A stretch of DNA of 64,000 nucleotides, from assembly GCF_002952775.1 (NCBI RefSeq), contig NZ_CP025066.1, positions 2,914,001-2,978,000 on the forward strand, given 5' to 3'. The DNA is from Halalkaliarchaeum desulfuricum (lineage in GTDB: Archaea > Halobacteriota > Halobacteria > Halobacteriales > Haloferacaceae). The notes beneath the pieces are model-generated. The model was not told the origin of the DNA. It saw nothing but the letters and a program-made list of their open reading frames with translations, and searched no databases. This document shows positions 1 through 64,000 of the stretch, piece after piece. How positions within the stretch are numbered: the first letter of the stretch is position 1; every line of letters begins with the position of its first letter. Position numbers and translations under genes: made by a program.

Positions 1-797
1 AACAGCGCGAACGGGACGAAAAACAGCGCCAGTGTGAGTCCGGCGCCGAACGCGTCGAGTCCGAAGATGTCACGAAAGTAGTACACTCCAACGAGTGAGA
101 AGAAGCCGGCGGTGAGCCGGTCGACGAAGCCGAAGGCGTATGGGACCGACAGCTGTGGCCGGCTGGAAAGCCCAGAGAGCACCTCTCCGACGGGAATCGC
201 GCCGCCGGAGGCCCGGTCCGGGACGGTCGCCGCAAGCAACGCGACGGCAACCAGGGCGACCGCCCCGCCGTAGACGGGCGCGAGCGGATCGATCGTCGCG
301 AGCCCCCCACCGACGACGGCACCAAGGCCCGCCCCCGCTCCGATGGCGATCCCGGCGGCGCCCATGTTCCGACCGTGCCCCCCGGACAGATCCATCAGCA
401 TCGTGATCGAAAGGGAGAAAGCGCCGATCGTGAGCGCGCCGCCGAGCACGCGGACGAACAGGACGCCGCCGAATCCGACCTCCAGCGACGGAAGCGTTAC
501 CAACAACAGGTACGCGACCGCACCCCCCAGGGCGCCGGCCACGACGAGGGGGACCCGCCGCCCGAGCGCGTCGCTCGCGGCGCCCCACACCGTCGCGAAC
601 GCGACGAACGCGGCGAACTCCGCGACGAGGAACCACATCCCGGCGCGGATCCCCGGCGGTCCGCCGAGCGCCGCGATGACGTCCTCGACACCCGGATAAA
701 GCATGACCTGTGAGACCAACACGCCCCACACGACCATCGCGAGTTTCGCGCGCTCGCCCGGGAACTGCTCCCCTCCGACTGCATCGGCAGTGACCAC
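1..797 (-). CDS. MFS transporter, 3' end outside window
   Basis: Reading the minus strand from a GTG at 797 gives a continuous hydrophobic frame to the window edge, about 265 residues. A GAGG sits 9 bases before the GTG and an in-frame TAG at 824-822 blocks extension, which fixes the start. The protein has repeated membrane helices and an MFS loop motif (ASDALGRRVPL, between helices 2 and 3), so it is a secondary transporter of the major facilitator superfamily. The substrate cannot be told. The C-terminal part lies beyond the window. Confidence 0.8.
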   Translation of the reverse strand, partial: MVTADAVGGEQFPGERAKLAMVVWGVLVSQVMLYPGVEDVIAALGGPPGIRAGMWFLVAEFAAFVAFATVWGAASDALGRRVPLVVAGALGGAVAYLLLVTLPSLEVGFGGVLFVRVLGGALTIGAFSLSITMLMDLSGGHGRNMGAAGIAIGAGAGLGAVVGGGLATIDPLAPVYGGAVALVAVALLAATVPDRASGGAIPVGEVLSGLSSRPQLSVPYAFGFVDRLTAGFFSLVGVYYFRDIFGLDAFGAGLTLALFFVPFAL

Positions 798-895
798 GGT
801 ATCTTCCTCTGTTAGGGAGGGCTACATAAAGGTAGTTTCGTCGGCGCTTCCGAACGATCCTCGAACGGTCGATCGACGATCGTCGACCGGCTCGC

Positions 896-1162
896 TCAGA
901 TGCGCCCGACGTTCTCGACGGAGACGGATTCGACGTCGTCGACGCCCGCGAACGCCTCCTCGACGGCTTCGGTGCCGCCAGCGTCGTCGGGGACGATCAC
1001 TGTCGGGAGCAACGCGACCAGGCCGAACGCGACGTCGTCGCGTTCGAACCCCTTGATCTTTGCACCCTCCGGAAGCGCGGCCTCGAGTCGCTCCTGGAGC
1101 GAATCGAGATCGACCTCCGGGCTCTGCGGCATGACCTTGAGTTTGGCTGCGACCTTCCCCAT
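896..1162 (-). CDS. ef1b: Elongation factor 1-beta (aEF1B)
   Basis: This 88-residue protein has the archaeal EF1-beta form: N-terminal [18 protein letters not shown], a helix of the type [15 protein letters not shown], and the central [18 protein letters not shown] strand. It is the guanine nucleotide exchange factor for aEF1A in translation elongation. The length is normal for archaea, which keep only the catalytic exchange domain. It starts 2 bases after the stop of the zinc-ribbon gene upstream, so the two share one transcript, an arrangement common in haloarchaea. Confidence 0.95.
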
Positions 1163-1164
1163 GG

Positions 1165-1344
1165 TCAGGGCCCCCTGAACTCACAGTCGGGACACTCGTA
1201 GAGGTTGCTCTGTTTTCGACATTTCGCACACCGGCTGACCTCGGTGCCGCAGACCGGACAGTCGAACGTGGCCGCGTTCTTGCCGGACACGCGGATGCCA
1301 CAGGAAACGCAGTGTCGCGCTTCCCGTTGGTGGCTCTGGCTCAT
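1165..1344 (-). CDS. Small zinc-ribbon (RNA-binding type) protein
   Basis: A 59-residue protein starting [12 protein letters not shown] at 1344. Four Cys pairs (CVSC, CPVC, CAKC, CPDC) form two zinc ribbons, as in the HVO_2753-type haloarchaeal micro-proteins. The longer frame to 1419 is rejected because a TATA box at 1365-1375 lies about 25 bases before the internal ATG, which gives a leaderless start. It is the first gene of the ef1b operon, which supports a role near translation or RNA binding. The function is inferred from the family. Confidence 0.9.
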
Positions 1345-1364
1345 ACAGGTGTAAACCCGCGCGC

Positions 1365-1375
1365 TGCTTTTAACG
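1365..1375 (-). promoter_or_regulatory. TATA box of zinc-ribbon/ef1b operon
   Basis: The minus-strand sequence CCGTTAAAAGC is centred about 26 bases before the ATG at 1344, the spacing of a haloarchaeal leaderless promoter. Confidence 0.6.
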
Positions 1376-1427
1376 GTTGTCTTTGGCAGCGACGACGAAG
1401 TCCGAGCCCCATACCGCAACCCGTGGT

Positions 1428-1437
1428 CATATAACTA
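1428..1437 (+). promoter_or_regulatory. TATA box of wHTH regulator
   Basis: CATATAACT lies about 30 bases before the ATG at 1465 and suits a leaderless transcript. Confidence 0.5.
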
Positions 1438-1464
1438 CGCGGCCCTGACTGATCGGTAACGCGA

Positions 1465-2010
1465 ATGAGCCAGGTGAGGCGACGCATCGCCGAGTACGTG
1501 CGTTCGAACCCCGGCGTCCACTTCAGCGCCATCGTCCGGGAGCTGGATCTCGCCACCGGACAGACGCAGTACCATCTGCGGAAGCTCCTGCGTCGGGGCG
1601 AGGTCACGGCCGAGGAGCGACACGGGCAGACCCACTACTTCGATGACGGATACGACGACTGGGAGCGGGCCGCGATCACGCTGCTGCGCAGGGAGACCGA
1701 CCGGGCGATCGTCGCGCTCGTGCTCGAAGCGGAGTCGATCGCCCCGGACGCGATCGCGACGCGACTCGACGTCGCCAGAAGCACCGTCGAGTGGCACCTC
1801 GACCGACTGACCGAAGAGCGCGTGCTCGAGAAACGGTACGACTCGAAGGGTCGAGTCACGGTCGTCGCCGTCGACCCCGAGAGGACCCGAACGTTGCTTT
1901 CGACGCTCGACCCCGGCGTCGCCGACCGGCTCGTCGATCGGTTCACGCGGCTGGTCGACGGGGCGATGACCGTAGACGATGTCGACTCCGGACACCTCGA
2001 CTCCGAGTGA
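1465..2010 (+). CDS. Winged-helix transcriptional regulator with two HTH units
   Basis: The 181-residue protein has an N-terminal winged helix (about residues 5-55; NPGVHFSAIVRELDLATGQ, then a recognition helix TQYHLRKLL). A second HTH follows at about 85-130 (IATRLDVARSTVEWHLDRL). The double-wHTH layout is common in haloarchaeal regulators of the Bat/MarR-like classes that lack a sensor domain. No ligand-binding domain is visible. It is divergent from ef1b and upstream of cdc48; its targets are unknown. Confidence 0.85.
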   Translation: MSQVRRRIAEYVRSNPGVHFSAIVRELDLATGQTQYHLRKLLRRGEVTAEERHGQTHYFDDGYDDWERAAITLLRRETDRAIVALVLEAESIAPDAIATRLDVARSTVEWHLDRLTEERVLEKRYDSKGRVTVVAVDPERTRTLLSTLDPGVADRLVDRFTRLVDGAMTVDDVDSGHLDSE

Positions 2011-2068
2011 ACGGGCGAGGAAAAACGCGACGGCAAGCGTTTAGCCCGGCGAGAACCAACCGAATGCC

Positions 2069-4285
2069 ATGAGCGAGGAGTTCCTGGAACTCACCGTCCG
2101 GGGCGCACAGAAGCGCGACGCCGGGCGGGGGATCGCCCGGCTCCCGGAGTCGGCACGCCGGGCGCTGGGCGTCTTGAGCGGCGACACGGTGGTCGTCGAG
2201 GGGGAGCAAACCGCGGTCGCGAAGGTGTGGCCGGGCGGGGCGAACGTCGACGACGGCGAGGTCCGGATCGACGCCGACACCCGTGCGAACGCCGGCGCGA
2301 AGATCGGCGAGACGGTCCGGCTGTCTACCGTGTCGGTGACGAACGCGAAACGCGTCGTCCTCGACGCGCCGGCGGAACTGGCCTCCGTCGACGTGACCAG
2401 GGAGGCGATCGAGCGCGCGCTCGCCAGGGAACTTCGCGACCGACCGCTCCGAACGGGCGAACAGGTCCACGTCGAACGGCTCGGCGGGATCCGGTTTCTC
2501 GTCAGCGAGACGGTTCCCTCCGGGACCGTCCGGGTCGCCGACTCCACCGATGTCGAACTCGAATACCGCCAGCCGGACGCCGAAGCGTCGAAACAGGGAA
2601 GCCGGAGCGAACGAAGCTCGGAGGCGGGCGTCGCCGACCGAACCGGCGAGGGGGACGACACCGGAGGCCGGATAACGCCGACACCGCCGCCGACGACTGG
2701 GGTCACCTACGAAGACATCGGCGGGCTCGACGAGGAGCTCGACCTGGTCCGGGAGATGATCGAACTCCCGCTGTCGGAGCCGGAGGTGTTCGCCAGACTC
2801 GGCGTCGAACCGCCAAAGGGCGTCCTCTTGCACGGCCCGCCAGGAACCGGAAAGACGCTGATCGCCCGCGCGGTGGCAAACGAGGTGGACGCCACGTTTA
2901 TCACGATCGACGGCCCGGAGATCATGTCGAAGTACAAGGGCGAAAGCGAAGAGCGGCTCCGGGAGGTGTTCCAGGAGGCGGAGGCGGAGGCGCCCGCGAT
3001 CGTCTTCTTCGACGAACTCGACTCGATCGCCGGGAAACGCGACGACGGCGGCGACGTCGAAAACCGGGTGGTCGGCCAGCTCCTCTCGCTGATGGACGGG
3101 CTCGACGCCAGGGGCGACGTGATCGTCATCGGCGCGACCAACCGGGTGGACACACTGGATCCCGCCCTCCGGCGCGGCGGACGGTTCGACAGGGAGATCC
3201 AGATCGGCGTCCCCGGGGAGGCGGGCCGCCGGGAGATCCTCGACGTCCACACCCGTCGGATGCCGCTCGCCGATGACGTCGACGTCGACAGGCTCGCCGC
3301 CCGGACCCACGGGTTCGTCGGCGCCGACCTCGAGAGCCTGGTCAAAGAGGCGGCGATGACGGCGCTGCGCCGGGCCCGGGACGCGAGCAGATCGCTGACG
3401 GACGTGAAGGTGGAAAAGCGGGACTTCGAGGCCGCGATGGCGGCCGTCGAACCCAGCGCCATGCGGGAACACGTCGCCGAGACCCCCTCGACGGGGTTCG
3501 ACGATGTCGGCGGCCTCGAGGACGCCAAACGCAAGCTCGAACGCGCGGTGACCTGGCCGCTCACGTACGCGCCGCTTTTCGAGGCCGCGAACACGACACC
3601 CCCGACGGGAATCCTGCTGTACGGCCCGCCCGGGACCGGAAAGACCCTGCTTGCGCGGGCGATCGCCGGCGAAAGCGAGGTGAACTTCATTCGGGTCGAC
3701 GGTCCCGAACTGCTCGATCGATACGTCGGGGAGTCCGAAAAGGCCGTCCGGGAGGTGTTCGAACGCGCCAGGCAGGCCGCACCGAGCATCCTCTTTTTCG
3801 ACGAGATCGACGCCGTCGCCGGCGACCGTGACGCGCTCGGCTCCGACTCCGGGGTGGGCGAACGCGTCGTCTCCCAGCTCCTGACCGAGCTCGATCGCAC
3901 CGCCGACAACCCCAATCTGGTGGTGCTGGCGGCGACGAACCGCCGGGACGTGCTCGACGAGGCCCTGCTCCGGCCGGGACGTCTCGAAACCCACGTCGAG
4001 GTTCCGAACCCGGACAGGGACGCGAGACATGCGATCCTCGAGGTGCACACCCGCGGGAAGCCGCTCGCCGAGGACGTCGATCTGGGCGAGATCGCCGAGG
4101 AAACCGACGGCTACTCCGGCGCGGATCTCACGGCCGTCTGTCGGGAGGCTGCGCTGCTCGCGATCCAGAAGATCGCCGACAGCTACGAGGGTACCGAGGC
4201 GAACGAACACGCCGAGGAGCTGCTACTCACGGCCGACCACTTCCAGGTCGCACTCGAGGCCGTGGGACCGTTTGACGCCGAATAA
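2069..4285 (+). CDS. cdc48: Cdc48/VCP-type AAA+ ATPase
   Basis: A 738-residue archaeal Cdc48. The N-terminal double-psi barrel domain (about residues 1-190) is followed by two AAA+ modules. D1 has Walker A GPPGTGKT near residue 257 and Walker B IVFFDELDS. D2 has a second GPPGTGKT near 518 and ILFFDEIDA, with arginine-finger segments after each. It forms hexameric rings that unfold proteins for degradation or complex disassembly. A linker rich in T, P and G (about residues 190-215) separates N-domain and D1. The length is normal. A TATA-like GCGTTTAGCC lies about 27 bases before the ATG. Confidence 0.97.
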   Translation: MSEEFLELTVRGAQKRDAGRGIARLPESARRALGVLSGDTVVVEGEQTAVAKVWPGGANVDDGEVRIDADTRANAGAKIGETVRLSTVSVTNAKRVVLDAPAELASVDVTREAIERALARELRDRPLRTGEQVHVERLGGIRFLVSETVPSGTVRVADSTDVELEYRQPDAEASKQGSRSERSSEAGVADRTGEGDDTGGRITPTPPPTTGVTYEDIGGLDEELDLVREMIELPLSEPEVFARLGVEPPKGVLLHGPPGTGKTLIARAVANEVDATFITIDGPEIMSKYKGESEERLREVFQEAEAEAPAIVFFDELDSIAGKRDDGGDVENRVVGQLLSLMDGLDARGDVIVIGATNRVDTLDPALRRGGRFDREIQIGVPGEAGRREILDVHTRRMPLADDVDVDRLAARTHGFVGADLESLVKEAAMTALRRARDASRSLTDVKVEKRDFEAAMAAVEPSAMREHVAETPSTGFDDVGGLEDAKRKLERAVTWPLTYAPLFEAANTTPPTGILLYGPPGTGKTLLARAIAGESEVNFIRVDGPELLDRYVGESEKAVREVFERARQAAPSILFFDEIDAVAGDRDALGSDSGVGERVVSQLLTELDRTADNPNLVVLAATNRRDVLDEALLRPGRLETHVEVPNPDRDARHAILEVHTRGKPLAEDVDLGEIAEETDGYSGADLTAVCREAALLAIQKIADSYEGTEANEHAEELLLTADHFQVALEAVGPFDAE

Positions 4286-4321
4286 CGCGGTGAGACCCTC
4301 TACTGCAGCTAACGACCGGTT

Positions 4322-5500
4322 TCAATTCGTGCTGACGATTTTGACGACGTCGCCCTCCGAGAGCTCGTATTCGTCGGAGATCCGTCGCTCAGACTTCGCG
4401 TCGACGGCGTGGAGGTAGCTCTCGCCGATGTCGGTGTGGATCTCGAAGGCGAGATCCCGGGGGGTCGAGCCCCGCGGGAGCAGGTGGGCGTCCGGGAGCA
4501 CGTTCCCCTGTGCGTCGGTCCACTTGCCGGCGTCCTGGACGGGATACACGGTGATCACGTCCAGCAGATCGTAGACGGCGGTGTTCAGTGCTTCCTGCAC
4601 GCCGGTACCGCCGTACTCGTCGATCAGTTCGCGAACGGTTTCTAGTCCGGCACGCTGGGCGTCGGTGAGCTCTCCGGTGAGCTCGAAGGAGTCGTCGCCC
4701 GGGTCGTACTCGACGGCACTCGCCCGTGAGGCCCGGCGCAACGCGAGTTCGCCCTCCGCAGACGCCGGCATCACCGGTCGGTTCGCCTCGAGAAGCCGCG
4801 TTAGGTTCTCCTCCGGGGCGATGTCGGCTTTGTTCGCCACCAGCACCAGCGGTTTCGTCTGTCGGCGGACCGCCCGGGCAAGCGTCTCCCGGTGGTCGTC
4901 CGTCCAGTTTTTGGGGTCGTCGGGGTAGTCGAACTCACGGAGGACGGCGCCGACGTCGGCCTCGGTTGCGCCGAACCCGGTGAGCATCTCGGTCAGCGCC
5001 TCGTCGATGTCGAAGTTCGGCGACCGGGACTTTCGCTCGACCGACTCCCAGTTGCGATCGACGATTCCGACGAGCCACCGGTCCATCTCCTCTTCGATGA
5101 AGTCGACCTCATCCAGTGGGTCGTACGTACCGATGTCGACGGGTTCCCCTTCGGCGTTCGTGCCGCCGGAGGCGTCGACGACGTTGAGGATGACGTCGGC
5201 GTTGGTAAGTTGATCGAGGAACTGGTTTCCGAGCCCTTTCCCCTCGTGGGCGCCGGGGACGAGCCCGGCGACGTCGACGAGTTCGACCGGGACGTAGCGC
5301 TTGCCGTTTCGACACCGCTCGTTCCCGCATCCGGAGTCGAGATCGAGACACGGGCACTCCGTCCGGACGTGTGCGATCCCGCGGTTGGCATCGATCGTCG
5401 TAAATGGGTAGTTGCCGACGTCGACGTCTGCCATCGTCGCCGCCGTGAAGAACGTGGACTTGCCGGCGTTGGGCTTGCCCGCGAGTGCGACCGTGATCAT
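4322..5500 (-). CDS. ychF: YchF/OBG-type ATPase/GTPase with TGS domain
   Basis: The start at 5500 (MITVALAGKPNAGKST) places the P-loop at residues 8-16, as in all members. The longer frame to 5593 adds only arginine-rich shadow sequence. The protein carries a Cys-rich insertion (CPCLDLDSGC...C) in the G domain, an ANKAD G4 motif, and a C-terminal TGS domain (about 310-392). Archaeal YchF binds ribosomes. Its ATG overlaps the TGA of the upstream small gene, so the pair is translationally coupled. Confidence 0.93.
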   Translation of the reverse strand: MITVALAGKPNAGKSTFFTAATMADVDVGNYPFTTIDANRGIAHVRTECPCLDLDSGCGNERCRNGKRYVPVELVDVAGLVPGAHEGKGLGNQFLDQLTNADVILNVVDASGGTNAEGEPVDIGTYDPLDEVDFIEEEMDRWLVGIVDRNWESVERKSRSPNFDIDEALTEMLTGFGATEADVGAVLREFDYPDDPKNWTDDHRETLARAVRRQTKPLVLVANKADIAPEENLTRLLEANRPVMPASAEGELALRRASRASAVEYDPGDDSFELTGELTDAQRAGLETVRELIDEYGGTGVQEALNTAVYDLLDVITVYPVQDAGKWTDAQGNVLPDAHLLPRGSTPRDLAFEIHTDIGESYLHAVDAKSERRISDEYELSEGDVVKIVSTN

Positions 5501-5694
5501 CGGATGATGTCCGTCACGCGCCGGGGTTCCCCGGACAGCTCCGGTTCGGGCTCGACCAGCTTGATGACCTCGTGATCGGTGACGTCGGGCCAATCTTTCC
5601 CCGTCGCCTCCTCAATCATCTCCTTGTCGAGCCTGAACTCCGTCCCCTCGTACACGACGTCGACGCCGTCCTCGTCGAAGGAGAGAATCGTCAT
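5497..5694 (-). CDS. Conserved haloarchaeal small protein (DUF5800-like)
   Basis: A 65-residue acidic protein with the pattern SFDEDGVDVVYEGTEFRLDK, then EEATGKDWPDVTDHEV. This matches my memory of the haloarchaeal DUF5800 family; the family name should be checked by search. It has no membrane segment and no Cys. It sits between the P-loop gene (9-base gap) and ychF (4-base ATGA overlap). No function is known. Confidence 0.8.
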   Translation of the reverse strand: MTILSFDEDGVDVVYEGTEFRLDKEMIEEATGKDWPDVTDHEVIKLVEPEPELSGEPRRVTDIIR

Positions 5695-5703
5695 AGCAGT
5701 CCC

Positions 5704-6615
5704 TTATCGCCGATCCGGTTTAACCTGTTCGAGAACCGCCTCGTAGGCGTCGGCGTACGCCTCGGCTATCCCGCCCGGGTCCGCGCGAACCCCGGACGGG
5801 AGCGCAGGGAGCTCCCGGGTCGCGACCGGCTCGACCATCTCCGCGACGCGCCCGGTGCGTTCCTCGAGGCGACCCTCCCGTGGACTCCCGCTCGCGACCG
5901 ACCGGGCTCGAAGCCACCGATCGCCGCGGTACACGCGCAGCCGCGTCGGCGCCACCGCCGCGACAACGTCGAGTTCGAGGACCTCCCGCAGGTTTTCGAG
6001 GGGAACAGCGATGTCTCCATACGACTCGATGACGACCGGCCGGGTTCCGGCCGCCTTTCTGATCCGTTCAGCCAGCCGTTCGAACGCCGGGAGATGCAAC
6101 TCCCGCATGGCCGCGTTGAACTCGACGACCGACCCCACCCGCCGGGCGTCCGCGAGGGGCAATCGCTCGGAGATTGGAGCTGGAATCAGTCCGTCCGCCT
6201 CGGCGGCGCCGTTGACCAGATACCTCGTCTCCCCGTCGGGCGTCACGCGGTCGACGAGCGCGGTGCGGTCCGCCTCCCCCAGAGTCCCGGTCCGACCGGG
6301 AGTCGGACGCCACAGGCGATGAACCGGGTTGAGACGTTCGATCGCTCCGGGCCCTCCGGGCGATTCGGTTGTACCTGAGACGTCGGCCAAACGTGCCGCG
6401 TCCTTGCCGTAGAGCCGCCGTTCGTCGGTTGCGGCGCGGACGTCGTCGTGGTCGAACCAGTAGTCGTTGCCCGCTCGGGGTTTGAATCCGATGGGCGACG
6501 GATCCGCCTCGGCTACTGTCCTCCCGAGACGGTCGAGCAGCCCGACCGAAAACGTCGTCTTGCCGGCGTCGACTCTCGCGTCGCCCACGACCAGTACCGT
6601 CGGCTGTGAACTCAT
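5704..6615 (-). CDS. P-loop NTPase of unknown role
   Basis: The 303-residue protein starts with a beta strand and a deviant Walker A (VVGDARVDAGKTTFSVGLL, residues 7-25), close in form to SIMIBI-class ATPases such as dethiobiotin synthetase or CobQ-like proteins. The middle (GFKPRAGNDYWFDHDD, then VVIESYGDIAVPL) suggests bound substrate contacts and a Walker B-like strand. It is the second gene of the 6954-to-4322 operon that ends in ychF. No specific reaction can be assigned; a haloarchaeal ATPase with a role linked to its neighbours is the fairest call. Confidence 0.75.
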   Translation of the reverse strand: MSSQPTVLVVGDARVDAGKTTFSVGLLDRLGRTVAEADPSPIGFKPRAGNDYWFDHDDVRAATDERRLYGKDAARLADVSGTTESPGGPGAIERLNPVHRLWRPTPGRTGTLGEADRTALVDRVTPDGETRYLVNGAAEADGLIPAPISERLPLADARRVGSVVEFNAAMRELHLPAFERLAERIRKAAGTRPVVIESYGDIAVPLENLREVLELDVVAAVAPTRLRVYRGDRWLRARSVASGSPREGRLEERTGRVAEMVEPVATRELPALPSGVRADPGGIAEAYADAYEAVLEQVKPDRR

Positions 6616-6642
6616 CGGAGACAGTTCCTCGACGTGGATCGT

Positions 6643-6954
6643 TCAGTCGTCGTCCCCGGACCGCTCGGCGAACCGCTCGCGGTCGGCGTCGGTCTTGAGG
6701 CCGTAGTAGCCCGGTTCACCCTCGTCGCCGGGTTCGGCGACCACGAGGTCGTCGGCGTGGACCATCACCCACGGGATCGCCCAGTCGAGCAACACCCCCT
6801 CGGTGGCGTCGTCGAGCTCCGCGTCCGGCTCCAGCTCCTGGAGGAGCCGTGCGATCTCCGGAACCGTATACAGTTCGTCGGGGTCGAGAAGCTCCTCTGG
6901 GGTGTAGAAGTCGCAGGGATACAGACGGTCGGTTTCGGACTTCGGCTTCGGCAT
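6643..6954 (-). CDS. Conserved haloarchaeal hypothetical (DUF5827-like)
   Basis: A 103-residue acidic protein, first gene of the ychF operon. It reads PCDFYTPEELLDPDELYTVPEIARLLQ, then a hydrophobic patch (LLDWAIPWVMVHADDLVV) and YYGLKTDADRERF. The domain name is from memory and uncertain. A TATA box (6977-6988) about 27 bases before the ATG gives a leaderless start. Confidence 0.75.
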   Translation of the reverse strand: MPKPKSETDRLYPCDFYTPEELLDPDELYTVPEIARLLQELEPDAELDDATEGVLLDWAIPWVMVHADDLVVAEPGDEGEPGYYGLKTDADRERFAERSGDDD

Positions 6955-6976
6955 GCGACCGGCTATGGGTCGTGGA

Positions 6977-6988
6977 CCGATAAAAATG
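6977..6988 (-). promoter_or_regulatory. TATA box of the 6954-4322 operon
   Basis: The minus strand reads CATTTTTATCGG here, about 27 bases upstream of the ATG at 6954. Confidence 0.55.
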
Positions 6989-7013
6989 CGAGGTCGCTGT
7001 GTCGTCGCAGCGT

Positions 7014-7060
7014 CGACGATCGGAGTCGATCACCGACGATCGGAGTCGATCGCCGACGAC
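7014..7060. repeat. 20-bp tandem repeat, about 2.3 copies
   Basis: Two near-identical 20-bp units (7014-7033 and 7034-7053, one mismatch) and a partial third lie just beyond the stop of sod. Each contains CGATCGGAGTCGATC. Confidence 0.8.
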
Positions 7061-7078
7061 CAGCGGTCGGCTACCGAC

Positions 7079-7681
7079 TCACTCGAACAGCTCGACGGCC
7101 TCTTCACAGCGCCGGGCCGGCTCCTCCCAGTCGACGACCTCGAAGAAGTTCTCGATGAACTCTCCGCGGGCCGGACCGTAGTCGTGATAGTAGGAGTGCT
7201 CCCAGACGTCCAGCGCCAGGATCGGGTGGCCGCCCCAGATCGCGCCCTGGTCGTGCTTGTCGACGACGACGTTTCGAAGCTGGTTCGAGAACGTATCGTA
7301 CACCAGAAGCGCCCAGCCGGAGGCGCCCTTCGCGGCCGCCTCGAACTCGCCGCGCCACGCCTCGTAGGAGCCGAAGTCCTCCTCGATTCGCTCGCGGAGC
7401 GCGCCCGTCGGCTCGTCGCCGCCGTCGGGGCTCATGTTCTGCCAGAACAGGTCGTGCAGGATGTGCCCCGAAGAGTTGTGCGTGACCGAACGGATCGCGC
7501 CCGCGGACGACGAGAAGTCGCCCGCCTCGCGGTTCGCCTCCAGCTCTTCTTCGGCGCTGTTCCAGCCGTTCACGTAGCTTTGATGGTGGGTGTCGTGGTG
7601 CCACTTCAGCACCTGTTCGGAGAGGTGCGGTTCGAGTGCGTCGTAGTCGTACGGTAACGGATCGAGTTCGTAATCAGTCAT
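7079..7681 (-). CDS. sod: Superoxide dismutase (Mn/Fe family)
   Basis: The 200-residue protein has the Mn/Fe SOD signatures in order: the N-terminal ligand region KWHHDTHHQSYV (about 27-37), SGHILHDLFW (about 71-82), and the metal-binding DVWEHSYYHDYG (about 160-171). It disproportionates superoxide in the cytoplasm; haloarchaeal members usually use Mn. The length is normal. A TATA-like box at 7717-7727 lies about 40 bases upstream. Confidence 0.96.
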   Translation of the reverse strand: MTDYELDPLPYDYDALEPHLSEQVLKWHHDTHHQSYVNGWNSAEEELEANREAGDFSSSAGAIRSVTHNSSGHILHDLFWQNMSPDGGDEPTGALRERIEEDFGSYEAWRGEFEAAAKGASGWALLVYDTFSNQLRNVVVDKHDQGAIWGGHPILALDVWEHSYYHDYGPARGEFIENFFEVVDWEEPARRCEEAVELFE

Positions 7682-7716
7682 ACTGTCTCACCGAGTGTGT
7701 ACACGGACGGAATCCT

Positions 7717-7727
7717 GTTAAATATTG
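7717..7727 (-). promoter_or_regulatory. TATA box of sod
   Basis: The minus strand reads CAATATTTAAC, the only AT-rich run upstream of sod; predicted start of RNA near 7696. Confidence 0.5.
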
Positions 7728-7852
7728 AGGATAGGGATGTTACCACACAACAGAGAGGAGTAACTGATTGCGGTTACATCAAAGCGGCCATTGACGCAAC
7801 GAGTTACGGTTCCCCGGCCCGAATAAACTGGCACTCTCGATTACATCAGCGA

Positions 7853-8830
7853 TCAGTCAAACTCCGACTCGTCACGCCCGCCTGTGGCGTCGGTCCCGGC
7901 CGTCCGGACGACGTCGAACCGCCGGTCGTACTCGATTACCGTCGCGATCCGGTCGGCGACGTCGGGGTCGGCGACGTCGGTGTCGGCGACGTCGGGGTCG
8001 GCGATCCGTTCGACGAGGTACAGCGCGAGATCGAGCCCGGAGGTGACCCCACCGGCAGTGAGCAGGTCGCCGTCGTCGACGACCCGAGCGTCCCGCACGT
8101 CTGCGCCGGTCTCCCGGAGTTCCTCCAGGGCACTGGCGTGTGTCACCGCCGGTCGATCGTCGGTAAGTCCGGCGGTCGCGAGCAGCAATCCCCCAGTACA
8201 GACCCCTGCCACGCGTGCACCGGCCCGGTGGTGGGCCGAGAGCGCACGTGGGACATCCCCGCGCTGAGCCTCTACCCACGCGGAGGCCTCCCCGTCGCGC
8301 GAACTCCAGCCACCCCCTGGAACCACGAGCAGATCGGGTGCGTCCGAAGCCCCCGGTTCGGGGAGCGTCCCGTCCGGGAGGATCCGCGTCCCGTGGCTGG
8401 CGGTGACCTGTTCTACGGGCTCGAGCGTCCGGTAGCTGGGATCGATCCCGACACCGAACTCCCGGGCGTAGTCGAACACCTCGTAGGGACCGATCGCGTC
8501 GAGTTCGTCGAATCCGTCATAAAGCAGGATGTGGACGGACGTGGTGTCGCTGCCGCCGTACACCGACGGCACCGCACGGACGACGTCACCGTCTTCGACC
8601 GGCGTCTCCAGCCCGTCGAGATGGCGGACGTCCGTCCCGTTTTTCGTGACCACCGTGTCGCCGGCGAGGTCCGTTCCCTCGGCGTCGAGCAGTTCCCCCT
8701 CCAGTTCCGGATGACGTCCCTCGAGTTCCCCGAGGAGTTCGCGATACGTGTTCGCGTCGGTCTCGACGGCGAGTTGGTTCGTACCGGCGGCGTCGCGGAA
8801 CGGTCCAAAGAGGCGGAATTCGACGTTCAC
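7853..8830 (-). CDS. Fusion of MoaD/SAMP-like ubiquitin fold and DJ-1/PfpI domain
   Basis: Starting at GTG 8830, residues 1-93 are a beta-grasp MoaD/SAMP domain (NVEFRLFGPFRDAAG at the start, VPSVYGG at the end). Without a stop the frame enters a DJ-1/PfpI domain (VHILLYDGFDELDAIGPYEV from residue 99) with nucleophile elbow GVCTGG, Cys near 211. No ATG/GTG/TTG lies at the domain border, so this is one 325-residue protein. Free SAMPs end in Gly-Gly; here the Gly-Gly (92-93) is internal. A short DVAD repeat lies near residues 280-295. DJ-1 homologues are glyoxalases, chaperones or amidases; the exact role is unknown. The start has no clear Shine-Dalgarno. Confidence 0.85.
   Translation of the reverse strand: MNVEFRLFGPFRDAAGTNQLAVETDANTYRELLGELEGRHPELEGELLDAEGTDLAGDTVVTKNGTDVRHLDGLETPVEDGDVVRAVPSVYGGSDTTSVHILLYDGFDELDAIGPYEVFDYAREFGVGIDPSYRTLEPVEQVTASHGTRILPDGTLPEPGASDAPDLLVVPGGGWSSRDGEASAWVEAQRGDVPRALSAHHRAGARVAGVCTGGLLLATAGLTDDRPAVTHASALEELRETGADVRDARVVDDGDLLTAGGVTSGLDLALYLVERIADPDVADTDVADPDVADRIATVIEYDRRFDVVRTAGTDATGGRDESEFD
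7960..8010. repeat. 15-bp tandem repeat inside coding sequence
   Basis: Units of the form GTCGG(G/T)GTCGGCGAC recur about three times and encode the DVAD(P/T) repeat of the fusion protein's C-terminal part. Confidence 0.75.
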
Positions 8831-8953
8831 ACGCGCTGTGAGGGCCCGATCCTCTTGTAGTCGACGGTCGCGTTCCCACGTCCTCACAACACCACGTCCC
8901 GGAGGCGATCCCGTCCCCGAGGCTTCTTTTGACGGGCACCCCCCAGTGGACGT

Positions 8954-9469
8954 ATGGATCGAATCGAACGCCGCGCCGGAACGCTGTTGCGCGAGCGCGA
9001 GGAGACCGTCGCCGTCGCGGAATCGCTCACTGGAGGACACATTTCGGATCTGCTCACGGACGTTCCCGGATCGAGCGACTACTTCGATCGGGGGATCGTC
9101 ACGTACGCCTACGACGCCAAACGGGGGGAACTCGCCGTACCGCGGGAGGCGCTCGACGAGCACGGGGCGGTGAGCGAACCCGTCGCCCGCGCGATGGCCC
9201 GCGGCGTTCGAGACGTCGCCGACGTGAGCTGGGGAGTCGCCGCCACCGGGATCGCGGGCCCGTCCGGCGGCACCGAGGAAAAGCCAGTCGGACTCGTGTA
9301 TCTCGGCGTCGCGTACGCCGCCCCGTGGGGTACAGGGGAGTCGTTCGCCCGGGTGAAACGGGAGGTGTTCGACGGCGAGCGTGCGGAGATCAAGGACGCG
9401 AGCGCTCGCGGCGCGCTGTCGTTGCTGGTGGAGACGATCGAATCGACGCCAGTTCCCGACGGGACGTAG
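8954..9469 (+). CDS. CinA C-terminal family nicotinamide-nucleotide amidase
   Basis: A stand-alone 171-residue CinA/PncC domain. It has the conserved VAVAESLTGGHISDLLTDVPGSSDYFDRG (residues 19-48, given here in parts: AESLTGG and the PGSS-Y-RG turn), then TYAYDAKRGEL and the ATGIAGPSGG motif (about 97-106). The family deamidates NMN to nicotinate mononucleotide in NAD recycling. The length matches the single-domain type. A TATA-like TTCTTTTGAC lies about 25 bases before the ATG. Confidence 0.92.
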   Translation: MDRIERRAGTLLREREETVAVAESLTGGHISDLLTDVPGSSDYFDRGIVTYAYDAKRGELAVPREALDEHGAVSEPVARAMARGVRDVADVSWGVAATGIAGPSGGTEEKPVGLVYLGVAYAAPWGTGESFARVKREVFDGERAEIKDASARGALSLLVETIESTPVPDGT

Positions 9470-9484
9470 CTCGAAAAGGAACCG

Positions 9485-10450
9485 TCACTCGTCCTCGAGG
9501 ATCCGGCCGATCGCCTCCAGCCGTTCGCCGTCGTAGGTGGTGAGATTGTACCGCGTGGCGCTTACTGTCTCTCCCCACCGATCGATGACGTCGAACTCGA
9601 CGAGCGCCCCCAGCGCGGCACCCAGCGTCCGGGGCGTCGTCGTCGGCTCCTCCAGCGACGCGTGGATCTGCCTGGCCTGCGGATAGTTCCGCCCGCACGT
9701 TTCGATCCCGCGTTTGGCCTCCCGCCAGTGCTGTCGGAGATATCCGTACTTGGTCGGCTCCTCGCACCGGAACCGGTCGATCGTCGCCTGCAGGTCGTCG
9801 ACGGCTTGCGCTTCGCCCGCTCCGACGACCGCGTCGAATGACGCCCGAAGTCGCTGGAACGAGGAGTCCTCGAACTCCTCGGGGTCACAGTACGCGTACA
9901 GCGTTGCGTCGGCCGCGGAAACCGACTCCGAAAGCGTCTCGAGCGCGTCGATGGCTCCGTCGACGTCGTCGTCGCCGAGCAGTCCCGACAGGGAATCGAC
10001 GAAAACGACCGGAGCGTACCCCTCCGCTCCCCAGCCGTCGACATAGCTCCGTGCGGGTCCGAGAATCTCGGCCGCGCGGACGGGCCGAGACAGCGTCGTC
10101 AACGCGACGTCACCGTCACAGGTGACGCGCGTGTCCGGGATCGACGGCACCGTCGGCTGTGGATCCGACTGAAGCCCGTCGGGCGCGGCGGTCGGCCCGT
10201 CCGATCCCCCCTCGACCGCGGTTCCGGCGCTTCCCCTCGCGACGTCGTGGACGTCGACGTACGCCTCTCGTTCGGGCGCCCAACTGGTCTCCCGTCGCCA
10301 GCGACGACGCCAGCCCTCCGCGTCGTGGTCGAACAGTACCGCGAGAGCGCGATCGGCCCCCGTCGCTGTCGGCGGGACGACTCCCCCGGGACCGTCGCAA
10401 ACGAGCGTCGTCGTTCCGGATTCGGCGAGCACGCGGCGATCGGGGATCAT
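9485..10450 (-). CDS. Haloarchaeal hypothetical, RecA/KaiC-like fold without P-loop
   Basis: The 321-residue protein has alternating strands and helices that resemble a degenerate RecA/KaiC fold: TTTLVCDGPGG at the N-terminus with no Lys of a Walker A, and YAPVVFVDSLSGLLG resembling a Walker B strand (about 145-160). The last 70 residues (TTPRTLGAALGALVEFDVIDRWGE..YNLTTY) look like a winged helix. Similar haloarchaeal proteins are labelled DUF7504/HTR-like, a name I recall but cannot verify. The role may be regulatory. It converges on cinA. Confidence 0.7.
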   Translation of the reverse strand: MIPDRRVLAESGTTTLVCDGPGGVVPPTATGADRALAVLFDHDAEGWRRRWRRETSWAPEREAYVDVHDVARGSAGTAVEGGSDGPTAAPDGLQSDPQPTVPSIPDTRVTCDGDVALTTLSRPVRAAEILGPARSYVDGWGAEGYAPVVFVDSLSGLLGDDDVDGAIDALETLSESVSAADATLYAYCDPEEFEDSSFQRLRASFDAVVGAGEAQAVDDLQATIDRFRCEEPTKYGYLRQHWREAKRGIETCGRNYPQARQIHASLEEPTTTPRTLGAALGALVEFDVIDRWGETVSATRYNLTTYDGERLEAIGRILEDE

Positions 10451-10525
10451 CTCAAGTTATATACAACCCGGTTCCGTGCTGGTATAAGTATATCGGTGAG
10501 AAAAGTTATCGGCTCGAGTGCGGAT

Positions 10526-10600
10526 GTCCAGGCGTTGCCGCTCTCGGAACGTCCAGGCGTTGCCGCTCTCGGAACGTCCAGGCGTTGCCACTCTCGGTGT
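10526..10600. repeat. 25-bp tandem repeat, three copies
   Basis: Three head-to-tail 25-bp units (10526-10550, 10551-10575, 10576-10600). The first two are identical; the third differs in the last part. The core is GTCCAGGCGTTGCC. It lies about 120 bases past the 3' end of 5S rRNA. There are no spacers, so it is not CRISPR. Confidence 0.95.
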
Positions 10601-10718
10601 GACTTCGTTATATGTCGCTCTGTGGCTCAAAACAACCCAGTGATCCCTCTCTTCGGCTTGTTAGACGGAACGGAGAAAGATCCCTCTCCGCTCTAACGTG
10701 TCTCTGCTGTATGAATGG

Positions 10719-10840
10719 CGAGGCGGCGATCCGGATTTTCCAGAGGTTCGCACACTCCAGTACTCCCCGCAACGCTGGCGGGCTTAACTTCCGTGTTCGG
10801 TATGGGTACGGGTGTTCCCCCGCCGCTCTGGCCGCCTCAA
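10719..10840 (-). rRNA. rrf: 5S ribosomal RNA
   Basis: The minus strand reads TTGAGGCGGCCAGAGCGG at the 5' end, with the conserved CCCGTACCCATACCGAACAC and GGAAGTTAAGCCCGCC blocks, and ends in a strand pairing with the 5' end (GATCGCCGCCTC). The length of about 122 is normal. No tRNA-Cys follows it, unlike many haloarchaeal rrn operons. Confidence 0.93.
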
Positions 10841-10960
10841 CACCGACCGACGGACTCGAACCGTCGTCTCTCACCTGTGTCGGCCGCTCACACCTCGCGT
10901 CCGTCTCGCTTTGACGCCTTTGTGTCCGTGCAATCCAGCTTCCGCCTGAACCCGCCTCCC

Positions 10961-10975
10961 GGCGTGGTCGTATAC
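10961..10975 (-). other. 3' arm of 23S rRNA processing stem
   Basis: This segment pairs with 13897-13912: 7 base pairs (GTATACG with its complement), one mismatch, then 5 more. It brings the ends of 23S pre-rRNA together, as for the bulge-helix-bulge sites cut by the archaeal splicing endonuclease. Confidence 0.7.
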
Positions 10976-10976
10976 G

Positions 10977-13888
<2,912 letters not shown>

Positions 13889-13896
13889 CTGTAATT

Positions 13897-13912
13897 GTAT
13901 ACGTCCACGACC
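13897..13912 (-). other. 5' arm of 23S rRNA processing stem
   Basis: GGTCGTGGACGTATAC on the minus strand pairs with 10961-10975 across the 23S gene (7 + 5 base pairs with one mismatch). Confidence 0.7.
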
Positions 13913-14101
13913 CGCAAAGCGGGTTCAGTGGGCGTCTGGATTGCACGTACACACGGCGTCATCGATGCCGCCCGGGTGTGAACGGGCAGCGATCTCGAAC
14001 CCTTCCCATCCTCGCTCTCGCGGCATGGTGCATCGGTCGTCCATCCCACCGTTCCCGATCCGCCCCCATAAGGGGACTGATTCGTAACGGCGGGGCGGGC
14101 A

Positions 14102-14173
14102 TGGACCCGCTGGGATTCGAACCCAGGGCATCCTCCTTGCAAAGGAGGCACTCTACCACTGAGCTACGGGCCC
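14102..14173 (-). tRNA. tRNA-Ala (anticodon TGC)
   Basis: A 72-base cloverleaf in the 16S-23S spacer: acceptor GGGCCCG/CGGGTCC, D-arm GCTCAGTGGTAGAGT, anticodon stem CCTCC/GGAGG with loop TTTGCAA, and T-arm CTGGGTTCGAATCCCAG. The discriminator is A and CCA is not encoded. tRNA-Ala(TGC) in this spacer is the rule in haloarchaea. Confidence 0.97.
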
Positions 14174-14178
14174 TCCCC

Positions 14179-14209
14179 CCACTCGCCAGGGACCATCCCT
14201 GGCGAGTGG
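14179..14209 (-). other. 14-bp perfect hairpin before tRNA-Ala
   Basis: CCACTCGCCAGGGA (14179-14192) and its exact complement (14196-14209) form a stem with a 3-base loop, ending 5 bases from the tRNA 5' end. It is likely a processing or folding element of the spacer RNA. Confidence 0.8.
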
Positions 14210-14215
14210 GGTCTG

Positions 14216-14234
14216 TGTGAGCCGCGATCGTTCG
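14216..14234 (-). other. 3' arm of 16S rRNA processing stem
   Basis: This 19-base stretch (TGTGAGCCGCGATCGTTCG on the plus strand) is exactly complementary to 15933-15951 in the leader. The two arms bracket 16S. Flanking bases (GGGGCAC against GTG..CCCC) can form the short helix and bulges of a bulge-helix-bulge site. Confidence 0.88.
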
Positions 14235-14351
14235 TTAGTGCCCCAAATGTCGAATGGGCGAACCGTGGAGCTTCCTCCACCTCGGTGGGTTCCGAACGGA
14301 ACCCGTACAGCGAATGGGCGCTGTGGAGTGATCCACAGCGTCCCGGTCTGT

Positions 14352-15823
<1,472 letters not shown>

Positions 15824-15932
15824 GTCCCTGAATCGGGAATGCCGAGTCAGGGGGGTGGCGGGAATAGACACCGAAGTGTCTACTCACCATTGCAAGGTCC
15901 ACGTTCGCTGCCACCGACATCGGGGGTGACAC

Positions 15933-15951
15933 CGAACGATCGCGGCTCACA
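15933..15951 (-). other. 5' arm of 16S rRNA processing stem
   Basis: Nineteen bases exactly complementary to 14216-14234, about 110 bases before the 16S 5' end in the leader RNA. Confidence 0.88.
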
Positions 15952-15999
15952 TCAGAACGCGCCTTACGGCGGACCGCAGGGACGCAATCCTCATCTCTT

Positions 16000-16036
16000 A
16001 CGGATCATATCGTACTTCATCCGTGGGCTTAAACCC
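16000..16036 (-). promoter_or_regulatory. rRNA operon promoter, proximal candidate
   Basis: The minus strand reads GGGTTTAAGCCC (16025-16036), a TATA-like box inside a small palindrome, with a purine-rich start region near 16003. It lacks the TGCGAACG sequence of the two promoters upstream, so support is weaker. Confidence 0.45.
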
Positions 16037-16098
16037 ATCGGATCGGTTCCGATTCGATCCCCGCGACCCCGAACCGTAATCGGCCGGGGGCGCGGTTT

Positions 16099-16140
16099 CG
16101 TTCGCATCACGATCCGAGTGCCCTCGTACTGATAAGGCCA
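16099..16140 (-). promoter_or_regulatory. rRNA operon promoter, middle
   Basis: The minus strand has a TATA-like CCTTATC (about 16131-16137) followed about 26 bases later by TGCGAACG (16099-16106). The same pair with the same spacing occurs again about 103 bases upstream. Confidence 0.6.
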
Positions 16141-16201
16141 TCGGATCGGACGCGGTCGACCGCTCCGATCCGGAGCGGTCGGACCCCAGGTCGCCCCGGG
16201 G

Positions 16202-16240
16202 CGTTCGCATTCCAAGCGAGGAGAGTCGACCACTTAACCC
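16202..16240 (-). promoter_or_regulatory. rRNA operon promoter, distal
   Basis: The minus strand has GGGTTAAGTG (16231-16240), then TGCGAACG at 16202-16209, about 26 bases from the box. Tandem promoters of this type drive haloarchaeal rRNA operons. Confidence 0.6.
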
Positions 16241-16436
16241 CGTCGTTCCGTCGCCGCCTCGTCACTCGATTACACGGGATGAACTCGCAGGGCAAGGCGA
16301 CGAAAGCCCGGGACTCTCGAGGGCGCGAGCGCGGTGAAAACTGTCGCGCGGATGGAGGCCGGTCGATCATCCGTCCGCTCGTACGGGTCGTCCCGCCGGG
16401 CGTGCGCCGCGCATACGACTAACTGGTCGTCACGCG

Positions 16437-16444
16437 AATAAAAG
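16437..16444 (-). promoter_or_regulatory. Possible outermost rRNA promoter TATA box
   Basis: CTTTTATTC on the minus strand precedes GTATGCG by about 25 bases. It lies between the MC1 gene and the leader and could start the longest pre-rRNA. The stretch 15824-16524 otherwise holds only the rRNA leader and no gene. Confidence 0.35.
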
Positions 16445-16524
16445 AGTCGGATTCGACTGCGTCGTCGGCGACCAGGTCCTCGCGTCCGTCCGGCCGGGCG
16501 TCAACTGTCCGCGGCTACCGGCGG

Positions 16525-16833
16525 TTACTCTTCGAGGTGTTCGATGCCCTCTTTGGAGACATTGGCCTCGGTGATCTCCTCGGGCATCCAGTCTGGACTG
16601 TTGTCCGGCGCCTCCTCTTCCCAGGCCCAGCCTTCGTAGATGTGGACTTTGTCGGTCCCTTTCTCGCGGAGCCTGAGTTCCTCGGGATCGGCATCACTCT
16701 CGCTGGGCGCCGGCTCGAGTCGGCGGGCAGCCTTGAGTGCCGCCTGTCGCGGCGTGTTACCGGAGAACACGCTCGGTTCTTCTCCACCCTCTTCTCGAAG
16801 TGCGAAATTGCGCTTACCATCTTCACGTACCAT
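16525..16833 (-). CDS. Non-histone chromosomal protein MC1
   Basis: A 102-residue MC1-family DNA-bending protein: KRNFALREEGGEEPSVFSG and TPRQAALKAARRLEP, then LRLREKGTDKVHIYEGWAWE. MC1 is a monomeric chromatin protein of haloarchaea and methanogens. I chose the ATG at 16833 because GGAGGG lies 8 bases before it; an ATG at 16848 is possible. A strong TATA box lies at 16908-16921. The C-terminal 15 residues (ITEANVSKEGIEHLEE) are typical of haloarchaeal forms. It lies directly upstream of the rRNA leader, in the same direction. Confidence 0.93.
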   Translation of the reverse strand: MVREDGKRNFALREEGGEEPSVFSGNTPRQAALKAARRLEPAPSESDADPEELRLREKGTDKVHIYEGWAWEEEAPDNSPDWMPEEITEANVSKEGIEHLEE

Positions 16834-16907
16834 GGTTTTACCCTCCATGGCAACCGAACACATGATACATTATAAAAATACCGGGGAATTCGGCCGGGGA
16901 GACAGAA

Positions 16908-16921
16908 AGTATTTAAGTATC
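16908..16921 (-). promoter_or_regulatory. Promoter of MC1 gene
   Basis: The minus strand GATACTTAAATACT is a near-ideal archaeal TATA box. Predicted RNA start near 16885 gives a leader of about 50 bases with a Shine-Dalgarno, unusual in this mostly leaderless genome. The rest of 16841-17194 shows no gene; a TATA-like CTTATGTATA at about 17153-17162 serves the next gene. Confidence 0.65.
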
Positions 16922-17194
16922 GATCTCGGTCCACCGGAACGAACGGCGAAAAAAGTGGTTACGAGGGCGATAACGGGGTGAAATCACGGGGTTCAGGGGG
17001 GAGTCGACGCTCGCGCGCGGTCGAAAACCGCCTCACGGATGCCCTTCTCGGGGGTCGAAACACCCTCTCGAGGGTCGGGATGTGCCGCGGAAAGACGAAA
17101 GAACGCTCTCGCGGGTTCCGCGGGTTCCTCTACGCGAGAGCACGAAACAACACTTATGTATAGGCTACTCCGAAGTTAGGGGTAGATAGGTTCG

Positions 17195-17392
17195 ATGGTC
17201 CGGAAAAAGAAGCTCAGCCCGAGTGGGGCCAAGGACGACGACGGGCAGTACCACAACGCCCACGTGAACCTCCACGAAGACGAACTCGCCGTCGCGGGAA
17301 TGGAGATCGGCGACGAGGTGTTCGTCAGGGTACGGGACGGCAAGATCGTCATCCAGAAAGCGGATTCGGACGAGGTCGAACACGACTTCTAA
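17195..17392 (+). CDS. AbrB/SpoVT-like swapped-hairpin protein
   Basis: A 65-residue basic-start, acidic-body protein. The C-terminal half (MEIGDEVFVRVRDGKIVIQKA) has the strand-turn-strand pattern of AbrB/SpoVT DNA-binding domains. The N-terminal KKKLSPSGAKDDDG is charged. AbrB proteins bind DNA as dimers; here no antitoxin partner is adjacent, so a stand-alone regulator is likely. Confidence 0.75.
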   Translation: MVRKKKLSPSGAKDDDGQYHNAHVNLHEDELAVAGMEIGDEVFVRVRDGKIVIQKADSDEVEHDF

Positions 17393-17454
17393 CGACAGTT
17401 GACGCCTCGCGGAAGCCGGCGGCTTCTTGTCGCCGGAGGGATTTTGTCCGGACG

Positions 17455-18510
17455 ATGAGGGCGTACGATCTCCTGAAGCGAGGACTGTTCCTGTTACCTC
17501 CCGAGACAGCACACGGGCTCGCGGTGAACGCGTTACAGTTCGTCCAGCGGACCCCGACAGCGGGGGCGATCGAGCGACACTGCCGCGTGGACGACCCCCG
17601 TCTCGAGTCGGACGTGTTCGGCCTGACGTTCCCCAACCCCGTCGGCGTCGCCGCCGGCTTCGACAAGAACGCGGAGGTGCCGGTGGCGCTTGCGGCGCTG
17701 GGGTTCGGCCACCTCGAGGTCGGTGCCGTCACTGCCCAGCCGCAGGAAGGCAATCCCCGCCCCCGAGCGTTCAGGCTGCCGGAGGATCGGGCACTGATAA
17801 ACCGGATGGGGTTCAACAACGAGGGAGCCGACGCGATCGGACGGCGCCTCGACCGCGGCCCCCTGCCGGACGTTCCGATCGGCGTCAACATCGGCAAAAC
17901 GACCGCAACGCCCCTCGCGGAGGCGGCCGACGACTACCGGTACACCTACGAGCGGGTCGCCGAGGCCGGTGACTTCTTCGTGGTGAACGTCTCCTGTCCC
18001 AACACCCCCGAACTCCGCGAACTGCAGGACCGGGACGCACTCGAGGAGATCCTCGCCGAACTGCGGTCGGTCGGTGCCTCGCCGCTTCTGGTGAAGCTCT
18101 CGCCCGACCTGCCGGGGGGCGCACTCGAGGAGGCGCTTGCAGTCGTCGACGAGATGGACCTCGACGGGGTCGTCACCACGAACACGACGACCGAACGTCC
18201 GAACACCCTGCAGCATCCGAACCGTGCCCAGCGCGGTGGCCTCTCGGGGAAGCCGATCGAGGACCGCGCGACTGATCTGGTGCGGTACACCGCCCGACGG
18301 GTCGACGTTCCCGTGATCGGCGTGGGCGGAGTTTCGGACGCCGAGGGGGCGTACGCGAAGATCCGGGCGGGTGCGAGCCTGGTGCAGTTGTACACCGGAC
18401 TGATCTACGAAGGACCGACGATCGCGCGCGACATCAACAGGGGACTGCTGGAACTGCTCGAGCGGGACGGGTTCGAGTCGATCGAGGACGCCGTCGGCGC
18501 CGATCGCTAG
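17455..18510 (+). CDS. pyrD: Dihydroorotate dehydrogenase, class 2-like
   Basis: The 351-residue protein oxidises dihydroorotate to orotate in pyrimidine synthesis. It has the class-2 N-terminal helices (YDLLKRGLFLLPPETAHGLA, about 4-23) that dock on the membrane and take quinone. FMN and substrate motifs follow: AAGFDKNAEV, INRMGFNNEG, and the catalytic loop NVSCPNTPELREL (about 180-192). The base position shows Cys (SCPN) where bacterial class-2 enzymes have Ser (SSPN). The end of the gene lies within a tandem repeat. Confidence 0.92.
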   Translation: MRAYDLLKRGLFLLPPETAHGLAVNALQFVQRTPTAGAIERHCRVDDPRLESDVFGLTFPNPVGVAAGFDKNAEVPVALAALGFGHLEVGAVTAQPQEGNPRPRAFRLPEDRALINRMGFNNEGADAIGRRLDRGPLPDVPIGVNIGKTTATPLAEAADDYRYTYERVAEAGDFFVVNVSCPNTPELRELQDRDALEEILAELRSVGASPLLVKLSPDLPGGALEEALAVVDEMDLDGVVTTNTTTERPNTLQHPNRAQRGGLSGKPIEDRATDLVRYTARRVDVPVIGVGGVSDAEGAYAKIRAGASLVQLYTGLIYEGPTIARDINRGLLELLERDGFESIEDAVGADR

Positions 18511-18556
18511 GTCGTCTCGATCGGCGCCGACCGCTAGGTCGTCTCGGTCGGCGCGG
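18494..18556. repeat. 27-bp tandem repeat over the pyrD stop codon
   Basis: Units 18494-18520 and 18521-18547 differ at two positions, and 9 bases of a third follow. Each unit carries GATCGCTAGGTCGTCTCG-type sequence; the TAG of the first copy is the pyrD stop. Confidence 0.85.
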
Positions 18557-18597
18557 TCCCTGGATCACCTCGACCGATCGCCGGCTGTCGCTGCCGG

Positions 18598-21243
18598 TCA
18601 GTCGTCGACGCTCACGATGACGACGACGCCGTCGGCGTCGAGATACGTCCCGTCGCCGGTGTACTGCCGTTCGGTCTCGATTTCGAACATCTCCGGTTCG
18701 AGCGTCTCCCCGGCGGCGTGGAGCCGGTCGTCCTCGATTTCGTAGTTTCCGGACTCGATCGCCGCCTCGATCTCGGGGACCCCCCCGCCGAACTCCGGCC
18801 CGACCAGCGAGTAGTCGAGGTCGATCCCCGTGACGACCGTCTCGACGGGCGGTTCGGTCTCGGGCAACACCGCGAGTTCCTCGACGTGCATCACACCGGT
18901 GACGTCCGCCTCGAAGTCGGCCACGTCGGCGTACACCTCGACGCGGTCCAGCGTCGCGTTCAGGGGAAGCTGGTGTTCGCTTTTGTACTTTCGGAGCGCG
19001 CCGACGACCGCCATCGCGGCCCCCCCGGCCTCCCGGTCTGCCTCGATCCCGAGCGGTTCGGGCCACGCCTCGAGGTGGATGCTCTCCGCGGTTGCGGAGG
19101 CGTCGTACATCTCCTGCCAGATCTCCTCGGTGGCGTGGGCGAGAAGTGGCGCAAACAGCTTCAGGAACCGCCGGTGGGCGACCTCGAGCGCGTACTGCGC
19201 GGAGGCTTCGTCCTGTTCCTCGCGGATCCGCTGTTTGGCGATCTCGAGGTAGTCGTCACAGAACGTCCCCCAGAAAAACGACCGTAGCCGGTCGCGCGCC
19301 TTGGAGAACTCTCGGTGTTCGAACTGCTCGGTGAGCGTCTCGATCTCGTCGTCGAGTCGGGCGAGCAGCCACCGATCGAGCGCCCGCAGCTCCGCGGGGC
19401 GATCGACCGGCTCGTCGGGCGTCAGCGAGTCGACGAGTTTCGAGGCGTTCCACAGCTTCCGGAGCAGCTTCTCGCCGGCGCGAAGCCCCTTCTCCTGGTA
19501 GGGGAGATCGTCGCCGACGGCGCTGCCGGCCGCCCAGAAGCGCGCGGCGTCGACGGGGTACTTCTCGAGCACCTCGTCGGGCGCGACGATGTTCCCCTTC
19601 GACTTCGACATCTTCTCGCGGTTCTCGTCGAGCACCATCCCGTTGATCATCGTCGAGTCGAACGGCACCTCACCGGTGTGTTCGTAACACTTGATGACGG
19701 TGTGGAACAGCCAAAAGGAGATGATGTCGTGGCCCTGCGGCCGGACGTCCATCGGGTAGATCTCCGGTCGGTCCATCGTGAACGACTCCGTCTCGGGGTC
19801 CCAATCCCAGCCGGCGTTGATCAGGGGAGTAAGCGATGAGGTCGCCCACGTGTCGAAGACGTCCTCTTCCGGCTCGAACGACCCATCCCCACAGTCGGGA
19901 CACGCCTCTACCGGCGGGTCGTCCGAGAGCGGATCCACCGGGAGGTCGTCCTTCTCGGCGAGGATTTCTGTCCCGCAGGAGTCGCAGTACCACACTGGGA
20001 ACGGGATTCCCGACGAGCGCTGCCGGGAGATACACCAGTCCCACTGGAGCCCCTCCACCCAGTGTTCGTACCGGGTGAACATCTTCTCGGGGAACCACTC
20101 CATCTCCCGGCCCGCCTCGAGGTACTCGTCGGTCCGGTCGAGCACTTCGACGTACCACTGTTCGGTGACGAGGAACTCGACCCCGGTTCCGCACCGTTCG
20201 TGGACGTTGACCGTGTGGGTGATCTCCCACCGGTCGAGCAGTGCCCCGACCTCCTCGAGGTCCTCGACGATCTCTTCGCGCGCGTCCGTCGCGTACAGCC
20301 CGGCGTACCCGTCGGCGACGTCGGTGAGGTGGCCCGACTCGTCGATCGCGATCCGCAGCGGGAGGTCGTGGGCGCGGTACCACTCGATGTCGGTCTGGTC
20401 GCCGAACGTACAGCACATCACGATCCCCGAACCGGTTTCCATGTCGACGCGGTCGTCCTCGAGGATCGGCACCTCCTGGCCGAAGATCGGGATCCGGGCG
20501 GTGTTGCCCACCAGGTTTGCGTTCTCCTCGTCGTCAGGATGCACGAACACCGCAACGCAGGCCGGAAGCAACTCGGGACGGGTTGTCGAGATGGTGAACG
20601 TGTCGGGGAGATCCACCGATTCCGCTGCCTCCACGATCTCGAAGGCGATGTCGTGGAAGTGCGAATCCCGCTCGTCGTCTTCGGTTTCCACCTGCGAGAT
20701 CGCCGTCTCGCATTCTGGACACCAGATCGCCGGCGCCTCCTCGCGGTATTCGCGTCCATGCTCGTAGAGGTCGATAAACGACAGCTGGGAGACCCGCTGC
20801 ACCTGCGGGGAGATCGTCCGGTAGGTGTTGTTCCAGTCGATCGAGATGCCCATCGACTGCATCTTCTCGGTGAACTCCGCCTCGTACTCCCGGCACACCT
20901 CCCGACACTTCTGCTGGAACTCCCGGCGGTCGAAGTCCTGATGGCGGATGTCCAGTTCCCGTTCGGTGAGTCGTTCGCTCGCGATCCCGTTGTCGTCGTA
21001 GCCGAACGGGAAGAAGACGTCGCGCCCGCGCATTCGGTGAAAGCGGGCGACGACGTCCTGGAGGATCGACCCATATACGTGACCCCAGTGGAGGCTCCCA
21101 GATACGGTCGGCGGCGGCGTGTCGATCGCGAAGGCTGTGTCCGGGTCGGCTTCGGCGTCCGGATACGAATACGTCTCGTCGTCGACCCAGCGCTGCTGCC
21201 ATTTGGGCTCGACAGCGTCCGGGTCGTAGTCTCCACTGGGCAT
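18598..21243 (-). CDS. valS: Valyl-tRNA synthetase
   Basis: An 881-residue class I synthetase. It has the HIGH signature as HWGH (residues 52-55, after PPPTVSGSL), KMSKS within REKMSKSKGN (near 544), an editing (CP1) domain, and zinc-ribbon Cys pairs (CPEC near 172; CDSC..CPDC near 425-455). The FDTWATSSLTPLI segment is typical of archaeal ValRS. It charges tRNA-Val. The length is normal and it lacks the long C-terminal coiled coil of bacterial ValRS. It stands alone on the minus strand. Confidence 0.97.
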   Translation of the reverse strand: MPSGDYDPDAVEPKWQQRWVDDETYSYPDAEADPDTAFAIDTPPPTVSGSLHWGHVYGSILQDVVARFHRMRGRDVFFPFGYDDNGIASERLTERELDIRHQDFDRREFQQKCREVCREYEAEFTEKMQSMGISIDWNNTYRTISPQVQRVSQLSFIDLYEHGREYREEAPAIWCPECETAISQVETEDDERDSHFHDIAFEIVEAAESVDLPDTFTISTTRPELLPACVAVFVHPDDEENANLVGNTARIPIFGQEVPILEDDRVDMETGSGIVMCCTFGDQTDIEWYRAHDLPLRIAIDESGHLTDVADGYAGLYATDAREEIVEDLEEVGALLDRWEITHTVNVHERCGTGVEFLVTEQWYVEVLDRTDEYLEAGREMEWFPEKMFTRYEHWVEGLQWDWCISRQRSSGIPFPVWYCDSCGTEILAEKDDLPVDPLSDDPPVEACPDCGDGSFEPEEDVFDTWATSSLTPLINAGWDWDPETESFTMDRPEIYPMDVRPQGHDIISFWLFHTVIKCYEHTGEVPFDSTMINGMVLDENREKMSKSKGNIVAPDEVLEKYPVDAARFWAAGSAVGDDLPYQEKGLRAGEKLLRKLWNASKLVDSLTPDEPVDRPAELRALDRWLLARLDDEIETLTEQFEHREFSKARDRLRSFFWGTFCDDYLEIAKQRIREEQDEASAQYALEVAHRRFLKLFAPLLAHATEEIWQEMYDASATAESIHLEAWPEPLGIEADREAGGAAMAVVGALRKYKSEHQLPLNATLDRVEVYADVADFEADVTGVMHVEELAVLPETEPPVETVVTGIDLDYSLVGPEFGGGVPEIEAAIESGNYEIEDDRLHAAGETLEPEMFEIETERQYTGDGTYLDADGVVVIVSVDD

Positions 21244-21370
21244 TGCTACGGCGAGTATAGCCCGCCATCACATGTTAAACGGCACGATTGTATGGCGATA
21301 CGTGGCGGACGGCCCGGGCGGGGCGACTGCGGGGACAAACCCTTTATCGTCTCCGCCGGGACTGAGCCCC

Positions 21371-21595
21371 ATGAGCGACGGAGAGGAGGACGATCCCTGC
21401 CACGCCTGCGGCGAATCGACGACCGACGCGCTGTCGCGGACGGTCCGGCTGAGCGTCGACCGGTCGACGATCGACACCCAGCGGCTCTGCCCGGAGTGTT
21501 TCGCCGAGTGGATCGCCCGCTACGAGGAGGAGATGAAAAACGAACGCGCCGCCGGAATCGACGACGACCCGGACTCGGAGATCATCGTCGACTGA
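21371..21595 (+). CDS. Small zinc-finger protein
   Basis: The start at 21371 (MSDGEEDDPCHACGE) gives 74 residues. Two Cys pairs (CHAC near 10-13, CPEC near 42-45) can bind one zinc, followed by an acidic helix FAEWIARYEEEM. A TATA-like CCCTTTATCG at about 21338-21347 supports this start over the longer frame from 21272. Haloarchaea carry many such micro-proteins of unknown role. The 3' end overlaps the convergent zinc-finger frame. Confidence 0.8.
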   Translation: MSDGEEDDPCHACGESTTDALSRTVRLSVDRSTIDTQRLCPECFAEWIARYEEEMKNERAAGIDDDPDSEIIVD

Positions 21596-21804
21596 GACAA
21601 CAGTCGTCCCGCAGCCGAACCCGCGGCGTATCCCGACGGCGACCACTCGCAGGCCGCGCCGTCAGTGAGACCGGCCTCGTCGATGTGACTCCGGAGACAC
21701 GCGTAGTTGCAGAAGGCGCCCGCGTCCGTCCGTTCGAGCCCCTCACGGACGAACACTGGATCGTGACGTTCGACGTCCGAACCGCAGTAGCGACACTCGA
21801 TCAG
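21520..21804 (-). CDS. Small zinc-finger protein with non-canonical (CTG) start
   Basis: The frame reads (L/M)IECRYCGSDVERHDPVFVREG, then GAFCNYACLRSHIDEAGLTDG and CEWSP: a treble-clef-like CxxC...CxxxC protein common in haloarchaea. The homologous N-terminus (MIECRYCG) would begin at 21804, where the codon is CTG; an in-frame TGA sits 9 bases upstream. The next usable start, GTG 21756, would delete the first Cys pair. The tail after CEWSP runs 45 residues antisense to the neighbour's end and may not be native. A decayed gene is the alternative. Confidence 0.55.
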   Translation of the reverse strand: MIECRYCGSDVERHDPVFVREGLERTDAGAFCNYACLRSHIDEAGLTDGAACEWSPSGYAAGSAAGRLLSQSTMISESGSSSIPAARSFFISSS

Positions 21805-21883
21805 AGTGGATCAGCGAGAGTCACGCGTCCCCGAGAGAAAAATCCTTCCCGGACTGGCAGTGATCCAACACCGCACGCGCGCC

Positions 21884-22384
21884 TCAAAACTCCACGCGCC
21901 GGACGTACGGCAGTTCGCGGATCTCCACGAGCAGATCACCCGGCAGCGGGTCGTCGGTGATGAGGTACAGCTTCGGCTCGTCGGTAAACTCCGGATCGTC
22001 GGAAAGCACCTGGCGGATCGAGATCCCCCGGTCGGCGATCAGGCCGGTGATTTCGGCGACGATGCCGGCCTCGTCGGCCGCGCCGACCTCGACGGTGAGC
22101 ACCGACAGGTCCAGCACCGGCGCGAGGTCCATCAGGCTCGGGATCGAGGAGATGTTGCCGAAGATCTCACGGAGTTCGGGATCCTCGAGGATCGCGTCGG
22201 TGGTCGAGTCCACGACCCGTCGGTCGATCTCGAGCTCCCGCGCGATCCCAGTGTAGGGGATCTCGATCCCGCCGGAAACCACCCGGCCGTCCTCGTTTAC
22301 GGAGAACCCCCGCTCGAGCAGCAGCCGGATCACCGCCTGCTGGCTCGGCGACCCCTCGAACTTGCCCATTATTTCGTCGAACAT
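21884..22384 (-). CDS. wHTH-ACT domain regulator
   Basis: The 166-residue protein starts MFDEIMGKFEGSPSQQAVIRLLLERGF with a winged-helix-like N-terminal half (to about 85) and ends in an ACT domain (SVLTVEVGAADEAGIVAEITGLIADRGISI, about 93-165, seen here as VEVGAADEAGIVAEITGL). ACT domains bind amino acids, so it is likely an amino-acid responsive regulator. The frame open upstream of 22384 is arginine-rich shadow. Confidence 0.85.
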   Translation of the reverse strand: MFDEIMGKFEGSPSQQAVIRLLLERGFSVNEDGRVVSGGIEIPYTGIARELEIDRRVVDSTTDAILEDPELREIFGNISSIPSLMDLAPVLDLSVLTVEVGAADEAGIVAEITGLIADRGISIRQVLSDDPEFTDEPKLYLITDDPLPGDLLVEIRELPYVRRVEF

Positions 22385-22454
22385 CCGTTGCCGGTGTTGT
22401 CGACGGCGCGAGGTTAATCCTTGTGGGTTCCCGGCCGCTCCGCCCGGTCGACGT

Positions 22455-22688
22455 TCACTCGTTGGGGGACTCCTCTCCGTCGTCGAAAAGACCCATGTCG
22501 TCTGCGACGAGATCCGCGATGTGTTCGGCGATGGCGGGATCGACCTCGGCGACGTCCTCGCCGTCGTGGAGGCGCTCGTTGTGTCGCTCGACGGTGTCGG
22601 CCACCTCCTCGATCGGGACGCGGGATCTCGTCTCGCAGGCCGGACAGACGATCGGCACTCGCGGCTCCTCCTCGTCGTCGGTTGACAT
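22455..22688 (-). CDS. Small acidic protein with one CPxC pair
   Basis: A 77-residue haloarchaeal protein with VPIVCPACETRSRVP near the N-terminus and a helical acidic rest (DTVERHNERLHDGED, AIAEHIADLVADDMG). The single Cys pair suggests zinc sharing by a dimer or with a partner. The function is unknown. It lies between the ACT regulator and the Rieske-associated gene, all on the minus strand. Confidence 0.75.
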   Translation of the reverse strand: MSTDDEEEPRVPIVCPACETRSRVPIEEVADTVERHNERLHDGEDVAEVDPAIAEHIADLVADDMGLFDDGEESPNE

Positions 22689-22748
22689 CGGCTTGGGCTA
22701 CGCGACAGGGATACAAAAAGCAACGCGACGCGGTCTCGGGTCGGACGG

Positions 22749-23165
22749 TCACGCGTTGTCGGTGTCGTCTGGATCGGGATCTTCGCCGGAATCGGGATCT
22801 TCGCCGGAATCGGGATCTTCATCGGAATCGGGATCTTCGTCGGGGTCCCCGGAGTCAGCGGCGGCCGCAAGCGCGTCCGGATCGATCTCGTCGACCGCGC
22901 CCGCGAGGGAGGCGGCGTCGCTGGCGACCGTCGTGTGATCGACGCCAGCCTCGTCGGCGACGAGACGGACGTGAGCCGCAAGCAGCGACAGCGCCTGCAG
23001 TCCCTCTTCCCGGGGGGAGTCGGCACGCTGGGCGAACGTGGTGTCGACCTCCTCGCCGTCCCGGACGACGCCGACGATGGCGGCGGTGACGCCGTCGTCG
23101 TCGAGCAGTTGCCGGGCGTACTCGAGTTCGTGCGCGAACTGATCTTCTTCGGTGTGGGATGTCAC
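22749..23165 (-). CDS. Conserved protein downstream of Rieske gene, acidic repeat tail
   Basis: The GTG at 23165 has a GAGGT 7 bases upstream and lies 10 bases after the Rieske stop, so it replaces the longer arginine-rich frame. The 138-residue protein has a helical body (DQFAHELEYARQLLDDDGVT, VVRDGEEVDTTFAQRAD, SLLAAHVRLVADEAGVDHTT). The last 30 residues are a six-residue DPDSGE-type repeat from 18-bp tandem DNA repeats at about 22773-22850. No known domain. Operon position suggests a link to the respiratory chain. Confidence 0.75.
   Translation of the reverse strand: MTSHTEEDQFAHELEYARQLLDDDGVTAAIVGVVRDGEEVDTTFAQRADSPREEGLQALSLLAAHVRLVADEAGVDHTTVASDAASLAGAVDEIDPDALAAAADSGDPDEDPDSDEDPDSGEDPDSGEDPDPDDTDNA
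22773..22850. repeat. 18-bp tandem repeat coding for acidic hexapeptides
   Basis: About four copies of an 18-bp unit GATCTTCGCCGGAATCGG (plus strand), the last two diverged, encode the (D/G)EDPDS tail of the Rieske-linked protein. Confidence 0.85.
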
Positions 23166-23175
23166 AAGTCGGACC

Positions 23176-24012
23176 TCACTGTGGGCGCGGACGGGCGATG
23201 AACAGCGTCCGGACGATGTTGAACGGGTCGTACACCGACTGGTGACACTGACAGTACACCTTGTCTTCGGCGTCGTACCGGACGGAGTCGGGCGTCCGTT
23301 TGTAGCCGGGGACACAACAGAAGTGCGTACAGACGTTGAGATACGCCATGAACCCCTCCTCAGTCGATGCCTGGAGCCACTCGCTTTCCTGTGCGGCCTC
23401 CTCGATCTGCGTCGACCGGATCACGTTGACCGGAAGCACTTCGTCGGCCCCCTCCGACCGCCACCGGCAGGTAGCGGGCTTGCCGACGCCTGCGGCCCCG
23501 ATCTCGTTTCCCCACTCCTGGTAATCGTCGAAGTGGTCGATGTGGAGACGGTCGCCCTCGTCATACACATCGTTTTGCCAGTCGTATCCCGGACTGCCGG
23601 TGACGTGGAAGTAGTTGTCCGAGTCGAAGTCGGGCTGAATCCCGGCTGCACCCTCGTAGCCGCAGTACTGGAACCACTCGCCGGAGTAGGTCTCGCTGCC
23701 GAGGTCCATCCGCGCGACCTCGACTTCGATTCCCTCGATGACCTCCGTCTGGGTATCCGGCCAGATTCCGCGGAGATACCCCTCATCGTCGATCTCGAGA
23801 GGGATCTGGGGCATCCCCCGTGGGGCTGGACCCCCGGTGCGTTCGATGGCCATCGCCTCAGTCTGGCCGCCGCCCGCACCGGTCTGTGTCGTGAGGGTGT
23901 TGATCGACGCGATGCCCGCCGCGCCGACGCCCGAGAGCGCGGCGCCGCCGACGACACCCTTCACGAACCGCCGACGCCCGGATTCGGAGGGGTACTTGTC
24001 CTCTTCGGTCAT
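23176..24012 (-). CDS. Rieske iron-sulfur protein, Tat-exported
   Basis: The start at 24012 (MTEEDKYPSESG) places a twin-arginine signal SGRRRFVKGVVGGAALSG at about 10-27. The C-terminal Rieske domain has CTHFCC (about 228-233) and CQCHQS (near 250), the Cys/His ligands of the [2Fe-2S] cluster. It would be the high-potential subunit of a quinol-oxidising complex at the outer membrane face. No cytochrome b gene is adjacent, although in other haloarchaea such genes often sit nearby; it may lie elsewhere. The 278-residue length is long for a Rieske protein but usual for halophiles. Confidence 0.9.
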   Translation of the reverse strand: MTEEDKYPSESGRRRFVKGVVGGAALSGVGAAGIASINTLTTQTGAGGGQTEAMAIERTGGPAPRGMPQIPLEIDDEGYLRGIWPDTQTEVIEGIEVEVARMDLGSETYSGEWFQYCGYEGAAGIQPDFDSDNYFHVTGSPGYDWQNDVYDEGDRLHIDHFDDYQEWGNEIGAAGVGKPATCRWRSEGADEVLPVNVIRSTQIEEAAQESEWLQASTEEGFMAYLNVCTHFCCVPGYKRTPDSVRYDAEDKVYCQCHQSVYDPFNIVRTLFIARPRPQ

Positions 24013-24109
24013 ATCGCACCCTACGGCCCTGCAGTAAAAAGCATGACGACCGAGGGGCTCCACGAAGGCAGACGCCGGTGGGAGAAAGGCAAAAATTCGG
24101 GGGACTAAT

Positions 24110-24120
24110 GGTTTTTACCG
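24110..24120 (+). promoter_or_regulatory. TATA box of ppc
   Basis: GGTTTTTACCG lies about 28 bases before the ATG at 24143. Confidence 0.5.
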
Positions 24121-24142
24121 CCCGGGAACTAACGACGTTGCC

Positions 24143-26848
24143 ATGGAGTTACACGACAGGAGCGTCCGCCGCGACGTACGCGAGCTCGGGGCACTCCTGG
24201 GTGACGTACTGGAGGCGCAGACATCGACCGAATCGTTCGAAACCGTCGAGGAACTCCGCACGAACGCGATATCCTACCGGGAGGGGGAACTCGACTCCCG
24301 GAGTCCGCTTCGGGAGCGAATCGCCGAGCTGTCACCGGACGAGGCGAGTGTCATCGCGCGCGCGTTCACCGTCTACTTCGAACTGATAAACCTCGCCGAG
24401 GAACGCGAACGGGTTCGCACCGTCCGGCACGCCCGCCAGGAGCAGACCCTCGAGGACACCTTCGAGGGGACGGTGTCGGAGCTGATCGAACAGGGCGTAA
24501 CCGAGGCGGAACTGGAGGAACTCCTCGACGACGTGTTGATCGAACCGACGTTCACCGCCCACCCGACCGAGGCGCGACGCGGAACCGTGAAGGCGAAACT
24601 GCGGTCGATCGCCGACCGGATCGAGGAACTCGACGAGAGACGTCTGACCGACCGGGAGCGAACGGCGCTGTGGCGAAAGATCGACGCCGAGGTGAACAGC
24701 CTGTGGGGAACCCGACAGGTTCGAAACCGCCGCCCGGAGCCGGCCGACGAGGCGCTGAACGTCCAGTGGTATCTCGAGAACACGCTGTTCGACGTGATCG
24801 GCGAGACGTACCGCGAACTGGAGTCGGTCGTCGACAAGGAGTTCGATGACGTCGACGTTCCGAAGCTGTTCGAGTTCCGATCGTGGGCCGGCAGCGACCG
24901 CGACGGAAACCCGTTCGTCACGCCGGAGGTGACGACCGAGACACTCTCCCGCCAGCGGTCCGTCGTCGTCGAGAAGTATCGCGACGAACTGAAGGTGCTG
25001 TCGGCGGCGCTCAGCCAGGACGGTACCCGGTACGACACCGGAGCTGCGTTCACCGAGCGGCTCGAGGCCGACAGGAACCGGTTCCCCGGGCTCGCCCCGG
25101 AGATCGAAACCAGGTATCCCGACGAGCCGTACCGGCAGAAGCTGCGGTTCATGCGCGAGCGACTCGACCGCGTCGACGACGTTCGTCCCGGGGAGTACAA
25201 CGGCCCCGAGGCGTTCCTCGAGGACCTCGACGCGATTCACCAGAGCCTCGTCGACAACGGCGGGCAGGCCGTCGCCGCGGAGTTCGTCGAGCCGCTCCGT
25301 CGGCAGGCCTCGACGTTCGGCTTCGCGCTGGCGTCACTGGACGTTCGGGACCACCAGGAGAACCACACCGAGGCGGTCGCGGAGGCGCTGGAACGCCAGG
25401 AGATCGACTACCGCGATCTCGACGAGGAGGGACGCATCGAACTGCTCACCGAGGCGATCCTCCAGGACGAACCGGTGATCGACCCCGGCGATCCGGGGCT
25501 GATCTCCGAAACCGCAAAGCGGGTGCTTTCCCGGTTCGACAAACTGGCGGACTGGCAGGAGGAGTATGGCATCCAGGCGATCGACACCTACTGCATCTCG
25601 ATGACAGAGGAGTCCAGCCACGTGCTCGAGGTGCTGTTCCTGGCAGACCAGGCCGGCGTGGTTGCGTTGCCCGACCACTGCGGGCTCGATGTCGTCCCCT
25701 TGCTCGAGACGGAGTACGCGCTCGACGGCGCCGAGCGTATCATGGGCCGGCTGTTCGAAAACGAGGCGTACGCGCAGGCGCTCGCCTTGCGGGGTAACAC
25801 CCAGGAAGTGATGCTGGGCTACTCCGACTCCAACAAGGAGAACGGCTTCCTGGCGGCGAACTGGTCGCTGTACCGCAACCAGAAGCGGCTCGCGGCGATC
25901 ACCGACGCCTACGATGTCGACCTGCGGCTGTTCCACGGCCGGGGTGGATCGATCTCGCGTGGCGGCGGGCCGATGAACGAGGCGCTGTTGGCGCTGCCAA
26001 ACGAGACCGTCACTGGCGAGGTGAAGTTCACCGAACAGGGCGAAGCGATCGCCGAAAAGTACGGCAACCCCGATATCGCCGAGCGCAACCTCGAGCAGAT
26101 GCTCGACGCACAGGTACGGTCGCGCCACCGGGCGCTCGAAGAGCCCGTCGAGCCGGTAGAAGACGGGTGGCGCAAGGCGATGCAGACGATGGCCGACGCC
26201 GCCGGAGAGGCGTACCGCGACCTGCTCGAAGCCGAGGGGTTCGTCCAGTACTTCGAGCAGGCCACCCCGATCACGGTGATCGAGGACCTCAACCTCGGCT
26301 CCCGGCCGGCATCCCGGACCGACGAGCGCACCGTCGAGGACCTCCGGGCGATCCCGTGGGTGTTCTCCTGGACGCAGTCGCGGTGTATCCTCCCGGGCTG
26401 GTACTCGCTTGCCTCGGGAATCGACGCGTATCTCGAGGACGCTGACGACGAGGAGGCCGCGATCGAGACGCTCCAGGAGATGCACGACGAGTGGCCGTTC
26501 TTCCGGACGACGCTCGACAACGCCGCCGTCGCGCTCGCCCGAACGGACATGGAGATTGCCACGGAGTACGCCGATCTGGCCGATCCGGAACTCCGCGAGG
26601 AGTTCTTCCCGCATCTTCGGGACGAGTACGAACGGGCGAGCGATCTCGTCGGCACCATCACCGGCCGCGAGTCGCTGGAGCGCCGCGAATGGCTCGAGGG
26701 GAGCCTCGAACGCCGCAACCCGTACGTCGATCCGCTGAACCTGCTGCAAGTGGATCTGCTCGACCGGACCCACCGCACGCCCGAGGAGGAGCGTACCCTC
26801 CGCTTGACCGTCAACGGGATCGCTGCCGGGATGAAAAATACGGGATAA
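24143..26848 (+). CDS. ppc: Phosphoenolpyruvate carboxylase
   Basis: A 901-residue bacterial-type PEP carboxylase. It shows FTAHPTEARRGTVK (about 136-149; catalytic His), GYSDSNKENGFLAANW, the loop GRGGSISRGGGP (near 602-613), and FSWTQSRCILPGWY (near 745). It makes oxaloacetate from PEP and bicarbonate, feeding the TCA cycle. The length is normal. The C-terminus ends NGIAAGMKNTG, the conserved end needed for activity. Single gene with its own promoter. Confidence 0.97.
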   Translation: MELHDRSVRRDVRELGALLGDVLEAQTSTESFETVEELRTNAISYREGELDSRSPLRERIAELSPDEASVIARAFTVYFELINLAEERERVRTVRHARQEQTLEDTFEGTVSELIEQGVTEAELEELLDDVLIEPTFTAHPTEARRGTVKAKLRSIADRIEELDERRLTDRERTALWRKIDAEVNSLWGTRQVRNRRPEPADEALNVQWYLENTLFDVIGETYRELESVVDKEFDDVDVPKLFEFRSWAGSDRDGNPFVTPEVTTETLSRQRSVVVEKYRDELKVLSAALSQDGTRYDTGAAFTERLEADRNRFPGLAPEIETRYPDEPYRQKLRFMRERLDRVDDVRPGEYNGPEAFLEDLDAIHQSLVDNGGQAVAAEFVEPLRRQASTFGFALASLDVRDHQENHTEAVAEALERQEIDYRDLDEEGRIELLTEAILQDEPVIDPGDPGLISETAKRVLSRFDKLADWQEEYGIQAIDTYCISMTEESSHVLEVLFLADQAGVVALPDHCGLDVVPLLETEYALDGAERIMGRLFENEAYAQALALRGNTQEVMLGYSDSNKENGFLAANWSLYRNQKRLAAITDAYDVDLRLFHGRGGSISRGGGPMNEALLALPNETVTGEVKFTEQGEAIAEKYGNPDIAERNLEQMLDAQVRSRHRALEEPVEPVEDGWRKAMQTMADAAGEAYRDLLEAEGFVQYFEQATPITVIEDLNLGSRPASRTDERTVEDLRAIPWVFSWTQSRCILPGWYSLASGIDAYLEDADDEEAAIETLQEMHDEWPFFRTTLDNAAVALARTDMEIATEYADLADPELREEFFPHLRDEYERASDLVGTITGRESLERREWLEGSLERRNPYVDPLNLLQVDLLDRTHRTPEEERTLRLTVNGIAAGMKNTG

Positions 26849-26907
26849 CGTAACGGGTAGCCTGAATCCGGGAGCACTGCTTCCGAATCGGCTGTCTGCT
26901 GATTTTC

Positions 26908-27186
26908 CTATCGGCCCCACTGCAGGAGACGGTGTTCGAACAGGTACGACGTCACGCCGAGGGCGGCTCCGATCGCGCCCGCAAGGGGGAACAGTCCCGC
27001 GTAGCCGAACGACAAGTCGCCGCCCAGCAGAAGGTATCCCTGCGCGACGACGAGAAACGCGAGCGCGCCGATCACGCCCCACAGTAGCGCCGACTTCCGG
27101 CGATCGCGCGGGTGGATACCGGCGGAACTCTCGATCCCGCCGACGTCGGTCGGACCGTCGGTACCGTCACCGCCGTCCGTCATCAC
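26908..27186 (-). CDS. Small two-helix membrane protein
   Basis: The 92-residue protein has an acidic glycine-rich N-terminus (1-30) and two membrane helices (ALLWGVIGALAFLVVAQGYLL about 33-53; AGLFPLAGAIGAALGVTSYLF about 63-83). The start ATGATGA overlaps the stop of the RidA gene upstream, so it is co-translated. No known function. Confidence 0.75.
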   Translation of the reverse strand: MMTDGGDGTDGPTDVGGIESSAGIHPRDRRKSALLWGVIGALAFLVVAQGYLLLGGDLSFGYAGLFPLAGAIGAALGVTSYLFEHRLLQWGR

Positions 27187-27578
27187 TCCGGGATCGCGTC
27201 CGGAACGACGGCGACCGCCTCGACCTCGACGCCGACACCCTTGGGGAGTGCCCCGGCCTGGACCGCCGACCGTGCGGGCGGCTCCTCGTCGAAGTAGGAG
27301 GCGTAGGTCTCGTTCATCTCCTCGAAGTCGTCGATGTCCGCGAGGAATACCGTCGTCTTCAACACGTCCTCGGGGGTAGCGCCAGCCTCCTTGAGGACCG
27401 CAAACAGGTTGTCGAGCGCCAGTTCGGTCTGTTCGGCGATCGGAGCGTCGTCCAGCAGTTCGCCGTCGGTCGTCAGCGGGATCTGTCCGGCCGTGAACAC
27501 GAGTTCGCCGGTCGACGTCGCCTGGCTGTACGCGCCAACTGCCGCCGGTGCCTCGTCAGTGTTGATGATCTGCTTCAT
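27183..27578 (-). CDS. RidA family enamine/imine deaminase
   Basis: A 131-residue RidA/YjgF protein: GAYSQATSTGELVFTAGQIPL at 16-36, NLFAVLKEAGATPEDVLKTTVF, and the C-terminal ARSAVQAGALPKGVGVEVEA with the conserved Arg that binds the carboxylate. It hydrolyses reactive 2-aminoacrylate-type intermediates. A TATA box (27603-27612) about 28 bases before the ATG implies a leaderless start. The downstream membrane gene overlaps by 4 bases. Confidence 0.93.
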   Translation of the reverse strand: MKQIINTDEAPAAVGAYSQATSTGELVFTAGQIPLTTDGELLDDAPIAEQTELALDNLFAVLKEAGATPEDVLKTTVFLADIDDFEEMNETYASYFDEEPPARSAVQAGALPKGVGVEVEAVAVVPDAIPE

Positions 27579-27602
27579 GCGATTTGCCTTCGTCGCTCGG
27601 GG

Positions 27603-27612
27603 CTCTTTAAAG
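27603..27612 (-). promoter_or_regulatory. TATA box of RidA gene
   Basis: The minus strand reads CTTTAAAGAG about 28 bases before the ATG at 27578. Confidence 0.55.
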
Positions 27613-27714
27613 GTTCTTTCCTGCGATACGTCGTCCGGATCGGTCCCGGGCGAGAGACGGACCGTCCGGAGCGAGATCGACAGCGCCTAAACCGGGCCCC
27701 GAGTAGTCTCACCT

Positions 27715-28377
27715 ATGTTCACCGGCATCGTCGAGCGGACCGGGGAGATCGTGGGGGTCGAACGGACTGCCGACGGACGACGGCTCGCGATCGCCGCCCC
27801 CGAGATCGCGGACGTCCACCACGGGCAGTCGATCGCGATCAGCGGCGTCTGTCTCACCGTCGAGCGATACGGCGAGGACGTCGACATCGTCGAGGCAGTC
27901 CCGGAACTTGCGGAGGGTACCGGAGGCAGCGAACCGGATGCAGGCAGCGTGTTCGAGGTGTTCCTGGCGAGCGAGACCGTCGAGAAGACGTACCTCGGGG
28001 AGCTGGGGGTGGGCGATGAGGTGAACCTCGAGCGCGCGCTCGCGGCCGACGGCCGGTTCGACGGGCACCTCGTGCAAGGGCACGTGGACACGGTGACCAC
28101 GGTGACGGGGATCGAACGTGTCGGTGAGGACTGGCTGTTTTCCTTTGCAGTGCCCGAGGCGTTCGACCAGTACGTGGTTCACAAGGGGTCAGTCGCACTG
28201 GACGGCATCTCGTTGACGGTGGCCGAGCGACACGATGACGAGATGGACGTCGCCATCATCCCGACGACCTACGAGCTCACGACACTGTCGGACAAAGAGA
28301 TCGGCGACCCCGTCCACCTGGAGGTCGACGTCGTCGCCAAGTACGTCGAGTCCATCGCGGAAGGGTATCTGGAGTAA
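27715..28377 (+). CDS. ribE: Riboflavin synthase, alpha-chain type
   Basis: The 220-residue protein has two lumazine-binding repeats, each opening with a G(I/H)V-E/Q-G-type strand (MFTGIVERTG at 1; HLVQGHVDTVTTV near 121) and each with an SVALDGISLTV or SIAISGVCLTV strand (around 160 and 42). It dismutates 6,7-dimethyl-8-ribityllumazine to riboflavin. This is the bacterial-type trimeric enzyme, also used by haloarchaea instead of the RibC-type of methanogens. No other rib genes are adjacent. Confidence 0.94.
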   Translation: MFTGIVERTGEIVGVERTADGRRLAIAAPEIADVHHGQSIAISGVCLTVERYGEDVDIVEAVPELAEGTGGSEPDAGSVFEVFLASETVEKTYLGELGVGDEVNLERALAADGRFDGHLVQGHVDTVTTVTGIERVGEDWLFSFAVPEAFDQYVVHKGSVALDGISLTVAERHDDEMDVAIIPTTYELTTLSDKEIGDPVHLEVDVVAKYVESIAEGYLE

Positions 28378-28440
28378 AGCGGGATCCGCCGTCGGGACGG
28401 GTCCGCCGTCGGGCACGAATCCGCACTGGGCACAGGTCCG

Positions 28441-29343
28441 CTATGGTCGTTCGTACTCGATTACCTGCAGTTCCCCGTCGAGGAGAAACCGGAGCGGCTC
28501 ATCGTCGACCGTCACAGTGACCTCTACTTGGACGGGATCGTCGTCCACGATAAACTCGGCGGACTCGACTGAATCGGGTCGCCGCCAGAGCGCGACGTCA
28601 CGGTAGTCGTAGCCCGCCTCGTACAAGAGGGAGACGACTGCAGGGTGATCGAGGAGGAGCGAAACCGCCGACGTGTGAGATACCTGCCCACATTCCCGGC
28701 ATTGGTGAGTTATTTTGACGCGATCGTCTTCGGGGGCCTCCCCATCCAGGTGTGCTCGGGCCACTCGTGTGTCGATCGGGCCGTTACAGAGCGGACAGAA
28801 CCCGCGAATCGTCTTCTGGATCTCCGAGAGCGTGTACTGCTGCAGCGTGTCCGGGTTCGATTCGATGTCGTGTGCTCCGATCAGAATCGGGGGCGCGTGC
28901 ATGACGATTCGAACGTCGCAGCCGTCACACGCGACGGTCACGTGGCCGTCCTCGTAGCTCGCCTCGAGCGTTCCGTCACAGTCCGGCACCCCGCAGTCGC
29001 CCACAGCCGTCGGGTCGAGTTCCGTGTCGGTTTCGGTGTACACCCCCGAGACGGCGGCGCCGACGATCCGGGCCCCCGTATGTGTCAACGCGTAGCCGTC
29101 CTCGCGGTGCTGGACGAACCGCGGAACGAGCTCCGAGAGGTGGTAGTTGAATCGGCCCGAGTCCTGGACGCCGACCCGCTCCCGGAGTTCCGAAAACGGG
29201 ACCGGGTCGCGCTCGGGACCCTCGATCTCCGCGGGCGTTTCGGTGTGGGCATCCCACAGCGCCTGCAGGATCGAAAACCGAGTCTCGTTGGCGACGATAC
29301 CGCAGACATCGTCGAAATCCGAGGTCGGACGACCGTCGGTCAT
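28441..29343 (-). CDS. ArsR-like HTH regulator with zinc-ribbon core
   Basis: From MTDGRPTSDFDDV (29343), residues 10-95 form an ArsR-type winged helix (IVANETRFSILQALWDAH, then GVQDSGRFNYHLSELVPRF). The rest has three Cys pairs (CGVPDC, CDGC, CPLC..CREC), likely a rubredoxin-like or zinc-ribbon domain as in haloarchaeal DUF7351-type regulators; the DUF name is from memory. The start is supported by a TATA box at 29365-29374, 25 bases away; the extension to 29421 is rejected. Confidence 0.82.
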   Translation of the reverse strand: MTDGRPTSDFDDVCGIVANETRFSILQALWDAHTETPAEIEGPERDPVPFSELRERVGVQDSGRFNYHLSELVPRFVQHREDGYALTHTGARIVGAAVSGVYTETDTELDPTAVGDCGVPDCDGTLEASYEDGHVTVACDGCDVRIVMHAPPILIGAHDIESNPDTLQQYTLSEIQKTIRGFCPLCNGPIDTRVARAHLDGEAPEDDRVKITHQCRECGQVSHTSAVSLLLDHPAVVSLLYEAGYDYRDVALWRRPDSVESAEFIVDDDPVQVEVTVTVDDEPLRFLLDGELQVIEYERP

Positions 29344-29364
29344 AGGCGATACTGTTGCTGGGTT

Positions 29365-29374
29365 GTTATTATCT
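29365..29374 (-). promoter_or_regulatory. TATA box of ArsR-like regulator
   Basis: AGATAATAAC on the minus strand, about 26 bases before the ATG at 29343. Confidence 0.55.
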
Positions 29375-29454
29375 TGTCGGCAGAATGAGCAGGCTCGGGT
29401 CCTGTGGGCGAGAGGCGCCACCCAAAAGAAGCAGTCGCCCGATCGTTTCAGCAG

Positions 29455-29673
29455 TCAGACCCCACCCCCGCGATGATGGAGATCGTCCTCTCGAGGCGGG
29501 ACCCCCGAAAAGAAGACAACAACCGAGGCGATGATCAGTAACACTCCAACGATCATACTGCCGATCGACCACATTGCAATCGACCCTACTGCAAGAGGAT
29601 AACCGACGAAAAGGAGTCCGATAACGGTACCAATAACAGCAGTAATTTGATTGCTCGAGAGTGTACTGTTCAC
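29455..29673 (-). CDS. Small two-helix membrane protein
   Basis: A 72-residue protein from GTG 29673: helix ITAVIGTVIGLLFVGYPLAV (10-29), then IGSMIVGVLLIIASVVVFFSG (37-57), and an arginine/histidine tail. A TATA box (GTTTATACG, 29696-29704) lies 27 bases before the GTG, giving a leaderless start. The base composition is more AT-rich than its neighbours. Function unknown. Confidence 0.75.
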   Translation of the reverse strand: MNSTLSSNQITAVIGTVIGLLFVGYPLAVGSIAMWSIGSMIVGVLLIIASVVVFFSGVPPREDDLHHRGGGV

Positions 29674-29920
29674 ATACTACACAGTATACCGATCACGTAT
29701 AAACTCGGTGGCGTCCGGGCCAGCCGACGTTTCGAAGCCCTTAACCCGATTCTCGAAGTAGCAACGGTAACTCGCTGGCGGACGGGCGACCAGTGGGCAC
29801 CCGAACCGTCGACGGTCGGCCGCGAGCCGGCTCGTCGGCGACGGGACGAAATGTGGCTCGGGGTGGCGCCGATCGGTGCCATCGCCGCGGCTGAATCGCA
29901 AGCGCCCGTGGTGAACACCC

Positions 29921-30511
29921 ATGGCACGAAGCTTCTACTCACACATCAAGGAAGCCTGGCGGGACCCCAGCGACGGGAAGCTCGCCGAGCTGCAGTGGCA
30001 ACGAAAACAGGACTGGCGCGAACAGGGCGCCATCGAGCGGATCGACCGCCCCACGCGGCTGGACAAGGCGCGCGAACTGGGCTACAAGGCCAAGCAGGGC
30101 ATCGTAGTCGTCCGCGTTTCCGTCCGGAAGGGCGGCGCGCGCAAGCAGCGCTTCACGGCCGGCCGGCGGACGAAGCGACAGGGCATCAACCGGGTCTCGC
30201 GGCGCAAGTCGATCCAGCGCATCGCCGAGGAGCGCGCCAGCCGGAAGTACCCCAACCTCCGCACGCTGGCGTCCTACTGGGTGGGCGAGGACGGTACCCA
30301 GAAGTGGCACGAGGTCATCATGATCGACCCGAACCACCCCGCGATCGAGAACGACGACGAACTCAACTGGATCTGCGACGACTCCCACAAGGGTCGCGCC
30401 TTCCGCGGGCTGACCAACGCCGGCAAATCGAACCGCGGGCTCAACCGCCGCGGCAAGGGCGCCGAGAAGGTCCGCCCGAGCACGACGAAAAACGAGCGGA
30501 AGGGTAACTAA
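29921..30511 (+). CDS. rpl15e: 50S ribosomal protein L15e
   Basis: A 196-residue basic protein matching archaeal/eukaryotic L15e: MARSFYSHIKEAWRDPSDG, RIDRPTRLDKARELGYKAKQG, VRKGGARKQRFTAGRR, and LRTLASYWVGEDGTQKWHEVI. The C-terminal RGLNRRGKGAEKVRPSTTK binds 23S rRNA. It has its own transcript; a T-run right after the stop (30514-30523) is the likely terminator. Confidence 0.97.
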   Translation: MARSFYSHIKEAWRDPSDGKLAELQWQRKQDWREQGAIERIDRPTRLDKARELGYKAKQGIVVVRVSVRKGGARKQRFTAGRRTKRQGINRVSRRKSIQRIAEERASRKYPNLRTLASYWVGEDGTQKWHEVIMIDPNHPAIENDDELNWICDDSHKGRAFRGLTNAGKSNRGLNRRGKGAEKVRPSTTKNERKGN

Positions 30512-30525
30512 CCACCTTTTTTAAC
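30512..30525 (+). terminator. T-rich terminator of rpl15e
   Basis: ACCACCTTTTTTAAC directly follows the TAA; archaeal termination needs only a T-run. Confidence 0.55.
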
Positions 30526-30563
30526 GGGGGCATCGCGCGCTCTCCGAGCGCGCTCAACCCCCG
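30525..30563. repeat. GC-rich hairpin
   Basis: GGGGG...CGCGCGCTC and GAGCGCGCT...CCCCC form a long interrupted stem around a 3-base loop, directly after the rpl15e T-run. Confidence 0.75.
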
Positions 30564-30587
30564 CCAAAAAATCTGGACCAAAAAAGC

Positions 30588-30621
30588 CGATGGCTCGGCC
30601 CTCCGGGCCTCGCCATCGGTA
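30588..30621. repeat. Palindromic unit A
   Basis: CCGATGGC...GCCATCGG (8-base outer arms) encloses a GGCCC/GGGCC inner stem. It is similar to the unit at 30706-30739. Confidence 0.8.
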
Positions 30622-30635
30622 CAATATCTCGCGTT

Positions 30636-30692
30636 CCGAGCTTTTTCAACGAGTGGTGCGCGACCGAAGGGAGCGCACCCGAGGCAGAAAAA
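30636..30692. repeat. Nested hairpin with 9-base outer arms
   Basis: CGAGCTTTTT pairs with AAAAAGCTCG, and inside GTGCGC pairs with GCGCAC. It lies between the two similar palindromes. Confidence 0.8.
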
Positions 30693-30705
30693 GCTCGACC
30701 AAAAA

Positions 30706-30739
30706 TCGATAACTCGGGCCTTCGGCCCTCGCTATCGGT
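30706..30739. repeat. Palindromic unit B
   Basis: CGATA-ACTCGGGCC-TTC-GGCCCTCGC-TATCG, a diverged copy of unit A about 118 bases upstream. Confidence 0.75.
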
Positions 30740-30763
30740 GAACAGCCTCGCATTCGAACCGTA

Positions 30764-31087
30764 TTATCCGATCGTGAGCACCTTGTCGGCGTTCTCGACG
30801 ACCCGAAGACAGTCATCCATCGTCGATCGTGGTCGGAGATCACTCGGTTCGAGATTCCGTGAATCGAGACACGTCCCGCAGGCGAACAATTCCCCACCGT
30901 TCTGGGTGTACTTGCGGATCACCCCGCGCGGATTGAACTTCGGATGCTCCAGGTCCGGCGCCTCCACGCCATCCCCGAGCAGGAAGACCTCGACGGTGTG
31001 GCCCGCCTCGAGTGCGGTGTTTGCGAGTCGGAACGCGTTCCAGATCCGTTCGGCGTCGTTCGTCTCGACAATGTATCCGAGATCCAT
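30764..31087 (-). CDS. DsrE/DsrF-like family protein
   Basis: A 107-residue protein with the DsrE fold pattern: GYIVETNDAERIWNAFRLANTAL at the start, VEVFLLGDGVEAPDL (33-47), and ELFACGTCLDSRNL with a CxxC (about 69-72). Family members carry sulfur as a persulfide or act as sulfur-metabolism accessories. It is divergent from a cysteine desulfurase 130 bases away, which fits a sulfur-relay link, but that is inference. A TATA box (31111-31120) gives a leaderless start. Confidence 0.88.
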   Translation of the reverse strand: MDLGYIVETNDAERIWNAFRLANTALEAGHTVEVFLLGDGVEAPDLEHPKFNPRGVIRKYTQNGGELFACGTCLDSRNLEPSDLRPRSTMDDCLRVVENADKVLTIG

Positions 31088-31110
31088 ACGGTGAACTCAC
31101 CGACGGCTTC

Positions 31111-31120
31111 CTTAAGAGTC
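31111..31120 (-). promoter_or_regulatory. TATA box of DsrE-like gene
   Basis: GACTCTTAAG on the minus strand, about 28 bases from the ATG at 31087. Confidence 0.5.
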
Positions 31121-31216
31121 TGGCTCGTTCTTCCTGGTGGGCAATCAAAGCCACAGCTTTTGGTTCGGGCTCGCGTACGCTTCGGCAATGCAGTGTCGCT
31201 GCAATTCGCACCAGCC

Positions 31217-32335
31217 ATGATTTACATGGACCACGCTGCGACGACGGCGCCGCACGAGGCGGTCGTCGAATCGATGAAGCGAGCGCTCGAAACGTATCAT
31301 TGCAATCCGTCGGCAGTGTATGCGACAACCGAAGCCGACGCAGTGCAGGCGGCCCGGGAGTCGGTGGCAGAACTGCTCGGTGCGTCACCACAACAGCTCG
31401 TCTTCACTGGCGGGGGAAGCGAAGCTGACAACCTCGCGCTCAAGGGCGTCGTGGACGCGACCGACGGCGACCACGTCGTCACCACAACGATCGAACACTC
31501 GGCAGTGATCGAGACCTGCAACTGGCTCGAAAAGCGTGGCGTCGAGGTCTCGCGGGTGTCCCCCGGTCGGGACGGCCGCGTCGACCCGGCCGACATCGCC
31601 GAGGCGATTCGAGACGACACCGCGGTCGTGTCGGTGATGCACGCGAACAACGAAACCGGCGTCATCCAGCCGCTGGACGCGATCGGAACTATTGCGGCCG
31701 AACACGACGTGGTGTTTCACTCCGACACCGTCCAGTCGGCCGGCAAGATCCCGATTGACGTCGACAACATCGGGCTCGATCTGGCCAGCCTCAGCGCACA
31801 CAAGTTCTACGGGCCGAAGGGCGTGGGGGCGCTGTACGTCCGGGAGGGCGTCGACCTCGAACCGATCATTCACGGCGGCGGCCAGGAGTGGGGTCTGCGA
31901 AGCGGCACGGAAAACGTTCCGGGCATCGTCGGCATGGGTACCGCCGCCGAGGAGGCACTGGCGGACATGGACGACCGGAGCGACCGATTGTCCGACCTCA
32001 GGGCAGAACTCGTGTCGACGCTCGAGGGAATGGTCGACTGTTCACTGCTTGGGGATCCCGACTGTCGGCTGCCGGGCTATGCGATGCTGGGGTTTCCCGG
32101 CCACTCAGGGGCGGCACTCGTCCAGGGGTTTGCAGACCGCGGGGTGGCCGTCTCCAGTGGCTCCGCCTGCCACTCGAGCGATGAATCGCCCTCGCGAGTC
32201 CTCGTGGAGATGGGGGTCGATGCTGAACTCGCGGTGGGGGCGGTGCGCTTCTCGCTGGGTCGGGAGACGACCGCCGCCGACGTCGACGCCGTCGAAGCAC
32301 AGTGCCGGGAGCTGTTCGACGACGCCGACGGCTGA
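31217..32335 (+). CDS. Cysteine desulfurase (NifS/IscS type)
   Basis: The 372-residue protein starts MIYMDHAATTAPH at 31217, the classic N-terminus; the frame upstream is not coding. PLP binds Lys near 196 (SLSAHKFYGPKG), and the persulfide Cys is near 318 (SSGSACHSS). It takes sulfur from cysteine for Fe-S clusters, thiolation or SAMP pathways. The length and motifs are complete. The class is IscS/NifS rather than SufS. No iscU or sufBC genes are adjacent. Confidence 0.94.
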   Translation: MIYMDHAATTAPHEAVVESMKRALETYHCNPSAVYATTEADAVQAARESVAELLGASPQQLVFTGGGSEADNLALKGVVDATDGDHVVTTTIEHSAVIETCNWLEKRGVEVSRVSPGRDGRVDPADIAEAIRDDTAVVSVMHANNETGVIQPLDAIGTIAAEHDVVFHSDTVQSAGKIPIDVDNIGLDLASLSAHKFYGPKGVGALYVREGVDLEPIIHGGGQEWGLRSGTENVPGIVGMGTAAEEALADMDDRSDRLSDLRAELVSTLEGMVDCSLLGDPDCRLPGYAMLGFPGHSGAALVQGFADRGVAVSSGSACHSSDESPSRVLVEMGVDAELAVGAVRFSLGRETTAADVDAVEAQCRELFDDADG

Positions 32336-32385
32336 GCTGGGTCTGCGTTGGGGGTGCGCTGAGATGAAGCGAGCGATCGGAACAG

Positions 32386-32396
32386 GACATATTATC
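32386..32396 (+). promoter_or_regulatory. TATA box before repeat membrane protein
   Basis: ACATATTATCC, about 105 bases before the ATG at 32499; implies a leader of about 80 bases. Confidence 0.4.
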
Positions 32397-32498
32397 CGTT
32401 CGGGGACTCCACATAGACGTAATGAATCAGGACCTGCATCGAAACCGCGAGTGCGTCGATCGACCCGAACAACCCGTGCGACCGAGGGGGGAGCGTCG

Positions 32499-33077
32499 AT
32501 GAAGCCGGGACGCGTCGACTTCTTCGTCGATCTCGCGTACGGGCTGTTGATCTTCCTCGCGGTGGTGTTCATCTTTACGGGTGAGACCACCATCGGAATC
32601 GCGTTCGGACTTGGAGCGCTCGTCTCGTATGCGATCCACGTGACCTGGAAAATGGCCCGGTTCGATCCCGATTGGATGACCAAGGAAATGACAGAGAACA
32701 TCGAGGAGACGCTGACCGAAGAAATGACCGAGAACGTCGGCGAAATGGTCACCGAAGAGGTCGGCGATATGGTCACCGAGGAGGTCGGCGAGAAGGTCAC
32801 CGAGGAGGTCGGCGAGAAGGTCACCGAGGAGGTCGGCGAGAAGGTCACCGAGGAAGTCGCGGCCGAGGTGACCGAAACAGTCGAGGAGAAAGTCACCGAA
32901 ACAGTCGAGGAGAAAGTCACCGAAACCGTCGACGAAAAAGTCACCGAGGGAGTCACCCAGGAAGTCACCGAAAGCGTCGAACGGGCGATGTCGTCGGAGA
33001 TCGACTCGATCATCCAGCAGCTCGAAGCGGTCAACGAGCGCATCGACAGACGGGCCACAGAGGGTGACCCCGAATGA
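32499..33077 (+). CDS. Membrane-anchored protein with octapeptide VTE(E/T)V repeats
   Basis: The 192-residue protein has two N-terminal membrane helices (FVDLAYGLLIFLAVVFIFTG about 8-27; GIAFGLGALVSYAIHVTW about 33-50). A long repeat region follows (about 58-165) of 8-residue units such as VTEEVGEK and VTETVEEK, coded by 24-bp tandem repeats. The repeat should form a charged amphipathic rod or coiled coil. A final helix SIIQQLEAVNERIDRR closes it. The ATG of the UspA gene overlaps its stop (ATGA), so the two are coupled. No known domain. Confidence 0.82.
   Translation: MKPGRVDFFVDLAYGLLIFLAVVFIFTGETTIGIAFGLGALVSYAIHVTWKMARFDPDWMTKEMTENIEETLTEEMTENVGEMVTEEVGDMVTEEVGEKVTEEVGEKVTEEVGEKVTEEVAAEVTETVEEKVTETVEEKVTETVDEKVTEGVTQEVTESVERAMSSEIDSIIQQLEAVNERIDRRATEGDPE
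32740..32965. repeat. 24-bp tandem repeats in coding sequence
   Basis: Nine or so units built on GTCACCGAGGAGGTCGGCGA or GTCACCGAAACAGTCGAGGA. Neighbouring copies are near-identical, which points to recent expansion. Confidence 0.88.
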
Positions 33078-33493
33078 TCGATCGGGTGCTGGTGGCGATG
33101 GACGACTCCGAACTGGGCGAGCACGCCCTCGAATACGCCATCGAGGCGCATCCCGACGCCGAAATAACCGTACTGCACGTTGTCGGGGGCCCATCCGCGA
33201 TGCTCGGGGGCGCGGCCGAAATCGCGCTGGCGGACGACATCCAGGAGGCCGCCGAAGAGCGGGCGGAGGACGTCCTCAATCGCGCACGGGAGATCGCCGA
33301 CGAGTACGGCATCGAGATCGACACCGCAGTCGAGATAGGCCGGCCGGCGCGGGCGATCGTCCGGCGAGCGGAAGCGTTCGACACCGTGGTGGTCGGGAGT
33401 CACGGCGGTAGCCTCGCCGACAGACTGTTCGTCGGTGACGTCGCGAAGACGGTGTTCCAGCGGTCGCCGGTTCCGGTGACCGTCGTGCGGTGA
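33074..33493 (+). CDS. UspA-type universal stress protein
   Basis: A 139-residue single-domain Usp. The N-terminal strand is MIDRVLVAMDDSE, and the ATP-binding C-terminal motif reads VVGSHGGSLADRLFVGDVAKTVFQRSPVPVTVV (about 109-139; G-2x-G-9x-G(S/T) pattern modified as GSHGG). Translation is coupled to the repeat membrane protein, so the two probably act together, perhaps as a membrane-tethered stress sensor. Confidence 0.93.
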   Translation: MIDRVLVAMDDSELGEHALEYAIEAHPDAEITVLHVVGGPSAMLGGAAEIALADDIQEAAEERAEDVLNRAREIADEYGIEIDTAVEIGRPARAIVRRAEAFDTVVVGSHGGSLADRLFVGDVAKTVFQRSPVPVTVVR

Positions 33494-33575
33494 AATCCCG
33501 GACGTCGGTCTCACAACCGCCCAGAAGCGAACGAACCCATCCCGAAACGGGAACAGGTTCCATTCGTGTGGCGGG

Positions 33576-33587
33576 CGATTTTATGAC
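33576..33587 (+). promoter_or_regulatory. TATA box of E2-OsmC gene
   Basis: CGATTTTATGAC is centred about 28 bases before the ATG at 33610, giving a leaderless transcript. Confidence 0.6.
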
Positions 33588-33609
33588 ACGTGAGACACAA
33601 TCTCGTAGT

Positions 33610-35310
33610 ATGGGATACCTCGTCAAGATGCCGAAACTCGGCATGGAGATGTCGGAAGGAACAGTCGTGGAGTGGCTGTTCGAAGAGGGTGACAGCGTCG
33701 AGGCGGACGAGCCGATCGCGGAGATCGAATCCGAGAAGACGAGCGCCGAAATCGAAGCCCGCGAGGACGGCGTACTCAGGCAGATCCTCCTCGCGGAAGG
33801 GGAGACCTGCGAGCCGGGAGATCCGATCGGGATCGTGGCCGGGCCGGACGAGGACATCTCCGATCTCGAGGCGGCAGTCGAGGGGGGAGAACCGACACCG
33901 GAAGCCGAACCCACAGCGGAACCTACCGGGGAAGCCGAACCGGAGGAGACCACAGCAGAGGAATCCGGGGACGCCGCCGACTCGGCTGCGGACGTGAAGG
34001 CGACCCCGCGAGCCCGCAAGCGGGCCGAGGAACTCGGCGTCGACCTCGTCGGGATCGAGGGGACCGGCCCCAGCGGCGCAGTGAGTGCCGACGACGTCGA
34101 GGCTGCCGCCGAGGCCGCCACCGAAAGGCAGGCCGAGGCCGACGAGGAGCCAGTCGAGAGCGCTGCGGGGACAGCCGGCCTCACGGTCAGCGAAGAGCGC
34201 ACCTTCGGGCAGATGCGACAGACGATCGCGAACCGGCTCGGGGAGAGCTACCGCGAAGCCGTCCACGTCACCGAGCACCGCCACGCCGACGCCGAGGCGC
34301 TGCTGTCGGCGGCCGACGTCGCCGACGCCGAGCTCGAGGTCGACGTCTCCATCCCGGACATCCTGCTCGTCGCGCTGTCGGCCGCCCTCGAGGAGCACCC
34401 CGAGTTCAACGCCACCTTCGAGGAGGACACCCACCGGCTCTACGAGGAGCACAACGTCGGCATCGCAGTCGACGTCGAGCAGGGGCTGCTCACGCCGGTG
34501 TTGCGCGACGTCGGTTCGCTGTCGCTGGATGAGATCGCAAAACGGCGCCGCGAGATCACCACCCGCGTGCTCGAGGGCGACTACGACATGTCTGACCTCC
34601 AGGGCGGGACGTTCACGGTGACGAACCTGGGAATGTTCGGCGTCGAGCAGTTCGATCCGATCATCAACCCCCCACAGATCGCGATTCTGGGAGTCAACGC
34701 GATCGACGAGCAGCCGGTGCGCGGCGACGACGGGGTGACGTTCCGCCGACAGCTTCCCCTCTCGCTGTCGTTCGACCATCGAGTCGTCGACGGCGCCGAC
34801 GCGGCGCGGTTCCTCGGAACGCTCGTCGAACATCTCGAGGAGCCCTGGCCGCTGTTGCCCGACGCGGTGTCTGCAGCCGCCGACGTGGCGGCTTCCGACG
34901 AGGAGGTCGAACTCCCGGAGCGAACCGTGACGACCCACCTCCGAGAGGATCTCTCGGGGTGGATCGAGGCGGGCTCCTTCGAGTGGGAGTTCGACGTCAC
35001 GGAGAAGTTCGGCGGCAGCGGCGGCCCGACGCCGGTCGATTATTACCTGGGCGCGCTGTCGTCGTGTCTGGCCTCCAGCATCGGCATCCAGGCGGATATC
35101 CGTGACGTGGAACTGTCGGAGCTCTCCGTCGAGGCCGAGGCCACCCCCGAGGAGGGGTCAGTCGAGTCGCTCGCCGCACAGGTGACGATCGACGGCGACG
35201 CCGACGATGAAACGCTCGAACGGCTCGTCGAGAACGGCGAACGCACCTGCCACGTCGCGGAGTTGCTCCGGGAGGACGTGCCCCTCGAACTGGACTGGGA
35301 GCGCCCCTGA
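33610..35310 (+). CDS. 2-oxoacid dehydrogenase E2 fused to an OsmC domain
   Basis: A 566-residue protein. Residues 1-78 are a lipoyl domain (lipoyl Lys43 in ESEKTSAE). After an acidic linker, 131-167 is the peripheral subunit-binding domain (ATPRARKRAEELGVDL). About 195-420 is the acyltransferase with SFDHRVVDG (His near 388). The same frame then continues into an OsmC-like domain (about 435-566; GPTPVDYYLGALSSCLAS, then GERTCHVAELL) with the two peroxidatic Cys at 486 and 547. OsmC/Ohr peroxidases can be reduced by lipoyl groups, so the fusion is chemically sensible. E1 genes lie 1.1 kb away on the opposite strand. Confidence 0.9.
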   Translation: MGYLVKMPKLGMEMSEGTVVEWLFEEGDSVEADEPIAEIESEKTSAEIEAREDGVLRQILLAEGETCEPGDPIGIVAGPDEDISDLEAAVEGGEPTPEAEPTAEPTGEAEPEETTAEESGDAADSAADVKATPRARKRAEELGVDLVGIEGTGPSGAVSADDVEAAAEAATERQAEADEEPVESAAGTAGLTVSEERTFGQMRQTIANRLGESYREAVHVTEHRHADAEALLSAADVADAELEVDVSIPDILLVALSAALEEHPEFNATFEEDTHRLYEEHNVGIAVDVEQGLLTPVLRDVGSLSLDEIAKRRREITTRVLEGDYDMSDLQGGTFTVTNLGMFGVEQFDPIINPPQIAILGVNAIDEQPVRGDDGVTFRRQLPLSLSFDHRVVDGADAARFLGTLVEHLEEPWPLLPDAVSAAADVAASDEEVELPERTVTTHLREDLSGWIEAGSFEWEFDVTEKFGGSGGPTPVDYYLGALSSCLASSIGIQADIRDVELSELSVEAEATPEEGSVESLAAQVTIDGDADDETLERLVENGERTCHVAELLREDVPLELDWERP

Positions 35311-35327
35311 ACCGCCCCTGACGATCG

Positions 35328-36383
35328 CTACAGGTCGGTCACGAATTCGCCAACGCGTGCCGCAGCCTCGAGCGTCTCCGCCATCCGGATCAACCGCGGG
35401 CCGTCGGCCCGCGCCGCGAGATCGACGGTCGCGTCCGTCAGTTCGAGGTCGCGCTCGCCGTCGACTGCGAGAACGCCCTCCTCGATCGTCGTCGACAGCG
35501 TCTCGCCCGGTTCGAGCCGGCAACGCTCCTGGATTCGTATCCGTTCGACCACGCCCGGAGCGACGATCCCCCGGACGACGCGATCTGTGCGCCCCTCGGC
35601 TGTCGCGACCGTGTCGTCGGCAAAGCGCAGCCCGATCCCGCCGGGATCGTCGGGACCGTGATCGCCCAGCGCGCCGGCGATCCCCGAGAGCCCGATCTCG
35701 CCGGGGGACGCCCGCGAGACGACGCCGACCCGGTAGGCCGTGGCGTCGAGGATCGCCCGCGTGCCGACGAACGGCTCCTCGAGAACGCCGGCGGTTGCGA
35801 GTCCACGCCGGGTCCGGTCTGTGTCCCCGCGCACGCTCGCCTCGATCCAGCAGTGGCGATACGTCACCGTGTCGGGATTCACGCGTCCGGTCGCGACCAG
35901 TCCGGCCGCGATCCCGGCGACAGTTCCGTCGACCGAGTCGGGGACCACGTTGTTCGTGCCCGTCGAGATCGCCGCGACCGGAACCTCGCCGATCCGGAAC
36001 CCGACGTCGGCGGTGGTGCCGTCCCCGCCGAGGACGATCGCCGCGTCGGCGATTTCGGCGAGTCGCTCGGCTGCGCGGTGGGTGTCCTCCCGGTGGCCGG
36101 TCGCGAGGGTGTCGAGCGTCCGGACGGGAAGTCCCTCGACGTTGTCGACGATCCGGTCGGCGATCGAGCTGACCGTCGGCATCACGCGCGCCTCGATCGG
36201 CTCCTCGAGGGACGCGAGTCCGGCGAGGGCGCACTCGGCGGTCCGGCGCTTCGCGTAGTTGTCGCTGACGGCGGCACCCCCGACCAGTCGACGGATGTCG
36301 CGACCGGCCGCGGGGTTGACGACCAGCCCGACGGTGGCTGGCTCCCCGGTGGTCGGTTGTCGAGTCGTCGGTTCCCCGTTCAC
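35328..36383 (-). CDS. ATP-NAD kinase-like protein (AcoX family)
   Basis: The 351-residue protein has the NAD kinase fold: GLVVNPAAGRDIRRL near 19-33, the nucleotide loop IVLGGDGTTADVG (about 115-127; GGDGT), and ISTGTNNVVPDSVDG (about 138-152). Similar AcoX proteins sit in bacterial acetoin dehydrogenase operons, as this one does next to E1. It follows E1-beta by 38 bases on the same strand. The true substrate of AcoX is not established. Confidence 0.85.
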   Translation of the reverse strand: MNGEPTTRQPTTGEPATVGLVVNPAAGRDIRRLVGGAAVSDNYAKRRTAECALAGLASLEEPIEARVMPTVSSIADRIVDNVEGLPVRTLDTLATGHREDTHRAAERLAEIADAAIVLGGDGTTADVGFRIGEVPVAAISTGTNNVVPDSVDGTVAGIAAGLVATGRVNPDTVTYRHCWIEASVRGDTDRTRRGLATAGVLEEPFVGTRAILDATAYRVGVVSRASPGEIGLSGIAGALGDHGPDDPGGIGLRFADDTVATAEGRTDRVVRGIVAPGVVERIRIQERCRLEPGETLSTTIEEGVLAVDGERDLELTDATVDLAARADGPRLIRMAETLEAAARVGEFVTDL

Positions 36384-36421
36384 GGTCGATGGTCGATCGC
36401 GTGATTGGGTGTGGTGACCAC

Positions 36422-37423
36422 TCAGATCACCTGATCGACCGCCTCGCGGACGTCATCGCCGGTGGGGATCACCTCGTCTTCGAGGTCCGGGCTGAACGGG
36501 ATGTGCGTGTCGGCGACTCCGACCCGCTGGATCGGCGCGTCGAGGCTGAAGAACTCCTCCTCGACGATGCGGGCGACGACCTCGGCGTGGGTGCCGTACG
36601 ACAACGGGCTCTCGTCGGCGACGACCAGCCGACCGGTCTTCCGGACGCTCTCGGCGATCGTTTCGGTGTCCAGCGGATACAGCGACCGGGGGTCGATCAC
36701 CTCGAGATCGGCCTCGTCGGCCATATCCTCGGCGAGTTCGAGCGTCTCGCCGACGAGTCGCTGGGTCGCGACGACGGTGACGTCCTCGCCTTCGCGTTCG
36801 ACGCTGGCTTCGCCCAGCGGGATCGTGAAGTCGGGGTCGGTCGGGACCTCACCCTCCTGCTCGTAGATCACTTTGTTCTCGAAGACCATCACCGGGTCAT
36901 TCGACCGGATCGCCGACTTGAGCAGCCCCTTTGCGGCCGCCGGCGTGCCGGGGGCGACCGCCTTGATTCCCGGGAAGTGCGCGAACCAGGTATGGACGGT
37001 GCCGGAGTGCTGGCTCGCGGCGCGCTGGCCGCCGCCCTCGGTGGTGCGGATCGTGACCGGCATCTCCGTCTTCCCGCCGAACATGTACCGCATCTTCGCC
37101 ATCTGGTTCGTGATCTGTTCCATCGAGACGCCGAGGAAGTCCGAGAACATCACCTCGACGACCGGCCGGGAGCCGGTGGCTGCGGCGCCGACCCCGGCGC
37201 CGACGAAGCCGGCCTCGCTGATCGGCGTATCGCGGATCCGCTCTTCGCCGAACTCCTCGACTAGATCGCCGGTGACCTGGAAGACGCCGCCGAACGTGCC
37301 GACGTCCTCACCCATCACGAACACGTCCTCGTCGCGCCGAAGTTCCTCGCGCATCGCCTCCCGGAGCGCCTCCCGGACGGTCATCGTCTCGGTCTCGCCG
37401 GCGGTCTCGAGTTCGGTGCTCAT
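36422..37423 (-). CDS. 2-oxoacid (acetoin/pyruvate) dehydrogenase E1 beta
   Basis: A 333-residue transketolase-like beta subunit: TVREALREAMREELRRDEDV, GEDVGTFGGVFQVT, DTPISEAGFVGAGVGAA (conserved E for thiamine), and the C-terminal domain DLEVIDPRSLYPLDTETI. With the alpha subunit it forms the decarboxylating E1. Its ATG overlaps the alpha stop by 4 bases. The presence of AcoX favours acetoin or a related ketone as substrate, but sequence alone does not settle this. Confidence 0.92.
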   Translation of the reverse strand: MSTELETAGETETMTVREALREAMREELRRDEDVFVMGEDVGTFGGVFQVTGDLVEEFGEERIRDTPISEAGFVGAGVGAAATGSRPVVEVMFSDFLGVSMEQITNQMAKMRYMFGGKTEMPVTIRTTEGGGQRAASQHSGTVHTWFAHFPGIKAVAPGTPAAAKGLLKSAIRSNDPVMVFENKVIYEQEGEVPTDPDFTIPLGEASVEREGEDVTVVATQRLVGETLELAEDMADEADLEVIDPRSLYPLDTETIAESVRKTGRLVVADESPLSYGTHAEVVARIVEEEFFSLDAPIQRVGVADTHIPFSPDLEDEVIPTGDDVREAVDQVI

Positions 37424-38454
37424 CGGCGATCACCCCCGTCGGCGCGGGGCAGTTCGGCGAATTGTGCGATCTCGGGTGCGGGTTCTGCGAACATGTCCTC
37501 GTAGGCCTCGTGTGGTTCGGGCGGGTCGGCTTGCTGTGCGCTCTCGATCGCCGCGTCGATCTCGGCGTCGATCTCCTCGCGGATCGATTCGAACTCGTCT
37601 TCGGTGAGTTCGCCGCGGTCGATCAGCCGTTGTTTGAACTGGTCGATCGGGTCCTTCTCGCGCCAGGCCTCGATTTCCTCCTCGTCGCGGTACGGCTGGT
37701 GGTCGCCCTCGAAGTGGCCCTCGTAGCGGTAGGTGTCCGCCTCGATGAACGTCGGCCCGTCGCCCGCGAGCGCCCGTTTTCGGGCCTCGGTGACGGCCTC
37801 CTCGACGGCGGTCACGTCCATGCCGTCGATCGTGAAGCCGGGGATGTTGTACGCCTCGGCTGTCTCGCTGAGGTTCTCGACGTTGTGCTGCTTCTCCATC
37901 GGCGTTCCCTCGCCGTACTGGTTGTTCTCGACGAGGAAGATCGCCGGCAGGCCCCAGGTCGCCGCGAGGTTGACCGCCTCGTGTACCTGTCCCTGTGCGA
38001 CCGCCCCGTCGCCGAAGAACGCCAGCGCCACCCGGTCGTCGTCGTTGCGGTGGGCGGTCAGCGCTGCACCCGTCGCGAGCGGCGGGCCCGCCCCGACGAT
38101 GCCGTTGGCGCCGAGCATCCCCGCCTCCACGTCGGCGATGTGCATCGACCCACCTTTGCCGTTGCAGTAGCCGTTGGCTTTGCCGTACAGTTCGGCCATC
38201 ATCTTCTCCGTGTCGAGCCCCTTCGCGATGCAGTGGCCGTGGCCCCGATGGGTGCTCGTGATGTAGTCGTCCGGCTCGAGCGCGGCGGCGGCCCCGACGC
38301 CGACCGCCTCCTCGCCTTTGTACAGGTGAACGAATCCGGGGAGTTCGCCGTCGGCGAACAGATCCCCCGCAGCGTCCTCGAATGCGCGGATGCGATACAT
38401 CCGTCGCAGCGCCTCGATGCGCCCCTCCTCAGTACCCATGTCTATCGGTGGCAT
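37420..38454 (-). CDS. 2-oxoacid (acetoin/pyruvate) dehydrogenase E1 alpha
   Basis: A 344-residue alpha subunit with the thiamine diphosphate motif FFGDGAVAQGQVHEAVNLAATW..ENNQYG starting near residue 143 (GDG...N, about 30 residues). HRGHGHCIAKG (near 65-75) and the phosphorylation-loop region are also seen. The first gene of the alpha-beta-AcoX operon. The AT-rich region 38480-38510 upstream holds the promoter. Confidence 0.93.
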   Translation of the reverse strand: MPPIDMGTEEGRIEALRRMYRIRAFEDAAGDLFADGELPGFVHLYKGEEAVGVGAAAALEPDDYITSTHRGHGHCIAKGLDTEKMMAELYGKANGYCNGKGGSMHIADVEAGMLGANGIVGAGPPLATGAALTAHRNDDDRVALAFFGDGAVAQGQVHEAVNLAATWGLPAIFLVENNQYGEGTPMEKQHNVENLSETAEAYNIPGFTIDGMDVTAVEEAVTEARKRALAGDGPTFIEADTYRYEGHFEGDHQPYRDEEEIEAWREKDPIDQFKQRLIDRGELTEDEFESIREEIDAEIDAAIESAQQADPPEPHEAYEDMFAEPAPEIAQFAELPRADGGDRR

Positions 38455-38479
38455 GCAGTAGTACCTTCACCCCCGGAGG

Positions 38480-38510
38480 TTAAGATAATTATGTAAATAT
38501 TCAATACATT
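38480..38510 (-). promoter_or_regulatory. AT-rich promoter region of E1 operon
   Basis: The minus strand has GAATATTTACATAATTATC, by far the most AT-rich run here, about 30-50 bases before the ATG at 38454. The rest of 38511-38660 shows no gene. Confidence 0.5.
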
Positions 38511-38660
38511 CTCGTTTGAAGCACGATACGCGAAAACACGCTCGAGAATCTCTACGGACCGGCTATTTAATTGATGTCCTCAAAAATGAGGGATTTATTA
38601 TAATAGGTCGGAGGTCGGTTCGGAGGTTCGCGGGAGCCTACAAGCGGACCGCCTCGGGCG

Positions 38661-39647
38661 TCAGGAGTTCCGCACCAGCGGATCGTACCAGTCCTCGTTT
38701 GCGCGGTACCAGTCGATGAACTGTCGGACGCCCTCGCGGATGTCGACGGTGGGTTCGTACTCGAGCAGCTCGGTGGCCTTCGAGACGTCGGCGTGGGTGT
38801 GTTCGGCATCGCCCTCCCGGGGGTCGTCGTAAACGATCTCCAGTTCTGGATCGATCTCGTCGCGGACCACCTCCGCGAGCGTCCGGATGTCGATGTTGTC
38901 GGTGGAGCCGACGTTGAGAATCTCCCCGTCGGCGCGGTCGTCGGTGAGCAGCTGTTCGTTGACCCGGCGGACGTCGGTGACGTACGTGAAATCGCGGGTC
39001 TGGGTGCCGTCGCCGTAGATCACTGGCGGTTCGCCGTGCAGACACCGGGAGACGAAGTTCGTCATCGCCATGTTGGGACGCATCCGGGGGCCGTAGACGG
39101 TGAAGTAGCGCAACGAAACCGTCGGGAGGCCGTAGCGCTCGTAGTAGACCCGGGCGTACTGCTCGGTGGCGAGTTTGGAGACGCCGTACGGCGAGACTGG
39201 GGTGGTGGGGTGATCCTCATCGTACGGGAGGTACTGGGGTTTGCCGTACACCGACGAGGAGGAGGCGACGACGACCCGGTCGAGGTCGTGTTTCCGGGCG
39301 GCCTCCAGGATCTCTATCGTGCCGTCGACGTTGTAGCGGTTGACTTTTTTGGGCTCCTCGACGCTCTTGCGGACCCCCGCCTGGGCCGCCTGGTGGTACA
39401 GGATCTCGGTGTCTGCGACGTGTTCGTCGACGGTTTCCTCGTCCGTGATCGACTCCCTGACGAGCTCGTAGGAGCCGTCACCCTCCTGGGCGGCCCGTCT
39501 GGCCGCCTCGACGTTGTGTTCCTTGATTCCGAGATCGTAGTACGGCTCGAAGTTGTCGACGACGGTGACGTCGTGGCCCTGGCCGGCGAGCTGCTGTGCG
39601 ACGTGGCCGCCGATGAAGCCGGCCCCTCCGGTGACGAGGACTCGCAT
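38661..39647 (-). CDS. NAD-dependent nucleotide-sugar epimerase/dehydratase
   Basis: The start at 39647 (MRVLVTGGAGFIGGHVAQQL) gives 328 residues of the extended SDR family. The dinucleotide loop is TGGAGFIGG (6-14), the active site is SSSSVYGK with SPYGVSKLATEQ (YxxxK near 148-152), and DFTYVTDV binds the nucleotide part. Likely a UDP-glucose 4-epimerase or UDP-glucuronate epimerase type. It lies 9 kb from the glycan cluster and could supply sugars for it. A TATA-like box is at about 39670-39680. Confidence 0.9.
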   Translation of the reverse strand: MRVLVTGGAGFIGGHVAQQLAGQGHDVTVVDNFEPYYDLGIKEHNVEAARRAAQEGDGSYELVRESITDEETVDEHVADTEILYHQAAQAGVRKSVEEPKKVNRYNVDGTIEILEAARKHDLDRVVVASSSSVYGKPQYLPYDEDHPTTPVSPYGVSKLATEQYARVYYERYGLPTVSLRYFTVYGPRMRPNMAMTNFVSRCLHGEPPVIYGDGTQTRDFTYVTDVRRVNEQLLTDDRADGEILNVGSTDNIDIRTLAEVVRDEIDPELEIVYDDPREGDAEHTHADVSKATELLEYEPTVDIREGVRQFIDWYRANEDWYDPLVRNS

Positions 39648-39878
39648 TGACTGGTGGTGCGTGGGTGACGTACAAAAAGCGGGCGCTTTTTCGACCGGGG
39701 CGCGGCGTATTCGCGCCCGTCGGAACTGCTGCTCTCGACGTTCGCGTCGACGGTCCCCCGGAGTCGGCGTTTGTCTCGGACTCGTGATCGGCGGCGACAC
39801 CGGCCTCGGAGTCGTCCGGGGGGCGGGGTGTGAATCTCGGACAACACGCCTGTGACAACCCCTAAGCACCTAGAAACC

Positions 39879-40361
39879 ATGGATTCGTCAATGACTGATC
39901 GTCCACCGAGTGTCGGCAACGAGATGAGTGAGTCGGACGCACGCTCGTTGCTCGACCACTCTTTCACCGGCGTGTTGAGTATGGCCGCCGGGAGTCAGGG
40001 ATACGGGTTGCCGATGTCGTACCAATACGATCGGGAAGAGAATCGGATCGTCGTGGGGTTCGTCAACGGTCCCGGGAGCAAGAAGGAGGCGTTCGTGAAG
40101 GCGGGGGCGGAGGTGACGATGACGGTGTACAACTACGAGGACGTCGACGTCTGGGAGAGCGCCGTCGCGACCGGGACGCTCTCCCCCATCAACGGGAACG
40201 CCATCCCCGAGGAGTTCGTACCGGTGTTTTTCACGCGGGATCCGGAATCGGCAGACGAGAAACAATGGAGTGACCTCGACGACTGGGAGCGGGAGTGGTA
40301 CGAGATCCGGGTGACCGACGTCTCCGGGCGACACAGCGGGCGGGCGCCGCGTCGGGACTAG
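39879..40361 (+). CDS. Pyridoxamine 5'-phosphate oxidase-family flavin-binding protein
   Basis: From MDSSMTDRPPSVG the protein has about 160 residues: MSESDARSLLDHSFTGVLSM (25-44), YGLPMSYQYDREENRIVVGF, and NGPGSKKEAFVKAGAEVTMTVY, the split-barrel pattern. Such haloarchaeal proteins probably bind FMN or F420. The start could also be the ATG at 39891 or 39924. It is divergent from the epimerase. Confidence 0.83.
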   Translation: MDSSMTDRPPSVGNEMSESDARSLLDHSFTGVLSMAAGSQGYGLPMSYQYDREENRIVVGFVNGPGSKKEAFVKAGAEVTMTVYNYEDVDVWESAVATGTLSPINGNAIPEEFVPVFFTRDPESADEKQWSDLDDWEREWYEIRVTDVSGRHSGRAPRRD

Positions 40362-40404
40362 CGCGCGGGGAGGCAACTGTTCCGGTCGTGGAACGCAGGA
40401 CGCC

Positions 40405-40416
40405 GATCTTATAAGC
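40405..40416 (+). promoter_or_regulatory. TATA box of pilin gene
   Basis: GATCTTATAAGC is a good archaeal TATA box; the RNA start near 40435 leaves a leader of about 85 bases before the pilin ATG. Confidence 0.5.
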
Positions 40417-40522
40417 GGGGCGAGGGAACCACGAGGTAGCCACCGCAATCGGGGGGGAGGACGCCGCATCGACGATCGTGGCATTCGAAGCGTTCCCGGT
40501 CGGTGGGATGGAACCACAACAG

Positions 40523-40987
40523 ATGCAACTGAAATCGTTTGTGACGGAAAAGCGAGCAGTATCGCCGGTTATCGGCGTCATTCTCATGGTCGCGATCACC
40601 GTGATCCTGGCGGCCGTGATCGGAACGTTCGTGCTCGGGCTGGGCGACCAGATCGGGGACACGGCGCCGAACGCGAACTTCGACGTCGACGTCGACGACG
40701 AAGAACAAAATGTGACCTTCACGCATGCTGGTGGAGATCAAGTGGACGTGAATACGCTGAAGTTTACGACGTCGGGGGATGTTGACTTCAAAGAGAGTGG
40801 GGACCTCAGCGCCAGTTCCCACCACGATGAGAACGGTGCCCTCTTCGTAGAAAATGTCAGCTTCGATCAGATGTCTGCGGGCGACAGACTGACTGCTGAA
40901 TTGGGCGACAACAACGGAACCGTCAGTCTCGTCTGGGAATCCGGCGACCGGTCGTCGATCCTCCGGTCGGTCGACGTGGCCTTCTGA
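40523..40987 (+). CDS. Archaeal type IV pilin
   Basis: From [18 protein letters not shown] the protein has 154 residues. The class III signal [17 protein letters not shown] is cut before the hydrophobic helix (about 12-36, [20 protein letters not shown]), which builds the pilus core. The rest is an acidic beta-rich domain. The N-terminal block is the DUF1628/Pilin_N type of haloarchaeal PilA. Needs PibD and a PilB/PilC pair encoded elsewhere. ATG 40508 is an alternative start. Confidence 0.9.
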
Positions 40988-41138
40988 AATTAGCTGGAAT
41001 TTCTGTTCGAGATTTTTCTCGACGTCTACGCAACGGAGCCGAGCGTGTAAAACGCGAAATCCCGACTGGCGAACTCGGCTCGGACGAGTCAACACACGCC
41101 ACGTCCCTCAAACGGCCATTGTACCTTACGACAACTCC

Positions 41139-41149
41139 TTTTAAACGCG
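41139..41149 (+). promoter_or_regulatory. TATA box of PQQ lipoprotein gene
   Basis: CTTTTAAACGC, about 24 bases before the GTG at 41165; leaderless. Confidence 0.55.
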
Positions 41150-41164
41150 CCCGGTAGGAGTGCT

Positions 41165-41482
41165 GTGAACCGACGGACGTTCCTCGCGACGGTCGGGGTC
41201 GGTGGGGTCGCCCTGACGAGTGGCTGCCAGGGGCTCGCCGGCGCCGACAGACTCGAGTGGCGATTCGAAACCGGCGGCAGCGTGACCTCGATCCCTGCCG
41301 TCGACGACGGGATCGTTTATACCGGAAGCCGCGACGGGTCGGTGTACGCGATCGACGCCGCGTCGGGAGAATCAGACTGGCAGTTCGACGCCGACGGGAC
41401 CGTTCACGATTCACCCACGGTCGCAGACGGGACGCTGTACGTCGGGAGCAACGACGGGTATCTGTATGCGCTGTCGATCTGA
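41165..41482 (+). CDS. Short Tat lipoprotein with two PQQ-like beta-propeller repeats
   Basis: The 105-residue protein starts at GTG with NRRTFLATVGVGGVALTSGCQG, a Tat signal with lipobox (LTSGC). Two PQQ/WD-like repeats follow (VDDGIVYTGSRDGSVYAIDAASGE; VADGTLYVGSNDGYLYALSI). Full propellers need 6-8 repeats, so this is a fragment of a larger ancestor or a minimal unit that must assemble. The stop is clean and no further repeat follows in the downstream sequence. Confidence 0.8.
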   Translation: MNRRTFLATVGVGGVALTSGCQGLAGADRLEWRFETGGSVTSIPAVDDGIVYTGSRDGSVYAIDAASGESDWQFDADGTVHDSPTVADGTLYVGSNDGYLYALSI

Positions 41483-41538
41483 ATCGAAGCGGCGGCGGGT
41501 CGGTACCGTCGCCGAGGACCGGAAAAAGCCGTCCGAAT

Positions 41539-41781
41539 TCACCGCGTCCAGCGGATCTCGTATTCCAGTTCGTAGCGTTCCTCCCCGGTTTCCGAGTCGG
41601 TGAGGCGTTCGAGTTCGACCTCGAACAGTGGGGTGTCGGGGATCTCGACGTCCGTCGCGTCCCCATCGGCGTCCAGGTGGACGGTCCCGGCCTCGATCTC
41701 CTCGGCGGCGGCGACCAGCGTCTCGGCGATCTCGGCTCTGGATCTCGGTTCCTCGGTCTTGAAAAGTACTTCTTCGGGCAT
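41539..41781 (-). CDS. Amphi-Trp domain protein
   Basis: An 80-residue protein MPEEVLFKTEEPRSRAEIAETL..ELEYEIRWTR. The ending with a beta strand and Trp, and the helix RAEIAETLVAAAEEIEAG, are the amphi-Trp family pattern found in many haloarchaea. Function unknown. A TATA box (41805-41816) precedes the ATG by about 29 bases. Confidence 0.88.
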   Translation of the reverse strand: MPEEVLFKTEEPRSRAEIAETLVAAAEEIEAGTVHLDADGDATDVEIPDTPLFEVELERLTDSETGEERYELEYEIRWTR

Positions 41782-41804
41782 CACTCGAGGAGACGTCCCG
41801 GGAG

Positions 41805-41816
41805 CTGATATAATTG
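41805..41816 (-). promoter_or_regulatory. TATA box of amphi-Trp gene
   Basis: CAATTATATCAG on the minus strand; leaderless spacing to the ATG at 41781. Confidence 0.55.
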
Positions 41817-41874
41817 TTGTACAGTTGTCATTCTGAGAGGATTGCGACGTCGGGCGGAGCTCGTCCCGAACGTG

Positions 41875-42147
41875 TCACTGTCGACGGTTTCCGAAACAGA
41901 CGTGGTCGACTTCGTCAGTTCCCAGTTCTCGGGTCGGATCGACGATTACGTCGAGTCGTGCCCGCCGTCTCTCGTCGGGTGAGAGCTCCGCGTCGAATTC
42001 GTCGGCGACGTCGACGTCCCTGTGGGCGTGGGTCGATCCAGACGCCTGCGAGCCGAAGAGAACGCCGAGCCGGATCGGGTGCTCCTCGAGTACACCCCGG
42101 ATCGCATCGATGTCGGTCGCATCCGTATCGTCGGCGGTGCCGGCCAT
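41875..42147 (-). pseudogene. MNT-type nucleotidyltransferase, C-terminally altered
   Basis: From MAGTADDTDATD the frame shows LGVLFGSQASGSTHAHRDVD (GS...DVD catalytic motif) and RARLDVIVDPTRELGTDEVD. It then ends abruptly in HVCFGNRRQ instead of the usual VVDL..PP.. tail. Family members (MntA) AMPylate a HEPN toxin; no HEPN gene is adjacent. I judge it a truncated antitoxin, although a short active form is possible. Confidence 0.6.
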
Positions 42148-42322
42148 ACGAGTGGATAGCTTCGCATCGCGGATATCGAATGGCTCGCGTCGGCGGATCA
42201 AGTGCGGAGGATGAACCATCACACCTCGTACCGAGTGACGAACGCGAAACTGACGATCAGCTGACTCGGTGGCAGCAGCCCGGTTGGTGCGTTGCCGAGC
42301 GGAAGCGTCTTCCCTTGCCCCG

Positions 42323-42406
42323 TCACGCTAGCGTCTTCCGATCGCTGTCGTCGCCGGAGGGCGGTTCGGACTGTTCGACGAGCAGCTTCTCGAGGGACTC
42401 CAGCAT
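42323..42406 (-). CDS. Possible 27-residue micro-protein
   Basis: MLESLEKLLVEQSEPPSGDD and seven more residues, then a stop. A TATA-like CGAGTATAGAG (minus strand, about 42426-42436) lies about 25 bases upstream of the ATG, as for a leaderless gene. It may equally be the N-terminal stub of a lost gene. The remainder of 42148-42440 shows nothing else. Confidence 0.3.
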   Translation of the reverse strand: MLESLEKLLVEQSEPPSGDDSDRKTLA

Positions 42407-42439
42407 TGCACAGGAGGCATCTTCGCGAGTATAGAGTAA

Positions 42440-42451
42440 CTGTTAATACTG
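42440..42451 (+). promoter_or_regulatory. TATA box of RelB/RelE-like pair
   Basis: CTGTTAATACTG is centred about 28 bases before the GTG at 42473. Confidence 0.55.
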
Positions 42452-42472
42452 ATAGGACTGTAAGTCCGTACA

Positions 42473-42673
42473 GTGACGATGTCGGCAGATAAACGAATTC
42501 CGGTGACCGAAGAAACGCACAAAGAGCTCCACGACCTGAAGGACCCCGGTCAGACGTACGACGAACTCCTGACGGACCTCGCTCAGTTGCGACGTCGCCA
42601 GGAGTTGGAGCAGCGCTTCCAGGAGTTGGCGGACGCAGATCGTGACGAATTGACGCCACTCGAAGATGCCTGA
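42473..42673 (+). CDS. RelB-like antitoxin
   Basis: A 66-residue protein: a ribbon-helix-helix-like start (ADKRIPVTEETHKELHDLKD) and a long charged helix (LAQLRRRQELEQRFQELADAD) that would wrap the toxin. It overlaps the RelE-like toxin gene by 8 bases. The leaderless GTG at 42473 or the ATG at 42479 is the start. It should repress its own promoter, as other type II antitoxins do. Confidence 0.83.
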   Translation: MTMSADKRIPVTEETHKELHDLKDPGQTYDELLTDLAQLRRRQELEQRFQELADADRDELTPLEDA

Positions 42674-42965
42674 GTCCGAGTACGCCGTTTTACTCGGTGA
42701 CGAGGCTCGCGAGTTTCTCGAGGTCGCCGACGAGAAGACCGAACGGATCTGCAAAGAGAAGTTGGGCTACCTTGCCGAGAACCCGTATCCGGGACGTGGT
42801 CGAGGCGACAAAGAGAATCTTCCCGTCGACGGCCGCCGGGACCGCTACCGGATGCATATCTCTCGAACCTACACGGCGCTTTACACTGTCCTCGAAGACG
42901 AAAACGAGGTGCGCGTTCTGGAAATCGTTCCGATCGACGAGGCGCACAAACGCTACGGGTTTTAG
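42666..42965 (+). CDS. RelE/ParE-superfamily toxin
   Basis: A 99-residue toxin: YAVLLGDEAREFLEVADEKTER, GRGRGDKENLPVDGRRDRYRMHISRTYTALYTVLEDENEVRVLEIVPIDEAHKRY in the core (given in the order R-rich strand, YT-LYTV strand, EVRVLEIVPI strand). This is the RelE fold; the Arg/Tyr-rich face would cut mRNA on the ribosome. It forms an intact type II pair with the antitoxin. A broken copy of its 3' end lies at 45368-45460. Confidence 0.87.
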   Translation: MPESEYAVLLGDEAREFLEVADEKTERICKEKLGYLAENPYPGRGRGDKENLPVDGRRDRYRMHISRTYTALYTVLEDENEVRVLEIVPIDEAHKRYGF

Positions 42966-43059
42966 CTGATTGCGGGCGGGAAGCCTCTCGTTCTCAAGGC
43001 AACGCAGGCCGAAGGCTAAGTAGCGCGGTAGGCCGGGGATACACCGCCGTCATCGTCTT

Positions 43060-43164
43060 CCATATACTCACAAGCCGAGCGTCATGGTGAGACGCGATCG
43101 CGAGACACCGTGCATCAGTCACGGACAGTGCGTGATCACTGATATCGTCCGCCAGCTCGAGTTC
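43060..43164 (-). pseudogene. Possible PIN-like toxin remnant after UPF0175
   Basis: Right after the UPF0175 stop, in the same frame, the minus strand reads ELELADDISDHALSVTDARC and LAIASHHDARLVSI. This resembles the end of PIN/DUF3368 nucleases that normally pair with UPF0175. There is no start, and the frame drifts afterwards. The rest of 42966-43167 shows nothing else. Confidence 0.35.
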
Positions 43165-43167
43165 GGC

Positions 43168-43470
43168 TCACCCGGTGAACCTCTCCAGCCGGTCCCTCCG
43201 CTGAGCGTCAGAAAGAAAGCCGGTATCCCGGTCGATCCCCCGGTCTGCGAGTTCGTCCCTGAAGGCCGCCGCCGAGACGCCGGTCAGTTCGGCCGCCCGA
43301 TCGAGGCTCACGTTGCCGGTCCGGTATTTCTCGACCGCGAGAGACAGTCGAAGCTCCGGACCCCGACGCAACAGCTCACGAACGGCCTCTTCGATCACGG
43401 CGTCGGTGTCGTCGTAGCCGCCCGCGGCCGGGATCGCATCGAGATCCTCTGGGAGACCCGACAGACGAGT
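43168..43470 (-). CDS. UPF0175 family protein (antitoxin-like), start unclear
   Basis: The frame reads TRLSGLPEDLDAIPAAGGYD, then DAVIEEAVRELLRRGPELRL, SLAVEKYRTGNVSLDRAAEL and AFRDELADRGID, a complete UPF0175 domain with its HTH-like end. Family members are antitoxin-like regulators. No ATG, GTG or TTG lies where the domain begins. A TATA box at 43488-43497 predicts RNA starting near 43467, so the CTG at 43464 or a lost start codon is implied. The frame is open back to 43590 but that part is made of a toxin remnant. Confidence 0.6.
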   Translation of the reverse strand, partial: TRLSGLPEDLDAIPAAGGYDDTDAVIEEAVRELLRRGPELRLSLAVEKYRTGNVSLDRAAELTGVSAAAFRDELADRGIDRDTGFLSDAQRRDRLERFTG

Positions 43471-43519
43471 TCGTCCGTCCGAATCACGGATAAATACTCT
43501 GCCCCATCCGAGTGTATAT

Positions 43520-43586
43520 ACGGCGACGAGTTCGCGAGTTCGCGTCGAAAGTCGTCGACGTCGGTCTGGACGAACGATTCCTCGAG
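43520..43586 (-). pseudogene. MazF/PemK C-terminal fragment
   Basis: LEESFVQTDVDDFRREL on the minus strand follows a stop. The DNA at 43563-43588 is identical over 26 bases to the end of the broken mazF at 45535-45560, so it derives from the same toxin family. Confidence 0.55.
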
Positions 43587-43664
43587 TCACCCGGTTCGGA
43601 CGTATTCGTCGTATTCGGAAGCTGCCGAGCCGTATTCGAACGACGTCTCCCGGGATTCGGACGT

Positions 43665-43773
43665 CTAGAAGGTCGTCCAGTCGACGACGGAGACGCCGAA
43701 ATCGGCGTCGAAGCTCAGCACCGAGCCGACGTCGTGACGACGGACGGGGCGCGACCGCCTGGATGGCCTCATT
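43665..43773 (-). pseudogene. PIN-domain (VapC) C-terminal fragment
   Basis: RHDVGSVLSFDADFGVSVVD followed by WTTF and a stop matches the end of VapC-type PIN nucleases (conserved SFDxDF). No N-terminal half precedes it. The N-terminal half of a PIN gene lies 3 kb away at 46797-46922. The rest of 43591-43851 shows no gene. Confidence 0.55.
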
Positions 43774-43851
43774 ATGATTATTGTAGCGATTTACCGGTCG
43801 ATCGGCCCATCGGGTGGCCGATCGTCCGGTTACGGCCGAGAATAATCAGTC

Positions 43852-45267
43852 TCAAGCGGGACTCGACCGGTGAAGCGCGTCGACCACGTCCGTGAGATCG
43901 AAGAGCGCGAGGTCGGAGCGCTCGGCCGCCGCTTCACGAACGGATCGTGTAAAGCCGTTCCTGGCGAACAGCGCATAGCTGTACTCCGGATCACCACCGG
44001 TTGGTGGCGTCCAGTCGACGTGGGCTGTGTCGTCTTCGAGACGTGCAAGGATGTCGTAGCCGACGGGTTGGCTCGTGAATTTACACTCGCCAACCAGGAG
44101 CGTTCCGTCGCTCGTCGGGGCGACGACGTCGATCTCGCGGCCGTCATACCACCATGCACCGGGTACTCTCGTCGGATCGTCGTTCGGATACAGGCCAGGG
44201 AGGGCAGCTCGGCAGAGTTGTTCGAACGTGTCGCTGACGAAATCCGGGAGTTCGGGGGCGACGAGGTCGGCGTACGCGTCCTCGCCGTAGAGTTCGTATC
44301 GCCCCGCCTGTCCGTAGATAAAGCGGAACCAGAAGCGAAACAGCGGATCCCGGATCCGAAAGCGGGTTCGGCGCGTCCTGGTCGGATCGACGGTAACGGG
44401 ATGATGCCGTTCGATCAGGTCGAGCGTTTCCAGTCGATCGAAGTAGTAGCTCGTATCGCGGCTCTGCAGCCCGGCCCCCTGGGCGATTTCGTTTCGCTCG
44501 CGATTGCCCCGCGCCATGGATTCGAGCAACGAAAAGTATCGGTTGACCTCGTCGAGTTCCATCTGCAACACCGTCTCAGGTTCGTCGTGGAGCGGCCCCT
44601 CCGGTGCCAGCAGCGTGCGAGCGACGTTTTCACCGACGGTCAGGTCGTCGTCAATCGGGCGCAAGTACCGGGGTGTCCCCCCAAAGATCCCGAACGTAAA
44701 CACCTGCTGTTCGTCGTCGTAGTCGGGCACGAACTCCATCGCTGCATCGAACGGGAGCTGGGTGAGTTCGATCCGTCCACTGGGCGTCTGTGAGAGCCGC
44801 CCGTACAGGGGGGCCCCACCGTCCAGGACGTGTTCGTGGACCATACCGATCGACGAGCCGGTCAACACCAGCGTCGCGCTGCTGTCGGCGACGTCGTGAT
44901 CGACGATCCGCTGAATCTCCGACGGGAGGCTCGGCGTGGTATCGACGAGGTACGGAAACTCGTCGATCACCACGATCGCGTCGGTGCCGAGGAGATGCCG
45001 CAAGAGCGCATCCCACTCCCGCTTGACGTCCTCGATACCCGGAACGACCGTCGTAGCGTCGTCGACGAACCGATCGAGCTGTGTCGCCGGCGTCGTCTGG
45101 GTCGCCTGGTGGTACACGGCCCCCTCGCGCTCCCGGAGGGATTCGAGGACGAGTTCGGTCTTCCCGATCCGGCGACGCCCGTAGACGACCGCGAACTCGA
45201 ATTCGTCGCTGTCGTACAGCGTGTGGAGCCGCTCGAGTTCGTCCGCCCGATCGACGAAGGTGGTCAT
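43852..45267 (-). CDS. Archaeal AAA+ ATPase with DUF234/PD-(D/E)xK-like tail
   Basis: From MTTFVDRADELERL (45267) the protein has 471 residues. Walker A GRRRIGKT is at 30-37, Walker B AIVVIDEFPYL near 120. A winged helix follows (IAQGAGLQSRDTSYYFDRLE), then the DUF234 part (LFRFWFRFIYGQAGRYEL; VSDTFEQLCR). The tail has GREIDVVAPT and LLVGECKF, an E/D...D...ExK nuclease-like pattern. Such ATPases are common in archaeal mobile and accessory DNA; the role is unknown, perhaps a defence or addiction nuclease. Complete, with an AT-rich promoter upstream. Confidence 0.85.
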   Translation of the reverse strand: MTTFVDRADELERLHTLYDSDEFEFAVVYGRRRIGKTELVLESLREREGAVYHQATQTTPATQLDRFVDDATTVVPGIEDVKREWDALLRHLLGTDAIVVIDEFPYLVDTTPSLPSEIQRIVDHDVADSSATLVLTGSSIGMVHEHVLDGGAPLYGRLSQTPSGRIELTQLPFDAAMEFVPDYDDEQQVFTFGIFGGTPRYLRPIDDDLTVGENVARTLLAPEGPLHDEPETVLQMELDEVNRYFSLLESMARGNRERNEIAQGAGLQSRDTSYYFDRLETLDLIERHHPVTVDPTRTRRTRFRIRDPLFRFWFRFIYGQAGRYELYGEDAYADLVAPELPDFVSDTFEQLCRAALPGLYPNDDPTRVPGAWWYDGREIDVVAPTSDGTLLVGECKFTSQPVGYDILARLEDDTAHVDWTPPTGGDPEYSYALFARNGFTRSVREAAAERSDLALFDLTDVVDALHRSSPA

Positions 45268-45319
45268 GCGTGCCCTCCGTCCGCCGCCCACGTAAGTGCT
45301 GTGGTTAGTATAGTATGAT

Positions 45320-45343
45320 TTCGCAGAATTGTATTTCTGCGAA
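45320..45343. promoter_or_regulatory. 9-bp inverted repeat in promoter of the AAA ATPase
   Basis: TTCGCAGAA and TTCTGCGAA separated by 6 bases, just downstream of a TATA-like box (45348-45356, minus strand). Its position at the predicted RNA start suggests an operator or a 5' hairpin. Confidence 0.5.
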
Positions 45344-45367
45344 GTGAATTTATACAAACTACCCCGC

Positions 45368-45460
45368 TACGGACGGTACACCGTCCACGAGGACGAAAAC
45401 GAGGTGCGGGTTCTCGAAATCGTCCCGATCAACGAGGCGCACAAACGCTACGGGTTTTAG
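45368..45460 (+). pseudogene. RelE toxin 3' fragment
   Basis: YGRYTVHEDENEVRVLEIVP then INEAHKRYGF and a TAG, nearly identical to the last 30 residues of the toxin at 42666-42965. There is no start or N-terminal part. Confidence 0.8.
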
Positions 45461-45486
45461 CGGGGAATAGCCTCCATCCGACCGTA

Positions 45487-45679
45487 TCAATCCCCGTTGG
45501 GTGGTTCAAGATAGGTTTCGAGTGCGTCGACGACGGTCTGGACGAACGATTCCTCGAGTCGGCCTTGCCGCCGAACGAGCGCGGCGTGTTTCGGTGACGC
45601 GAGCGCCCACGGTGACGCGTAGCTCCGCCGATGCATTCCCCCTTGGACCCCAGACGACGTCGCCTCGCCGATAGCTCAT
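45487..45679 (-). pseudogene. MazF/PemK toxin with internal deletion
   Basis: The ATG at 45679 overlaps the stop of the upstream regulator and begins MSYRRGDVVWGP, the classic MazF/PemK start. After about 12 residues the frame is lost. Another frame then gives the family's C-terminus: RRSYASPWALASPKHAALVR and RQGRLEESFVQTVVDAL. The middle, roughly 60-70 residues, is missing. The toxin cannot be active. Confidence 0.75.
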
Positions 45680-46035
45680 TCAGTGTCCTCGTCGTCGACG
45701 GCGTGCTCCAACCACTCGTCTACGTCCTCCTCGCCGAAGCGGTCGTTCGCGGCCCGGGTACTTTCGAGCAAGCCGATATACGCGGCGACATCGTCGGCTT
45801 CACCGAGTGCCCAGTAGTTGCCTTTGTGGCGGACGAGACCCCGATCTTCGAGGCGCGAGAGGACGACGCTGATGCTTCCGGCTTTCACGTCGGTCGCGTC
45901 GCGAATCTCACTCTGGGTGAACGCCTTGTCGGGGTTCGCAGCGAGGAACCGCATGACTCGGTCGGCGTTCGTCTCTCCGCTGTGTTGCAGTCGATCCCCG
46001 GAGGAGGATTCGAACGTCTCGATGTCGATGGGCAT
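45676..46035 (-). CDS. MarR-like wHTH regulator/antitoxin of MazF pair
   Basis: The 119-residue protein MPIDIETFESSSGDRL has a winged helix (ADRVMRFLAANPDKAFTQSE; ISVVLSRLEDRGLVRHKGNYW at 53-73) and an acidic helical tail (FGEEDVDEWLEHAVDDEDTE). In haloarchaea this regulator is typically followed by a PemK/MazF toxin with an ATGA overlap, as here. The regulator is intact while the toxin is broken. Confidence 0.8.
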   Translation of the reverse strand: MPIDIETFESSSGDRLQHSGETNADRVMRFLAANPDKAFTQSEIRDATDVKAGSISVVLSRLEDRGLVRHKGNYWALGEADDVAAYIGLLESTRAANDRFGEEDVDEWLEHAVDDEDTE

Positions 46036-46270
46036 ATGTATTTCTATGTCATCTAATGTATTAGATGTATCGGCGTACTACCAACCGGCCCAGTCGATAG
46101 ATATTCACCGGGAATCCGGGGCGGCCACGAGGGGTCGAGGACTTCGACGACGACCTCGGGCGACTGGAGCAAGCTGGTGGACGCGGTCGCTCCCGTCGTC
46201 GTGTCCGCCCCCGGTTTGGTCGGGTTTCGACGGCGTCGAGAATCCGTTCGAGCTCGTCCGTCCCGATCCG

Positions 46271-46711
46271 TCAAGCGAGGTGGTCGTCGATGGCGGCAAG
46301 CGCGTCGTCGAAGCGTTCAGCGGGCGATCGGTGATCGGCTTCCGCATCGGAATCATCGAGGAGCGCCTCCCGGAGGCGACCTGCGTCGTCTGTGCTCCCG
46401 ACGAGGCGGTCGCCGTCTCGAAAGACCGCGCGAACGAGTGACGGTGACGCTGCCTGGAGATCGACCACGTCAACGACGTCAGTTCCAAGTGCGAGCGCGA
46501 GATCGGCACCAAGTCTCAGGTGCGCGTCCACATGGCCCGGCTCTCCAGGATCGGTGTCCTCGAAGGCGACGGCCACGTCGACATCACTCCGGTCGTGCAC
46601 CTCGCCGCGAGCCCGCGATCCGAACAGGAAGCCGACACTGACTGGGTGGTCTGCCAGCGTCGCCGCAACGGTCTCCCGGATCGAGCGGTCGTCGCGGCGG
46701 GGTGAGTCCAT
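46271..46711 (-). CDS. MNT-type nucleotidyltransferase (MntA-like antitoxin)
   Basis: From MDSPRRDDRSIRETV (46711) the protein has 146 residues. The catalytic motif is GFLFGSRARGEVHDRSDVDV (GS at 31-32, D43 and D45). MntA enzymes silence HEPN toxins by adding AMP. The usual HEPN partner should follow; the next 200 bases hold only a frame-broken trace (DELERILDAVETR, same frame after the stop), so the toxin is missing or decayed. 46036-46270 shows nothing else. Confidence 0.8.
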   Translation of the reverse strand: MDSPRRDDRSIRETVAATLADHPVSVGFLFGSRARGEVHDRSDVDVAVAFEDTDPGEPGHVDAHLRLGADLALALGTDVVDVVDLQAASPSLVRAVFRDGDRLVGSTDDAGRLREALLDDSDAEADHRSPAERFDDALAAIDDHLA

Positions 46712-46796
46712 ACTGACCGGTACGTGTATATTCGGTAAAAACGTTCTGTGGCGGCGACCGTTCAATGGTCTCGAAACACCCGGTTCGGACGTAGTC

Positions 46797-46922
46797 GTCG
46801 ACGGTGACCGCACTGATCGCGTGGCGCCCCTCGTCGGCCTCTTCGATCAGCTCGTCGACGACATCGGTGCCGTCCTCTTCAGCATACCGCTTGACGAGCT
46901 CAGACGTATCGAAAAACAGCAT
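46797..46922 (-). pseudogene. PIN-domain (VapC) N-terminal fragment
   Basis: MLFFDTSELVKRYAEEDGTD and VVDELIEEADEGRHAISAVT is a perfect VapC start with catalytic Asp5 and the following Glu. Homology stops at about residue 42, where a YVRTG segment shared with 43588-43604 begins. The active-site half is gone. Confidence 0.7.
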
Positions 46923-47029
46923 TCACAGCCGTTCCTCACGGGCGTCGTCGACGATGTCCGGCGGCCGGAGCACGGAGTCGTTTCGTCCGTTTCGTTTGTT
47001 TCCCTAGCTCCGGTTGTTTACGTAGCAGT

Positions 47030-47052
47030 GAGAGAGGAGATTTCGTGAGTTC
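47030..47052 (+). repeat. 23-bp origin-like element, copy 1
   Basis: Starts GAGAGAGGAGATTTCGTGAG. It lies just beyond the 3' end of orc1/cdc6 and matches copies at 48372-48394 (one mismatch) and 48479-48501 (inverted). Confidence 0.8.
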
Positions 47053-47080
47053 TTCCGAGTACACGGATCACGTCGGGAAC

Positions 47081-48277
47081 TCACGGCCGATCGTCCTCGA
47101 TGCGTTCTCGGACGTCGACGATCGCGGCGGCATCGTGTTCGACTTCGTAGGTGTAGTACGAACCACCGGCGCGACCGTCGTTGTGTTCGTGTCGGGTGAG
47201 GAATCCGAGCATGTGGAGATCCGAAAGGTGGTTCTGGACGCTCTTGAGCGACGACAGGGGGTCATGTCCCCACTCTTCGGCGATCGTGGTGTAGGCGTCG
47301 TAGATGGTTTTCGATCGGACGGGAGCGTGGCCGTCCTCCTGGAGTCGGGCGACCGTCTCGAGGACGAGCTGGGCGTGGATCGTCTGGTCGCGCACGTGTT
47401 TCAGCACCCGTCCGCGGCGCACGCGTTCCTCGGCGTCGCTCACGTGCTCGTCCGTGACTGCGTCGTCGCCACGTTCTTCCGCGATGTCCCCGGCGTTGAG
47501 CAGGAGATCGAGCGCCTGTCTGGCGTTGCCGGTGTCCCGGGCCGCAAGGGCGGCACACAGCCCGATGGCCGAGGGGTCGTAGCCGTCGTCTCGAAACGCC
47601 ATCGACGCCCGATGTTCGAGGATCGTCCGGAGCTCGTCGGCCGAATAGGGAGCAAACGAAATCTCCCGTTCCATCAGCGTGTCCTTGACCTTGGGTGAGA
47701 GACTCTCGCGGAAGGCGTAGTTGTTGCTGATCCCGACGACCCCGAGTTGGGCGTCGTCGACGTGATCGTTTGCCCGCGCTCGCGGGAGCTCATACAGGAG
47801 CGTGTCCGATTCCTTGAGATGGTCGATCTCGTCGAGGACGAGGAGGAACGTGCCGCCGCGGCGGTCGAGGAGGTCGTAAAACCGCTCCAGCGCCTCCGGC
47901 AAGGAGTATCCGCGGCGAGGAAACGGATCTTCGGCAGCCGGCTTGAGGTCGTTGATGAATGCCCGGGCGGTCGAGTAGGGCGTCTCCCCGTTGCAGTTGT
48001 GCCACAGGACGGTGAGGTCGTCAGCCTCGGGCCTGCCGTCGACTTCCTCCTGAAGCGCGTCGAGGATGTACCTCGTCACGGCTGTCTTTCCGACGCCGGT
48101 CTTGCCGTAAATGAAGACGTTCGGCGGTGGATGGCCGAAGAGAACGTCTTTGAAGGCGTTGCGATACAGTTCGATCTCCGCTTCACGTTCGAGAATCGTC
48201 TCCGGTTGATAGCCCTCCGAGAGCACCTCCTTGTCGGCGAAGATCGTTCGCGACACGTCGCTGAATGGCCCGCTCAT
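47081..48277 (-). CDS. orc1/cdc6: Orc1/Cdc6 replication initiator
   Basis: A 398-residue initiator: Walker A GKTGVGKT (58-65), Walker B LLVLDEID (145-152), sensor-1 GISNN, sensor-2 region TGNARQALDLLLNAGD, and a C-terminal winged helix (SSLKSVQNHLSDLHMLGFL) for origin DNA. The N-terminal basic stretch is short. Haloarchaea carry many such genes, each usually beside its own origin. The AT-rich upstream region and the repeats on both sides support this. The long distance from core genes and toxin-rich neighbours suggest an accessory origin. Confidence 0.93.
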   Translation of the reverse strand: MSGPFSDVSRTIFADKEVLSEGYQPETILEREAEIELYRNAFKDVLFGHPPPNVFIYGKTGVGKTAVTRYILDALQEEVDGRPEADDLTVLWHNCNGETPYSTARAFINDLKPAAEDPFPRRGYSLPEALERFYDLLDRRGGTFLLVLDEIDHLKESDTLLYELPRARANDHVDDAQLGVVGISNNYAFRESLSPKVKDTLMEREISFAPYSADELRTILEHRASMAFRDDGYDPSAIGLCAALAARDTGNARQALDLLLNAGDIAEERGDDAVTDEHVSDAEERVRRGRVLKHVRDQTIHAQLVLETVARLQEDGHAPVRSKTIYDAYTTIAEEWGHDPLSSLKSVQNHLSDLHMLGFLTRHEHNDGRAGGSYYTYEVEHDAAAIVDVRERIEDDRP

Positions 48278-48371
48278 CCTGTCGGGAGATGAGCACCAGG
48301 GATGATAAAGGTAACTACTTTAGTTTCTTCTGTTACGTTAGTTTCGTGAGTAATCGATTACTTAAGTTGCA

Positions 48372-48394
48372 GAGAGAGGAGGTTTCGTGAGTTC
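48372..48394 (+). repeat. 23-bp origin-like element, copy 2
   Basis: Starts GAGAGAGGAGGTTTCGTGAG; direct repeat of copy 1 and inverted relative to copy 3. Confidence 0.8.
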
Positions 48395-48478
48395 CTACGA
48401 GTGCCCATCGACGAAGTACCGGGAACGTCGACGAAGTGCCGGAGAGGTCAGTCGAGAAGCTGGGACCGTCTGCGCGCA

Positions 48479-48501
48479 GAACTCGCGAAATCACCTCTCT
48501 C
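48479..48501 (-). repeat. 23-bp origin-like element, copy 3 (inverted)
   Basis: On the minus strand it starts GAGAGAGGTGATTTCGCGAG, 20 of 23 positions or better in common with copies 1 and 2. Confidence 0.75.
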
Positions 48502-48627
48502 TTTCGGAGTTCGCCACCTGTCGATCGGATCGAGTGGCGGAATCGAATCGGCGATGGGCGACAAGAGCAACGAACACCTCGAAAGCCCCTCCAATGGGGA
48601 AGGAATCTCTCCACTCCCGGGACGAAG

Positions 48628-49524
48628 TCACAGCCGAGGCGGCCCGTTCAGGGCGGGATCCGCACCGGTGTCGGTGGGCCTTGCGAGTTCGCGGGCGTAG
48701 CCGGACGCGCGGGCGGCCGTGAGGAACCGCGAGAGGGCGCCGAAGGCGAGGCGGTCTCGGGTTGGGAGGTCGCGATCGGGGCGCTTGATCCCGCTGGGTC
48801 GCGGGGGGATCCCGGGCCGACCGTAGCGGTCGGGGTAGAGGCGCTGGAGCTGGGCGAGTCCGCGGCCAACCCGGACATCCTTCTTGACGAGGGATCGGAG
48901 GGTGTTGCGGGTTGGATGAAAGACGGTTGCGTCGTCGGCGAATTCCATCCGGTAGCCCGCGTCGTGGACCCGGTTGCCGAACTCCTTGTCGCCGCCGGAG
49001 GCGAGGCGGGGATCGAAGAGGCCGACGTCCCGGAAGACCTCCCGGCGGACGAACAGACAGCACGTCGGGGCGAAGTGCTGGCGTTCGAGATATTGTTCGA
49101 CGGGGAAGCCGGTGTGGCGGTCGTATCGGGCAGCAAGGGAGGGGGTTTCGGGGAGGGTGAGTTCGACGTCGCAAGCGAGGTAGTCGGCGTCGGTGGCGTG
49201 GAACGTGTCGAGGGCGTTTTCGAGCCAGGAATCGGAGACGGTCATGTCGGCGTCGAGGAAGGCGAGAATGTTGGTCTCGGCGTTTCGAATGCCCGTGTTT
49301 CGGGCGGCGTAAGAGGACTGGATGTCGGTTTCGTGGAGGAGGGTGATCCGGTCGTCGTCGTAGGATCGGACGACGTCGGGAGTGCGGTCGGTGGAGGCGT
49401 TGTCGACGACGAGGACGTGGAAGTCGTGTTCTGTAGACTGTGTGAGGAGAGAGTCGAGGGTCGTGGAGATGCCAGCAGGATCGTTGTAGACGGGGACGAT
49501 AACCGACACGACAGGGTCATCCAT
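48628..49524 (-). CDS. Family 2 glycosyltransferase
   Basis: A 298-residue GT-A enzyme: VSVIVPVYNDPAGISTTLDS at 5-24, VVDNASTDRT, and the metal/nucleotide motif LAFLDADMTV (DAD near 92). It continues with HFAPTCCLFVRREVF and GGDKEFGNRVHDAGY (acceptor/base region). No membrane helix. It is a close paralogue of the gene at 62605-63507, in opposite orientation. It would add a sugar to a lipid-linked glycan. Confidence 0.93.
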   Translation of the reverse strand: MDDPVVSVIVPVYNDPAGISTTLDSLLTQSTEHDFHVLVVDNASTDRTPDVVRSYDDDRITLLHETDIQSSYAARNTGIRNAETNILAFLDADMTVSDSWLENALDTFHATDADYLACDVELTLPETPSLAARYDRHTGFPVEQYLERQHFAPTCCLFVRREVFRDVGLFDPRLASGGDKEFGNRVHDAGYRMEFADDATVFHPTRNTLRSLVKKDVRVGRGLAQLQRLYPDRYGRPGIPPRPSGIKRPDRDLPTRDRLAFGALSRFLTAARASGYARELARPTDTGADPALNGPPRL

Positions 49525-49702
49525 CCTATCGAAGAGATGGTGATTAGGATCAAAAGTTCGTCGGTGCCAATGCGCGCTTTAGGTATTCGAGGGGGTGTGT
49601 CAGAGGAGCCATCTCAGAGCGCGAGTTCTCAGGTTACTGATCGTTTTCTCGTTCGGAGTTAGTGGTTGGAACGGCGAGCCGTAGACCGAGCGCAACAACA
49701 CA

Positions 49703-49912
49703 CTAGTCGGCGAGAACGTCGAGGGTTGCCCAGGCAACGAGCAGACCGATGAGAATGCCGAGTAGGATGCCAACAGGAGTCGGCCAGAGGTAGCCATCTA
49801 TTCCAACCATTACGAAAATCCACGTTCCCACGATCCATGCTACAATTGTAGTGAGTTTTTCGTCGACATCTAACTCGAGAAACGTGTCGAGTGTCCGCGT
49901 AAGTGTGGTCAT
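49703..49912 (-). CDS. Small membrane protein
   Basis: A 69-residue protein with an acidic N-terminal helix (RTLDTFLELDVDEKLTT) and two membrane helices (IVAWIVGTWIFVMVGIDGYL; VGILLGILIGLLVAWATLDV). No known family. 49525-49702 shows no gene. Confidence 0.65.
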   Translation of the reverse strand: MTTLTRTLDTFLELDVDEKLTTIVAWIVGTWIFVMVGIDGYLWPTPVGILLGILIGLLVAWATLDVLAD

Positions 49913-50002
49913 AGTGTTAGATCTTGCCCGATACGACTACCGTCGGACATAAAAATCTCACCGATGAAGATTGTCAATTGCTGATCAGGTAAGTGTGTGG
50001 GC

Positions 50003-50203
50003 CAATAACTGGCCTACCGGAGACGTACAAACACTGGACAGAAGTCGAACGAACCAACGACGCAGCCAAGGGCTGCGGCCTCGGCGAATGTCTGCACCCG
50101 AGACCGTGACCATGCGCAAGCACAGGTGCCCCTCGCACTGTGTCTTCGGTTGGTCGTAGTCACAACCACCTACGAACGTAGAGACAATCCAGGATGTCCG
50201 TGA
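50003..50203 (+). mobile_element. ISH-type transposase C-terminal remnant
   Basis: YKHWTEVERTNDAAKGCGLG in one frame, then RDHAQAQVPLALCLRLVVVT and TTYERRDNPG in another, match the end of haloarchaeal IS transposases (ERTNDAxKxCGLG; LALCLRLxxxxTxYERGxNPG). A frameshift and internal stop make it dead. It fills most of the 395-base gap 49913-50308, in which I see no other gene. No terminal repeats were recognised. Confidence 0.65.
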
Positions 50204-50308
50204 TCACGGTGTGAGAACTCTTCTATGATGCCCTGATTCGAGGACCAAGGAGACACAATCCAAGCCAAACCGGACGATACATGACGCCCCCTCAAGTAGA
50301 ACCGCACG

Positions 50309-51412
50309 ATGCCGTCGCTCGAAGAGATTATCGTCGACAGCGCGACAGCGGGTCTTGATCTCCAAGCTGAAACTGGAGCGATGCCCGCAGGACACAACGG
50401 GCCTTACCACGATCCGGAGACGCCGGTCCGGAACACAGCCCATTGGCTCGTGACCTTCCTTTCGGCCCACGAGCACACGGGCGATGATCGATTCTGGGAC
50501 GCAGCCGACCGCGCGCTGTCGTACCTGCTCGGTGAGGAAGCTAGACCGGACGACTGGAGTTTCTCCCACCGGACAGGCGACGACAAAGATCAGTGTAACG
50601 GGTTGATTGGGCAGGCGTGGACCATCGAGGCGTTAGCCGAAGCAGTCGACGCCGGTCTCAGGCCCCAAGAGGCATGCAACGTAGCCACCGAGGTCTTCCT
50701 GGCACACCCCTTCGATGAGGCCCTGGCACTCTGGAAACGGGTCGAGCCAGACGGGAGCGTGTTACCGTACGATCGGACGTTCAACCATCAGGTGTGGTTC
50801 GCAGCTGCAGGAGGGTTATTGATCGATGGCGCCGGCCGTGATGCTGTCCCCTCAGTCGAGAGTCAGGTCCAACGGTTCCTCGAGCGACTTCCAGAGCTCA
50901 TGCGGTTGTATGATGACGGGGTTGTTTACCATCCACTTCGTCCGGAGTGGACCGGGGGAGAACGTTTATCGCTACTCCGGCCCGGAAAATGGCGACTTTT
51001 GAAGAACGACTGCTTCGCGTTGGTTCGGCCACCGAGCAGTCGGCGTCGCCTACGGAAAAAGGCCATCGGCTACCATTCCTTCAACCTTTACGGCCTGGCA
51101 CTGCTGAAACTGAGCTATCCGGACCACGAGGTGTGGAATCACGTCAAAATCGAGAGAGCACTTGCTGTCTTGCAGACCAAGTCGTATCAGTCGCAAATTA
51201 GCGACAACCCCTACGGATATCCGTACAACCCCCCTGGATTCGAGAACGCCCTGGCATTACAGGTGTTCGGCGACCGAGATCGAATTGCGTCGGAATGGGT
51301 CGATAGACAACTTCAGACCTGCTATGATCCGGAGAGCTATTTGATGACAAAGTGTTCGGAGGACGAAAACACGGCTGCCGCCCGATTGTATGAGGCGACG
51401 CGAATTATTTGA
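50309..51412 (+). CDS. AglQ-like (alpha/alpha)-barrel protein 1
   Basis: The 367-residue protein has motifs shared with its paralogue at 56630: NGPYHDPETPVRNTAHWL (30-47), QCNGLIGQAWTIEAL, PYDRTFNHQVWFAAAGGLL, and the end PPGFENALALQVFGD. This suits a six-hairpin barrel as in some glycoside hydrolases and in AglQ of the Haloferax agl cluster. AglQ takes part in N-glycan assembly, with an uncertain activity. The AglQ name rests on remembered family resemblance. Confidence 0.78.
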   Translation: MPSLEEIIVDSATAGLDLQAETGAMPAGHNGPYHDPETPVRNTAHWLVTFLSAHEHTGDDRFWDAADRALSYLLGEEARPDDWSFSHRTGDDKDQCNGLIGQAWTIEALAEAVDAGLRPQEACNVATEVFLAHPFDEALALWKRVEPDGSVLPYDRTFNHQVWFAAAGGLLIDGAGRDAVPSVESQVQRFLERLPELMRLYDDGVVYHPLRPEWTGGERLSLLRPGKWRLLKNDCFALVRPPSSRRRLRKKAIGYHSFNLYGLALLKLSYPDHEVWNHVKIERALAVLQTKSYQSQISDNPYGYPYNPPGFENALALQVFGDRDRIASEWVDRQLQTCYDPESYLMTKCSEDENTAAARLYEATRII

Positions 51413-51441
51413 TTATCGAATTTTCGAGTGATGTTTTCCCA

Positions 51442-52917
51442 CTAGACGTAGCCGAGACTTTCGAGGTGAGTGAGTGTCCCTTCGTCAATATCCCCTTGTC
51501 GCTTTGCAACTCCAGCGTCAGTATAACCACTAAATGCTTTCCTGACATTTTCATGAGGGTCTTCTTGCTTAACGGTTGCAGCAGTTTGAGCATCTTCTAT
51601 TTCGATTGTCACTCCGTCATCATCCCATACAAGATATTTTCGTATTATTCCGTCCTTTCGTCGATAAACTGCACGTATAGTCCCGCCGTACTTGCTAATA
51701 TCATCACAGTATCGGCCAGCACGCTGTTGACTTTTTAATTTATTGTCAACTGTCGAAGCAGATGCCACAACCGAGCTCTCCGGTACGAATTCGTCGCCAC
51801 TCCAGTTGTCTTTCAGGACAGCCTTGACTGTGTCTGGGAAACGTCGAAGTGTTGCTAACTCAGTAACCCGCTGGCTGTTCGATTGTCCTGGATATGATAC
51901 TAGTAATGGTACGTGGAGAAGTGATTCGTGGAGTCCAACAATATGGCCAGCAATCCGGAAGTCTGGTTTCACCCGACTATATTCTCCGAATCCTTCGCCG
52001 TGATCAGAGGTGATTACGACCAGCGTATCTTCAAATATGTTTCGCTCTTTTAGCTCTTGAATAAGAGACTGGAGATACGCGTCTGCCTGACGAATCGTTC
52101 CATCATACAAATCTTCTAAGCCGATCCACTCGTTCCAAGAGATTTCTCCACCATATACTTTCCAGGATGTTGGATCTATCGCTGCTTGCGTGCGTTGTTT
52201 CTTTTTTCCACCCCAAATATCGTATTCATTTGATGGATAAAAGGGAAGATGAGTGTCCATCAAATTAATACACGCTGCCCATGAACCTTCAGCTGCATCA
52301 ATCCACGAGTAAAATGGCTTGAGAAATCGGTCTGCAGAGTGGTCTAGCTTTTGTTCTAGCGTAGCAGAGGCAAAAGTTCGACTTAATTGCTTTGCGGCGC
52401 CGTTTGCAAGGCTCTTGATCGGCGTGCTATCGTCTATACAATGTAGGAGGTATTCAATATGCTTTGATCGATCGCTATCGCTTTGGAGATATTCTGGACT
52501 GTTAAAGAAAATATCTGGATCAGTTGCATCTGGAAACAACCTTCCGCGTCGCCCGACGACCTGATTGAATGCAGTTTTCAACGATCCGTCTCCTGTCAGA
52601 TTAACATTATCTGAGAAGACACCGGTTTCGTAGTCGTAGTCCTCGGCGAGTGTATGCCAAATTGTACTTTCTGGATCTAGGCTATGTGACACAAGATCGT
52701 GGATTCTGTGTTCTTCCACTTCAAGACCCGTGAACATACTTGTATGACTTGGAAGACTCGTCATACCGGGTGCTCGAGCTTGCGTATATACAGTGGCCTC
52801 TCTCGCAAACTGTTCAAAAAATGGAGTTGTTTTTCGATTGTAACCGTGAATACTCGTGTTTTTTGCTTTCACGCTATCCAACACGATAAGCAATATATGT
52901 GGCCGCTCAACTGACAT
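51442..52917 (-). CDS. Sulfatase/alkaline-phosphatase superfamily protein
   Basis: A 491-residue protein: RPHILLIVLDSVKAKNTSIHGY (metal Asp in LDS at 13-15), nucleophile region GMTSLPSHTSMFTG (about 51-64), NLMDTHLPFYP, and VVITSDHGEGFGEY (metal DH near 306). The nucleophile position is Ser/Thr (SLPSH) without the Cys-x-Pro-x-Arg of classical sulfatases, so phospho- or phosphoglycerol-type transfer, or a hydrolase, is more likely than formylglycine chemistry. It is soluble and transcribed against its neighbours. The DNA is AT-rich compared with the core. Confidence 0.85.
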   Translation of the reverse strand: MSVERPHILLIVLDSVKAKNTSIHGYNRKTTPFFEQFAREATVYTQARAPGMTSLPSHTSMFTGLEVEEHRIHDLVSHSLDPESTIWHTLAEDYDYETGVFSDNVNLTGDGSLKTAFNQVVGRRGRLFPDATDPDIFFNSPEYLQSDSDRSKHIEYLLHCIDDSTPIKSLANGAAKQLSRTFASATLEQKLDHSADRFLKPFYSWIDAAEGSWAACINLMDTHLPFYPSNEYDIWGGKKKQRTQAAIDPTSWKVYGGEISWNEWIGLEDLYDGTIRQADAYLQSLIQELKERNIFEDTLVVITSDHGEGFGEYSRVKPDFRIAGHIVGLHESLLHVPLLVSYPGQSNSQRVTELATLRRFPDTVKAVLKDNWSGDEFVPESSVVASASTVDNKLKSQQRAGRYCDDISKYGGTIRAVYRRKDGIIRKYLVWDDDGVTIEIEDAQTAATVKQEDPHENVRKAFSGYTDAGVAKRQGDIDEGTLTHLESLGYV

Positions 52918-53123
52918 TATCCGTAATCAATGTGTTTTGTAGGGCCTTTAATGTGATCATGAGATATACCATTAGGAAGATGAGATCTTTAGTACATATA
53001 GCCGGTTATCTCATACTAGCTAATTTATCATACTTTTCCTTTCAACCTGAAAGACATCGTTATCTCACTCGAGCGTACTTTCTTCGAGGGACTAATGACG
53101 CATAAGTAGTCAACTGTTTATAG

Positions 53124-53951
53124 ATGCAGAAACTCGTACGAAGGGCAACGAAAGTTTATCGAGAGGAGGGACTTGGCCCAACGATACGGAAATCGGCCCA
53201 GTTTATCCCTCGATACGTACGGCATGTGGCCGGTGCCAACGGACTATATTGTACTCCCTACTATCGCCGATTCCTGATCCGGTGGAACTCAAGAGGTTAC
53301 GCAACCATTGCAGACCCGTTCAAGATAATCACGATCAATCCGAATAAGATCACACGAGTTACTGGGCGAGGGCCCAATCCGGGACGGTTCCAGTGGCAAG
53401 ATATTGGAAAAATACAGGATAGTGATTGGGATCAAAATGATGAACGTGTTGAGAATCTCCCAGTCGTTCGGGCCCTCCGTCAACGCTTCGAACATGGAGA
53501 AGACTGGAAAGAGATTGACTTCATTGACCATGTCCTCCAAGAGATCACCCGTGGAAACGTTATTTGGCGAGAGTGTGCAAGCGAACAAGACGTGTGGGCT
53601 GAATGTTCGCGGATCGACGACCTTTATAAAAATATTCGCGAATCAGGATATCGTTCTCAACAGAAACTCGTCGAGGAAGGCAAAAAATCACCGGACAAAT
53701 ACTGTGATGGTGATCGCTTCAATTGTTATGATGAAGTGGCTGTAGATATTGGTCGAGAGGGAGAATTTCTCTTCGTCGATGGACGCCACCGACTGGCAAT
53801 CGCGAAAATCTTGGACCTCGACGAAATTCCGGTGAGGGTGTCTGCCCGCCACGAGGCATGGCAGCAAGTCAGGGAACGAACGGCGGATACTGCTTCCAAT
53901 AACCTCGAATCTCGCTTGAATCACCCTGACTTAGTAGATATCTCTCCATAG
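53124..53951 (+). CDS. ParB-fold (sulfiredoxin-like) protein 1 of glycan cluster
   Basis: A 275-residue protein. The C-terminal half has a ParB/Srx-like core: EVAVDIGREGEFLFVDGRHR then LAIAKILDLDEIPVRVSARH (DGRHRLAIAK is the GxxRxxA-type loop). The N-terminal half (RATKVYREEGLGPTIRKSAQ; WDQNDERVENLPVVRALRQRFE; WKEIDFIDHVLQEI) is mostly helical and shared with the next gene. Not a plasmid ParB: no HTH. Related folds include kinases and nucleases. Role unknown. 52918-53123 before it is AT-rich and empty. Confidence 0.72.
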   Translation: MQKLVRRATKVYREEGLGPTIRKSAQFIPRYVRHVAGANGLYCTPYYRRFLIRWNSRGYATIADPFKIITINPNKITRVTGRGPNPGRFQWQDIGKIQDSDWDQNDERVENLPVVRALRQRFEHGEDWKEIDFIDHVLQEITRGNVIWRECASEQDVWAECSRIDDLYKNIRESGYRSQQKLVEEGKKSPDKYCDGDRFNCYDEVAVDIGREGEFLFVDGRHRLAIAKILDLDEIPVRVSARHEAWQQVRERTADTASNNLESRLNHPDLVDISP

Positions 53952-53967
53952 AGAGCATTCATAAATA

Positions 53968-54768
53968 ATGCATGACAAAATCAGAGAAGGAATAGCTGTG
54001 TTACGAACAGAGGGTTTGTTAGCCTTTCTTGCATCTTTCCTTCGAGTTGTAGGGGCCAACTACCAGGGATATTACTATTACCTCAAGTACAAGATCCGGA
54101 GTTTCGTACGTTCTGCCCCCACCTCTGATCCGCTTTCGGTTATTAAAGTCCGACCGGATCAGGTTCGACATCGCGCCACCAGACATGTTGATAAATGGGA
54201 AGATATAGGTCAGGTGTGGGATGGCGACTGGGATCGTGATCTCCCACCCGTAGATAGTTCGATCAAGTATCGAAGCGTGGTAGAACGGTTTCGAAATGAC
54301 ACTCCATGGCAGGAAACCGAAGTATATCAAACTGCTCTCAAGAAAATCGAATCGGGAGAGTCATACTGGAATGGCTGCCGTTCTCGGGATGAACTCAAGA
54401 AGCGCACAAGCACTGTGGACGAACTCTACCGAGATATCCGTGATTCAGGTTTCAAATCGCAGTCGGAAATTCACGGGAAAAGTGTCAAAGAAATCCTTCT
54501 CAGCGGCTCGTTCGACCGATCAAAAACGGACGTGACTGTAGCTATCGGTCGGGACGGGGAAATCCTGTTTGTCGATGGGAATCACCGTTTCGCTATCGCA
54601 CACGTCCTCGGTCTTGATGAACTACCCGTGAGAGTTGTCGTCAGGCACGCACAGTGGCACAAGATCCGGGAAAGCATACGGGATTCGGACGACCCAGATT
54701 CACTTCCCGAAACGTACAGGCAGTATCTCGATCATCCTGACATCGAGTCAGTCCTCTCCAACACCTGA
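53968..54768 (+). CDS. ParB-fold (sulfiredoxin-like) protein 2 of glycan cluster
   Basis: A 266-residue paralogue, 16 bases after the first. It has EDIGQVWDGDWDRDLPPVDS, WQETEVYQTALKKIESGESY, ELYRDIRDSGFKSQSEI, and the core VTVAIGRDGEILFVDGNHRF with AIAHVLGLDELPVRVVVRHA. The order of blocks is the same in both. The pair is probably an ancient duplication, as the sequences differ at many positions outside the motifs. It may form a complex with its partner. Confidence 0.72.
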   Translation: MHDKIREGIAVLRTEGLLAFLASFLRVVGANYQGYYYYLKYKIRSFVRSAPTSDPLSVIKVRPDQVRHRATRHVDKWEDIGQVWDGDWDRDLPPVDSSIKYRSVVERFRNDTPWQETEVYQTALKKIESGESYWNGCRSRDELKKRTSTVDELYRDIRDSGFKSQSEIHGKSVKEILLSGSFDRSKTDVTVAIGRDGEILFVDGNHRFAIAHVLGLDELPVRVVVRHAQWHKIRESIRDSDDPDSLPETYRQYLDHPDIESVLSNT

Positions 54769-54836
54769 AGCGGTTGTTTTCATCAACAGTTATACCCCAC
54801 GGCCGCCCGACTTACATCAACCTCGTATCGCTATCT

Positions 54837-56297
54837 ATGCGCCTGGGTCAAACCTCCCTCATCTACTTCGTCGCCAAGATCATCGGTTCCGCACTGGGAT
54901 TTCTGGCGACAATCTACTTCGCCCGAGTTCTCGGCGAGGTCGTACTCGGATACTACGCACTCGCACTCGCACTCGTGAGCTGGCTCGCCCTGGGCGGTCG
55001 GATCGGCCTCTCGCAGGCGATCACCAAGCGAATCAGCGAAGAAACCGAATCCGAGTCGTACGCAACTGCTGGCGTGCTGTTGATCGGGACGTTCGGCCTC
55101 ATCATGGCTGTTGGTGTCTATCTCTTTCGTGGACATGTAGAGGCGTACATCGGCCAACCGGTCGCCGTCCTCGTAATTTTGATGCTGTTCGCATCACTGT
55201 TCAAGGGATTCATCAACGCCGCACTCAAGGGCTATCACTTCGTCCACATCTATGCGATACTTTCGACGACCAAAATCGGGCTCCGGAGCCTCATTCAGGT
55301 CGCTCTGGTGGTCGTCGGGTACAGTCTCGTCGGGCTCCTGGTTGGTTACGTCGCTGGTGCCGTGATCGTTGGCTTCATCGGCCTCGCCGTGCTTCAATTC
55401 CGTCCAACCCGCCCACGAAAGGAACACTTTAAAAGCCTCTTCGACTTCGCGAAGTTCTCTTGGCTCGGGAGCATCCGCCACCGCGCATTCAACGAAGTCG
55501 ACATCGTCGTCCTCGGATTTTTCGTCCAGACTGGACTCATCGGCGTCTACTCGGTCGCATGGGCACTGTCAAAGTTCCTGGACATCTTCGGGGAATCCGT
55601 CAGCAACACGCTCTTCCCCGAGATGAGCAAGATCGCGACCGCCGAGGATCGAAAGGCCGTCTCCGGGCTTACCGAGGACGCGCTCGCTTTCGCCGGCCTG
55701 ATCGCCATCCCCGGATTCGTCGGCGGGACGGTCCTCGCGGACCGCCTGATGGCGATCTACGGCGAGGGGTTCGTCGTCGGCCAGGTGGTGCTGCCGATCC
55801 TCATTGGGGCGCTGTTGATCTACGCGTTCACCCGGCAGTTCCTCAACACCCTCAACGCGATCGACCGTCCGGACCTGGCGTTTCGCGCAAACGGGGCGTT
55901 TATCCTCTCGAACGTGACCCTGAACGTGCTCTTGATCTGGCGGTACGGCTGGGTCGGGGCCGCGGTCGCGACGGCGGTCTCGGCAGCGATCGGCCTGGTG
56001 GTCGCCTACTACTACCTCCGGCCGCAGGTCCCGTTCGAGGTGCCCCTGGGCGAGATCGGCCGCCAATGGATCGCAGCGATCGGAATGGGCGCCGTGGTCT
56101 ACGCCGCCCGTCGGCTTGGAGAAACCCACCCGGCAGCAGAGACGCTCGTCGCCTACAACGCCGCCTTCGTCGTCGTGCTCGTCGGGATCGGCGCTGCCGT
56201 CTACTTCCTGCTGTTGCTCGCCATCTCCGGGCAGTTCCGCCGCACGGTCGACGACAACCTCCCAATAGGCGTTCCCAAGAACTCGGGGAGAGGGTGA
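54837..56297 (+). CDS. Polysaccharide/oligosaccharide flippase (Wzx/AglR type)
   Basis: From MRLGQTSLIYFVAKIIGSAL (54837) the protein has 486 residues and about 12-14 membrane helices of the MATE/PST (MurJ/Wzx-like) type: IYFVAKIIGSALGFLATIYF, GLSQAITKRISEETESES (cytoplasmic loop), and VDIVVLGFFVQTGLIGVYSV. It would move the lipid-linked oligosaccharide to the outer face, as AglR does in Haloferax. The frame open from 54774 adds a non-helical stub. The 5' half is AT-richer than the 3' half (from about 55600). Confidence 0.9.
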   Translation: MRLGQTSLIYFVAKIIGSALGFLATIYFARVLGEVVLGYYALALALVSWLALGGRIGLSQAITKRISEETESESYATAGVLLIGTFGLIMAVGVYLFRGHVEAYIGQPVAVLVILMLFASLFKGFINAALKGYHFVHIYAILSTTKIGLRSLIQVALVVVGYSLVGLLVGYVAGAVIVGFIGLAVLQFRPTRPRKEHFKSLFDFAKFSWLGSIRHRAFNEVDIVVLGFFVQTGLIGVYSVAWALSKFLDIFGESVSNTLFPEMSKIATAEDRKAVSGLTEDALAFAGLIAIPGFVGGTVLADRLMAIYGEGFVVGQVVLPILIGALLIYAFTRQFLNTLNAIDRPDLAFRANGAFILSNVTLNVLLIWRYGWVGAAVATAVSAAIGLVVAYYYLRPQVPFEVPLGEIGRQWIAAIGMGAVVYAARRLGETHPAAETLVAYNAAFVVVLVGIGAAVYFLLLLAISGQFRRTVDDNLPIGVPKNSGRG

Positions 56298-56629
56298 TCT
56301 GGCACCAGCGACAAAAGAGTCCTTAATCGTCCACGATTCTCCCAGACACCATTTACTGAGTTCCGAACTTCCAAATGAAAACGCCTTAACAGATGAGACA
56401 AATATATTCTGTATGATTTCCCCAACATGATGAGAACTTCCATTCATTACATTTTGAAGCGAAAGACGCCATGTTGAATATCATCGAAATTAGACGACGG
56501 GTTGGAAAATACATAGTAGCCATCGTTTAAGGCGAAGGATAAGAAAAGCTCAATACAAATGATGAGGATATCCAACACAAGTACTACCACACCATTTATT
56601 AGTTTAACGTTTTTATTTTGATTAATTGA
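56298..56629. other. AT-rich intergenic region without a gene
   Basis: Only reading frames of 20 codons or fewer occur. The last 40 bases (TTTATTAGTTTAACG and TTTTTATTTTGATTAATTG) are very AT-rich and hold the promoter of the AglQ-like gene at 56630. The drop in GC right after the flippase suggests a join between DNA of different origin. Confidence 0.6.
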
Positions 56630-57775
56630 ATGTCTGAGTGCGAGTCAGGTGAAGTAGAGTTTGTCACGATTCATGAACTGCTGGAACGGAGTGCGGAATC
56701 CGCTCTCGAACTCCAGCGCAACGACGGATCGTTTCCTCCCGGGAATAATGGCCCATATCAAGACGATAGCACTCCTGTTCGAAACACAGCAAACTGGCTG
56801 AAAATCCTCTCATTCGTGTATGAACAAACGGGTAAAAGAAAATTCAAACAAGCTTCGAATTCAGCGGTAGAATACCTGAAACAGGATGAACTCCGCCCGT
56901 ACGGTTATACGTATATTTGTAGGAGATCAAACAAAAAAGATTCATGCAACGGTGTTGTGGGCCAAGCCAACGTAATTGAAGCAATGGGAAGAGCTGGGAA
57001 TTATTTAGATAAACCTGAATTATATGACTTTGCCGCCCAAATATACAACTTACATCCTTTTAATAAAAACATAGGTGTTTGGAACCGAAGAGAGATTGAT
57101 GGGACAATATTAACAACGGACCGAACATTTAATCATCAGCTGATTTTTGCTACAGCGAGTAGTTTGATTTCCGATCTGAACGACAGAAATGAGATGCATA
57201 GAGAGATATCAGTATTCCTCAACAATTTGTCTCAAAACATGGGTTATGATTCATCAGGACTTATTATTCACCGTCTTAGACCCACAATTGGCTTATTTGA
57301 CATTGTATCCATACTCCGCGATAAATCTCCAGAGCTTTTTCTTAATCAGATTTTGCATACGAAGCGACGGATCCTTCAGGACAAAGATGTAAAAAGTAAG
57401 GAACAGGGCTATCAATCTGTTAATCTGTACTGGTTGGCAAATTTAAAAAGACGAAGGCCAGAACACGATATTTGGTCTGATCTTCCTATAAATAAATTAA
57501 TCAACGTAACTAGAACGACCGAGTATAGATCTCAAGCAAAGCAAAGTGTAAATTGGTTCAGTAATATGCCACCTGGATTTGAAATAGCACATGCATTAAA
57601 CACATTTGATCAGGACCCGGATTACAATGAAATGAGGTATTGGATAGAAATGGCTCTTAACAACCATTATGATAAAAAAACAAACCAATTTGTGAAAAAT
57701 TGTGATGACCCAGACACACTGAATGCTCTGTTATACAAGTTAATTGACTTGCCCAATCTGAGCGTAAGACTGTAA
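56630..57775 (+). CDS. AglQ-like (alpha/alpha)-barrel protein 2
   Basis: A 381-residue paralogue of the protein at 50309. It has NNGPYQDDSTPVRNTANWLK (about 39-58), SCNGVVGQANVIEAMGRAG, TTDRTFNHQLIFATASSLI, and PPGFEIAHALNTFDQDPDYN. Codon use is AT-rich, unlike copy 1, so the two were probably acquired separately. The conserved DRTFNHQ and CNG..GQA blocks would line the barrel pocket. Function as for copy 1. Confidence 0.78.
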   Translation: MSECESGEVEFVTIHELLERSAESALELQRNDGSFPPGNNGPYQDDSTPVRNTANWLKILSFVYEQTGKRKFKQASNSAVEYLKQDELRPYGYTYICRRSNKKDSCNGVVGQANVIEAMGRAGNYLDKPELYDFAAQIYNLHPFNKNIGVWNRREIDGTILTTDRTFNHQLIFATASSLISDLNDRNEMHREISVFLNNLSQNMGYDSSGLIIHRLRPTIGLFDIVSILRDKSPELFLNQILHTKRRILQDKDVKSKEQGYQSVNLYWLANLKRRRPEHDIWSDLPINKLINVTRTTEYRSQAKQSVNWFSNMPPGFEIAHALNTFDQDPDYNEMRYWIEMALNNHYDKKTNQFVKNCDDPDTLNALLYKLIDLPNLSVRL

Positions 57776-57823
57776 TTCCTGAACAAATGGAAGGGGCTGC
57801 CGTTGATTTCAAACTTTAATAAG

Positions 57824-58600
57824 ATGGTTGGAAAAAGAGATATATTTGACAGGGTGCGAGATAGTGATTCAATCCAGAGAGGAGTATCATTAATATTTAA
57901 TCGTCGATTCCAATCAGGAAAGAAAAACGGTTCTGTGGAACTTCCGTATAGACTCTACCTCCCGAACTGCTACAACAAACACGATGAAAAACGGTATCCG
58001 ATCGTTTTGACTTTTCATGGAGCGGGTAAACGAGGGAGAGACAACCGAAGACAGATTTATAGTAGTGCTGTATTTTTTTCAAGTAATCGTGTTCAACGGA
58101 GAGAGCCCTGTTTTGTTCTCGCACCACAATGTCCGCCGGGAAATTCATGGGTGAATTTGAAATCATGGAGTGAAGGTACTCATCCATTACGAGAAATAAC
58201 CCCGGCACTCCAGACATCAATACAGCTACTTGATGATTTACTTGACGAGTATCGAATTGATCGCGGAAGACAATTCGTAACAGGATTTTCGATGGGAGGA
58301 TACGGTACTTGGGATGCAATAACACGTTTTCCAAACAGGTTTGAAGCCGCGATACCTATTTCAGGTGGTGGAACGCCGGGAGCAGCGGACCGGTTAGATA
58401 GAGTTAAAGTCTGGGCGTTTCACGGCGCAGAGGACGACACAGTACCAGTGAGTGGGACACGAAGAATGATCGAAGCGATGCGAAATGAAGGGCTTGATCC
58501 CCGATACACTGAATTCGAAGCACTTGGTCACTCTTCAAGACCAGTCTTCAGACAAGAGGGGTTAATAGAGTGGTTATTCGACCCTAATACAGGCGAATAA
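57824..58600 (+). CDS. Alpha/beta hydrolase (esterase/phospholipase type)
   Basis: The protein of about 258 residues has PIVLTFHGAGKRGRDN (oxyanion region), VLAPQCPPGNSW, the nucleophile elbow FVTGFSMGGYGTWDA (GFSMG), and VWAFHGAEDDTVPVSGTRRM (Asp) with a late His in EALGHSS. All three catalytic residues are visible. It resembles PHB-depolymerase/feruloyl-esterase-like enzymes. In this cluster it may remove or transfer acyl groups on the glycan. The first ATG is used; a TTG 21 bases upstream is possible. Confidence 0.82.
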   Translation: MVGKRDIFDRVRDSDSIQRGVSLIFNRRFQSGKKNGSVELPYRLYLPNCYNKHDEKRYPIVLTFHGAGKRGRDNRRQIYSSAVFFSSNRVQRREPCFVLAPQCPPGNSWVNLKSWSEGTHPLREITPALQTSIQLLDDLLDEYRIDRGRQFVTGFSMGGYGTWDAITRFPNRFEAAIPISGGGTPGAADRLDRVKVWAFHGAEDDTVPVSGTRRMIEAMRNEGLDPRYTEFEALGHSSRPVFRQEGLIEWLFDPNTGE

Positions 58601-58689
58601 AACACACGTCCCTCTGTCCAAACGCGGGGAGCTTTCTACTACTAAGAGCGAAAACGATATCCATCGGTAGCCCAACCAAGTTAGTAATT

Positions 58690-60474
58690 ATGAAAGACGA
58701 CTGTGAAATTCTCTTTTTTGGCGATGAAATCACCGAGAACACGGTCCCATTATTTGAATCAGAACTCCTGAACCGATACTCCCGAGACGATTTTGAGATC
58801 TCCACTGAAATTCTATCTGATGGAACTTCCGACGAAGCGAAAGCACACTTTGATTCGATCGATTTATCGGCTTTTGATGTGCTTGTTCTTGACTTTGGTT
58901 TCTACGACTGGAAAAAGGATATCTCATCGTCTCTATTCCGCCAGAACCTCTCCGAAATCGTTTCGAAATCTCGGAATCAAGATCTTCGAGTTATCGTGAG
59001 TACTATTCACCCTGTTGAGAACTCGATTCTTTTAGGAACTACGGCGATTGATCGCGAGTACAACGAGGTGATCCGTGAACTGGCTGAGGAATACGGAGTC
59101 CAAGTAGCGGACGTATATCAGTGGTGGGAAGAAAAGATACTGCTCACTAGACGTTATTTGAAAAACAGTGAAAAACCGAATCCGAAAGGTCGACAATTAA
59201 TAGCTGAGTCATTTTCTCACGTCGTTCCACAATCACATAAAGTCATTTTATGGCAGTTCAACGGTCGAGCGAACGCTAATTGTAACTACGACTGTCCGTA
59301 TTGTTATTATCCCACAGACAACGAGAATTTCTCTTTTGGTTCTCCTTCCGAGTGGAAAGAAGTTTTCAAAAACACATTCGGTGAGCAAGATCTTATTTTC
59401 TATTTCACGTTTGCGGAACCAACAATTGCAAGAGAGTTTTTTGATTATGTTGAAATGATCGGATCTGTCGAGAATTGGGAGCTGCGTATTACTACGAATC
59501 TCTCCCTCCCAGAGAAGTCACTCAAAAAGCTAGCTAATACCAAACTAGCGAATGAAGACCGACTCCACATTAATGCGTCTTTCCATCCCTCCCAAACAAG
59601 TATTGATGGGTTTATTGAAAGGCACCAAGTTCTACGCGAGAACGGTATCGAAGCCCCCGTTATTTATGTAATGTATCCGCCTCAAATTGACGTGTTTAAA
59701 GACCATTTCGAAAGATTTGACGAGCGGAACATTCTCGTTCATGTGAGGCCATATCAAGGTGAAGGTTACCCAAACGCGTATACAGATCACCAGCGCAAGC
59801 AGATCGCACGATATACCGATACAGCCACGATACGGTATGTGCTAAACCGGAAACCGCCGTTTGATCGTCATACTTATGCAGGTCTTCACTTCTATATCGT
59901 CGATGCGGCCGGCAATATTGGTTATGACTCTAACAGTTTCCAGTGGCATACACGGTACAGAACGATGTATGGAAATCTAATCCAATATAACTCTTTAGAT
60001 CTTCCAACAATTCCTCCAAAATATCCTAAAGGAGATTATCCAAAAACCGTCGATGGTGTTAGTAATCTGCTTGAAGTCGATTATAAACAGCTGGAGGGCA
60101 ACAATGTCCTTTCATACGCTGAACAGGGCGGCGTATATCGAACTGAAGACGGTGTAGTTTACGAAAATATGGAAAAGGACTTTCAAGATAGCTCTGTGAG
60201 GGCGCAGTACTACTTTCCGAGCCGGAACGTGCGAGATGCATTCCACAAATTCTGGTTGTTCGGGATCAAAAATTCCCTCAAATACATCTGGTTGAAATAC
60301 GTCGAGAACCGAATACATCTATATTTCAAACACACCCAACAAACCTATGAAACGGACGGGATTAGAGGTGTTCTAAAGCAAGCCTACCTTCATTTAAAAG
60401 AAGGGCTGCCTGGAAGCGAGGAAATGGAGCGTGAAGTCGTGAAAAGTCCTCTTGAAGAGTCGGATGATCGGTAA
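58690..60474 (+). CDS. SGNH-like domain fused to a radical SAM domain
   Basis: A 594-residue protein. Residues 1-185 have the SGNH/GDSL layout: ILFFGDEITEN (block I), LVLDFGFYDW (block III), and NPKGRQLIAESF (block V). The catalytic Ser, Asn and His are all replaced (GDE, GFYD, PNPKG). Residues 190-430 form a radical SAM domain with CNYDCPYCYYP (Cys near 203, 207, 210; CxxxCxxC) and FAEPTIAREFF. A tail of 150 residues has no SPASM-like Cys cluster. It would use SAM radical chemistry on a substrate bound by the dead SGNH part. Overlaps none; the next gene starts 2 bases later. Confidence 0.82.
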   Translation: MKDDCEILFFGDEITENTVPLFESELLNRYSRDDFEISTEILSDGTSDEAKAHFDSIDLSAFDVLVLDFGFYDWKKDISSSLFRQNLSEIVSKSRNQDLRVIVSTIHPVENSILLGTTAIDREYNEVIRELAEEYGVQVADVYQWWEEKILLTRRYLKNSEKPNPKGRQLIAESFSHVVPQSHKVILWQFNGRANANCNYDCPYCYYPTDNENFSFGSPSEWKEVFKNTFGEQDLIFYFTFAEPTIAREFFDYVEMIGSVENWELRITTNLSLPEKSLKKLANTKLANEDRLHINASFHPSQTSIDGFIERHQVLRENGIEAPVIYVMYPPQIDVFKDHFERFDERNILVHVRPYQGEGYPNAYTDHQRKQIARYTDTATIRYVLNRKPPFDRHTYAGLHFYIVDAAGNIGYDSNSFQWHTRYRTMYGNLIQYNSLDLPTIPPKYPKGDYPKTVDGVSNLLEVDYKQLEGNNVLSYAEQGGVYRTEDGVVYENMEKDFQDSSVRAQYYFPSRNVRDAFHKFWLFGIKNSLKYIWLKYVENRIHLYFKHTQQTYETDGIRGVLKQAYLHLKEGLPGSEEMEREVVKSPLEESDDR

Positions 60475-60476
60475 TC

Positions 60477-61565
60477 ATGGCGGATAAGGTTGGATACGCT
60501 GGTTGGATCGGTCACAATAATATTGGGGATGAGGCCCTGTTAGCGGCGAATAGACGCCTTTTCAGTGATATAGAATTTATTGACTTCCGATACTGGAATG
60601 GATACGATTCGCTTTTCCTTGGCGGTGGAACTATTTTACCGCAATTTCTTGTCGGAGGGGAACCGGAAGTCGGGCGCAGTAATCATTTTACCGCTGCAAT
60701 TGGAGTAGGTATTCGAGATTCCGATTTCTGGAATCAGCAGCTGGCTCCGATAGATATTCGGTATCTTGCAGGACGAATAGGACTCTCGGGAGTTATTAGA
60801 AACAAATACATTGAATACCTTCTTGAGCCTGCTGAATACCTTTCCTCTAACATATTAGCTACTGGATATTATTTTTCCGATGAAGATTATCGTGCGATTG
60901 GCGAGTATGAGTTTGACCATTTAGGCGTTCGAGGGCCGTTATCTCAGGAAATACTCTCTAAGTACGATATCGACTGTGAACTGGTGGGCGACACAGCATT
61001 AGTGCTTGAGCCGTCATCTACAGAGATCCAGCGGGAAAAAAAGATAGCGGTCTGTCTCCAGCACGATAAGCTAAAATGGGCTAGAAACGAGGATTACCTA
61101 CACCACGTCGTCGAATTTCTTTCCGAATTGTCCTCAGAATATAGAATCGTGTTTCTTCCTTTTCAAAAGGAAGACATATCGATGCATATTGACCTCAGCA
61201 ATAATCTAGATAGCGCTGAGTTCAAGAATTATTGTTCCCCAATGGATGTGCAAGGAGCAATCAACGAAATCGCGTCCTGTGAATACATGATCGGTGAGAA
61301 GCTTCACGCAAACATATTGAGCGCATGTAGTTACACTCCGTTTATTTCACTAGAATATAGACCGAAATGTTTAGACTTCGCTGCTTCTGTTGGAATGACT
61401 GACTATAACATTCGTATTGATAAACTCACGAAAGATAAGTTAAAAATCATATACGAAAATATGGTAGATAGTGATTGTGTGGTCGATAAACTGGAGTCAG
61501 AGGTAAGCAAGAAACGTGAGAACATACGCCAATTTGCACACAAAGTAGATGCAGATCTAGTATGA
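60477..61565 (+). CDS. Polysaccharide pyruvyl transferase
   Basis: A 362-residue GT-B-like enzyme of the CsaB/WcaK family: GYAGWIGHNNIGDEALLAAN (6-25), LFLGGGTILPQF, GVRGPLSQEILSKYDIDCEL, and the late IGEKLHANILSACSYTPFIS (about 271-290). It adds a pyruvyl ketal from PEP to a sugar, giving acidic surface glycans. It lies 2 bases after the radical SAM gene and overlaps the next glycosyltransferase by 4 bases, so the three genes are one translational unit. Confidence 0.88.
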   Translation: MADKVGYAGWIGHNNIGDEALLAANRRLFSDIEFIDFRYWNGYDSLFLGGGTILPQFLVGGEPEVGRSNHFTAAIGVGIRDSDFWNQQLAPIDIRYLAGRIGLSGVIRNKYIEYLLEPAEYLSSNILATGYYFSDEDYRAIGEYEFDHLGVRGPLSQEILSKYDIDCELVGDTALVLEPSSTEIQREKKIAVCLQHDKLKWARNEDYLHHVVEFLSELSSEYRIVFLPFQKEDISMHIDLSNNLDSAEFKNYCSPMDVQGAINEIASCEYMIGEKLHANILSACSYTPFISLEYRPKCLDFAASVGMTDYNIRIDKLTKDKLKIIYENMVDSDCVVDKLESEVSKKRENIRQFAHKVDADLV

Positions 61566-62467
61566 CTGCGTCTTCGAAACGAACGAGACCTCTTGTATCG
61601 ATAGTTACCCCAGTCTACGCCGATCCTGAAGGCCTCCAAACTACCCTCCAAAGTTCTGTTGAGCAACGTCATAGTTCGTTTGAAATCGTTGTTGCCGTAA
61701 CTCCCTCCTCAGGAAAAACACTTGAAGTAGCAGAAGAATATACATCAAAGTACTCAGAACTAATACGTGTTGTCAAAGTTCAAGAGAAGGGGAGAGCTAG
61801 AGCTAGGAATGCTGGAATAGAGGAAGCAAACGGTGAGATTATCGCATTTGTCGATGCCGATATCTGGATGGACCCTGACTGGTTGGAGAACGCGATTTTA
61901 GATATGAAAACCAAGGGGGCACATTATCTCGCTTGTAGTGTTAGCATTTCTTCCACCACCGACAATGGTGGATTTATTGAAAGATACGATCGGGCTTTGT
62001 CGATCCCAGTAAAGCACTATATCGAAGAGTATCACTTCGCTCCGACAGCAGCCCTGTTGCTTACTCGTGGCCTTATCGAGGAAGTAGGAACTTTTGATCC
62101 AGAATTGACGTCTGGAGAGGACCGTGAGTTCGGAAATCGTGTATACGAACGAGGATATGAACTCTATGTGAGCGACTGTGAGGTGTATCACCCTCCCCGA
62201 AAGAAGGTATCGGACCAAACTCAAAAAGCAATCAGAATCGGGGTTGGAATGGAGCAGCTCCGTCGCCAATACCCAGATAGATATTCGCTTCCGAGTTTGA
62301 TGTCGCCGCTTTCGTATGCTCCTCCGAATCCCAAACGCCTCAGATCTCGACTTTCGAGTAATAGTTACAAGCCAGACTTCCTCGAATGGATGCTCTTTTA
62401 TTTATTTAATTACTTTTTGAAATTGTACCAACAACTCGGCCGATGGCAGCACTTTCGTAACCGTTAG
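61562..62467 (+). CDS. Family 2 glycosyltransferase
   Basis: A 301-residue GT-A enzyme: VSIVTPVYADPEGLQTTLQS, GRARARNAGIEEANGEIIAF, VDADIWMDPDWLENAI (DAD near 92), FAPTAALLLTRGLI, and SGEDREFGNRVYERGYEL. A C-terminal hydrophobic stretch (EWMLFYLFNYFLKLYQQ) may touch the membrane. Overlaps the pyruvyl transferase stop (ATGA). Confidence 0.92.
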   Translation: MTASSKRTRPLVSIVTPVYADPEGLQTTLQSSVEQRHSSFEIVVAVTPSSGKTLEVAEEYTSKYSELIRVVKVQEKGRARARNAGIEEANGEIIAFVDADIWMDPDWLENAILDMKTKGAHYLACSVSISSTTDNGGFIERYDRALSIPVKHYIEEYHFAPTAALLLTRGLIEEVGTFDPELTSGEDREFGNRVYERGYELYVSDCEVYHPPRKKVSDQTQKAIRIGVGMEQLRRQYPDRYSLPSLMSPLSYAPPNPKRLRSRLSSNSYKPDFLEWMLFYLFNYFLKLYQQLGRWQHFRNR

Positions 62468-62604
62468 TAGGATAGATCATATCTCTGGAAAACAAGCTTC
62501 TATTGAATACCATTGATAAATGATTTTTCTCAATATCTCGACGATCCCCTGTTTCAACGCATTCATACCATGATTAGAAGTCACTTACACCCACTGAACT
62601 ACCG

Positions 62605-63507
62605 ATGATTGACTCATCAGTCGATATCATAACCCCCGTCTACAACGATCCCAACGGAATCACCGAGACCCTCGACTCCCTCCTCGCTCAGTCTACCACA
62701 CACGACTACCACATCGCTATCGTCGACAACGACTCCACCGATCGCACCCCCGACATCGTCCGTTCGTACGACCACGACCACCTCACTCTCCATCACGAAC
62801 GCGAGGTCCAGTCCTCTTACGCCGCCCGCAACACGGGCATCCGCAACACCGACAGCGATATCCTCGCATTCGTCGACGCCGATATGTCCGTTCCCGAGAA
62901 CTGGCTCGAGGACGCTCTCACCGCGTTCCGCGCCGCCGAAGCCGACTACATGGGCTGTCACGTCGAGCTCGAACTCCCGGAGAATCCGACTCTCGCCGCA
63001 CGCTACGACCACCACACAGGCTTCCCAGTCGAGGGCTACATCGAACGACAGCAGTTCGCCCCGACCTGCTGTCTGTTCGTCCGCCGCGAGGTGTTTGCGG
63101 ACGTCGGCCTGTTCGATCACCGCCTCGAGTCCGGCGGCGACAAGGAGTTCGGAAACCGCGTTCACGACGCGGGCTACGACCAGCACTTCGCGAGCGATGT
63201 CACGATGACGCACCCGACCAGGAACTCGATCCCCCAACTCGTCTCGAAGGACCGCCGCGTCGGCCGCGGCCTCTGCCAGCTCCAGCGGTACCACCCCGAC
63301 CGCTACGGTACGCCCGGCGTCCCGCCGCGTCCGACCGGGATCAAGCGCCCCGATCGCGATCTCCCGACGCGTGATCGCCTCGCGTTCGGCACACTCTCGA
63401 CGTTCCTCACGGGCGTCCGGGGACTCGGCTACTACCAGGAGTACCTGACTGGCGACCGACGTGACGACGGCGACGGAATCCCGCAGCTTCCGGCTGCCGA
63501 TCGATAA
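62605..63507 (+). CDS. Family 2 glycosyltransferase, paralogue of 48628-49524
   Basis: A 300-residue enzyme: IITPVYNDPNGITETLDSLL, LAFVDADMSVPENWLEDAL, QFAPTCCLFVRREVFADVGL, and GGDKEFGNRVHDAGYDQHF. It matches the left-hand enzyme over its full length at roughly two thirds of positions by eye, including the C-terminal GIKRPDRDLPTRDRLAFG. GC content returns to the core level. It may act on the same donor or acceptor. Confidence 0.93.
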   Translation: MIDSSVDIITPVYNDPNGITETLDSLLAQSTTHDYHIAIVDNDSTDRTPDIVRSYDHDHLTLHHEREVQSSYAARNTGIRNTDSDILAFVDADMSVPENWLEDALTAFRAAEADYMGCHVELELPENPTLAARYDHHTGFPVEGYIERQQFAPTCCLFVRREVFADVGLFDHRLESGGDKEFGNRVHDAGYDQHFASDVTMTHPTRNSIPQLVSKDRRVGRGLCQLQRYHPDRYGTPGVPPRPTGIKRPDRDLPTRDRLAFGTLSTFLTGVRGLGYYQEYLTGDRRDDGDGIPQLPAADR

Positions 63508-63685
63508 CGTCGATCCTACGGCGATCGTCGAGGTGAACGGTACGCCGCCCATCGAGGACCTCTTCCGCAACAACCTCGCGGACGTCGCCAATCGACAGCA
63601 GGAGGACCGCGTCGATTCCGCGTTCATCGTCGAAGAGTCCCCCTGCTCGCCGGCGGTGGGTGATGGTTCAGCAGCGACGGAATAG
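63461..63685 (+). CDS. Possible 74-residue protein, doubtful
   Basis: A frame overlapping the glycosyltransferase end by 47 bases: FRLPIDNVDPTAIVEVNGTP, PIEDLFRNNLADVANRQQED, then a short serine-rich end. No family recognised. It could be the remnant of a lost gene. Confidence 0.25.
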   Translation: MTTATESRSFRLPIDNVDPTAIVEVNGTPPIEDLFRNNLADVANRQQEDRVDSAFIVEESPCSPAVGDGSAATE

Positions 63686-63787
63686 CCCCAGGCCCCCAGC
63701 GCCACAGACCCTCGACTGCGAACCGCACAGCGATCCTCGATCCGGAGAGTGACAGGATTTTTGCGAGTCCCTTCGAACACCCCCACC

Positions 63788-64000
63788 ATGTCGTCGCCCT
63801 CCACCAGCCCCTCCAGGAGTCCGCCATCGCTCGATCAACTCCTCACCCGCACGCTCGCGCATCTCGATCGCCTGCTCGTGCTGGCAGCCGTCCCGCTTGT
63901 GACGTCCTTGCTCAACGTCAGCGACCTGTTGGCCACCGCGCAGACGCGTGGGATGTCCGTCACCGCATCGTTTCCGGTGTATCGCTACGACCTCTGGAGC
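63788..64000 (+). CDS. Membrane protein, 3' end outside window
   Basis: From ATG 63788 the frame reads LDQLLTRTLAHLDRLLVLAA, VPLVTSLLNVSDLLATAQTR and YRYDLWS to the window edge (71 residues). A membrane helix spans about 27-46. The start resembles haloarchaeal multi-helix membrane proteins of unknown role, by memory only. Confidence 0.55.
   Translation, partial: MSSPSTSPSRSPPSLDQLLTRTLAHLDRLLVLAAVPLVTSLLNVSDLLATAQTRGMSVTASFPVYRYDLWS

Follow-up and report, generated by a model that had tools for sequence, protein, structure and literature searches.

An SGNH-fold domain without its catalytic residues, fused to a radical SAM domain in a low-GC glycan island of Halalkaliarchaeum desulfuricum

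What might a radical SAM enzyme do with an esterase-like domain from which the catalytic residues have gone? The question is raised by a single gene of the archaeon Halalkaliarchaeum desulfuricum, lying in a 64,000-nt stretch of DNA – the whole of what was analysed here, and referred to below as the window – that covers positions 2,914,001–2,978,000 of the forward strand of NZ_CP025066.1 (assembly GCF_002952775.1). An original prediction had described the product as a radical SAM protein with a catalytically dead SGNH domain, encoded in a glycan cluster. The answer favoured here, with a probability of roughly 0.5, is that the protein is a rare radical SAM glycan-modifying enzyme, in which a former O-acyl esterase domain has been kept as a non-catalytic binding or structural module.

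The coordinates first given for the gene, and the division of its product into an SGNH and a radical SAM half, proved right. The frame runs without interruption from ATG to stop (Table 1), and both domains score above their Pfam cut-offs: PF13472 (SGNH/GDSL) covers residues 9–169 (E 7.6e-13; 46.9–49.8 bits, gathering cut-off 32.9), and residues 197–296 match PF04055 (radical SAM; E 1.2e-11; 45.5 bits, cut-off 29.5). In an AlphaFold model built from a three-sequence alignment, residues 1–150 reach pLDDT values mostly of 70–93, with a weak loop near residues 110–119. The SGNH fold is borne out by structural comparison (Foldseek, VIA-align 2), in which SGNH esterases – CrmE10, AlinE4 and the acetylxylan esterases AlAXEase (7ddy) and Axe2 (3w7v) – head the ranking for the N-terminus at Z 15–17 over ~150 residues, and by a profile of three SGNH domains (from the window protein and two homologues), which matches PDB SGNH esterases at E 1e-13. 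A weak Pfam OSK match on the window protein reflects the SGNH fold in common.

The counter-case named with the original prediction was a B12-binding Rossmann fold at the N-terminus, which would make the protein a B12-binding radical SAM enzyme mistaken for an SGNH fusion. It was rejected: alongside the PF13472 match, no B12-binding Pfam model matches the N-terminus up to E 1; SGNH esterases fill the fold searches, which list neither B12-binding nor other non-SGNH folds (not taken as proof in itself); and the homologues carry intact GDS, GMND and DxxH motifs. The probability left to this reading is vanishingly small.

Two full-length homologues provide the reference for the active site: one from a Methanophagales archaeon (L002/L006; 585 aa, 41% identity) and one from a bacterial metagenome-assembled genome, or MAG (L005; 884 aa, 38% identity), which has an extra methyltransferase domain at its C-terminus; both identities extend over about 512 residues. 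The three proteins share in alignment their two-domain order, a conserved linker and a C-terminal QGGVY...NM..DF motif, and statements on the family rest on these few sequences, three members being known here. Both homologues keep Ser, Asn, Asp and His in their GDS, GMND and DxxHPN motifs (DEIH in one, DTLH in the other). The window protein has lost Ser, Asn and His, as had been claimed, and also Asp (Table 1). The codon of Glu13 is GAA, and since no Ser codon can be reached from it by one base change, the loss of the nucleophile is not accounted for by a single read error. With the nucleophile, the oxyanion-hole Asn and the Asp–His pair gone, the window protein should be unable to use the SGNH mechanism.

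All the replacements are polar or charged, none small or hydrophobic, as would suit a repurposed pocket in which Glu13, Tyr72, Asp73, Asn159 and Lys162 make up a new site for catalysis or for phosphate/carboxylate binding. However, the searches turned up neither another sequence bearing the same replacements nor a comparable site, and this explanation is improbable.

Because the SGNH residues are intact in both homologues, the esterase was probably lost in the lineage of the window, from an ancestor that fused a live esterase to a radical SAM domain. The divergence of the two halves differs. PF13472 scores 91 and 86 bits in the homologues versus 47 in the window protein; of the positions identical in both homologues, the window protein keeps 34/75 in the SGNH part and, in the radical SAM part, 109/181, among which are all three cluster cysteines; and its identity to them is 27–32% in the former part and 46–48% in the latter. 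The SGNH branch of the window protein is 1.56-fold longer than the radical SAM part predicts (three sequences; ratio ≤1 in a fraction 0.055 of bootstrap replicates), which is no more than suggestive of relaxed constraint or faster evolution of the SGNH domain on that branch, since the 95% range (0.94–2.67) includes 1.

The family is sparsely distributed. The gene occurs in 1/391 genomes of the window's class, and is thus absent from the other 390, as it is from one other genome of the genus that was searched; a conserved haloarchaeal neighbourhood, looked for following the original prediction, is accordingly rejected. A sample of the phylum added one genome, that of the Methanophagales archaeon, from outside the class sample, and a collection of 84,980 species added the bacterial MAG, in a search of limited sensitivity, its short patterns having been drawn from just two sequences. 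No further members were detected among 53 genomes of the Methanophagales homologue's order or the nine of the MAG's phylum group, and a radical SAM profile run against 341 genomes of the class and 384 of the phylum returned nothing beyond the two known archaeal members. The MAG is labelled Pseudomonadota; as the genome set contains only those nine genomes for its phylum group, this placement is uncertain. Among mobile elements, the window protein alone found no relatives in IMG/VR and no match on plasmids, its radical SAM half had no match in phages, and plasmid searches with the two homologues gave, among the matches listed, matches to the SGNH part only. Lateral transfer would be compatible with this scattered occurrence and with the low GC content of the locus.

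In the radical SAM half, the CxxxCxxC motif is intact, as originally described. The cluster ligands C198, C202 and C205, together with C5, are the only cysteines of the whole window protein; there are none C-terminal to the barrel of the SPASM/twitch auxiliary-cluster kind, and such clusters cannot be built. The GGEP-type SAM-binding motif reads FAEP in the window protein, FGEP and HGEP in the homologues and GGEP in phage relatives, and this substitution may mean that radical SAM activity is reduced in the window protein. A model built with the phage relatives has a partial TIM barrel, for which NifB, MoaA, viperin, EpeE and BlsE tie at Z about 11–12; these tied matches confirm, at the level of a model, the radical SAM fold and leave the reaction undefined. 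Residues 350–594 are predicted at pLDDT <60 nearly throughout and mostly <50 (two predictions, few sequences), and the radical SAM part has no match among PDB sequences at E 0.01.

None of the named radical SAM subfamily models tested reaches its cut-off. The best-scoring NCBIfam model, the 278-position STM4011 family (NF038073), matches only the radical SAM part of the window protein, on residues 196–410, at 43 bits, the cut-off being 200; TIGR04466 gives E 0.032 and 13.7 bits against 400. The top Foldseek matches of the radical SAM model are to anSMEcpe, and the island also contains a sulfatase-like PF00884 gene, as might be expected if the domain modified a protein – for instance as the sulfatase maturase of that gene. 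The anSME model TIGR03942 scores only 14.4 bits against its cut-off of 349.45, however, SPASM-type auxiliary cysteines are absent, no sulfatase gene was seen within 10 kb on either side of the bacterial homologue, and barrel similarity is unspecific in any case, MoaA, viperin and EpeE tying. Action on a protein is therefore judged very improbable.

Outside the family, the closest relatives in the searches run are radical SAM proteins of uncultivated phages (phrog_13987; IMG/VR loci L007 and L012–L032), with 24–29% identity over residues 198–366. They have no fused SGNH domain and, unlike the window protein, carry C-terminal cysteines resembling an auxiliary-cluster site. Several of the phage loci (L020:7833-16604, L007, L014, L015, L018, L019, L026, L028, L029 and L032) hold arrays of 5–8 CxxxCxxC ORFs, among them the nearest radical SAM relatives of the fusion family, and often a stand-alone SGNH-like ORF that starts with FGDSFT or GCSYT and whose Pfam match is below cut-off or absent. 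The radical SAM protein of L020 had no match among named phages.

The surroundings of the gene are those of a glycan cluster, as had been predicted, with a Wzx-like flippase, GT2 genes and a pyruvyl transferase (Table 1). G+C content in this island is mostly 0.37–0.52, the one exception being a 1-kb stretch at 0.60 where the flippase lies, versus 0.60–0.70 upstream. Co-translation with the pyruvyl transferase and the glycosyltransferase is upheld by spacing only: the former gene begins after a gap of 2 bp, and the latter overlaps its stop by 4 bp. A PF04230 gene is adjacent in 3/3 loci (E 4e-21, 3e-22 and 7e-40), upstream and overlapping in the Methanophagales archaeon and directly downstream in the bacterium. 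The three pyruvyl transferases are only distantly similar to one another, and adjacency at any single locus is weak evidence, since glycan clusters often contain a PF04230 gene. An N-glycosylation cluster anchored by aglB was considered and rejected, the genome's single STT3/AglB match lying about 0.27 Mb away.

Table 1. Positions of the fusion gene, its domains and altered residues, and neighbouring features, numbered within the window
Feature	Position	Strand	Basis
SGNH–radical SAM fusion protein	58690–60474	+	Single open frame, 594 aa; full-length homologues in two other genomes
N-terminal SGNH/GDSL-fold domain, residues 1–180	58690–59229	+	PF13472, AlphaFold model, alignment to intact homologues
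Radical SAM domain with family-specific C-terminal extension, residues 181–515	59230–60234	+	PF04055, 46–48% identity to homologues, partial TIM barrel
CxxxCxxC (C198, C202, C205)	59281–59304	+	Sequence motif in radical SAM domain
Glu13 replacing catalytic Ser (GDS to GDE), block I	58726–58728	+	Alignment to two homologues, both GDS
Tyr72 replacing Asn (GMND to GFYD), block III	58903–58905	+	Alignment; GMND in both homologues
Asn159 replacing catalytic Asp, block V	59164–59166	+	Alignment; DEIHPN/DTLHPN to NSEKPN
Lys162 replacing catalytic His, block V	59173–59175	+	Alignment; DEIHPN/DTLHPN to NSEKPN
Alpha/beta-hydrolase esterase, intact-looking GFSMGG nucleophile elbow	57803–58600	+	PF00326 E 8e-9, PF02230 E 8e-8
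Polysaccharide pyruvyl transferase (PF04230)	60477–61565	+	E 4.2e-21
GT2 family glycosyltransferase	61562–62467	+	PF00535 E 1.7e-24
Polysaccharide flippase (Wzx/MurJ-like)	54774–56297	+	PF01943 E 2.9e-20
Sulfatase-superfamily gene (PF00884)	51442–52917	-	Pfam; in glycan island
Low-GC glycan island	51000–62600		Composition profile

An alpha/beta-hydrolase gene, PHB-depolymerase/feruloyl-esterase-like, ends 89 bp upstream of the fusion gene and is possibly a replacement esterase. Around it a different account can be built, in which the SGNH half is a vestige with a structural role only, the esterase work having moved to this neighbour. The neighbour's serine elbow looks intact, neither homologous locus – each with an intact SGNH domain – showed such an esterase in its flanks, and the longer SGNH branch of the window protein would fit as well. 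However, a domain that scores above its Pfam cut-off and folds confidently is not simply decaying. This account is rather unlikely.

Other features of the region are recorded here as observations. The sulfatase-like gene has, by eye, His where sulfatases normally have Arg (motif SLPSHTSMFTG), and genes related to it flank the Methanophagales locus. Two GT2 genes, 48628–49524 (-) and 62605–63507 (+), lie 13.1 kb apart as inverted copies, 78% identical over 799 nt, that bracket the low-GC island and could permit its inversion or the exchange of cassettes. Two paralogues of the island without a known family, 50309–51412 and 56630–57775, are 36% identical and have GPYxDxxTPVRNTAxWL and DRTFNHQ as conserved motifs. 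Neither matches a PDB sequence, and the second lacks any Pfam match that clears its cut-off; our guess is a helical-barrel epimerase like haloarchaeal Agl32 (PMC13308652). The adjacent, similar genes 53124–53951 and 53968–54768 have no Pfam match either, and share a DGRHRLAIAxxLxLxxIPVRV-like motif reminiscent, by eye, of ParB-type domains. About 15 kb downstream of the window (L040:16741-19341), genes resembling a sialic-acid-type synthase and a CMP-sugar synthetase, again by eye, probably mark a second glycan locus nearby.

Returning to the favoured reading – a radical SAM glycan-modifying enzyme with a retained non-catalytic module – the ancestor would have been an O-acyl (probably O-acetyl) SGNH esterase fused to a single-cluster radical SAM domain, and would have shared one glycan substrate with a polysaccharide pyruvyl transferase. 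Its SGNH domain would deacylate a glycan or sugar, the radical SAM domain would then alter that sugar, and pyruvylation would be a further decoration. In the window protein, the esterase step would have fallen away, either because the substrate has ceased to carry an acyl group or because the upstream alpha/beta-hydrolase takes over, and the kept SGNH fold would most likely hold the sugar or glycan near the radical SAM domain, or else stabilise that domain. The original prediction had likewise pictured it as a putative carbohydrate- or acyl-binding module that would present glycan to the radical centre. The radical SAM domain is predicted still to cleave SAM and to perform hydrogen-abstraction chemistry on the sugar. 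With no auxiliary-cluster cysteines, and with C5 as the only cysteine outside the motif, neither an auxiliary-cluster dehydrogenase nor an epimerase using a cysteine as hydrogen donor is expected; by analogy with DesII or BlsE, a redox-neutral or elimination-type step would be. This proposal leans on the chemistry of DesII, BlsE, NeoN and EpeE as well as on the cysteine count. BlsE and DesII are single-cluster enzymes that act on sugar substrates; their barrels match the window model at Z 11.1 and 9.4, but their sequence similarity to the window protein is negligible (TIGR04466, above) and there is no shared accessory domain.

The diversion of an SGNH-like domain to another use, as proposed here, has a parallel in the OSK domain of insect Oskar, which has lost its catalytic residues and binds RNA, although Oskar is an animal protein from an unrelated setting, with no radical SAM domain. 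The proteins nearest to OSK are bacterial SGNH-like hydrolases (PMC7250577).

The portions available of the literature on radical SAM proteins with SGNH/GDSL domains make no such fusion apparent, the word 'radical' is absent from an SGNH review (PMC9487903), and no paper was found on radical SAM proteins together with pyruvyl transferases and polysaccharides. The window protein combines two known domains in a fusion that appears not to have been described, and represents a natural dead version of it. More broadly, an undescribed two-step family may exist, in which SGNH deacylation is followed by radical chemistry on the freed sugar and the window copy is a pseudo-esterase whose dead domain presents the sugar; we put this forward as a tentative idea, possible rather than probable. 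Little work appears to have been done on radical SAM steps in the surface glycans of archaea. If the idea is true, radical SAM chemistry and polysaccharide de-acylation would be joined in one protein, and the live and dead SGNH domains of the family would form a natural before-and-after pair with which to probe what an accessory domain contributes to a radical enzyme.
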